DNA of 34,225 bases, from assembly GCA_020686985.1 (NCBI GenBank), contig JAJEPU010000037.1, forward strand, positions 1-34,225. Direction: 5' to 3'. The notes under the pieces were generated by a model. That model did no database searches, was not told the DNA's origin, and worked only from the letters and a program-made list of their open reading frames with translations. Position numbers and translations under genes: made by a program. Positions 1 to 34,225 of this stretch are shown piece by piece. This stretch comes from Brotaphodocola catenula (GTDB taxonomy: Bacteria > Bacillota > Clostridia > Lachnospirales > Lachnospiraceae). Every line of letters starts with the position of its first letter. The stretch's first letter is position 1.

Positions 1-21
1 GCACTCGGCGCAGGGGAAGAT

Positions 22-50
22 GGTTGCCGAAGCAACCGCGCCTCGGCGCG
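22..50. repeat. Two adjacent tight hairpins at the window edge
   Basis: Two perfect short-loop hairpins follow each other: GGTTGC/GCAACC closed by CGAA (22-37), then CGCGC/GCGCG closed by CTCG (37-50). They run directly into the terminator hairpin at 51-77, giving three hairpins in a row. The 8-mer CTCGGCGC also occurs at 4-10 (without its first base shared context) and again at 42-49. This may be an interspersed intergenic repeat, or the 3' structured end of a transcript that begins before the window. Confidence 0.5.
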
Positions 51-77
51 AGAATGTGCCAGGGCACATTCTTTTTT
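51..77 (+). terminator. Intrinsic terminator of an upstream plus-strand transcript
   Basis: AGAATGTGCC and GGCACATTCT form a near-perfect stem followed by a run of T on the plus strand. The T run is only on the plus side, so it should end a transcript entering from before the window rather than the minus-strand PTS gene. Confidence 0.7.
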
Positions 78-105
78 ATGTAATACAAGTCAAAATCAGG
101 GGTAA

Positions 106-597
106 TTAGAAGGTGGCGATGACTGTCTCGCCGGCGGTTGCCTGCATTCCGGACTCAAAGGTGACATCCGGAAGCTCCGGGTTGTCGAGAGCGATCAGAA
201 TCACATCGGAGCAGAGTTCGCGGGATTCGATCAGAGACTTGTCAAACTCGATGAGTTTTTCCCCAGCCTTCACCTTTTGCCCTGTCTTTATATAAGAAGT
301 AAAGCCTTTGCCGTTTAAGGAGATGGTGTCGATTCCGATGTGAATCAGCACATCGAATCCCTCTGCGATTCGAAGTCCGACGGCGTGGTTTGTGCCTTCC
401 ATCGTGATTGTAATCTTGCCGTCTGCCGGGGCGACAACGGTGACCTTCTGTTTGTCCGTCGGATGGATTGCGATGCCATTTCCGAGCATACAGGATGAGA
501 AAACATCGTCTTTGACCTTTGTGACCGGAATCACCTCACCGGAAACCATTGCCTTGAGTTCTTGTGGCTGTTTCTTTCTCTTCAGAAAATCAAACAT
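106..597 (-). CDS. PTS glucose-type EIIA protein, stand-alone
   Basis: This 163-residue cytoplasmic protein is a complete glucose-family EIIA (Crr-like) domain. In the PTS it takes a phosphoryl group from HPr and passes it to the IIB domain of a sugar permease. The phosphorylated histidine should be H86 in the HIGIDT motif, with the partner histidine H71 in NHAVGLR; the 15-residue gap is that of known EIIA(Glc) proteins. The ATG follows an AAGGAAG ribosome site. No IIB or IIC gene adjoins it, so it probably serves one or more permeases that lack a IIA domain elsewhere in the genome. It cannot be needed for TreP in this window, which has its own IIA. Its promoter is at 645-673, divergent from the DUF218 gene. 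The family call is secure; the partner permease is unknown. Confidence 0.93.
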   Translation of the reverse strand: MFDFLKRKKQPQELKAMVSGEVIPVTKVKDDVFSSCMLGNGIAIHPTDKQKVTVVAPADGKITITMEGTNHAVGLRIAEGFDVLIHIGIDTISLNGKGFTSYIKTGQKVKAGEKLIEFDKSLIESRELCSDVILIALDNPELPDVTFESGMQATAGETVIATF

Positions 598-644
598 ACA
601 AATAACTTCCTTTCAAAAAATAGATCTGAGCCGTTTTCAAACAC

Positions 645-673
645 ACTCTAGCACAGATCAGGCGGGCTTGCAA
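645..673 (-). promoter_or_regulatory. Promoter of the PTS EIIA gene
   Basis: Read on the minus strand: TTGCAA, a 17-base spacer and TAGAGT, with TGC just before the -10 (extended -10). It lies about 50 bases upstream of the EIIA start codon. Confidence 0.6.
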
Positions 674-684
674 GCGCAAAATAG

Positions 685-714
685 GTTACCGTTTGTGCAC
701 GCATGAACGGTAAC
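685..714. promoter_or_regulatory. Dyad element, copy 1 (operator candidate)
   Basis: GTTACCGTT and AACGGTAAC form a perfect 9-base inverted repeat around a 12-base spacer. It sits between the two divergent promoters at 645-673 and 729-757. A related copy lies at 771-801; the two share the exact 17-mer CGCATGAACGGTAACGA. A transcription factor site is the simplest reading, but no regulator is known. Confidence 0.5.
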
Positions 715-728
715 GAGAGTTTCTGTGC

Positions 729-757
729 TTGTGACAAAAGGAAAAGTGTAGTATGAT
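729..757 (+). promoter_or_regulatory. Promoter of the DUF218/YdcF gene
   Basis: TTGTGA, a 17-base spacer and TATGAT. Transcription should start near 764, placing dyad copy 2 at the very beginning of the transcript. Confidence 0.65.
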
Positions 758-770
758 AGGAGGATGAAAG

Positions 771-801
771 GTTAGCGTTTGTGAAACGCATGAACGGTAA
801 C
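771..801. promoter_or_regulatory. Dyad element, copy 2 (operator or 5'-UTR hairpin)
   Basis: An imperfect second copy of the 685-714 element, starting GTTAGCGTT and ending AACGGTAAC. In RNA it can also fold as GCGTTT/AAACGC with a GTG loop (775-789). It lies just downstream of the predicted start of transcription, so it could act as a roadblock operator or as an RNA structure. Confidence 0.5.
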
Positions 802-830
802 GATGAAAGGAAAATGGAGGAGGCGTGTCT

Positions 831-1625
831 ATGCTGGCATGGATTCTGACGATAGGTGCAGGGATCTGCCTGATCTATTATATTGGAGTAGTGCTATATG
901 CAGGGATTGGAACGGCGTTCAGTGCAGTGTGGCTGTTTTTTGCGGGATTTCTGGCGCTGACTGCAACCGGAGTCCGACTCTATCAGAGAACTCCGGATCG
1001 AACCCTTCTCTGGATACCGGTGTCGATGGTGACGCTGTGCGCGACGGGAATCCTGATTTTGCTGGTGATGCAGATCCTGATTTTCAGTCGGGTTCCGGCG
1101 GTTGCAGAACCGGGACTTGACTATGTGATTGTTCTCGGGACAGCGGTGAAGCCGGAGGGAATCAGCAAGACATTAAAACTGCGTCTCGACAAGGCGGGGG
1201 AGTATGCGCTCCAGAATCCGGAGAGTATTCTGATTTTGTCCGGTGGTCAGGGAGAGGATGAACCGCAGTCGGAGGCATCGGCGATGGAGGATTACCTCGT
1301 CAGTCTCGGGATTCCGAAACGTCAGCTGATTCAGGAGAACCGCTCAACGAGCACCGTGGAGAATATTGTATACAGTCAGGAGCTCATCAATCAGGATCGA
1401 CAGATGAGGGGGGAGGCATTTCAGCGAAGACTTCAGACCCGACCGATCCGGATTGGAATTCTTACGAGCAATTTTCATCTGTTTCGCGCGCGCATGATTG
1501 CACAAAAGCGGGGACTTACGGATGCCTGGGGAATTGCGGCACCGTCTGATCGGGTTTTGCTGGTACATTACTCGATTCGGGATGGGATTGCGATATTAAA
1601 AGAGCGTTTGATGGGAAACATATAA
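831..1625 (+). CDS. YdcF/DUF218 family membrane protein
   Basis: The protein is about 264 residues. The N-terminal third is hydrophobic, with about three membrane segments (roughly residues 2-24, 28-46 and 60-86). It is followed by a DUF218 (YdcF/SanA-like) domain: DYVIVLGT, a lysine/arginine pair in LKLRLDKA, ILSGGQG, the S..ME..L..LGIP segment, ENRSTSTVENI and TSNFHLFRA. Members are linked to envelope metabolism but the reaction is mostly unknown. I chose the ATG at 831 because AGGAGG at 818-823 sits 7 bases before it; a GTG at 825 in the same frame would leave almost no spacing. It has its own promoter (729-757), flanked by two dyad elements. It is followed after 62 bases by the M16C protease with a separate strong ribosome site. 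Family certain; function unknown. Confidence 0.85.
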   Translation: MLAWILTIGAGICLIYYIGVVLYAGIGTAFSAVWLFFAGFLALTATGVRLYQRTPDRTLLWIPVSMVTLCATGILILLVMQILIFSRVPAVAEPGLDYVIVLGTAVKPEGISKTLKLRLDKAGEYALQNPESILILSGGQGEDEPQSEASAMEDYLVSLGIPKRQLIQENRSTSTVENIVYSQELINQDRQMRGEAFQRRLQTRPIRIGILTSNFHLFRARMIAQKRGLTDAWGIAAPSDRVLLVHYSIRDGIAILKERLMGNI

Positions 1626-1687
1626 ATAAGAGAGATTCACCAAACAGTAAGAAATCAAATTTTATATAGAAAAGGAGATTCAAACAG

Positions 1688-4621
1688 ATGAGTCAACTGG
1701 AAGCGATCAAGAGCCTGGAAGCCTATCAGGTTGTCGATTACAAAATCATAAAGGAGATGCAGTCAGAGGGAATCGTGCTGGAACACAAGAAGACGAAGGC
1801 ACGCCTTTTCCTGATGGCAAATGACGATGAGAACAAAGTGTTCTGCATCGGATTCCGCACACCGCCGGACAATGACTGCGGTCTTCCGCACATCCTCGAG
1901 CACAGTGTGCTCTGCGGTTCAGAGAAATTCCCGTTAAAAGATCCGTTTGTTGAGCTGGTAAAGGGATCGCTAAACACGTTCCTGAATGCGATGACCTACC
2001 CGGACAAGACAGTTTACCCGATTGCAAGCTGTAACGAAAAGGATTTCCAGAACCTGATGGATGTCTACATGGATGCGGTTCTTCATCCGAATATCTACAA
2101 GGAGGAGAAGATTTTCCGCCAGGAGGGCTGGCACTATGAGCTGGAGTCCGAGACTGCTCCGCTGATCTACAACGGTGTCGTTTACAATGAGATGAAGGGC
2201 GCATATTCCTCACCGGAGAGCCTTCTTGACAGCATGACACAGAAGACGCTGTTCCCGGACAACTGCTACGGCAAGGATTCCGGCGGAGATCCGGCGTACA
2301 TTCCGGATCTGACCTACGAGAAATTCCTTGATTTCCATCGCACTTATTACCATCCGTCAAACAGCTATATCTACCTCTATGGAGATATGGACATGGTGGA
2401 GAAGCTGAAATGGCTCGATGAGGAGTATCTGTGCCATTACGAGGAGAAGCAGGTGAACTCCTACATTCCTCAGCAGAAACCGTTTGCAGAGCCGGTTCAG
2501 AGAGAGATTCACTACTCAATCGCAGACGGAGAGCCGGAGACTGATGCGACCTATCTGTCTGTCAACACGGTTGTAGGAACAGACCTCGACCCGCATCTCT
2601 ATGTGGCATTTCAAATTCTTGAGTACACCCTGCTTGATGCACCGGGCGCACCGCTCAAGCAGGCGCTGATCGATGCCGGAATCGGAAAAGATATTCTCGG
2701 CGGATATGAGAGCGGAATCTTACAGCCGTATTTCACCGTGATCGCGAAGGACGCAAATGCGGATCAGAAGGGCGAATTTCTCGCCGTTGTGAAGGGAACG
2801 CTCAGAAAACTTGCCGATCAGGGCATCAACCGCAAGAGCCTGCTTGCCGGAATGAACTACTATGAGTTCAAGTACCGCGAGGCAGACTACGGCTCCGCAC
2901 CGAAGGGACTGATGTATGGACTTCAGTGCCTCGACAGCTGGCTCTACGATGGAGATCCGATGATGCATCTTCAGTATCAGGAGACGTTCGATTATCTCAA
3001 GGGAGCAGTAAAAGAGGGATATTTTGAGCAGCTGATCTGCGATTATCTCTTAGACAATCCGTTTGAGGCAGTCATTGTGCTGAGCCCGGAGAAGAACCTG
3101 ACTGCGAGAGAGGACGAGAAGACCGCAAAGAAACTTGCGGAGTACAAGGCTTCCCTGAGTGCTGAGCAGATTGCAGAGATGGTTAAGGCGACGAAGGATC
3201 TCAAGGAGTATCAGGACACGCCGTCGACCCCGGAGATTCTCGCAAAGATCCCGTTGTTAAAGAGAGAGGACATCGACAAGAAAGCAGAGAAGCTCTACTA
3301 TGAGGTTAAGGAAGAGAACGGAATCAAGGTTCTTCACCACAACTTTTTCACATCAGGAATCGGTTATCTGAAACTGCTGTTCAACACCGATGCTGTTCCG
3401 CAGGAGGATCTTCCGTATGTAGGTCTGCTCAAGTCGGTTCTTGGCAGTGTGAGCACTGAAAAGTACGATTACTCCGATCTGACGAGCGAGATTCACTTAA
3501 ACAGTGGCGGTGTGGACTTCGGTGTGACCTCCTATGTGGACTTAAATGATCCGGATAAATTCACCGGTGTGTTTGTCGGAAGCGTTCGCGTGCTGTATGA
3601 CCGCCTCAACTTTGGGTTTGGCATTCTCGAGGAGATTTTAAACCACTCCGTATTTACCGATGAGAAACGTCTCGGTGAGGTCATTCAGGAGATCCGCTCT
3701 CGTGCAAAGATGAAGCTTGAGAGTGCCGGTCATTCAACCGCTGTCTCAAGAGCAACCTCCTATTTCTCTGCAACGGCTTACTACAATGAGATGACAGCAG
3801 GTGTTTCCTACTATCATTTTGTCGAGCAGATCGCAAAGAACTACGAGACCGAGAAGACGGCTCTCGTCGCGAAACTTGAAGAAGTCTGCAAGAAGCTCTT
3901 TACGCGCGAGAACCTGCTGATCAGCTACACCGCCGATGACGAGGGATATGCAAAACTTCCGGAGACGATGAAACTTCTGACCGAGAAACTGCCGGAGGGA
4001 AGCGGAGAGCATTTTGCATTCACGCATCCGGTTGAGAATGTCAATGAGGGACTCAAGACTGCTGCTCAGGTTGACTATGTCGCACGCTGTGGAAGTTTCC
4101 GCAAGTCGGGACTCGCTTACACCGGTGCACTCAAGATCCTTCAGGTGATTTTGAGCTACGATTACCTGTGGCTGAATATCCGCGTCAAGGGCGGTGCTTA
4201 CGGATGTATGAGCGGATTCGGACGTTCCGGTGAGGGCTACCTTGTTTCCTACCGCGATCCGAACCTCAAGGAGACAAATGAGATCTATGAGGGCATTCCG
4301 GAGTATTTGAGACAGTTCAACCCGGATGATCGCGATATGACGAAGTATGTGATCGGAACAATCAGCAACATGGATACCCCGCTGACTCCGTCAGTCAAGG
4401 GAAGCCGTGGACTTTCCGCATACCTGTCTGGTGTAACCGAGGAGATGATGCAGAAGGAGCGCGATGAGGTGCTGACTGCGACGAAGGAGGATATTCGCGC
4501 ACTTGCAGACATCGTTCAGGCTGTGCTTGATACCGGAAGTTTCTGCGTAGTCGGAAATGAGGAGAAGATCGAGGCAAACCGCGAGATGTTCGGAAGTGTG
4601 GAGAGCCTTTCGAGAGCATAA
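1688..4621 (+). CDS. M16C zinc metalloprotease (PreP-like, insulinase family)
   Basis: A 977-residue cytoplasmic protease of the M16C/presequence-protease type, with four homologous domains forming two halves that enclose a peptide substrate. The inverted zinc motif HILEH is at residues 68-72 and the distal zinc ligand should be E168 in NEMKG. The C-terminal half keeps the glycine-rich GGAYG(C) segment that helps close the chamber. The length matches the family (about 970). Substrates are probably short or unfolded peptides; this comes from the family, not from the sequence. The ATG follows AAAGGAGA at good spacing. It precedes era by 88 bases with no terminator, as in many Lachnospiraceae, so co-transcription is likely. 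Confidence 0.93.
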   Translation: MSQLEAIKSLEAYQVVDYKIIKEMQSEGIVLEHKKTKARLFLMANDDENKVFCIGFRTPPDNDCGLPHILEHSVLCGSEKFPLKDPFVELVKGSLNTFLNAMTYPDKTVYPIASCNEKDFQNLMDVYMDAVLHPNIYKEEKIFRQEGWHYELESETAPLIYNGVVYNEMKGAYSSPESLLDSMTQKTLFPDNCYGKDSGGDPAYIPDLTYEKFLDFHRTYYHPSNSYIYLYGDMDMVEKLKWLDEEYLCHYEEKQVNSYIPQQKPFAEPVQREIHYSIADGEPETDATYLSVNTVVGTDLDPHLYVAFQILEYTLLDAPGAPLKQALIDAGIGKDILGGYESGILQPYFTVIAKDANADQKGEFLAVVKGTLRKLADQGINRKSLLAGMNYYEFKYREADYGSAPKGLMYGLQCLDSWLYDGDPMMHLQYQETFDYLKGAVKEGYFEQLICDYLLDNPFEAVIVLSPEKNLTAREDEKTAKKLAEYKASLSAEQIAEMVKATKDLKEYQDTPSTPEILAKIPLLKREDIDKKAEKLYYEVKEENGIKVLHHNFFTSGIGYLKLLFNTDAVPQEDLPYVGLLKSVLGSVSTEKYDYSDLTSEIHLNSGGVDFGVTSYVDLNDPDKFTGVFVGSVRVLYDRLNFGFGILEEILNHSVFTDEKRLGEVIQEIRSRAKMKLESAGHSTAVSRATSYFSATAYYNEMTAGVSYYHFVEQIAKNYETEKTALVAKLEEVCKKLFTRENLLISYTADDEGYAKLPETMKLLTEKLPEGSGEHFAFTHPVENVNEGLKTAAQVDYVARCGSFRKSGLAYTGALKILQVILSYDYLWLNIRVKGGAYGCMSGFGRSGEGYLVSYRDPNLKETNEIYEGIPEYLRQFNPDDRDMTKYVIGTISNMDTPLTPSVKGSRGLSAYLSGVTEEMMQKERDEVLTATKEDIRALADIVQAVLDTGSFCVVGNEEKIEANREMFGSVESLSRA

Positions 4622-4709
4622 AATGTTCTTGTTATGCATTTGAGATAGTATAGATTCGTAGATGATAGATAAAAAATAGAAAAGCGAAGAGAAAAAGGAA
4701 AAAGAACGT

Positions 4710-5645
4710 ATGGCAGAGATGAAACTTGCGGATCTTGGCGGTCCGCAGAAAGAGAAGAAATCAGGATTTGTGACACTGATTGGTCGTCCGAATGTCGGAA
4801 AATCCACACTGATGAATCATCTGGTGGGTCAGAAGATCGCGATCACATCAAACAAACCGCAGACGACGAGAAACCGCATCCAGACCGTTTACACGGATGA
4901 GAGAGGACAGATCATCTTCCTCGACACCCCGGGCATCCACAAGGCGAAAAACAAGCTCGGCGAGTACATGGTCAACGTTGCAGAGCACACGCTCAAGGAA
5001 GTCGATGTCGTTCTGTGGCTTGTGGAGCCGACGACGTTCATCGGAGCAGGTGAGCGCCACATTGCAGAACAGCTCGGAAAGGTCAAGACCCCGGTGATTC
5101 TTGTCATCAACAAGATGGATACCGTGAAGGAAAAGCAGGAGCTTGCAAAGTACATTGATGCGTACAAGGACATCTGCCCGTTTGCAGAGATCGTTCCAGT
5201 ATCCGCATTGCGCAAGCAGAACACGGATCTTCTGACGGAGCTGATCTTCAAGTATCTTCCGTATGGACCGCAGTACTACGATGAGGATACCGTGACCGAT
5301 CAGCCGATGCGCCAGATCGCGGCTGAGCTGATCCGTGAGAAGGCACTGCGCCTGCTCGACGAGGAGATCCCGCACGGAATCGCCGTCACAATCGAGAAGA
5401 TGACCGAGCGTCCGAATGGAATCATTGACATTGAGGCGACGATCGTCTGCGAGAGAGATTCCCACAAGGGTATCATCATCGGAAAGGGTGGATCGATGCT
5501 CAAGAAGATTGGAAGCAGTGCGCGCCAGGAGATTGAGCGCATGATGGAGACGAAGATCAACCTCCAGCTCTGGGTGAAAGTCCGCAAGGAGTGGAGAGAC
5601 AGCGAACTTCTGATGAAGAATTATGGATATACGCCGGAGAAGTAA
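4710..5645 (+). CDS. era: GTPase Era
   Basis: This 311-residue protein is Era, the GTPase that binds the 3' end of 16S rRNA and assists 30S ribosome maturation. G1 is GRPNVGKS (25-32), G3 is DTPG (72-75) and G4 is NKMD (134-137). The C-terminal KH RNA-binding domain carries IIIGKGG. The size is normal, with about 15 extra residues before the G domain. The ribosome site is a weak purine tract (AAAGGAAAAAG), and an in-frame start a few codons later is possible but less well placed. It lies between the M16C protease and recO, a common clostridial order. Confidence 0.97.
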   Translation: MAEMKLADLGGPQKEKKSGFVTLIGRPNVGKSTLMNHLVGQKIAITSNKPQTTRNRIQTVYTDERGQIIFLDTPGIHKAKNKLGEYMVNVAEHTLKEVDVVLWLVEPTTFIGAGERHIAEQLGKVKTPVILVINKMDTVKEKQELAKYIDAYKDICPFAEIVPVSALRKQNTDLLTELIFKYLPYGPQYYDEDTVTDQPMRQIAAELIREKALRLLDEEIPHGIAVTIEKMTERPNGIIDIEATIVCERDSHKGIIIGKGGSMLKKIGSSARQEIERMMETKINLQLWVKVRKEWRDSELLMKNYGYTPEK

Positions 5646-5722
5646 GCGGGAGATTCATAAATGATCCAAATGATCGGAATGGTCGAGGTTACAGAGGAGA
5701 ACGAGAAGAAAAGAGGAGAAGC

Positions 5723-6370
5723 GTGAGAGAGACGATTGAGCTGACCGGGATGGTCTTGAAGGCGACACCGGTCGGGGACTATGATCGGAGACTCGTGATT
5801 TTGACGAGGGAGCGGGGCAGAATTACTGCATTTGCACGCGGAGCAAAACGCCCGGGAAACCTTTTAATGGCCGTTTGCCGTCCGTTTGTATTTGGAATCT
5901 TTCGCGTTTACGAGGGACGGGATGCCTACAATCTTCACAGTGCAGAAGTCCGCAATTATTTTACGGAGCTGGCGGAAGATGTGGAGGCGACGTGTTACGG
6001 GTCATATTTTCTGGAATTTGCGGAGTATTACAGCCGGGAAAACCTTGACGGAGGAGAGCTTCTCCTCCTTCTTTATCAGTCTCTGCGGGCACTCTTAAAG
6101 CCGGCACTTCCGAACTCTCTCGTTCAGTTGATCTTTGAGCTTCGGGCGATGAAGGCAGGAGGAGAGTATACGGAATTTCCTCCAAAGGAAGTCAGCGAGT
6201 CGGCGACCTATGCATGGCAGTATATTTTGGAGACTCCGTTTGAGTCGCTTTACACCTTTGTGTTAAAACCGGAGGTTGAGAAGGAACTGAAATCCTGCGT
6301 GGAGCTTAACAAGCGAAGATTTCTTGACCGTTCCTTTCATTCGCTCGAAATTCTTGAGATGATGAAGTGA
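5723..6370 (+). CDS. recO: DNA repair protein RecO, lacking the zinc-finger module
   Basis: RecO loads RecA onto SSB-coated single-stranded DNA with RecR in the RecFOR pathway. The N-terminal OB-fold is typical (TGMVLKATPVGDYDRRLVILT, then GRITAFARGAKRP). The helical C-terminal part is recognisable (AWQYILETPFESLYTF and DRSFHSLEIL). The GTG at 5723 starts exactly at the usual RecO N-terminus and follows AGAGGAG. An in-frame ATG at 5591 would add 44 residues overlapping era in another frame and is unlikely. The product is only 215 residues, against about 240-255 in relatives. The missing part is the two-CxxC zinc module normally found after FELR...GGEY; here the chain goes from GGEYTEFPP straight to KEVSESATYAW. 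The reading frame is intact. Confidence 0.88.
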   Translation: MRETIELTGMVLKATPVGDYDRRLVILTRERGRITAFARGAKRPGNLLMAVCRPFVFGIFRVYEGRDAYNLHSAEVRNYFTELAEDVEATCYGSYFLEFAEYYSRENLDGGELLLLLYQSLRALLKPALPNSLVQLIFELRAMKAGGEYTEFPPKEVSESATYAWQYILETPFESLYTFVLKPEVEKELKSCVELNKRRFLDRSFHSLEILEMMK

Positions 6371-6449
6371 GAAGCTGCAGTCACTGTTCACAGGCAGACA
6401 CTTTTGAAACTGAAAATGCCGTATGATGCCGTGACAGTGTAAAACGGTA

Positions 6450-6478
6450 TTGAATTATTCTCTGTTTACAGGTATAAT
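6450..6478 (+). promoter_or_regulatory. Promoter of the lipoprotein gene
   Basis: TTGAAT, a 17-base spacer and a consensus TATAAT. The leader to the ATG at 6608 would be about 120 bases. I saw no small gene in 6371-6607. Confidence 0.75.
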
Positions 6479-6607
6479 CCAAGATAATTGTATCAGCAGA
6501 GTGTGAAACTGTGCAACGGTATGTGCAATGGGATTTCTCTGCGGTCAATGATTCCCGTGGATAGGACATGAAAATGAGTTTCCGCGGAATATTCAGGAGG
6601 AAGATGG

Positions 6608-7261
6608 ATGAAAAAAGGAAGGGCTGTCCTGACCGTACTTCTGTGTTCTGCTACGCTTCTGGCAGTGGGATGCGGAAAGAAAGATGCGGACTACACATGG
6701 AACGCCAAGGAAAGCAGTATCTACGTCAGCAATGAGCTTGAGGTGGAGAGTGCACTGGTCTATACGTCAGAACAGTTTAATGAACTTTATACGCAGGAAG
6801 GCTTGGAAGAATTTGCAAAAGAGGCGGTAATCCGCTATAATGAAGAACAGGGTGCTTCGGCTCAGGCGGAAAACACCGAGGGAAGCGAGAAACTTCCGAC
6901 CGCTCTTGTATCGACGAAACTTGAGAGCAGAACGGGAACCCTGATTTTTGATTACAAGAGTGCAGAGGACTTTGTCAAATTTGCAAAAGAGACAGAGGAT
7001 GACACGAATACGGTGACTGACTTGAAAGTGGGAACGGTTTCGGATAGTCTTCCGGACGGGATGACATTCACAACCCTGTCAGGAAAGACGGCGGAGTCTT
7101 CGGAGCTGACAAAGAATGCAGAGACGAAGATGATCGTTGTCACCGGATCTGCAACGATCTGTACACAGGGAAAGATTTCCTTTATCAGCGATGGAGTGAC
7201 TGTGACAGATTCTCACACGGCAGTGACACCGGAAGGTACGAGCTGTATCTTATTCCAGTAG
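6608..7261 (+). CDS. Predicted lipoprotein of unknown function
   Basis: A 217-residue exported protein. The N-terminus is a lipoprotein signal: KKGR, a hydrophobic stretch, then LLAVGC with the lipidated cysteine at C22. The mature part is acidic and hydrophilic with a short low-complexity stretch near residues 77-92 (EEQGASAQAENTEGSE) and beta-rich sequence after it. I do not recognise a named domain. The ATG is 7 bases after AGGAGG (6595-6600). It has its own promoter at 6450-6478 and lies between recO and glyS, a position where Lachnospiraceae often carry such a lipoprotein. It may be co-transcribed with glyS, since no terminator lies between them. Confidence 0.8.
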   Translation: MKKGRAVLTVLLCSATLLAVGCGKKDADYTWNAKESSIYVSNELEVESALVYTSEQFNELYTQEGLEEFAKEAVIRYNEEQGASAQAENTEGSEKLPTALVSTKLESRTGTLIFDYKSAEDFVKFAKETEDDTNTVTDLKVGTVSDSLPDGMTFTTLSGKTAESSELTKNAETKMIVVTGSATICTQGKISFISDGVTVTDSHTAVTPEGTSCILFQ

Positions 7262-7375
7262 TCTGAATCAGAGAGATTCAAGGGGATTTGATTTCCTTGA
7301 AGTTTTTGATGGATTTGGGCGATGGATCGAGAAAGATATAGAAATAGTAGTATAGAAGAAAGAGGTTATTGGACA

Positions 7376-8764
7376 ATGGAAAAGACAATGGAAAAGATTG
7401 TAGCACTGGCGAAGAACCGTGGATTTGTATATCCGGGATCTGAGATCTACGGCGGACTGGCAAATACCTGGGATTACGGCAATCTTGGCGTTGAGCTGAA
7501 GAACAACGTAAAGCGTGCTTGGTGGCAGAAATTCGTTCAGGAGAGCCCGTACAACGTAGGCGTTGACTGTGCAATTCTGATGAATTCCCAGACCTGGGTA
7601 GCTTCCGGTCATCTCGGTGGATTCTCTGATCCGCTGATGGATTGTAAGGCTTGTAAGGAGCGTTTCCGCGCTGATAAGCTGATTGAGGATTACATGGCAG
7701 AGAACGGCATCACTCCGGAGGGTTCTGTCGATGGATGGAGCCAGGAAGAGATGAAGCAGTACATCGATGAGCACAACATCTGCTGTCCGAGCTGTGGAAA
7801 GCATGATTTCACCGACATCCGTCAGTTCAACCTGATGTTCAAGACCTTCCAGGGCGTAACCGAGGATGCAAAGAACACCGTATACCTTCGTCCGGAGACC
7901 GCACAGGGTATTTTCGTAAACTTCAAGAACGTACAGCGTACTTCCAGAAAGAAAGTTCCGTTTGGTATCGGTCAGATCGGTAAGTCCTTCCGTAACGAGA
8001 TCACCCCGGGTAACTTTACTTTCCGTACCCGTGAGTTCGAGCAGATGGAGCTGGAGTTCTTCTGCAAGCCGGGCACTGATCTCGACTGGTTCGCTTACTG
8101 GAAGGAGCACTGCATTCAGTGGCTCAAGAGCCTCGGTATCAAGGATGATGAGATGCGTGCGAGAGACCATTCCGCAGAGGAGCTGTGCTTTTACAGCAAG
8201 GCAACAACGGATCTGGAGTTCCTCTTCCCGTTCGGTTGGGGCGAGCTGTGGGGAATCGCAGATCGTACCGATTACGATCTGACCCAGCATCAGAATGTAT
8301 CTGGACAGGATATGACCTACTTTGATGATGAGAGCAAGGAGAAGTACATCCCGTATGTCATCGAGCCGTCTCTGGGTGCTGACCGTGTAACACTGGCATT
8401 CCTGTGCTCCGCATACGATGAGGAGGAGATCGGTGAGGGCGATGTTCGTACCGTTCTGCACTTCCATCCGGCAATCGCACCGGTGAAGATCGGTATTCTT
8501 CCGCTGTCTAAGAAGCTCAACGAGGGCGCTGAGAAGATCTACGCTGAGATGAGCAAGTACTACAACTGTGAGTTTGATGACCGCGGTAACATTGGAAAGC
8601 GTTACAGAAGACAGGATGAAATCGGAACTCCGTTCTGTATCACCTACGACTTCGAGTCTGAGAACGATCAGGCAGTAACGATTCGTGACCGTGATACGAT
8701 GGAGCAGGTTCGCGTGCCGATCGCAGAGCTGAAGAATTACTTCGAGGATAAGTTCCGCTTCTAA
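7376..8764 (+). CDS. glyS: Glycyl-tRNA synthetase (single-chain, dimeric type)
   Basis: This enzyme charges tRNA-Gly with glycine using ATP. It is the single-chain class II form, unlike the alpha/beta tetramer of many bacteria. The class II signatures are visible: motif 2 around [21 protein letters not shown] and motif 3 in EPSLGADR. The N-terminus [19 protein letters not shown] is typical of the family, and so is the C-terminal anticodon-binding domain. The protein is 462 residues from the ATG at 7376, with AGAGG about 10 bases upstream. The frame opens further to an ATG at 7322, which lacks a ribosome site and adds residues not found in relatives. No T-box leader fits into the 114-base upstream spacer. 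A strong terminator follows at 8805-8864. Confidence 0.96.
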
Positions 8765-8804
8765 AATTATTTCAATATAATAAGTATCGTAATTGTCAAA
8801 AATA

Positions 8805-8864
8805 GCTGTTGCAGAGCAGGGAGGCTCCCAATGGGGACGCCTTGCTTTGTAACAGCATTTTTTT
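8805..8864 (+). terminator. Terminator after glyS
   Basis: GCTGTT (8805-8810) pairs with AACAGC (8851-8856); inner segments AGCA..GGCTCCC and GGGGA..GCCTTGCT extend the stem. It is followed by ATTTTTTT. Confidence 0.8.
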
Positions 8865-8873
8865 GAGGAAAGT

Positions 8874-9773
8874 GTGAGAAGAGAGATGGATAGAAAACAA
8901 GAAAACCAAAAGGCACAGAGCACACAGACAATCCATTGCGGGAAGGCTGTGCAGGAGACAGCTATTCTGACAGGAGCAGTCGCAATCATTGCGGGTGCTG
9001 TTTACTTTTTTCTGATGCCGAGCCACACTTCGATCAGCAGTATTTCCGGTCTTGGAATTGTACTGTCGAATTTCGTTCCGCTTCCGCTGTCAGCGATCAC
9101 GATGATCCTCAATGTGGCACTTCTGATTGTCGGCTTTTTTACCTGCGGGAGGGAGTTTGGGGCGAAGACAGTGTATACAAGTATCATTTTGCCTTTGTTT
9201 CTCGCACTCTTTGAGAAGGTATTCCCGAATTTTACATCCTTGACGGACAGTCAGGAACTTGATGTGGTCTGCTATGTGCTTGTGGTCAGTGTCGGATTGA
9301 GCATTCTGTTCAATCGCAATGCGTCCTCCGGCGGGATTGACATTGTTGTTAAGATTATGAACAAGTATCTGCACATGGATCTTGGAAAGGCAATGTCGCT
9401 CTCCGGCATGTGTATCGCGCTCTCCGCGGGTCTCGTCTACGACAAGAAAACCGTTGTTCTCAGTGTGCTTGGAACGTATTTCAATGGAATCGTCCTCGAC
9501 CATTTCATCTTCAATCACAATGTCAAACGGCGTGTCTGCATCATCACAAAGAAAGAAGAGGAACTGCGCCGTTTTATCCTCAATGATCTGCACAGCGGGG
9601 CGACGATCTATGAATCGATCGGTGCTTACAACATGGAGAAGCGAAATGAGATCATCACGATTGTCGACCGAACGGAGTATCAGAAACTGATGAACTACAT
9701 GAACCGCAAAGATCCACATGCGTTCATCACGGTCTACAATGTCTCTGACATTCGCTATCAGCCGAAAAAATGA
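8874..9773 (+). CDS. YitT family membrane protein with DUF2179 domain
   Basis: About 295-299 residues. The N-terminal two thirds form a YitT membrane domain with roughly five hydrophobic helices, including a glycine-rich conserved segment around NASSGGIDIV. The C-terminal part is a soluble DUF2179 domain (RRVCIITKKEEELRRFI, LHSGATIYESIGAY, ITIVDRTEYQKL, FITVYNVSDI). The family is widespread in Firmicutes; the transported substrate, if any, is not established. The start is uncertain. GTG at 8874 follows GAGGA closely, and ATG at 8886 in the same frame has only an adjacent purine tract. The gene begins right after the glyS terminator and converges with the DUF3842 gene, with only 29 bases between the stop codons and no terminator seen. 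Confidence 0.88.
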   Translation: MRREMDRKQENQKAQSTQTIHCGKAVQETAILTGAVAIIAGAVYFFLMPSHTSISSISGLGIVLSNFVPLPLSAITMILNVALLIVGFFTCGREFGAKTVYTSIILPLFLALFEKVFPNFTSLTDSQELDVVCYVLVVSVGLSILFNRNASSGGIDIVVKIMNKYLHMDLGKAMSLSGMCIALSAGLVYDKKTVVLSVLGTYFNGIVLDHFIFNHNVKRRVCIITKKEEELRRFILNDLHSGATIYESIGAYNMEKRNEIITIVDRTEYQKLMNYMNRKDPHAFITVYNVSDIRYQPKK

Positions 9774-9802
9774 GGGTTGTGATAAGTGATGCACAAGTTA
9801 TG

Positions 9803-10213
9803 TTATTGGATCAGCTCGCGGACCTGTTCGACAACACGGCGGATGATTTCATTCATTGAGATCTCCTCACAGCCGACAACATGGTGGTTACAGCGGTTGA
9901 CCGGCATCAAAAGCTGGGTCGCGTGACTGCGACTGACCGCTTCTGCCATCTTGGAGGTCACTTCCCCGAAGAGGGAATCTGCGATCACAATGCCGATTGG
10001 TCCGATGATGATGTCGGAGTCGCGGGAGGCGACAATCACCGGATTCTCGCCGGTTGCGCCGTAGTCGGCACCGGCGCGGATCATTGCGGAGGTTGCAATG
10101 CTGTTTGTGCCGATTGCGAGCAGTTCCTGATTCGGAAATTCTTTCTTTAACTGTTCAATCAGGGTTTTTCCCATGCGTCCACCCTGACCATCTATAATCG
10201 TAATTTTTTTCAT
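9803..10213 (-). CDS. DUF3842 family protein
   Basis: A 136-residue protein starting MKKITIIDGQGGRMGKTL. The N-terminal glycine-rich loop (IDGQGGRMG) after a hydrophobic strand suggests a Rossmann-like nucleotide-binding fold. Further conserved pieces are AIGTNSIATSAMI, GADYGATGENPV, DIIIGPIGI and a histidine/cysteine-containing NRCNHHVVGCEE. No activity is known to me for this family. The ATG at 10213 follows GGAAAGGACAGGAC. The open frame continues far upstream but that part is intergenic and lies beyond a terminator. The gene is downstream of the SLC13-type transporter on the same strand, but a terminator (10334-10360) and an own promoter (10233-10261) separate them. Confidence 0.85.
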   Translation of the reverse strand: MKKITIIDGQGGRMGKTLIEQLKKEFPNQELLAIGTNSIATSAMIRAGADYGATGENPVIVASRDSDIIIGPIGIVIADSLFGEVTSKMAEAVSRSHATQLLMPVNRCNHHVVGCEEISMNEIIRRVVEQVRELIQ

Positions 10214-10232
10214 AAGTAGTCCTGTCCTTTCC

Positions 10233-10261
10233 AATATAAAACACCAGATCAAATAAAACAA
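10233..10261 (-). promoter_or_regulatory. Promoter of the DUF3842 gene
   Basis: On the minus strand: TTGTTT, a 17-base spacer and TATATT. It lies in an A/T-rich stretch (10214-10333), so chance matches are easy. Confidence 0.45.
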
Positions 10262-10333
10262 AAGTGAAACAGAAAGTAAAGTGAAATAAAAAACAGAGTA
10301 AAAGTAAGATAAAAAATAAAATAAATGAGACAG

Positions 10334-10360
10334 AAAAAAGAGGACCGGCTGTGCCGGTCC
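10334..10360 (-). terminator. Terminator after the SLC13-type transporter
   Basis: GGACCGGC and GCCGGTCC form a perfect 8-base stem with a TGT loop. On the minus strand it is followed by TCTTTTTTC, so it should end the transporter transcript. Confidence 0.85.
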
Positions 10361-10458
10361 CCCTGAAGCATTCCTGCTAATCAGTGTACCATAAAACCCA
10401 GAAATGTGAAATATAAAACTCAGACGAGTCGAAATCCGAAAAGGAAAACAGAGACGTT

Positions 10459-11934
10459 TTAGTGGAACAGTGCCATTGCAACCGGAAGACCGACAACGAC
10501 TGCCATGATGATCTCGATCAGGGCGATCATCGTCGTGTACTTGTAGATCTGACCGGAGGCAAGCCATTCCTTGTTGCCGTGGATCATTGCCGCAAACGGA
10601 GATGCCGACGGGGTGATCGATGCGGTTGCCAGAACGAAGATGATGATCAGTGCCGTGATCGGGGAGGAGTTGATTCCATTTGCCAGACAGAAGGATGCGA
10701 TGACCGGCTGAATCAGCATACCGATTACAAGGCTGTTGCACAGGTTCGTCAGAACCAGAGTGATTGCAAGCAGGGCGATATAGAATACCGTCAGGGACAT
10801 ACCGCTGAAAATCGGGTTCAGCACGGAACTCAGGAACTTTGCAATACCGGTGGACTCGTTTGTCAGAACACCGCCGAGCAGGGTAGCTGCGGTACACAGG
10901 AAGAAGGTTCCCCATGCAAAGTTGCCTGCGACCTTGCCAAACGGCATGATCGTCTGATGTTCTTTCGGGTCAAGGCTAACACAGCAAAGAATTGCGGTGT
11001 AACCGATTGCGAGACCGTAGCTGTTTGCACTCAGGAACTTCATAATTCCGAGATTCGGAATGACACTCGGGAGAAGCATGCAGGCAATGTAGATCACGAA
11101 GGTAACTGCCATGAACTTCTGGTTCGGGGTCAGAGGCGGAAGCGGATTCTTTTTCAGCTTTTCTACATCGAGGTTCTTCAGCTTGCTTACGTCCGGGCGA
11201 AGAATAAACTTACAGAAAAGCACGATGACGATGATTGAGGAGAGACCCCAGATCACAGCCAGAGCCATGTAGGAAGCATTATTTAACACGATCTTGCTTC
11301 CCATGTTTTCGGTGATCGTGGAGTAGTTGCTGATCAGGGCAAGTCCATTTCCACTGTATGGCGGAACCGGGAAGCCGATCAGAGTACCGATTACGATCAG
11401 GATCAGCATCAGGGTCGGGTAAGCCTCGCCCTTCTTGATTCCGATCTCATCAAAGATATCATAGACAACCGGCCAGAACAGAAAGATCGGTGCAAACGGA
11501 CCGACGAAGGCAGCCATCAGCATCGAACCGATCATCAGCATTGCGGTAAATACCCACGGGCGACCGTTGTTGATCGGGAGTGTCAGGAAGAAACGACCGA
11601 TATACATGGTCAGTCGATTGTAAACGAGACAGTTCATGACGATCATCAGGAAGAACATCTGGATAATAACCGGGCTTCCGAATGCAGTCTGGAGAACCTG
11701 ATTCATCGGACCGTATCCGGAGATGCCGACCATGAAGATGCAGGCAAGGCTGGACCACACAGGTTCGACCGTTGTCCACAGGTACAGAGTACCTAAAAAG
11801 ATACCGATGATTTTCATGCCCAGCGGTGTCACTTCCGGAAGTGAGATGGGCAGGAGCGGAAACAGAAACATGATTGCCATACCGATGATTGCGTGTATGG
11901 CCTTTGGCGTAACCAGTGCTTTCTTCTCAGTCAT
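10459..11934 (-). CDS. SLC13/DASS-type anion permease
   Basis: A 491-residue integral membrane protein with about a dozen hydrophobic helices in two halves. Family-like features are the half-membrane turn near PPYSGNGLALI, a TNESTGI segment and a later ATASITPSASPFAAM segment. These are in the positions of the substrate- and sodium-binding SNT-like motifs of DASS transporters. Likely substrates are di- or tricarboxylates or another organic anion; the sequence does not decide. The ATG at 11934 follows GGAGG at 8 bases; the in-frame GTG at 11964 has no ribosome site. A dyad (12014-12027) lies upstream and a terminator downstream (10334-10360). Confidence 0.85.
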   Translation of the reverse strand: MTEKKALVTPKAIHAIIGMAIMFLFPLLPISLPEVTPLGMKIIGIFLGTLYLWTTVEPVWSSLACIFMVGISGYGPMNQVLQTAFGSPVIIQMFFLMIVMNCLVYNRLTMYIGRFFLTLPINNGRPWVFTAMLMIGSMLMAAFVGPFAPIFLFWPVVYDIFDEIGIKKGEAYPTLMLILIVIGTLIGFPVPPYSGNGLALISNYSTITENMGSKIVLNNASYMALAVIWGLSSIIVIVLFCKFILRPDVSKLKNLDVEKLKKNPLPPLTPNQKFMAVTFVIYIACMLLPSVIPNLGIMKFLSANSYGLAIGYTAILCCVSLDPKEHQTIMPFGKVAGNFAWGTFFLCTAATLLGGVLTNESTGIAKFLSSVLNPIFSGMSLTVFYIALLAITLVLTNLCNSLVIGMLIQPVIASFCLANGINSSPITALIIIFVLATASITPSASPFAAMIHGNKEWLASGQIYKYTTMIALIEIIMAVVVGLPVAMALFH

Positions 11935-12013
11935 TTGTAAAACCTCCATTGTCTGTCGTTTCACGAAATTTTTGAAACTGATAATATTTTAACATAGTCA
12001 ACCGGAAGAGAAT

Positions 12014-12027
12014 ATAACGCACGTTAT
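12014..12027. promoter_or_regulatory. ATAACG palindrome upstream of the transporter
   Basis: ATAACG and CGTTAT flank a 2-base centre. On the minus strand it lies upstream of an extended -10-like sequence (TGTTAAAAT) that has no good -35. This is the usual place for an activator site. It is a candidate only. Confidence 0.35.
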
Positions 12028-12134
12028 GTTTTGCGATAATGTTTTGTTAAAAATGTTGTAAAAGGCAGATGGTAAATGAAAAAGAAAGGGAAAACTGGAC
12101 AAAAAGAAAAAATAGAAAATATAACGAGGGCTTC

Positions 12135-12163
12135 TTGCATTTTTTATGAAATCCCTATAAAAT
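12135..12163 (+). promoter_or_regulatory. Promoter of the DJ-1/PfpI gene
   Basis: TTGCAT, a 17-base spacer and TAAAAT (within CTATAAAATAGG). The leader to the ATG at 12223 is about 55 bases. Confidence 0.5.
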
Positions 12164-12222
12164 AGGAAAAAAGCCAAGAAAAGGCAAGATAAAATAAAGA
12201 AAAAGAAAGTGAGGAATTTAAA

Positions 12223-12777
12223 ATGGCAAAAGTGTATGCAATGATCGCAGACGGATCTGAGGAAGTAGAGTGCTTGGCAGTTGTCGATGTTCTGAGAAGA
12301 AGTGGGATTGAGACCGTGCTTGTCTCAATTGAGAAGGATCGCAGAGTTGTTTCCTCCCACCAGATTCCGATTGAGGCAGATATGACGATCGCAGAGACTG
12401 ATTTTTCAGATGCAGATGTGATCTTCCTTCCGGGGGGTCTTCCGGGTTCTGAGCGTCTCTCCGCATGTGAGCCGTTGATCAAGGCACTTGAGAGACAGCG
12501 AGATGCAGGCAAGAGAATTTCTGCAATCTGTGCAGCACCGGGCGTTGTTCTCGGTCGTCACGGTTTCCTTGAGGGAAAGACAGCTACCTGCTTCCCGGGA
12601 TTTGAGAAAGATTTCAAGGGCGCTACCTACACGAACCAGCAGGGCGTTGTGACCGATGGCATTTACACAACCGGAAAGGGACTCGGCGTTGCACTTGATC
12701 TCGGACTTGAGATTGTAAAACAGCTTGTGGGCGAGGAAGTGGCAGAGGATACCCGCAAGAAGATTCAGTACTGCTAA
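12223..12777 (+). CDS. DJ-1/PfpI family protein (YajL/ThiJ-like)
   Basis: A 184-residue cytoplasmic protein of the DJ-1 superfamily. The nucleophile elbow AICAAPGVVL places the reactive cysteine at C103. The conserved acidic residue is in GSEEVE (E14-E16) and LPGGLPGSERL is typical of the YajL/DJ-1 branch. Members are reported as redox-sensitive chaperones or deglycases; which activity applies here is not decided by the sequence. The ATG follows GAGGA. The gene has its own promoter (12135-12163) and lies divergent from the transporter. Despite the old name ThiJ there is no link to the thiamine genes 10 kb away. Confidence 0.92.
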   Translation: MAKVYAMIADGSEEVECLAVVDVLRRSGIETVLVSIEKDRRVVSSHQIPIEADMTIAETDFSDADVIFLPGGLPGSERLSACEPLIKALERQRDAGKRISAICAAPGVVLGRHGFLEGKTATCFPGFEKDFKGATYTNQQGVVTDGIYTTGKGLGVALDLGLEIVKQLVGEEVAEDTRKKIQYC

Positions 12778-13108
12778 ACATAATAAACAATAATAAATAA
12801 TTATAAGCAAAAATAAGCAGTGTGCAGACAGGGAAATTTTGTTAATTTGACATCATAGATATTCGCATATACGAATTTATTACGGATATGTGAAAATGAC
12901 TGAAAACAAAAACAGAAACGATTAAATTTACCTAAGTTTGCACAAAATTTATCGATTTTTTGACAAAAAAACCTTTACGGAATCGAAAAATGTGCTATAC
13001 TAATAGCAGACCGCATACGGCTTTTTCATGTATTTGGGGAATACAACCAGTAGCGGGGTGAAAATTCGTAGAGTCAATTCTACATGCATATTTGAGGAGG
13101 AAAAACAG
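12778..13108. other. Gene-free AT-rich stretch before ppdK
   Basis: No gene is seen here. It holds a short dyad ATTCG-6-CGAAT (12861-12876), the ppdK promoter and a leader of about 100 bases. No convincing terminator for the DJ-1/PfpI gene was found. Confidence 0.6.
12974..13001 (+). promoter_or_regulatory. Promoter of ppdK
   Basis: TTTACG, a 16-base spacer and TATACT with TGC just before the -10 (extended -10). It fits strong constitutive expression. Confidence 0.7.
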
Positions 13109-15736
13109 ATGGCAAAGAAGTGGGTTTACTTATTTACCGAGGGCAATGCCACTATGAGAAACCTGCTGGGCGGCAAGGGCGCTAACCTTGCTGAGATGAC
13201 CAATATTGGTCTTCCGGTACCGCAGGGCTTCACGATTACCACGGAGGCATGTACTCAGTATTATGAGGATGGCCGTGAGATCAATCCGGAGATTCAGGAG
13301 CAGATCAACGAGTACATCGGAAAGATGGAGGAGATTACCGGCAAGAAGTTCGGTGATCTGGAGAACCCGCTGTTAGTATCCGTTCGTTCCGGCGCAAGAG
13401 CATCCATGCCGGGTATGATGGATACCATTCTGAACCTTGGACTGAATGAGGACGTTGTAAATGTTATCGCTGAGAAATCCGGCAATGCTCGTTGGGCATG
13501 GGATTGTTACAGAAGATTCATTCAGATGTACTCCGACGTTGTTATGGAAGTCGGCAAAAAGTACTTTGAGGCTCTGATCGATCAGATGAAAGAGAAGAAG
13601 GGCGTTACTCAGGACGTTGAGCTGAACGCAGATGATCTGAAAGAGCTGGCTAACGCATTTAAGGCTGAGTATAAGAATAAGATCGGCGCAGATTTCCCGG
13701 ATGATCCGAAGGAGCAGTTGATGGGAGCTATCAAGGCTGTATTCCGTTCCTGGGACAACCCGCGTGCGAACGTATATCGTCGTGACAATGATATCCCGTA
13801 TTCCTGGGGAACCGCTGTTAACGTACAGTCCATGGCATTTGGTAACATGGGTGATGACTGTGGTACTGGTGTTGCATTTACCCGTGACCCGGCAACCGGT
13901 GCAAAGGGTCTGTTCGGTGAGTTCCTGACCAATGCACAGGGCGAGGACGTAGTAGCAGGTGTTCGTACCCCGATGCACATCGACGAGATGGCAGAGAAAT
14001 TCCCGCAGGCATTTGAGGACTTCAAGAATGTTTGCAAGACTCTGGAAGATCATTACAGAGATATGCAGGATATGGAGTTTACCGTTGAGCACGGCAAACT
14101 GTACATGCTTCAGACCCGTAACGGTAAGAGAACCGCTCAGGCAGCTTTAAAGATTGCCTGTGATCTGGTAGACGAGGGCATGAGAACTCCGGAAGAGGCA
14201 GTTGCCATGATCGACCCGCGTAACCTGGATTCCTTACTGCATCCGACCTTTGATCCGGCTGCTCTGAAGGCTGCAACCCCGATTGCTAAGGCTCTGGGCG
14301 CTGCTCCTGGTGCTGCTTGTGGTAAGATCGTGTTCACCGCTGCTGATGCAGAGGAGTGGGCTGCAAGAGGTGAGAAAGTTGTTCTGGTTCGTCTGGAGAC
14401 CTCTCCGGAGGATATCACTGGAATGAAGGCTTCTCAGGGTATCCTGACTGTTCGTGGTGGTATGACCTCCCATGCAGCAGTAGTTGCTCGTGGTATGGGC
14501 GCTTGCTGTGTATCTGGTTGTGGCGACATCGTTATGGATGAGGAGAACAAGAAGTTCACCCTGCATGGCAAGGAGTACCATGAGGGAGATGTGATTTCCT
14601 TCGATGGTTCTACCGGTTGCGTATACGACGGTGCAATCCCGACTGTTGAGGCTAAGATCGCAGGCGAGTTTGGACGTATCATGGATTGGGCTGACCAGTA
14701 CAGAACCTTAAAGGTACGCACCAATGCAGATACCCCGGCAGACGCTAAGAAGGCTCGTGAGCTGGGCGCTGAGGGTATTGGTCTTTGCCGTACTGAGCAT
14801 ATGTTCTTCGAGGCAGACAGAATCGAGGCATTCCGTGAGATGATCTGCTCCGATACCGTAGAGGAAAGAAAAGAGGCACTGGACAAGATCCTGCCGTTAC
14901 AGCAGGGCGACTTTGAACAGCTGTACGAGGCTATGGAGGGTGACCCGGTTACCATCCGTTTCCTGGATCCGCCGCTGCATGAGTTTGTTCCGACTGAGGA
15001 GGCTGACATTGAGAAGCTGGCTAAGGCTAAGAACAAGACTGTTGAGGAGATCAAGGCTATCTGCAATTCCCTGCATGAGTTCAACCCGATGATGGGTCAT
15101 CGTGGATGCCGTCTGGCAGTCACCTACCCGGAGATCGCTGTTATGCAGACCACCGCAGTTATCCGCGCAGCTATCAATGTGAAGAAGGCTCATCCGGATT
15201 GGAACATCAAGCCGGAGATCATGATTCCGTTGATCGGCGACATCAAGGAGTTAAAGTACTGCAAGAAGACTGTTGTTGAGACCGCTGACGCTGAGATCGC
15301 AGCAGCTGGCATCGATATGGAGTACGAGGTTGGTACGATGATCGAGATCCCGAGAGCAGCTCTGACCGCAGACCAGATCGCTACTGAGGCTGCATTCTTC
15401 TGCTTCGGAACCAACGATCTGACCCAGATGACCTTTGGCTTCTCCCGTGATGATGCTGGTAAGTTCCTTGGTGCATACTATGACGCTAAGATCTACGAGA
15501 ACGATCCGTTCGCAAAACTGGATCAGGTTGGCGTAGGCAAGCTGATGGAGATGGCTATCAAGTTAGGTAAGCCGGTTAATCCGAACCTGCACATCGGTAT
15601 CTGTGGTGAGCACGGTGGAGATCCGTCTTCCGTAGAGTTCTGCCACAAGATCGGTCTGGATTATGTATCCTGCTCACCGTTCCGTGTGCCGATCGCAAGA
15701 CTGGCAGCAGCACAGGCAGCTATCAACAATAAATAA
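13109..15736 (+). CDS. ppdK: Pyruvate, phosphate dikinase
   Basis: This 875-residue cytoplasmic enzyme interconverts pyruvate, ATP and phosphate with phosphoenolpyruvate, AMP and pyrophosphate. In anaerobes it often works in glycolysis using pyrophosphate, or supplies PEP for the PTS. The phosphorylated histidine is H455 in GGMTSHAAV, the same number as in the Clostridium symbiosum enzyme. The catalytic cysteine is C832 in GICGEHGGDP. The N-terminal nucleotide-binding domain begins KKWVYLF..GN and keeps SVRSGARASMPGMMDT. I start at the ATG at 13109, placed 8 bases after GAGGAGG; the frame opens at 13028 but that adds 27 residues absent from the family. The codon use is that of a highly expressed gene. 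It has its own promoter and terminator. Confidence 0.98.
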   Translation: MAKKWVYLFTEGNATMRNLLGGKGANLAEMTNIGLPVPQGFTITTEACTQYYEDGREINPEIQEQINEYIGKMEEITGKKFGDLENPLLVSVRSGARASMPGMMDTILNLGLNEDVVNVIAEKSGNARWAWDCYRRFIQMYSDVVMEVGKKYFEALIDQMKEKKGVTQDVELNADDLKELANAFKAEYKNKIGADFPDDPKEQLMGAIKAVFRSWDNPRANVYRRDNDIPYSWGTAVNVQSMAFGNMGDDCGTGVAFTRDPATGAKGLFGEFLTNAQGEDVVAGVRTPMHIDEMAEKFPQAFEDFKNVCKTLEDHYRDMQDMEFTVEHGKLYMLQTRNGKRTAQAALKIACDLVDEGMRTPEEAVAMIDPRNLDSLLHPTFDPAALKAATPIAKALGAAPGAACGKIVFTAADAEEWAARGEKVVLVRLETSPEDITGMKASQGILTVRGGMTSHAAVVARGMGACCVSGCGDIVMDEENKKFTLHGKEYHEGDVISFDGSTGCVYDGAIPTVEAKIAGEFGRIMDWADQYRTLKVRTNADTPADAKKARELGAEGIGLCRTEHMFFEADRIEAFREMICSDTVEERKEALDKILPLQQGDFEQLYEAMEGDPVTIRFLDPPLHEFVPTEEADIEKLAKAKNKTVEEIKAICNSLHEFNPMMGHRGCRLAVTYPEIAVMQTTAVIRAAINVKKAHPDWNIKPEIMIPLIGDIKELKYCKKTVVETADAEIAAAGIDMEYEVGTMIEIPRAALTADQIATEAAFFCFGTNDLTQMTFGFSRDDAGKFLGAYYDAKIYENDPFAKLDQVGVGKLMEMAIKLGKPVNPNLHIGICGEHGGDPSSVEFCHKIGLDYVSCSPFRVPIARLAAAQAAINNK

Positions 15737-15776
15737 TAATTGTTTCAATCGAATCGTTCGTAAAGAATGAGGCCAT

Positions 15777-15816
15777 ATGAGCAAGAAAATTTACCTGATG
15801 AAATTCTCTTGCTCAT
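15777..15816 (+). other. 10-bp hairpin in the ppdK 3' region
   Basis: ATGAGCAAGA and TCTTGCTCAT pair perfectly. It is not followed by a T run, but the true terminator starts 7 bases later, so it may stabilise the 3' end of the ppdK mRNA. Confidence 0.5.
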
Positions 15817-15822
15817 TTAAGA

Positions 15823-15858
15823 GGGGCGGGATTCGCAAGAATCCTGCTCCTTTTTATT
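15823..15858 (+). terminator. Terminator of ppdK
   Basis: GGGGCGGGATT pairs with AATCCTGCTCC (two G-T pairs) around CGCAAG, followed by TTTTTATTT. From here to 16122 I see no gene, only the dyad and promoter of the next gene. Confidence 0.85.
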
Positions 15859-15964
15859 TGCAAAATACAAGAAAAGGTGAAATGTCACCTGACAGGCGAC
15901 CAATTCAGTTCAGAATTTGTAAGTAATCAAAAAGATTTTATGTTTAAAATATGATAGTTGTGAC

Positions 15965-15989
15965 TTGATATAAATTTTCTCTATATCAA
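15965..15989. promoter_or_regulatory. TTGATATA dyad upstream of the MetE-like gene
   Basis: TTGATATA and TATATCAA form a perfect 8-base inverted repeat with a 9-base spacer, about 45-70 bases upstream of the predicted -10. It is an operator candidate for a dimeric regulator. No SAM riboswitch or T-box was seen in 15860-16122. Confidence 0.4.
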
Positions 15990-16028
15990 ACAGCCTGAAA
16001 TAGGTATTAGCGGATGATAACGTGCTCG

Positions 16029-16037
16029 TGCTATACT
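16029..16037 (+). promoter_or_regulatory. Extended -10 promoter of the MetE-like gene
   Basis: TGCTATACT with no good -35 at 16-18 bases upstream. This is consistent with an extended -10 or activator-dependent promoter. Confidence 0.5.
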
Positions 16038-16122
16038 GTGGTCAGAAAAACAGCAAATAAAATAAAAATAATTTGCAAAGACAAAAGAAAGACCGTAACA
16101 GGATAAGGAGAGGAATTAGACC

Positions 16123-17238
16123 ATGAGTAAAGCACAGGCACCATATCGTTATGACATTGTTGGAAGCTTTCTGCGCAAGCAGGAGCTCAAGAAAGCGAGA
16201 GAGGAGTATGCTTCTGGAGCACTGTCGGCAGAGGGACTTGAGGCAGTGGAGGATAGTTGTATCCGTTCTCTGGTTGAGAGCGAGAAGACAGTTGGCCTGA
16301 AGGCAGTGACCGATGGTGAGTACAGACGGACATTCTGGCATCTCGATTTTCTCTGGGGTCTTCAGGGTGTGAAGAAAGTGGCAGTTGAGCATTTCTCGAT
16401 TGCGTTTCAGGGACATCAGCCAAAGAGCCAGACGTTGAAGATCGTCGATAGGATTGATTTTCCGGAGGCTCATCCGTTTTTAAGACATTTTCGGTTTTTG
16501 CAGTCAATCGCAGGAGATGTGACGGTTAAGCAGTGTATTCCGTCTCCGTCGATGCTTCATCTGATCTGCTGTGTTCGTGAGGAAAATTATCAGCCGATCG
16601 AGAGATACAAGGATGAGGAAGTTCTGCTTAACGACATTGCACTGGCTTATCAGAAAGCAATCCGTGCATTTTACAACGCAGGCTGTCGCTATTTACAGCT
16701 GGACGATACCTCATGGGGGGAGTTCTGTTCCACAGAGAAGCGTAAGGCTTATGCGGAACGCGGAATCGATGTGGACGAGGTTGCAAAGAAGTATGTAAAG
16801 ATGATCAATAAAGCTCTGGAAGCAAAACCGGATGATATGGTGATTACGATGCATATCTGTCGTGGAAATTTCCGCTCAACCTGGTTTACCTCCGGCGGAT
16901 ATGAGCCGGTAGCAGAGACGCTGTTTGGCGGATGTAACGTAGATGGATTTTTCTTAGAGTATGACAGTGAGCGTGCAGGAAGTTTTGAGCCACTGCGTTT
17001 TATCAAGAATCAGAAGGTAGTACTGGGTCTGATCACATCAAAGAGTCCGGAGCTGGAAGATAAGGATGCAATTATTGCAAGAATCCACGAGGCAGAGAAG
17101 TATGTGCCGTTGGATCAGCTCTCCCTCAGTCCGCAGTGTGGTTTTGCATCTACCGAGGAGGGAAACATCCTCACTGAGGAGGAGCAGTGGGCGAAGCTGG
17201 CACTCGTCAAGGAGATTGCAGAGGAAGTCTGGGGATAA
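16123..17238 (+). CDS. Cobalamin-independent methionine synthase-like protein (YxjG/YxjH type)
   Basis: A 371-residue TIM-barrel protein corresponding to the C-terminal catalytic half of MetE. It has the size of the Bacillus YxjG/YxjH proteins. The expected zinc ligands are visible: H244 and C246 in HICRGN, probably E279 in FLEYDSER, and C339 in LSPQCGF. MetE moves a methyl group to homocysteine. Short homologues without the N-terminal half may use a different methyl donor, so the substrate should be left open. The ATG follows AAGGAGAGG. It is a single-gene unit with a dyad and extended -10 promoter upstream and a strong terminator at 17267-17309. Family call strong; reaction uncertain. Confidence 0.85.
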   Translation: MSKAQAPYRYDIVGSFLRKQELKKAREEYASGALSAEGLEAVEDSCIRSLVESEKTVGLKAVTDGEYRRTFWHLDFLWGLQGVKKVAVEHFSIAFQGHQPKSQTLKIVDRIDFPEAHPFLRHFRFLQSIAGDVTVKQCIPSPSMLHLICCVREENYQPIERYKDEEVLLNDIALAYQKAIRAFYNAGCRYLQLDDTSWGEFCSTEKRKAYAERGIDVDEVAKKYVKMINKALEAKPDDMVITMHICRGNFRSTWFTSGGYEPVAETLFGGCNVDGFFLEYDSERAGSFEPLRFIKNQKVVLGLITSKSPELEDKDAIIARIHEAEKYVPLDQLSLSPQCGFASTEEGNILTEEEQWAKLALVKEIAEEVWG

Positions 17239-17266
17239 AAATTTCACAATAAGATTTAAGATTTAT

Positions 17267-17309
17267 AAGAACTGCCGGTAGAATTTTGCCGGCAGTTCTT
17301 GTCGTTTTT
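17267..17309 (+). terminator. Terminator of the MetE-like gene
   Basis: AAGAACTGCCGG and CCGGCAGTTCTT form a perfect 12-base stem followed by GTCGTTTTT. Confidence 0.9.
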
Positions 17310-17371
17310 GATATATTCCGGATGTGCTGATAAGCATGACATAATAGCACAATGATATTTTCGCTGATTTA

Positions 17372-18106
17372 TTATGAGATCGTCTTTCTCACCGCATTAT
17401 CATAGAACCTAAAGTGATCAGGGCGGTGGCGGGACTGGGTATACTCAAACATCACACCGTCGCCATTGTAAGTCTGACTGCTGATGACGGCCATGCAGTT
17501 GTAATCAGCAACATTCATGTTCAAATATTTCTCGTCGATCTCTGTCATCTTTTCCACCGTCATGATTCGCTTGCTGTTTACAATGTTCATGTGCAGGGTC
17601 TGTTCCAAATAGCGATAAATGGAGTCCTCCGCGATTTCTTTTGTGAGACCGGAAACAGCCCTTTTCAGAAAATAGTTGTGGTTTAAAATCAGAGGGACAT
17701 CGTCGAGATAGTGGATTCGTTGGATGTAGTAGACTTCTGCGCCGACCGGAAATCCGGTCATTCGGGATTGTCTCTCATTGATTTCAATTTCCGTGAACAG
17801 AATTACTTTTGTGGAGGCGCGGCTACCGTTTCGCTCGGCAGATTCCTTGAAACTTTCAATCTCTCCGATTGTGAATGCGGTCTGATCGACTGGCTGGTAA
17901 ATGTTTCGCACGCCTTTTCCCTGCATCGTCTGTACATAGCCGTCGCTCACAAGCACACTGACTGCCCGTCGCAGAGTATTTCGGGAACAGTTGTAATTTT
18001 GAATCAGCGTGTTTTCAGAAGGTAAAAGCTCCTGATACGCGAAGACACCGTCCTCAATTTTCTGTTTCAAGTCTTTGTAAATTGTCTCATAAATCGTTTT
18101 TGGCAT
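17372..18106 (-). CDS. treR: Trehalose operon repressor, GntR/UTRA family
   Basis: A 244-residue GntR-family regulator of the HutC/TreR branch. The N-terminal winged helix-turn-helix shows LPSENTLIQNYNCSRNTLRRAV and DGYVQTMQGKG. The C-terminal UTRA domain, about residues 90-240, should bind trehalose-6-phosphate. It is divergent from treP and treC, the classical arrangement, and three TreR-like operators lie between them. Its own promoter (18220-18248) is close to the first operator, so autoregulation is likely. The ribosome site GGAGGAG (18120-18126) stands 13 bases from the ATG, longer than usual, which may keep expression low. Known Bacillus TreR is released from DNA by trehalose-6-phosphate; the same is inferred here. 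Confidence 0.93.
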   Translation of the reverse strand: MPKTIYETIYKDLKQKIEDGVFAYQELLPSENTLIQNYNCSRNTLRRAVSVLVSDGYVQTMQGKGVRNIYQPVDQTAFTIGEIESFKESAERNGSRASTKVILFTEIEINERQSRMTGFPVGAEVYYIQRIHYLDDVPLILNHNYFLKRAVSGLTKEIAEDSIYRYLEQTLHMNIVNSKRIMTVEKMTEIDEKYLNMNVADYNCMAVISSQTYNGDGVMFEYTQSRHRPDHFRFYDNAVRKTIS

Positions 18107-18199
18107 TTCTAGTCGTCGTCTCCTCCAGTCAAGTTTTAGGTGATTCTTTTCTATTCTTTAGTTCGATTTTTCTTTGTCTTTTTAATCGTTTCTTTGATC

Positions 18200-18221
18200 G
18201 ATACCCTAATGATACCCTAAT
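18200..18221. repeat. 11-bp tandem repeat in the treR leader
   Basis: GATACCCTAAT occurs twice without a gap. It overlaps the edge of the treR -10 and the predicted start of transcription, so it might tune treR expression or form a further protein site. Confidence 0.6.
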
Positions 18222-18248
18222 TATAGAAATCTGCCAGGGAAAAGTCAA
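18220..18248 (-). promoter_or_regulatory. Promoter of treR
   Basis: On the minus strand: TTGACT, a 17-base spacer and TATAAT, a near-consensus promoter. The operator at 18251-18266 begins just upstream of its -35. Confidence 0.8.
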
Positions 18249-18250
18249 AT

Positions 18251-18266
18251 GCTTGTTCAAACAAAT
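18251..18266. promoter_or_regulatory. TreR operator candidate 1 (degenerate)
   Basis: GCTTGTTCAAACAAAT, a weaker version of the two sites downstream. It lies between the divergent promoters, next to the treR -35. Confidence 0.5.
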
Positions 18267-18279
18267 TTCAAAAGCACCA

Positions 18280-18308
18280 TTGACATGTTTAAACAAGTAT
18301 GGTATAAC
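18280..18308 (+). promoter_or_regulatory. Promoter of treP-treC
   Basis: A consensus TTGACA, a 17-base spacer and TATAAC. Operator 2 covers the -35 end and most of the spacer, and operator 3 begins about 12 bases after the -10, so repression by TreR should be tight. Confidence 0.85.
18283..18298. promoter_or_regulatory. TreR operator candidate 2
   Basis: ACATGTTTAAACAAGT, a near-palindrome centred on TTTAAA inside the treP promoter. The identical 16-mer is repeated at 18320-18335. Confidence 0.8.
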
Positions 18309-18319
18309 AAAATCAAGAA

Positions 18320-18335
18320 ACATGTTTAAACAAGT
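18320..18335. promoter_or_regulatory. TreR operator candidate 3
   Basis: An exact copy of ACATGTTTAAACAAGT just after the predicted treP transcription start. Its centre is 37 bases from that of operator 2. Confidence 0.8.
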
Positions 18336-18359
18336 TCACAAAAAAGAAAGGTAACGACG

Positions 18360-18410
18360 ATGGGGGCAACAGATGTGGAAAATGTAATCCGCACGGGGGA
18401 ATTTTTCTAA
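18360..18410 (+). CDS. Possible 16-codon leader ORF upstream of treP
   Basis: The ORF reads MGATDVENVIRTGEFF and is preceded by GAAAGG at 8 bases. It lies in the treP leader downstream of operator 3, with 71 bases to the treP ATG. It could be a translated leader peptide or chance; nothing in its composition points to attenuation by a specific amino acid. The rest of 18411-18481 holds no gene. Confidence 0.25.
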   Translation: MGATDVENVIRTGEFF

Positions 18411-18481
18411 GAGAGACTCAGAGAGATTCATAAAAACGTGAACGAAGTAGAACAAACAGGAATGAAAACGGAGGGAGAAGA

Positions 18482-20497
18482 ATGGGGAAGTATGCAGATG
18501 ACGCGCGAGAGCTTCTGCGTCTCGTGGGAGGAAGAGAGAACATCGGTGCAGTATCGCACTGTATGACAAGAATGCGATTTGCTCTGGTCAATCCGGAGAA
18601 AGCCGATATTTCAGCGATTGAGGCGATGAAAGTCGTCAAGGGCAGTTTTACGCAGGCAGGTCAGTTTCAGGTTATCATCGGAAACACGGTCACGGATTTC
18701 TACAATGATTTTATCAAGGAAGCGGGCATTGAGGGCGTGTCGAAGGATGCTGTCAAGGAGATGGCGAAGAACAACCAGAACGTGCTTCAGCGTGTGATTG
18801 CGTCTCTGGCGGAGATTTTTGCACCGCTGATTCCGGCAATCATCACCGGCGGTCTGATTCTGGGATTTCGCAACTGTATCGACAGTCTGTATCTGTTTGA
18901 GAATGGAACAAAAACGCTGTGCGGCATCAGCCAGTTCTGGAGCGGAATCGACAGCTTTCTGTGGCTGATCGGTGAGGCGGTCTTCCATATGTTGCCCGTC
19001 GGCATCTGTTGGTCGGTGACAAGGAAAATGGGAACGACTCAGATGCTCGGAATTGTTCTCGGATTGACTCTTGTTTCCGGTCAGCTTCTGAATGCATATT
19101 CCGTTGCAGGAACCGCTGTTGCAGATATTCCGAAATGGAATTTTGGTGCATTTCAGATCAACATGATCGGTTATCAGGGTCAGGTACTTCCGGCGATTCT
19201 GGCAGCCTTCACATTGGTTTATCTGGAGCGGTTTTTTAGGAAGATCACTCCGCAGGTAATTTCTATGATTGTCGTTCCGTTTTGCAGTCTGCTTCTCTCT
19301 GTGATGGCAGCGCATTTTGTACTTGGACCGATCGGCTGGAAGATCGGTGGCGGAATCTCTGCGATTGTCTTTGCAGGAATCAGTGGAACATTTAAGGTAG
19401 TATTCGGAGCAATTTTCGGTGTGGTTTATGCACCGCTTGTCATCACCGGACTTCATCATATGTCCAATGCAATTGATTTACAGCTGATTTCAGACTACGG
19501 CGGAACAATGCTGTGGCCGATGATTGCCCTGTCCAACATTGCTCAGGGTTCAGCTGTTCTTGGAATGATCTGGCTTCAGAGAAAGAATTCTCAGGCTCAG
19601 GAAGTAAATATTCCGGCATGCATTTCCTGCTACCTCGGTGTGACGGAGCCGGCAATCTTCGGTGTTAACTTAAAGAAAGGATTTCCGTTTGTCTGTGGAA
19701 TGATCGGTTCCGGTATTGCAGGCGTGATCTGCGTGTCGACAGGTACAACCGCAAATGCAATCGGTGTCGGTGGAATCCCGGGAATCCTCTCGATTCAGCC
19801 TCAGTACATGCTCACATTTGCATTCTGCATGGCAGTTGCAGTTGTAGTTCCGTTTCTTCTGACCACGATTGTTGGAAAGAAAAAGCTGAGTGCAGAAGAG
19901 ATGAGTGACACAGCAGAAAAAGAGAGTATGACAGCACTGGTAGCAGAAGCTGAGACAGGAAATGTCGCAGAAAATAAGAAAGAAGTAAAAGTAGAAAATA
20001 AGACGAACGTAGAAGCTGAGACAAAAAATGAGACAGCAACAGACAGCGATCTGACTGCATTCTTATCCGGAAAAGCAATTACGCTTGCAGAGGTGAATGA
20101 TGGCGTCTTTTCCGCCGGAGTTCTTGGAGATGGAATGGCGATCATTCCGGAAAATGAGACCCTGTATGCACCGGCAGATGCAGAGATTGCAATGCTGATG
20201 GCAGATTCCCGTCATGCCTGTGGACTCAAACTGGAAAATGGAATGGAGATCATTCTTCACGTTGGAATTGATACCGTGGACATGAACGGAGATGGTTTCG
20301 AGTATCTCGTTGAGCAGGGACAGAAAGTCAAATCAGGTATCCCGTTGCTTCATTTTGACAGAGAGAAGATCAAAAGAGCAGGACACAGAGATGTGACGGT
20401 CTGTGTCGTGACTGGTATGGGAAATGCACAGAAGATCGATTTTCACACAGGAATGGATGTAACGGCGAAAGAGACAAAGATTGCAAGTGTTTGCTGA
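18482..20497 (+). CDS. treP: Trehalose-specific PTS permease EIIBCA
   Basis: A 671-residue membrane permease that imports trehalose and delivers trehalose-6-phosphate to the cytoplasm. Domains in order: IIB (about 1-90) with the phosphorylated cysteine C27 in HCMTRMRF; IIC (about 105-465), a multi-helix channel; a linker rich in Glu, Lys and Thr (about 470-535); and a glucose-type IIA domain (about 540-671). The IIA active site is H593 in LHVGIDT with partner H578 in RHACGL. Many TreP proteins lack IIA, so this one needs only HPr. The IIC carries GLHHMSNAID and GVTEPAIFGV, as in the sucrose/trehalose branch. The trehalose call rests on treR and treC next door. The ATG follows GGAGGGAGAA. Confidence 0.92.
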   Translation: MGKYADDARELLRLVGGRENIGAVSHCMTRMRFALVNPEKADISAIEAMKVVKGSFTQAGQFQVIIGNTVTDFYNDFIKEAGIEGVSKDAVKEMAKNNQNVLQRVIASLAEIFAPLIPAIITGGLILGFRNCIDSLYLFENGTKTLCGISQFWSGIDSFLWLIGEAVFHMLPVGICWSVTRKMGTTQMLGIVLGLTLVSGQLLNAYSVAGTAVADIPKWNFGAFQINMIGYQGQVLPAILAAFTLVYLERFFRKITPQVISMIVVPFCSLLLSVMAAHFVLGPIGWKIGGGISAIVFAGISGTFKVVFGAIFGVVYAPLVITGLHHMSNAIDLQLISDYGGTMLWPMIALSNIAQGSAVLGMIWLQRKNSQAQEVNIPACISCYLGVTEPAIFGVNLKKGFPFVCGMIGSGIAGVICVSTGTTANAIGVGGIPGILSIQPQYMLTFAFCMAVAVVVPFLLTTIVGKKKLSAEEMSDTAEKESMTALVAEAETGNVAENKKEVKVENKTNVEAETKNETATDSDLTAFLSGKAITLAEVNDGVFSAGVLGDGMAIIPENETLYAPADAEIAMLMADSRHACGLKLENGMEIILHVGIDTVDMNGDGFEYLVEQGQKVKSGIPLLHFDREKIKRAGHRDVTVCVVTGMGNAQKIDFHTGMDVTAKETKIASVC

Positions 20498-20510
20498 GGT
20501 GTGAATTTTT

Positions 20511-20594
20511 AAATGTGCCCGGTAAAAGATAATCAGTGAAATATGCCCGCTAAACGATAACCAGTGAAATATGATCGATAAAATATGATCAGTA
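20511..20594. repeat. Three 28-bp tandem repeats between treP and treC
   Basis: Three contiguous 28-base units (20511-20538, 20539-20566, 20567-20594) share the pattern AAATATG...GATAA-CAGTG with substitutions but no length change. Unit 3 is itself two near-identical 14-mers (AAATATGATCGATA, AAATATGATCAGTA). They fill the spacer just before the treC ribosome site. There are no spacers between units, so this is not a CRISPR array. Confidence 0.75.
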
Positions 20595-20622
20595 AGAAAA
20601 ATAGTGCAGGAGGAAATGGGCG

Positions 20623-22302
20623 ATGACGGATTTTAGCAATAAAGTAGTTTACCAGATTTATCCGAAGTCATTTCGGGATACGAATGGAGATGGAATCGGA
20701 GATATTCCGGGTGTAATAGAAAAGTTGGATTACTTGCAGGATCTCGGTGTGGATTATCTGTGGCTGACTCCGTTTTTTGTCTCCCCGCAGAGAGACAATG
20801 GCTATGACGTTGCAGATTATCGAAAGATCAATCCGATGTTTGGAACAATGGAGGATGTGGAAAATCTGATTTCTGAGAGTAAAAAGCGCGGAATCGGTCT
20901 GATGCTCGACATGGTTTTCAATCACACTTCGACGGAGCATGAGTGGTTTCAGAAAGCGCTCGCCGGGGATGAGAAATACCAGAACTACTATATTTTCAGG
21001 GAGGGGACTGCGGATCAGTGTCCGACAAACTGGCAGTCAAAGTTTGGCGGGACTGCGTGGGAGTATGTGCCGGAACTCGGAAAATGGTATCTGCATTTGT
21101 TTGATGTGACGCAGGCAGATCTAAACTGGGACAATCCAGAGGTTCGAGAGGAACTGAAAGAGATTCTGCGATTCTGGAAAGAAAAGGGAATCCGCGCGTT
21201 CCGATTTGATGTCATCAATCTGATCTCCAAGCTGGAAAAGATGGAGGACGATTTCGAGGGAGATGGAAGACGGTTTTACAGTGATGGTCCTCACATCCAT
21301 GAGTATCTCAAGGAGATGGTCAGAGACACCGGAATCGAAGATTTCGTGACTGTCGGAGAGATGTCCTCGACCTCGGTGGAGCATTGCATCCGGTATTCTT
21401 CCCCGAAGGAGAAGGAGCTATCGATGTGCTTCAGTTTCCATCACCTGAAGGTGGATTACAAGAATGGGGACAAATGGGCGCTGATGGAGCCGGATTACAG
21501 AGCGTTAAAATCGCTCTTTGAGGAGTGGCAGATGAAGATGCAGGCCGGGGACGGCTGGAATGCACTCTTTTGGTGCAACCATGATCAACCTCGCATTGTG
21601 AGCAGAATGGGTGATGAGACGACGTACTGGAAGGAATCTGCAAAGATGCTTGCAGGCATGATTCATCTGATGCGCGGTACTCCATACATTTATCAGGGTG
21701 AAGAGATCGGCATGCTGAATGCGCACTATCCGTCGATCGATCAGTATCGCGATGTGGAGAGCTTAAACTACTACCAGATTCTGCTTAGACAGGGAAAGAG
21801 CGAGAAGGAGGCACTTGAGATTCTCTCAGCGAGATCCCGCGACAACAGCAGAACGCCGATGCAGTGGAATGATGAAAAGTACTGTGGATTCTCTATAGCA
21901 GAGCCATGGCTTCCGGTGTCCGATGCATTCAAAAAAGAGATCACCGTTTCGGCACAGGAGGACGATGAGGACTCGATTCTGGCATTCTACAAGAAACTTA
22001 TTTCTCTGCGCAAGGAGTATCCGGTGATCGCAAAGGGCGAGATTGAATTTCTGAAAACGGGGTCAGACAAGACGTTGGCATACCGCCGGAGCCTTGGATC
22101 GGATCAGATGACGATTTTCTGTAATCTTGGCAGAGAAAAACAGACCATTCTATTTGATGAGACATGTAGAAATGGTCGGGTTCTGCTTGAAAATTATAAA
22201 GATCAGAAAGAACAGAATCTTGCAGAACAGGAATCCTACATGCTCAGACCGTATGAAATTCTTTTGATCGAGAGTAAGGCGGATGGAAATCCTGGAAAAT
22301 AA
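20623..22302 (+). CDS. treC: Alpha,alpha-phosphotrehalase (GH13)
   Basis: A 559-residue cytoplasmic glycoside hydrolase that splits trehalose-6-phosphate into glucose and glucose-6-phosphate. The GH13 barrel is complete: the nucleophile should be D196 in FRFDVINL, the acid/base E246 in TVGEMSS and the third acid D321 in NHDQPR. The N-terminus VVYQIYPKSFRDTNGDGIGD is typical of the oligo-1,6-glucosidase/TreC group, and the length matches. The ATG follows AGGAGG by 9 bases. The gene is the second of the treP-treC operon, with a repeat-filled spacer of 125 bases. GH13 alone cannot tell phosphotrehalase from oligo-1,6-glucosidase; the neighbours decide. Only a weak hairpin (22397-22422) follows. 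Confidence 0.92.
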   Translation: MTDFSNKVVYQIYPKSFRDTNGDGIGDIPGVIEKLDYLQDLGVDYLWLTPFFVSPQRDNGYDVADYRKINPMFGTMEDVENLISESKKRGIGLMLDMVFNHTSTEHEWFQKALAGDEKYQNYYIFREGTADQCPTNWQSKFGGTAWEYVPELGKWYLHLFDVTQADLNWDNPEVREELKEILRFWKEKGIRAFRFDVINLISKLEKMEDDFEGDGRRFYSDGPHIHEYLKEMVRDTGIEDFVTVGEMSSTSVEHCIRYSSPKEKELSMCFSFHHLKVDYKNGDKWALMEPDYRALKSLFEEWQMKMQAGDGWNALFWCNHDQPRIVSRMGDETTYWKESAKMLAGMIHLMRGTPYIYQGEEIGMLNAHYPSIDQYRDVESLNYYQILLRQGKSEKEALEILSARSRDNSRTPMQWNDEKYCGFSIAEPWLPVSDAFKKEITVSAQEDDEDSILAFYKKLISLRKEYPVIAKGEIEFLKTGSDKTLAYRRSLGSDQMTIFCNLGREKQTILFDETCRNGRVLLENYKDQKEQNLAEQESYMLRPYEILLIESKADGNPGK

Positions 22303-22468
22303 AGAGAGCAGGAAGATTGATCTGACAGGCATTTATTATCACCGCCTTAAGTGGGTCGATGATTTTAAACAGGTGGATGATCAGATTCTCAAGTTTGAGC
22401 CGACGACGAGTGGTCCCGGCTCGAATTTTCACGGCAATATTTTGTTTCGAATTATAATGAGAAAAAAC

Positions 22469-22497
22469 TTGCAAATCTTTTTGAAATTTTGTATAAT
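22469..22497 (+). promoter_or_regulatory. Promoter of the thiamine operon
   Basis: TTGCAA, a 17-base spacer and a consensus TATAAT. The transcript should begin a few bases before the riboswitch. Confidence 0.8.
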
Positions 22498-22506
22498 ACC
22501 ATACAA

Positions 22507-22593
22507 ATAGGGAGCTCAAATGGATGGGCTGAGAGTAGACTTAATTAGTCTTGACCTGGAACCTGATTTGGATAATGCCAACGTAGGGAAATA
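22507..22593 (+). ncRNA. TPP riboswitch (THI element)
   Basis: The conserved blocks are all present in order: GGGAGCTC, GGGCTGAGAG, GACC.GGAACCTGATTTG and GATAATGCCAACGTAGGGAA. These form the two TPP-binding arms. The terminator hairpin lies 80 bases downstream (22674-22715), which points to control by transcription termination when TPP is bound. A competing stem (CTCTGT/ACAGAG, about 22627-22667) between them could be the switching part. The outer P1 helix is not obvious from the sequence. Confidence 0.93.
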
Positions 22594-22673
22594 CATGTCA
22601 CGAAGAATGGACTTGTGTGCCGTTGCTCTCTGTTTTGTGTGAACTGGGGGCACCACTTTTCACAGAGGATAAA

Positions 22674-22715
22674 GGCGCCGGATGACACTAAGATTGTGTC
22701 GTCCGGCGCCTTTTT
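22674..22715 (+). terminator. Riboswitch-controlled terminator
   Basis: GGCGCCGGATGACAC pairs with GTGTCGTCCGGCGCC (15 pairs, one T-G) around a 7-base loop, followed by TTTTT. It precedes thiS by 46 bases, as expected for the expression platform of the TPP riboswitch. Confidence 0.9.
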
Positions 22716-22761
22716 GCGTTGTTTCGTACGGTGTTAAAAGAGAAAAGAGGAGAGTGCGCAG

Positions 22762-22956
22762 ATGGTAAAAATCAATGGAGAAGAGAAGGCGATTGCCGAA
22801 AAAAATCTGCTCGAATACTTAAAAGAAGCAGGATTTGAGCCGGAGCGAGTTGTTGTGGAGCGCAATTTTGAGATCATTCCGAAAGATCAATTAGGAAATG
22901 TGACGATTCAGGATGAAGATGAGATTGAAGTTTTGAGATTTGTCAGAGGAGGCTGA
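22762..22956 (+). CDS. thiS: Sulfur carrier protein ThiS
   Basis: A 64-residue ubiquitin-like protein ending in GG. ThiF adenylates this C-terminus; it is then converted to a thiocarboxylate that donates sulfur to the thiazole ring made by ThiG. The body (MVKINGEEKAI..., DEIEVLRFVRGG) is typical of the clostridial form. AGAGGAGAG precedes the ATG. It is the first gene of the operon after the riboswitch terminator. Confidence 0.93.
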   Translation: MVKINGEEKAIAEKNLLEYLKEAGFEPERVVVERNFEIIPKDQLGNVTIQDEDEIEVLRFVRGG

Positions 22957-22991
22957 TCGGGGAGAAAAGAGAAGAAAGAGAGAGAAGAGAA

Positions 22992-23663
22992 GTGAGAAAA
23001 GGAGAAGAAATTAAAAAGAGAATGCAGGAGTCTATTTCCAAAGAGGAGCTGGATCGTGCATTTGATGCGAGATTCCCGAAAGAAATGCAGGTAAAACTTC
23101 ACAATGCGAAAGTTGCGATTGCCGGTCTTGGCGGTCTCGGTTCTAATATTGCGGTTATGCTTACGAGAAGTGGAGTCGGGAAACTTTTTCTCGTGGATTT
23201 TGATGTGGTGGATGTTACGAATCTGAACCGCCAGATGTATTTGATTCCGCAGTTGGGAAAGCCGAAAGCGGAGGCATTGCCGGAGATCCTGTATCAGATT
23301 AATCCCTATGCAACATATGAATCTGTCTGTATAAAAGTTACACCTGAGAATGTGAAGGAGCTGTTTGCGGAGTATCCGATTGTGTGTGAGGCATTTGACC
23401 GCCCAGATCAGAAAGCAATGCTGGTTCAGGAGCTTCTGACTCAGTGTCCAGAAACGATTGTTGTGTCGGGAAATGGAATGGCAGGATATGAAGATGCGAA
23501 TGAGATCCGGACAAGACAGATGATGAGACGGTTGTATGTGTGCGGAGACCAGAGCACGGATGTTGGAGCGGGGATTGGGTTGATTGCTCCGAGAGTGAGT
23601 GTCTGCGCAGGGCATGAGGCAAATAAAGTGCTGCAGTTGATTATGCAGGGAGCATGCGAGTGA
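22992..23663 (+). CDS. thiF: ThiS adenylyltransferase ThiF
   Basis: A 223-residue member of the E1-like ThiF/MoeB superfamily that activates the ThiS C-terminus with ATP. The nucleotide loop is GLGGLG (residues 45-50), followed by the acidic strand LVDFDVVD and the conserved NRQMY. It is the short clostridial version. The paired CxxC zinc motif of the longer E. coli ThiF is not seen. The start is a GTG at 22992 after a purine-rich AGAGAAGAGAA tract; an ATG at 23022 in frame has its GGAG too far upstream. Position between thiS and thiG supports the role. Confidence 0.88.
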   Translation: MRKGEEIKKRMQESISKEELDRAFDARFPKEMQVKLHNAKVAIAGLGGLGSNIAVMLTRSGVGKLFLVDFDVVDVTNLNRQMYLIPQLGKPKAEALPEILYQINPYATYESVCIKVTPENVKELFAEYPIVCEAFDRPDQKAMLVQELLTQCPETIVVSGNGMAGYEDANEIRTRQMMRRLYVCGDQSTDVGAGIGLIAPRVSVCAGHEANKVLQLIMQGACE

Positions 23664-23820
23664 GAAAAGTAAAGAAAGCGTGAAGCGAGAGTGAAACAGA
23701 GCGCGATCTCAGAGCCAGATGACAGATCGATAAAAATAAGGACAGAAAGATAAAAGATGCAGAGCAAGAAAAAACATACCAAAGCATACAGAGCAGGATA
23801 AAAACGGGAAACAGAGAACA

Positions 23821-23875
23821 GAACAGGAACAGAACAGGAACAAAACAGGAACAAAACAGGAACAAAAAAGGAACA
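23821..23875. repeat. 11-bp tandem repeats in the thiF-thiG spacer
   Basis: Five contiguous 11-base units follow the pattern (G/A)AACAGGAACA, with a degenerate sixth just before (23810-23820). They lie in a 247-base spacer without genes. The span 23800-23883 contains no T at all, so the mRNA there should be unstructured. The repeat ends about 35 bases before the thiG ATG. Confidence 0.85.
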
Positions 23876-23910
23876 AAAAGGGATAAAAAAAGAAAAGGAG
23901 AGAGAAAACG

Positions 23911-24675
23911 ATGGAAGATAAGTTTGTGTTGGGTGGAAAAGAGTTTAAGAGCCGTTTTATTTTGGGATCAGGAAAATATAATCTGAATTTGATTAAATCT
24001 GCGGTGGAACAGGGAGGAGCAGAGATCATCACGCTTGCGCTTCGCCGTGCCAATACGCAGGAGAGTGAGAATATTCTTGATTTCATTCCGGAGGGAGTAA
24101 CCTTGCTTCCAAATACATCCGGAGCGAGAAATGCGGAGGAGGCTGTCCGAATTGCGCGCCTGAGCAGGGCGATGGGATGTGGAAATTTTGTGAAAGTTGA
24201 AATCATGCGCGATGCAAAATATTTATTCCCGGACAACTACGAGACGATCAAGGCGACGGAGATTCTGGCGAAAGAGGGATTTGTCGTTCTTCCGTACATG
24301 AATCCGGATTTGAATGTCGCGAGAGATCTTCAGAATGCCGGAGCCGGAGCCGTTATGCCGTTGGCAGCTCCGATCGGAAGTAACAAGGGACTCGCGACAA
24401 AAGCGATGATTCAGGTATTGATCGATGAGATTGATCTGCCGATTATCGTTGATGCAGGAATTGGCAAACCGTCTCAGGCGTGTGAGGCGATGGAGATGGG
24501 TGCAAGTGCAATTATGGCAAATACCGCAATTGCGACAGCGGGGGATGTCCCGGCGATGGCAGAAGCCTTCAAGCTGGCGATTGAGGCAGGAAGAAAGGCT
24601 TATCTGACTGGAATGGGACGCGTGCTTGCAAGAGGAGGAAGTGCTTCCGATCCGTTGACGGGATTTTTGCGCTAG
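23911..24675 (+). CDS. thiG: Thiazole synthase ThiG
   Basis: A 254-residue TIM-barrel enzyme that builds the thiazole phosphate from 1-deoxy-D-xylulose-5-phosphate, ThiS thiocarboxylate and dehydroglycine. The Schiff-base lysine should be K95 in FVKVEIM, one off the Bacillus number. Phosphate-binding glycines are seen in VDAGIGKPS and [15 protein letters not shown]. The length is standard. AAAGGAGAGAGAAAACG precedes the ATG. It forms a complex with ThiH or ThiS and uses dehydroglycine from ThiH here. Confidence 0.96.
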
Positions 24676-24691
24676 GATGAAGTCGCAGAAA

Positions 24692-24719
24692 AAGAGAAAA
24701 CGGAAAAGAGAAAACGGAA
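24692..24719. repeat. 14-bp tandem duplication in the thiG-thiH spacer
   Basis: AAGAGAAAACGGAA is repeated exactly twice. The whole 75-base spacer is purine-rich, as in the thiF-thiG spacer. Confidence 0.7.
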
Positions 24720-24750
24720 AAAGAGGAAGCAGAGAAAGAGGAATCAGCAA

Positions 24751-26010
24751 ATGAACGAAGAAAATCAGGTATATTTTGTAGACAGTGACAAGCTCCCGCC
24801 AGCTGCTCTTGAGAGGAAGCACCGGCTGGAGCAGGATCCGTCGTTCCGCACGAACCATATGGAATATATGGAGGGAATGCAGATCATTGAGTCTGACATC
24901 AAGGATAAAGTGCTCAAGGCGATGGATGAATTTGATTATAATGCGTACACAGCCAGCGATGTGGAGCGGGCACTCTCCCATGAGTCGTGCACGATTGAGG
25001 ATTTCAAAGCACTTTTGTCTCCGGCAGGCGCACCGTATCTCGAGCAGATGGCGAGAAAGGCAGAGGAGATCACGAAGAATCATTTCGGAAATACAGTCTA
25101 TATTTTTACCCCGCTCTATATCGCAAACTATTGCCAAAACTACTGTATTTACTGCGGGTTTAACTGCTATAACAACATTCGACGCAAAAAACTGACCTTT
25201 GAGGAGATCGAGCACGAGATGCAGGTGATCGCCAAGACCGGAATGGAAGAGATTCTGATACTGACCGGTGAGAGCCGGGCATATTCGGATGTAAAATACA
25301 TCGGGGAAGCTGTGAAGATTGCGAGAAAGTATTTTAAAAACATCGGCATTGAGATTTATCCGGTCAATGTGGACGAGTACAAATATCTCCATGAGTGCGG
25401 AGTGGACTATGTGACCGTCTTCCAGGAGACTTACAACACAGATAAGTATGAGACACTTCACCTGATGGGGCATAAACGCGTCTGGCCATACCGTTTTGAC
25501 TCGCAGGAGCGTGCTCTGATCGGAGGCATGAGGGGAGCGGGATTTTCGGCGCTCTTAGGACTCGATGATTTCCGGAAAGATGCGTTGGCGACCGCGCTCC
25601 ACGTCTACTATATCAACCGCAAATACCCGCATGCAGAGCTTTCCTTGAGCTGTCCGCGCCTGCGCCCGATCGTGAACAATGAAAAGATCAATCCGCGCGA
25701 CGTCGGTGAAAAAGAACTCTGTCAGGTTCTGTGCGCATACCGCATCTTTCTGCCGTTTGCCGGAATCACGGTCTCGAGTCGTGAGAGTGTTTCGTTCCGA
25801 AACGGGATCACAAAAATCTGTGCGACAAAGGTTTCGGCAGGTGTCTCCACCGGAATCGGCGACCATGAGGAGAAGTACGAGGGCAAGGAGGATGCGGATG
25901 TCGGAGATGAGCAGTTTGAGATCAACGATGACCGCTCCTTTCAGACGATGTATGAGGATATGGAGCAGGGCGGATTACAGCCGGTCCTCAACGATTATAT
26001 TTATGTGTAA
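24751..26010 (+). CDS. thiH: Tyrosine lyase ThiH (radical SAM)
   Basis: A 419-residue radical SAM enzyme that cleaves tyrosine to dehydroglycine and p-cresol, feeding ThiG under anaerobic conditions. The iron-sulfur motif CxxxCxxC is C128, C132 and C135 in NYCQNYCIYCGF. ILTGES and the later TVSSRES and DVGDEQFEI pieces fit the ThiH family. ThiH, rather than the oxygen-using glycine oxidase ThiO, agrees with an anaerobe. The ATG follows AAAGAGGAATC. It is the last gene of the operon; thiE, thiC and thiD are absent from the window. A bidirectional terminator follows. Confidence 0.96.
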   Translation: MNEENQVYFVDSDKLPPAALERKHRLEQDPSFRTNHMEYMEGMQIIESDIKDKVLKAMDEFDYNAYTASDVERALSHESCTIEDFKALLSPAGAPYLEQMARKAEEITKNHFGNTVYIFTPLYIANYCQNYCIYCGFNCYNNIRRKKLTFEEIEHEMQVIAKTGMEEILILTGESRAYSDVKYIGEAVKIARKYFKNIGIEIYPVNVDEYKYLHECGVDYVTVFQETYNTDKYETLHLMGHKRVWPYRFDSQERALIGGMRGAGFSALLGLDDFRKDALATALHVYYINRKYPHAELSLSCPRLRPIVNNEKINPRDVGEKELCQVLCAYRIFLPFAGITVSSRESVSFRNGITKICATKVSAGVSTGIGDHEEKYEGKEDADVGDEQFEINDDRSFQTMYEDMEQGGLQPVLNDYIYV

Positions 26011-26098
26011 ATAAAAAATATCACTGCGCTTCTCCATTCTACGTTCAAGTGATGCTCGCGGAGACTTGAACTCCATAAATCAAAAACTTTTATAAATC

Positions 26099-26165
26099 AA
26101 AAACCTCCAACTAACTTCCTGCTGTTGAGATAGAGACTTGACAGGCAAGTTGGCTGGAGGTTTTT
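26099..26165. terminator. Bidirectional terminator between thiH and glgP
   Basis: AAAAACCTCCAACTAACTT pairs with AAGTTGGCTGGAGGTTTTT around a long loop. The A run on one side and T run on the other serve both convergent genes. Just upstream, ATAAATCAAAAAC is repeated at 26075-26087 and 26092-26104. Confidence 0.8.
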
Positions 26166-26232
26166 CTTATGTATTTAATTTATTTAATCGTTAATCCTTC
26201 GCTAAGTTCTGGCTTCAATAGCTTTTTCCAAA

Positions 26233-28494
26233 TTATTTTCCCAGTTTCCAGATATCCTTGTTGTACTCGGCGATTGTGCGGTCGCTGGAGAAGAAGCCTG
26301 CCATTGCGATATTTACAAGGCATCTGCGTCTCCACTCCGTTGGATTCAGCGCATAGTTGGCGAGTGCCTGACCCTTGCGGACAACGTAAGCATTGAAGTC
26401 CGGCAGAGTCTGGAACCAGTCTTTGCTGATCAGCTCGTGCTGGAGACGATTTAAGTTCTCCTCGTGACCGGCAGAGAGCATCTCCTTGGAGGTCAAAAAG
26501 TCGATTGCACGGCGCAGGTTCGGATCGCCCTCATACCACTCGGAAGCCTTATAGTCGCCAAGTTCGTAGCGGTGGATGACCTGATTGGAGGTCTGACCGA
26601 AGATGTAGATGTTGTCGTTTCCGACTCTCTGGCTGATCTCGACATTAGCTCCGTCCATCGTGCCGAGGGTCAGAGCGCCGTTCAGCATGAACTTCATGTT
26701 TCCGGTTCCGGAAGCCTCCTTGGAAGCAAGGCTGATCTGTTCGGAAAGGTCACATGCCGGAATCAGTTTCTCGGCAGCGGTTACGTTGTAGTTCTCCACA
26801 AAGACAACCTGAAGCCACGGAGAAACCGCCGGATCGTTTGCGATGACCTCAGACAGTGCAAGCAGGGCATGAATGATATCCTTTGCGATGATGTAGGCCG
26901 GTGCTGCCTTTGCGCCAAAAATGCTTACAAGCGGAACAGGCGGGAGATGACCTGCCTTGATCTCACAGTACTGGTGAATCAGGTAGAGGAGATTCAACTG
27001 CTGGCGCTTGTACTCGTGCAGACGCTTGGACTGGATGTCAAACATGGCTTCCGGATTTACGGTCACGCCCTGAGTGCGAAGGAGCCAGTCAGCAAGAGCC
27101 TTCTTTGCGGTGGATTTGATCTCGGTGAGCTTATTCAGTACATTCTCATCGTCCGCATAGGTCAGCAGTTTCTCAAGCTCATCGGCATTCTTGCGGAAAC
27201 CGGAACCGATCAGGCTCTCAAGTTCCTCTGCAAGAGCGGGGTTACACTCTAAGAGCCAACGGCGGAACGTGATGCCGTTCGTCTTGTTGTTGAATTTCTC
27301 CGGATAGAGCTCATAGAATCCGTGAAGCTCAGACTCCTCAAGGATCTCGGTGTGCAGGGCAGCAACGCCGTTTGTGGAGTGGGTGAAATGGATATCCATA
27401 TGAGCCATATGAACGCGGTCATCCTTATCAATGATCGCAAGACTCTTGTCTTTCGTGCGCTTGCCAGCGAGCTCGTCGAGCTTTTCGATGATCGGCATCA
27501 GCTGAGGAACAACCTTGTCGAGGTAAGCGCGTGGCCATTTCTCAAGTGCCTCTGCAAGAATCGTGTGGTTCGTGTAAGCGCAGGTCGCAGTCACGATCTC
27601 AACCGCCTCCTCAAACTTGATTCCGTGCTCTCCGAGGAGACGAATCAGTTCCGGGATCACCATGCTCGGATGCGTATCGTTGATCTGGATTGCCGCATAG
27701 TCAGCGAGGTCGTGGTAATTGCATCCGCGTGCAACGCACTCTGCGAGAACGAGCTGAGCACCTGCGCTGACCATCATGTACTGCTGGTAAACTCGCAGGA
27801 GGCGTCCTGCCTCGTCGGAATCATCCGGATAGAGGAAGAGCGTCAGGTTCTTTGCAATCGCGGTCTTGTCAAAGGAAATGCCCTCCTCGACGATGCTCTC
27901 GTCAATCGTGTCAAGGTCAAACAGGTTCAGTGTGTTCGTGCGTCCCTCGTAACCGGTGACAGCCAGCTTGTAAAGGCGGGCAGTGTAGGATTTTCCGGCA
28001 AGTTTTACCGGATAGGTGATGTCAGTCTTCTCAGCCCAGGAGTGCTCGGTCAGCCACGGGTCCGGCAGTTCATTCTGTAAATTATCCTTAAACTGCTGAT
28101 GGAAGAGGCCGAAGTGGTAACGCAGACCGATTCCATCGCCCGGCAGGTTCAGGGTTGCGAGAGAGTCGAGGAAACATGCTGCGAGACGACCAAGACCGCC
28201 GTTTCCAAGAGACGGCTCCGGCTCAACTTCCTCGATTTCACTCAAGGATTTTCCGGCATCTGCGAGGGCAGTGCGAACCTCATCATAGAGACCGAGGTTG
28301 ATCAGGTTGTTGGACAGCAGTTTTCCAATCAGGAACTCTGCACTGATGTAGTAGAGCTTGCGTCCGGTTACCGGAGTTGCCTTCTTTGCGCTGTTCTCAC
28401 GGATCAGATCGAGCAGGGCAAGATAGATCTCCTGATTTGTGCAGTCGGCAAGTGATTTTCCTGTAAGTTTCTGTAACGTTTCTGTCATATTCAT
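26233..28494 (-). CDS. glgP: Glycogen/maltodextrin phosphorylase
   Basis: A 753-residue GT35 enzyme that releases glucose-1-phosphate from alpha-1,4-glucans using phosphate. The pyridoxal phosphate lysine is K601 in ASGTGNMKF. Other signatures are the N-terminal [19 protein letters not shown] and [27 protein letters not shown] and [11 protein letters not shown]. It is shorter at the N-terminus than E. coli GlgP (about 815), which is common in Clostridia. The ATG at 28494 lies 8 bases after GGAGG; the longer in-frame start at 28509 has no ribosome site. It is a single gene, convergent with thiH and divergent from an AraC-type regulator. Confidence 0.95.
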
Positions 28495-28851
28495 AAAAAG
28501 AACCTCCATTCAGGGTTTCCATTAGATTTTAAATTGTTTGCATGTTTCTGATTTCTGTTTTGGCATAAAATTTGGTGTAAGAAGAATTCTCTTGTTTCTT
28601 ACAGCATTGATTATATCGCACAAAACAAGCATAATTCTTGCTTGAAATGGCTAAAAAATGGTACAATACGATCATAATAGGAAGATATCAGCAGAGCTGA
28701 CCAAAATCACGCGCCAGGTCTTTGCGAGTGTCGACTTGAGAAACAATGATAAACACAAGGAGATACAGTCGAAGGTGAGAAAACGTGGGAAAATGCAAAC
28801 ACACATATAATAAATACGCATATCAGAAAAACAGTGGGGAGGAAGAATCAT
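28495..28851. other. Divergent regulatory region of glgP and the AraC-type gene
   Basis: No gene is seen. A TATAAT for glgP lies at 28610-28615 on the minus strand without a good -35. It is followed by an inverted repeat TGTAAGAA-12-TTCTTACA (28576-28603) at the probable start of transcription. A plus-strand promoter lies at 28638-28667 with a leader of about 180 bases to the AraC-type gene. Confidence 0.55.
28638..28667 (+). promoter_or_regulatory. Promoter of the AraC-type gene
   Basis: TTGCTT, an 18-base spacer and TACAAT. Confidence 0.5.
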
Positions 28852-29757
28852 ATGACGCTTATGACAAAGGAAATGGAACACCAGCAAAATTTACAGGAAA
28901 TCAAACAGCACGGTGCGGTGTGGTTTCCATTCAATATTTATCCGTGCACCATTCCGAAGGATTTTCCACAGGTCGCCCTACACTGGCAGGAGAGCATGGA
29001 GATTGTCTTTGTGAAGAAGGGGCAGGGCGTGGTGCAGGCGGGATCGGAAGCCTACCATGCACAGGCTGGTGATATTTATATATTTGCGCCGGGGGTTCTG
29101 CATGCATTGCGACAGGAAAAAAATGAGACGATGGAGTACGAAAATATCATTTTTGATCTGGAACTGCTCGGCGGTGCAGGGGATGTGTGCGCGGAGCGCT
29201 ATCTGATGCCCCTCCAGAGCGGGCGATTTCCGCTTCCGGTCTTTTTGAAGGAGGGAATGGACGGATATGAGCAGGCAAAGGGTTGTCTCTGTGAGGCGGA
29301 GGAGGCGAACCGCACAAAAGAGATGGGATATGAGCTCCTGATCAAGGGGGCACTGTTTCGTTTCCTTGGAATCCTTGTGCTTCATGGCGGGCAGATTGCG
29401 ATTGCGGACACGCCGGATACCAGACGCTTGAAGCAGGTGCTTCAGCTGGTTGCAGAGCGTTTTGGCGGAGCGTTGCACATCGAGGAGGTCGCAGAGCTTT
29501 GTGGTTACAGCAAGAGCCATTTTATGAGATGGTTTCGGAAAATGACGGGGCAGAGTTTTGTCACTTATCTAAACGAACAACGCCTGAGTGCCTCCGCATC
29601 CATGCTCCGTTCGGAAGATTGCACGCAGACGATTCTCGCAATTGCCGGAAAATGCGGGTTTGAAAATCTGTCCTACTTTAACCGGATGTTTAAGCGCAGA
29701 TATGGGATGACACCGAGAGAGTACCGTGGAAAAATTTTAAATACGAAGAATGTGTAA
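28852..29757 (+). CDS. AraC-family transcriptional regulator with cupin sensor domain
   Basis: A 301-residue regulator. The N-terminal part (about 20-110) has a cupin/AraC-sensor pattern: LHWQESMEIVFVKKGQG, AGDIYIFAPGVLHAL. The C-terminal 100 residues hold two helix-turn-helix motifs: HIEEVAELCGYSKSHFMRWFRKMTG and ILAIAGKCGFENLSYFNRMFKRRYGMTPREYR. Such proteins often respond to a sugar. The target is unknown; the adjacent divergent glgP is one possibility. The ATG at 28852 is 8 bases after GGGGAGGA; the in-frame GTG at 28834 would precede that site. Confidence 0.92.
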   Translation: MTLMTKEMEHQQNLQEIKQHGAVWFPFNIYPCTIPKDFPQVALHWQESMEIVFVKKGQGVVQAGSEAYHAQAGDIYIFAPGVLHALRQEKNETMEYENIIFDLELLGGAGDVCAERYLMPLQSGRFPLPVFLKEGMDGYEQAKGCLCEAEEANRTKEMGYELLIKGALFRFLGILVLHGGQIAIADTPDTRRLKQVLQLVAERFGGALHIEEVAELCGYSKSHFMRWFRKMTGQSFVTYLNEQRLSASASMLRSEDCTQTILAIAGKCGFENLSYFNRMFKRRYGMTPREYRGKILNTKNV

Positions 29758-29773
29758 AAGTTATTTATTGTAC

Positions 29774-29789
29774 ACCGGATGTTTAAGCG
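29774..29789. repeat. 16-bp exact copy of the araC 3' coding sequence
   Basis: ACCGGATGTTTAAGCG occurs in the gene at 29681-29696 (coding for part of NRMFKR) and again 17 bases after its stop codon, in the same reading frame. A 9-base tandem repeat AAATGTTCT follows near 29798-29815. It may be the remnant of a local duplication. Confidence 0.6.
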
Positions 29790-29885
29790 AGGAAAGAAAT
29801 GTTCTAAATGTTCTAAACGCTAAACAGTAATGTGTAGAATCGGTGAAAATGTCGCTTAGAAGGTGACCTATTAAAATTTTGAATG

Positions 29886-29894
29886 TGATACAAT
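29886..29894 (+). promoter_or_regulatory. Extended -10 promoter of the HTH gene
   Basis: TGATACAAT with no clear -35. The leader would be about 37 bases. Confidence 0.45.
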
Positions 29895-29937
29895 ATTTTT
29901 CAGTGAAGAGAAAACAGAAACAGGGAGTTTACGATAG

Positions 29938-30513
29938 ATGGATGTACTGGATGAGTGGATATGCGGATTGACGGAATATTTGACGGAAAACAATCAGCCG
30001 ATTGATACAGGAAATTTTAAGAATAAATGGCTGAATCTTTTTCAGAAAAAGGTGAAAAGACCGCAACTGGAAGAGTTCATAAAAGTGGAAAGATCTGATT
30101 CGCCGGAGATTACAAAGCGTGCAGATTACACGAGAAAAGATGTGAAAAATCTTGAGGATCTGATTCAGGAACTCGGGGAAACCTTTCATGAGATGCTGTT
30201 TCGCAAGATCGACGAGAGTGGAATGTCGGACGCGGAGGTTTATAAGAAGGCAAATCTCGATCGAAAGCATTTTTCAAAAATTAGAAATAATCCGGCATAT
30301 CATCCGCGGAAGGGGACGATTCTTGCGCTTGCAATCGCACTGGAACTGGATTTGGAAGAAACGGTGGAATTTCTTGGAAAAGCGGAATATGCGCTTTCAC
30401 CGGGAAATAAAGGCGATCTGATTGTCCGATATTTTATTGATCAGGGAGTGTATGACATTAATGTGATTAATTATGCGTTGGATTACTTTGAACAGCCGAT
30501 GCTTGGAAGTTAA
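29938..30513 (+). CDS. Helix-turn-helix protein of unknown role, first gene of the caspase cluster
   Basis: A 191-residue soluble protein. Residues about 75-160 look like an XRE-type helix-turn-helix region: MSDAEVYKKANLDRKHFSKI, then RKGTILALAIALELDLEETVEFLG. The C-terminal part (GDLIVRYFIDQGVYDINVINYALDYF) is a helical extension that I associate with a clostridial family of small HTH proteins of unknown target. The first 75 residues are charged and helical, with no domain recognised. The ATG follows AGGGAG at 10 bases. It could be the regulator of the downstream genes, or a sensor partner of the caspase; the sequence does not decide. Confidence 0.7.
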   Translation: MDVLDEWICGLTEYLTENNQPIDTGNFKNKWLNLFQKKVKRPQLEEFIKVERSDSPEITKRADYTRKDVKNLEDLIQELGETFHEMLFRKIDESGMSDAEVYKKANLDRKHFSKIRNNPAYHPRKGTILALAIALELDLEETVEFLGKAEYALSPGNKGDLIVRYFIDQGVYDINVINYALDYFEQPMLGS

Positions 30514-30659
30514 AGGAAGATCGAAGAGAGGGGGATCGAATGATGAAAGAGAGAGTAAGGTGGTAGCTGGCAGAAAGATGACAAGAAACGGTGACAGAGC
30601 AGAAAAATGGGAACAGAAAATGATGATGGCTGATGTGATGTGAGAGGAGAAAAGTAGCG

Positions 30660-31007
30660 ATGAAGGAGACGTATATCACAGATCGGGAATTTCAGAATTT
30701 GATGGAGGATCTGACCCAGAAACTCGAAAATGGAGAAATTGGTCAAGCAAAAGAAGATTTGCAGAAAGCCTTGGAGGACGTAAGGGAGAGAAAGTCGTAT
30801 ATTGATCGGACATACCTGTCGCAGTTGAAAGACCAGAAGCGTCGTACCAGGATTTCAGAGATCACAACGATGCTGAACAATATGAACAACGAGCAGGTCG
30901 AAAATGTCTATGTCTATGCGGTGAATGAGTATGATGAGCCGAATCATGAGGCGGTTGCGCTGGACGCAATTATTCGCCTGAGCAGAGAGCGCGGAAAGAA
31001 CGAATAG
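30660..31007 (+). CDS. Small charged helical protein, unknown function
   Basis: A 115-residue soluble protein, nearly all helix. The first half is coiled-coil-like (FQNLMEDLTQKLENGEIGQAKEDLQ, ALEDVRERKSY). The second half has a compact motif, MLNNMNNEQVENVYVYA, then EYDEPNHEAVALDAIIRLS. I do not recognise a named family. The ATG is 10 bases after GAGAGGAG. It stands 146 bases after the HTH gene (30514-30659 is purine-rich with no gene) and 36 bases before the caspase gene. Close spacing suggests that it works with the protease, for example as an adaptor, inhibitor or substrate. That is inference only. Confidence 0.65.
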   Translation: MKETYITDREFQNLMEDLTQKLENGEIGQAKEDLQKALEDVRERKSYIDRTYLSQLKDQKRRTRISEITTMLNNMNNEQVENVYVYAVNEYDEPNHEAVALDAIIRLSRERGKNE

Positions 31008-31043
31008 AATCAGAGCATATGTTTTAAAAATTGAGACGGAATT

Positions 31044-32819
31044 GTGGTGCAGAGAAGGATGATACGAAAGAATAACAGAATCAGGATGGTGCTGGAACGC
31101 ATAAAAAAGCAAACTACGGTCAGAGAAAATAGAAATTTGCTTGAAGAAGAGCAAAAAAGCACTGTACAGAAAAATGGACTGCGGGAAGAAGCAGAATTTC
31201 ATGACGGAGGAGAAAAATATGCCCTGCTTGTGTCGGTTGGAAATTATCAGAAACAGAATCTGGTAGATCTGGTAACGTGGAAATCGGATCTGGATCTGAT
31301 TCAACGTGGACTGACACAGGGATTAAAGCTCAAAGAGGAGAATCTTCGTGCGCTGGGATCGGAAGGATGTGTGTCCGTGCGGGAGCTGGCGCTTGCGATC
31401 CAGAATTTTGCAAAGATGCTCAAGAAAGAGGATACGTTTTTCTTTTATTTTTCCGGTCATGGGCGCAACGGAGAGCTGACATTCAGCGATATGGGGCTTG
31501 CGCTTCCAAGTATTCTGGCTTTTATCGGAGAGCTTCCGTGCAAAAATAAGATTGTGATTCTGGATTGCTGTTATTCCGGTGATTTTCAGACAGAAGGTAC
31601 ACGAGGAATGTCATTGGAGGACAGCGCGGAATCCTTTGCGGGGCATGGAATGGCGATTCTGGCATCCTCCTCCGCGAATGAGGTGTCGCGACTCGATGAG
31701 AGTGGACGCTACAGTCTTTATACAGGAATTGTAAATATGGCAATGCTCTCAAGACGAAATGTTCGGCAGGGGTGTGTTTCTCTTCATGCAATTCAACAGA
31801 ATATTCAGGAACTTATGGAGATCTGGAACAGCCGTTATCCGGAGCACAGACAGCAACCGATCTTTCGCAGCAATATCGGCGGAACGATTTATTTTGAAGT
31901 AGAACCGTGGCATCCACAGAAACCGCAGGAAATAAATGGGATACATAGAGAAAATGAATTTTATACGATCTGTTCCACAAAACCATTGGATACGGCAAAA
32001 CTCAAGCGACTCAGCGTTTTTGTGATTGCAAAAAGAACTTCAGACGGTTCAAGTGACTCACAAGATTTAAAAGACTCAAGCAAGATTTCTCAGTTGACCA
32101 AGAGGATTGTGGAGGAAATCTGTGGGACGGGGCACTATGATGCGATCTGGTGCTATTTTGGTTACGATGAGAGCGACATCATCCATCATCTTTACTATGC
32201 ACACAGCGTCTGGGCAAGAAATGATGAGTTACAGAAAATGTATTTTCGGGCTTCCAAAGATTCTTTCGTGCAGGACGGAATTTGTGTGGTGGAGAATACC
32301 TCCTACCGAATGCTTCGCAGAATGAGGGAAGAGAACCAGGCGGGTTCAGCGCAGAGTGCGGAGCGTGATTCGGAACATTCTGGAAACTTAGGAGAGAAAG
32401 CACCGGGAAAATTATCAGGGGCAAACTTATCGGAAGAAGAATATGTGCTGGAAACGAAAAAGATTCTCGTAGAAGTCGTTTCTCTCGCAGAAAAATTCCT
32501 GGTCAGTTTTCAGGAAGTCGCAAACCATACGATTTCCGCAGAAGAAGTGAAAGTCCATTACCAGGAGTGGAGCCGTCGAGTGAAGACTCTTTATCTTCGA
32601 CTTTCAGATGGAGCAATCCCACCGGATCACTTGTATGCGTGGACGGAGCAGGTTGTGGACGTGGCAGGCTGTGTGACCGATCTGGCAATTCTTCTGGAAG
32701 AACAAAATCGGAGTAACAAGAATGGGTTTGATGAGAGAGGAAGCTGGCTGATGAATCATGCAGTGAAGCAGTATTATGAGGGGCTGGAGAAGTTGAAGGA
32801 GGTGGAGAAAAAGTTATGA
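31044..32819 (+). CDS. Caspase-family (C14) protease with unassigned C-terminal half
   Basis: A 591-residue protein. Residues about 57-285 form a caspase/metacaspase p20-like domain: YALLVSVGNY, the catalytic histidine H139 in FYFSGHGRNG, and the catalytic cysteine C176 in ILDCCYSGDF, then ILASSSANEVS and an SLYTGIV segment. The dyad is intact, so it should be an active cysteine protease, cleaving after Arg or Lys if metacaspase-like, or Asp if caspase-like. Residues 300-425 form a domain I cannot assign (LKRLSVFVIAKR, YDAIWCYFGYDESDI). A hydrophilic linker (about 427-460) and a helical C-terminus follow. No signal peptide or membrane segment is seen. The start is uncertain: GTG at 31044 or 31047, or ATG at 31059, all with weak ribosome sites. 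It is the central gene of the 29.9-34.2 kb cluster. Confidence 0.85.
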   Translation: MVQRRMIRKNNRIRMVLERIKKQTTVRENRNLLEEEQKSTVQKNGLREEAEFHDGGEKYALLVSVGNYQKQNLVDLVTWKSDLDLIQRGLTQGLKLKEENLRALGSEGCVSVRELALAIQNFAKMLKKEDTFFFYFSGHGRNGELTFSDMGLALPSILAFIGELPCKNKIVILDCCYSGDFQTEGTRGMSLEDSAESFAGHGMAILASSSANEVSRLDESGRYSLYTGIVNMAMLSRRNVRQGCVSLHAIQQNIQELMEIWNSRYPEHRQQPIFRSNIGGTIYFEVEPWHPQKPQEINGIHRENEFYTICSTKPLDTAKLKRLSVFVIAKRTSDGSSDSQDLKDSSKISQLTKRIVEEICGTGHYDAIWCYFGYDESDIIHHLYYAHSVWARNDELQKMYFRASKDSFVQDGICVVENTSYRMLRRMREENQAGSAQSAERDSEHSGNLGEKAPGKLSGANLSEEEYVLETKKILVEVVSLAEKFLVSFQEVANHTISAEEVKVHYQEWSRRVKTLYLRLSDGAIPPDHLYAWTEQVVDVAGCVTDLAILLEEQNRSNKNGFDERGSWLMNHAVKQYYEGLEKLKEVEKKL

Positions 32820-32924
32820 TTGATTTTTAGATAAAGAGTAAACGGAATATTTTTATTGAAAAGAGAATGGAAATTTAGATAACGTATGGATGAGTTACGA
32901 AAAAAATATTTGGAGGTAAATGAG

Positions 32925-33368
32925 ATGTTTTGTCCAAAATGTGGTTCAAGTGTGGAAGAGGGAGCAAAGATTTGTCCGAAGTGCGGATTAGATTTCTCTA
33001 CTATAAAGCAGGAACAGAGTGCAAGTGTAGTGATATCTACTGCTACCACCGAGAATCGTTCTGATTCAAGAGACGGAAAGAATGTAGAAGTATCAGAAGA
33101 AAAATTAGATAAAGTATCTGGAAAATGGATTGTAAGATGTACTTATTTTGGATTGGCAGTAGCGGTCTTTATTATGTTTTTTGTGGCAGCGGGAAATATT
33201 GCTTCCGGTGGAACCGAGATTATGAAGATTCAATCGGTTGGTGGAAAAACGCTTGAGGAAGCCTATTATTATGAATTGGGGGCAGTTTATGCAGGATATG
33301 CAATGATTGCTCGTGCATTTGGTGTATTTTGTGCTTCTGTTTTAGTTTGGCTTGGTATGAAAAATTAA
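32925..33368 (+). CDS. Zinc-ribbon membrane protein 1
   Basis: A 147-residue protein. The N-terminal zinc ribbon has C3, C6, C17 and C20 (MFCPKCG...KICPKCG). A polar linker follows (about 28-68), then two hydrophobic segments (about 72-93 and 120-143, the second ending VLVWLGMKN). The ribbon should face the cytoplasm. I start at the ATG at 32925, placed 7 bases after GGAGGT, although the frame opens at 32886. The AT content is higher than in the housekeeping genes. Function unknown; the caspase gene ends 105 bases upstream. Confidence 0.75.
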   Translation: MFCPKCGSSVEEGAKICPKCGLDFSTIKQEQSASVVISTATTENRSDSRDGKNVEVSEEKLDKVSGKWIVRCTYFGLAVAVFIMFFVAAGNIASGGTEIMKIQSVGGKTLEEAYYYELGAVYAGYAMIARAFGVFCASVLVWLGMKN

Positions 33369-33435
33369 GCGAAAAAATTTATTTATAATAACTAAATGAT
33401 AAGTGGATGAGTGGATAAATCAGGGGGGATTTTTG

Positions 33436-33972
33436 ATGAAAATATGCCCGAAGTGTAAGAGGACATATCAGGATGAGTATCAGTTTTGCACGGTGTGTGG
33501 CTGTAATCTTGAAAATAAAAAAACGCATAAGTGGCATAATAAAAGAAATATGCTTATTGGAATGATAGTGGTGAGCATTGCAATAGTTTGTACAGGTTTT
33601 ACGATTTCAGAACAGAAAAAAATAAGCGATACGAGGAAAATGGTTGAAAATCGTAAAAATGAGAAAGCATTAGAAGAGTATAGAAATACGCCGACGAAAT
33701 CAGATTTAAAGGTAAATAATGATTGGACAACGGAAAAAAGTGGTAGCTATATTTATATTAAGGGAAGTGTAACAAATGTAAGTCGCTCTAAGACGATTCG
33801 TTATTTTGAAGTTGAAGCAAAGTTTTGTGACAATTCTGGAAATGTTATAGATTCCGATTGGACAAATGACAGCGAAGAGCTTGAGCCGGGAGAAACTCGA
33901 AAATTTGAAATTATGCATAAATATAGCAAGGATGAAAAAGATATTCGCTTATCTGTGAAAGAAGTAAAATAA
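33436..33972 (+). CDS. Zinc-ribbon membrane protein 2 with FxLYD-like domain
   Basis: A 178-residue protein. The N-terminal zinc ribbon has C4, C7, C18 and C21 (KICPKCK...FCTVCG). One membrane helix lies at about 39-58 (MLIGMIVVSIAIVCTGFTI), then a charged helix, then an extracellular beta-rich domain (about 105-175) of FxLYD type: IYIKGSVTNVS, FEVEAKFCDNSGNVID, ELEPGETRKFEI. The FxLYD fold is often found on the outer face of Gram-positive membrane proteins. The ATG at 33436 is 7 bases after an unusual AGGGGGG. Strongly AT-rich coding sequence. Role unknown. Confidence 0.75.
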   Translation: MKICPKCKRTYQDEYQFCTVCGCNLENKKTHKWHNKRNMLIGMIVVSIAIVCTGFTISEQKKISDTRKMVENRKNEKALEEYRNTPTKSDLKVNNDWTTEKSGSYIYIKGSVTNVSRSKTIRYFEVEAKFCDNSGNVIDSDWTNDSEELEPGETRKFEIMHKYSKDEKDIRLSVKEVK

Positions 33973-33995
33973 AAAAGAAAGCAGGGGGGATAAAA

Positions 33996-34175
33996 ATGTT
34001 TTGTGGAAAGTGCGGAGCAAATATACCGGATGGATATGAATTCTGTATGAAGTGTGGTACAAAAATTGACATGAATCAGGATAACACAGAGATCGAACAT
34101 GCTATAAATGATAATGATAAAGAAATAAGAAAGAAAAAGATACATAAACCTGAATTATTCACGGCAACGCCGTGA
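33996..34175 (+). CDS. Zinc-ribbon protein 3, apparently truncated
   Basis: A 59-codon ORF, too short for most gene finders. The N-terminal ribbon has C3, C6, C17 and C20 (MFCGKCG...FCMKCG), followed by a charged stretch ending in IRKKKIHKPEL. The ATG follows AGGGGGGAT, almost the same ribosome site as the gene before it. The last five codons (FTATP) and the stop fall inside the hairpin pair at 34158-34192. Where its siblings go on to a membrane helix, this one ends, so it is probably a gene cut short by insertion of that element. An intact short protein cannot be excluded. Confidence 0.6.
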   Translation: MFCGKCGANIPDGYEFCMKCGTKIDMNQDNTEIEHAINDNDKEIRKKKIHKPELFTATP

Positions 34176-34192
34176 ACGTGGCTGAAAGCCAC
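34158..34192. repeat. Paired perfect hairpins, possible mobile-element end
   Basis: Hairpin 1 is TTCACGGC/GCCGTGAA with an AAC loop (34158-34176). Hairpin 2 is GTGGCT/AGCCAC with a GAA loop (34178-34192). Only one base separates them. Subterminal hairpins like these are found at ends of IS200/IS605-type elements and in REP-like repeats. No transposase is within the window; the next 33 bases are AT-rich and then the window ends. Confidence 0.5.
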
Positions 34193-34225
34193 ATAGTTAT
34201 TGTATTTTAATTGCATATTGTTTTT

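Follow-up and report, generated by a model that had tools for sequence, protein, structure and literature searches.

A small, unnamed family of mobile bacterial caspases and its narrow three-gene branch in Brotaphodocola catenula

Many bacterial conflict systems are predicted to use caspase-type proteases as effectors, yet the triggers and substrates of only a few of these proteases are known. The window analysed here, one whole contig of 34,225 nucleotides from a gut-type bacterium, raises the question of whether such a protease belongs there to a larger, undescribed system. A sequence-only reading had proposed that six plus-strand genes in a row, at 29938..34175, form a single module built around a caspase-family protease. 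All six open reading frames are present; the six-gene system does not hold, and the core idea of an undescribed caspase system holds in part. Our literature search, thin on subscription papers and preprints, returned no description of the caspase family or of the three-gene unit discussed below.

A three-gene unit and its neighbours

The first gene (29938..30513, plus strand) encodes a 191-residue helix-turn-helix (HTH) protein with a Pfam HTH_26 match of 24.8 bits (cut-off 22), the second (30660..31007, plus strand) a protein of 115 residues, and the third (31044..32819, plus strand) a caspase-family protease of 591 residues, recognised by Pfam C14, full-length relatives, AlphaFold models and a fold match. 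The gene next upstream encodes an AraC regulator; further upstream lie a long minus-strand ORF (26233-28509), by eye a glycogen phosphorylase, and thiazole-synthesis genes. In the part of the window from 28.4 to 34.2 kb no gene was recognised as a recombinase, and no recognised defence or mobile gene adjoins the trio.

A second copy of the trio, L032, was found in a genome of another genus of the same bacterial family (G337), with the HTH, small-protein and caspase genes in the window's order. Its HTH protein (7132-7692) is 55% identical to that of the window by alignment, its small protein of 69 residues (7718-7927) is 58% identical to the 115-residue protein over the core, and its caspase (7920-9506) is 39% identical to the window caspase. 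There the small gene overlaps the caspase start by 8 bases, and the caspase gene is followed on its 3' side by a 73-residue ORF and then by a MATE-type transporter gene, recognised by eye. The two caspases branch as one clade (support 100/100), whose stem measures 1.17 changes per column.

Three zinc-ribbon genes follow the window trio on the plus strand (32886-33368, 33403-33972 and 33996-34175) and fill 32886-34175 at the contig end, which bounds the window on its 3' side. The fourth and sixth proteins of the row have zinc ribbons above cut-off, and the fifth an FxLYD domain with a sub-threshold zinc ribbon. Because no zinc-ribbon gene stands beside the L032 copy, and because the GC content of the three genes is far lower than that of the trio (35.2% vs 44.4%), we left them out of the system, and the idea that they supply it with membrane pores or substrates falls on the same grounds. 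They probably belong to another unit, which the contig end truncates.

The trio is a genuine yet narrow unit. Whether it stays together across unrelated Clostridia had been put forward as a check; a second genus does keep it in order, but both genera belong to one family. The HTH and 115-residue partners were found in one of the 20 caspase-bearing loci searched, L032, a set that includes caspase fragments and two duplicates; L067-L071, L092 and L093 were checked for them by eye only. The pairing thus stands in the branch of the window and L032, and since the wider caspase family mostly lacks both proteins, they are one branch's addition and not obligatory companions. Our preferred reading, which we consider about evenly balanced between right and wrong, is that the trio would be an accessory, horizontally mobile, defence-type module whose caspase would serve as a latent, self-harming cysteine protease effector.

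The caspase family and its sporadic spread

Residues of about 58-280 of the window caspase make up a C14 domain with H139 and C176 (window numbering); the Pfam Peptidase_C14 match lies above the gathering score and the His/Cys dyad is present, which places the protein among the C14 proteases. Its GTG start is the longest reading given by the tool, and residues 1-55 are not common to the family. The intact dyad reported at the outset is confirmed, since His139, Asp174 and Cys176 are invariant across all 18 full-length family sequences, and fold searches with the models returned caspase-domain matches. Family members are compact, at about 506 residues. Ten loci in genome contigs encode relatives, most of them full-length and about 30% identical to the window protein. 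In viral contigs there are L015 and six further strong relatives (L066-L071, of which L069 and L070 are alike and L066 is split over two frames at a contig end), and the plasmid search adds one more, L017.

The spread of these genes is sporadic. In the sample of the window's bacterial family, 8/299 genomes match at E 1e-10, four of them with full-length copies (the window's own included), one of these four with an in-frame stop. The order sample gave 4/392 genomes at E 1e-25, its own included and one a fragment, the class sample 2/391, again with its own, and the phylum sample, searched with the C-terminal profile, 3/293 with its own. Members are therefore rare in other genomes (3/298, 3/391, 1/390 and 2/292), in samples that overlap. 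Within the window's genus, 23 further genomes yielded a single trace, a decayed piece with four stops in G005. Decayed copies were found at L010, L014, L033 and L064; the one at L014:7342-7838, from a species congeneric with the window's source, is in pieces and lies close to a type II methylase.

A unit of about 1.8 kb holding the caspase gene only was observed at L003:7787-9593, L009:7805-9593, L004:7909-9700 and L006:7907-9709, with a short hairpin upstream and without a transposase. No terminal inverted repeats are common to the four copies examined, and a 15-base repeat pair (87%) near both ends of the L004 unit, absent from the other copies, was taken as chance. L003 and L009 agree at 92.6% over 1807 bases around the caspase gene, and L004 and L006 at 91.0% over 1803 bases; outside the unit, neither pair has any other alignment longer than 150 bases, and the copies come from different organisms. 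Identity of 91-93% confined to so short a stretch, together with the many decayed copies, would suit passenger cargo with no role for the host, carried for the elements' own ends, such as the exclusion of rival elements. However, dN/dS was 0.063-0.196 in the 10 pairs among five solo-type copies, which means that the caspase protein is kept under selection, and excluding rival elements would itself amount to a defence role, so that we find the passenger explanation very unlikely. For the caspases of the window and L032, dS was saturated and gave no ratio.

The places occupied by relatives are variable, and several adjoin mobile-element or defence genes, in agreement with what had been anticipated from the sequence. 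At L015 the caspase gene is flanked by a holin-like gene (by eye) and the gene of a serine recombinase (Pfam) in a 32.8-kb viral contig, a prophage; at L017 it comes after three genes resembling a Tn554-type set, one of which has an integrase match below threshold; and at L067 and L068 it has serine recombinases (by eye) on one side and a DUF5677 gene on the other. Near L004, L005, L008 and L009, genes of transposases, recombinases or conjugative elements were seen, by eye only, and two topB-like frames, with another ORF separating them, lie downstream of the Enterococcus faecalis copy. At L069 and L070 the caspase gene is 62 bases 3' of a set of C5 methylase, NgoMIV endonuclease and Vsr genes and is followed by genes for a ParA-like protein and a KAP NTPase, the latter matching PDC-S49; PDC denotes a phage defence candidate, which the available part of its source presents as a prediction rather than a tested function (PMC11514479). 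The order at L092 is DUF4062 gene, integrase, caspase and a PDC-S06 gene (870 bits), and at L093 the caspase directly follows a RelA/SpoT protein (PDC-S33, 43.5 bits), with a reverse-transcriptase protein near. L071 has a methylase about 2.9 kb off, perhaps the phage's own. At L063 the caspase gene begins 149 bases after that of a trypsin-like protein (PDC-S45 at 399.7 bits), with an integrase near; this direct succession of the two proteases (L063:7257-9774, minus strand) would allow a possible two-protease cascade. Three broken copies are also flanked by defence genes, L033 adjoining IetAS, L010 a type I restriction system with PrrC, and L014 the methylase mentioned above. No recognised defence or mobile gene lies close to L003, L006, L007 or L032.

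PADLOC matched 13/21 of the neighbours scanned, all of them picked by eye beforehand; this raw count, which has no background rate to set against it, is no proof of defence-gene enrichment. At least one PADLOC-matched neighbour was present at 5/18 intact loci, the full-length ones used in the tree (L063, L069, L071, L092 and L093), plus the 3 broken ones. The family is a real, small and unnamed one of mobile caspases.

The C-terminal half and the partner proteins

The novelty claimed for the C-terminal half of the protease is borne out: within one unnamed family this half is conserved, and no Pfam or NCBIfam model matches it. In the window protein it is predicted to comprise an alpha+beta domain (about 300-430) and a four-helix bundle (about 464-590). 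In the AlphaFold model of L009 (15 rows, mean pLDDT 87.7), the caspase domain spans 1-231 and is followed by a mixed part of strands and helices (250-374) and a part built of four long helices (381-505). This two-part arrangement is confident for a relative rather than for the window protein, whose own model (8 rows, mean pLDDT 61.1) is poor over the C-terminal half. K321, R322, Y371, G373, D378, W390, Y421 and N494 (window numbering) are invariant there across the 18 sequences. Compared by sequence with solved structures, the C-terminal profile gave only a borderline match, to 1ku9 (E 0.0092), and the whole-protein profile nothing beyond the caspase domain; the whole-model fold searches were filled by caspases, for which reason the absence of other folds from them says little. 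A SAVED match appeared in one of the four caspases scanned, that of L015 (15.1 bits, E 0.0048), with fold lists again filled by the caspase domain, and none in the window caspase at E up to 1.

The C-terminal half is not confined to caspases: it also makes up part of a 445-residue protein of the Paenibacillus plasmid NZ_CP054609.1 (L082:5452-6789), which has no caspase domain. This protein matches that of L009 at E 2e-11 and keeps K, R, Y, D, W and Y in an alignment of 13 rows; with the window caspase the alignment is limited to the helical part (E 2e-6). Its N-terminal 170 residues or so, which have no Pfam, PADLOC or NCBIfam match, may be nuclease-like, to judge from similar sequences, and a HEPN-domain gene follows. 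We tentatively suggest that the C-terminal half may be a portable control domain, an alpha+beta part and a four-helix bundle with an invariant K-R...Y...D...W...Y pattern, joined to interchangeable effectors and upstream partners; this suggestion so far rests on the one Paenibacillus protein. The effector would mostly be the caspase and possibly, in Paenibacillus, a nuclease-like domain, while the upstream partners may be none, the HTH and 115-residue proteins, or the trypsin-like PDC-S45 protease. On that view a small binding protein would gate the caspase of the window trio, and the trio's own HTH repressor would be its first substrate.

Under the preferred reading of a defence-type module, the C-terminal half would keep the protease latent and sense a trigger, presumably a phage, or a partner, and the released protease would cut host or invader proteins and halt growth, by analogy with abortive infection. 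Because solo copies exist, we regard the caspase and its C-terminal half as the working core, with partners that refine control in one branch; the HTH and 115-residue proteins would be dedicated regulators in the window's branch only.

The 115-residue protein is soluble, charged and predicted to be helical, with a conserved core in its C-terminal residues (about 60), and has no membrane segment, the highest hydropathy being -0.12 (0.28 in the L032 copy). It was seen only beside this caspase, in 2/299 genomes after removal of two chance matches (G259, E 4e-4, and G028, E 8e-4), which were rejected because they lie inside ORFs of 271 and 589 residues in unrelated operons with no caspase seen alongside. 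A 63-column core profile matched 1/200 genomes, the window's own, in a sample outside which G337 may lie, and no match was found in plasmids, phages or viral contigs. Most likely the protein would hold or license the caspase by binding it or its C-terminal half. This strict company, the small gene directly before and, in L032, overlapping the caspase gene, an HTH gene at the head of the trio and relatives on mobile DNA would also be expected of a toxin-antitoxin-like addiction module, with the caspase as toxin, the 115-residue protein as its restraint and the HTH protein as autorepressor, serving mainly its own maintenance on mobile DNA. Most relatives, however, have neither partner, so that the caspase is tolerated alone, and the solo copies are under purifying selection; an addiction module is therefore unlikely.

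As for the HTH protein, its C-terminal 120 residues or so are of a type usually found at the C-terminus of macro-domain proteins, and it belongs with the macro-associated HTH proteins by its 54-59% identity to the plasmid-borne macro-domain proteins H22 and H23; identity to the nearest macro-domain-HTH proteins is 50-58%. Of its seven plasmid matches, three bear macro-domain or deacetylase annotations, and in viral contigs 24 stretches fit a pattern, with 0 confirmed. Among the loci seen, only L032 gave a full-length match. The C-terminal domain was found in 16/59 other genomes of the bacterial family, at 18 places, 12 of which have, by eye, an N-terminal macro domain in front of the HTH; no caspase was seen within flanks of about 1.5 kb. 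At these 18 loci (L044-L061) we observed by eye a vWA-like gene close to the macro-domain-HTH gene in 12/18, and some have an ADP-ribosylglycohydrolase-like neighbour; such loci are possibly a system of their own. The caspase trio seems to have borrowed its HTH domain, a presumed module of ADP-ribose- or stress-linked loci.

Within a defence-type module the HTH protein would repress the operon or be itself cut by the caspase. Its ties to macro-domain and vWA genes, which suggest ADP-ribose or stress signalling, and the protease or regulatory genes that adjoin caspase genes (trypsin at L063, RelA/SpoT at L093) could also be read as signs of a stress-response protease that, when the cell signals stress, cuts the HTH repressor or the 115-residue protein and so turns genes on without killing. 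The rarity and mobility of the caspase would be unusual for a stress regulator, though, and no target genes are known, which makes this reading unlikely. Whichever role applies, one gene would suffice in most hosts, provided that the family is functional, and the two small partners in one branch suggest a mode of switching. Being compact, mostly single-gene and joined by two partners in one branch, it is a convenient subject for studying how a bacterial caspase is activated where neither a large NTPase nor a CRISPR complex takes part; it could also show whether one control domain serves a protease and another effector alike.

Comparison with known systems

The PADLOC 'caspase' model PDLC02987 matches the caspase domain in the window and in 4/4 relatives scanned; in the window the match is weak (30.6 bits) and restricted to that domain, the C-terminal half lying outside the model. 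With type I and II metacaspases and animal caspases the window caspase has the fold and the His/Cys dyad in common, at 14-21% identity, and its C-terminal half has no counterpart match there. The Craspase of type III-E CRISPR (gRAMP with TPR-CHAT) resembles it, as far as the available sources describe that complex, in having a caspase-like protease effector under a separate sensing part. Unlike Craspase, the window caspase has no CHAT match (Pfam C14 and a weak C13 only, at E up to 1) and no recognised TPR-like region, and no Cas gene stands next to the trio among the window's ORFs. From the VMAP and MoxR-vWA ternary systems the locus is set apart, as far as the contig end, by the lack of any MoxR ATPase or vWA match among its six proteins and by an AraC regulator as the nearest upstream gene. 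With the macro-domain-HTH proteins beside vWA genes it shares the HTH domain itself; the window HTH protein, unlike those, lacks a macro domain and is partnered by a caspase rather than a vWA protein.

The closest resemblance is to the two-gene EACC1-caspase conflict system, which, in the available part of its description (Kaur et al. 2020, PMC7159879), likewise has a small gene before a caspase with an N-terminal protease domain and a C-terminal part. The trio might on these grounds be a divergent branch of that system, with the 115-residue protein in the place of EACC1, since the order of small gene and caspase fits and NCBIfam caspase_w_EACC1 (NF047832) is the best named match in 10/10 family members scanned. 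The window caspase, however, scores 83.4 bits where the cut-off is 140, and the 115-residue protein lacks the one conserved transmembrane helix described for EACC1 (PMC7159879), and we judge such a branch most improbable. By the same partial account, the C-terminal half is constant in the window's family and highly variable in the EACC1-caspase system, the window trio alone has an HTH gene in front, and the hosts are Bacillota for the one and mainly actinobacteria for the other. The kinship lies in the protease itself, the caspase domains of the two being each other's nearest named relatives.
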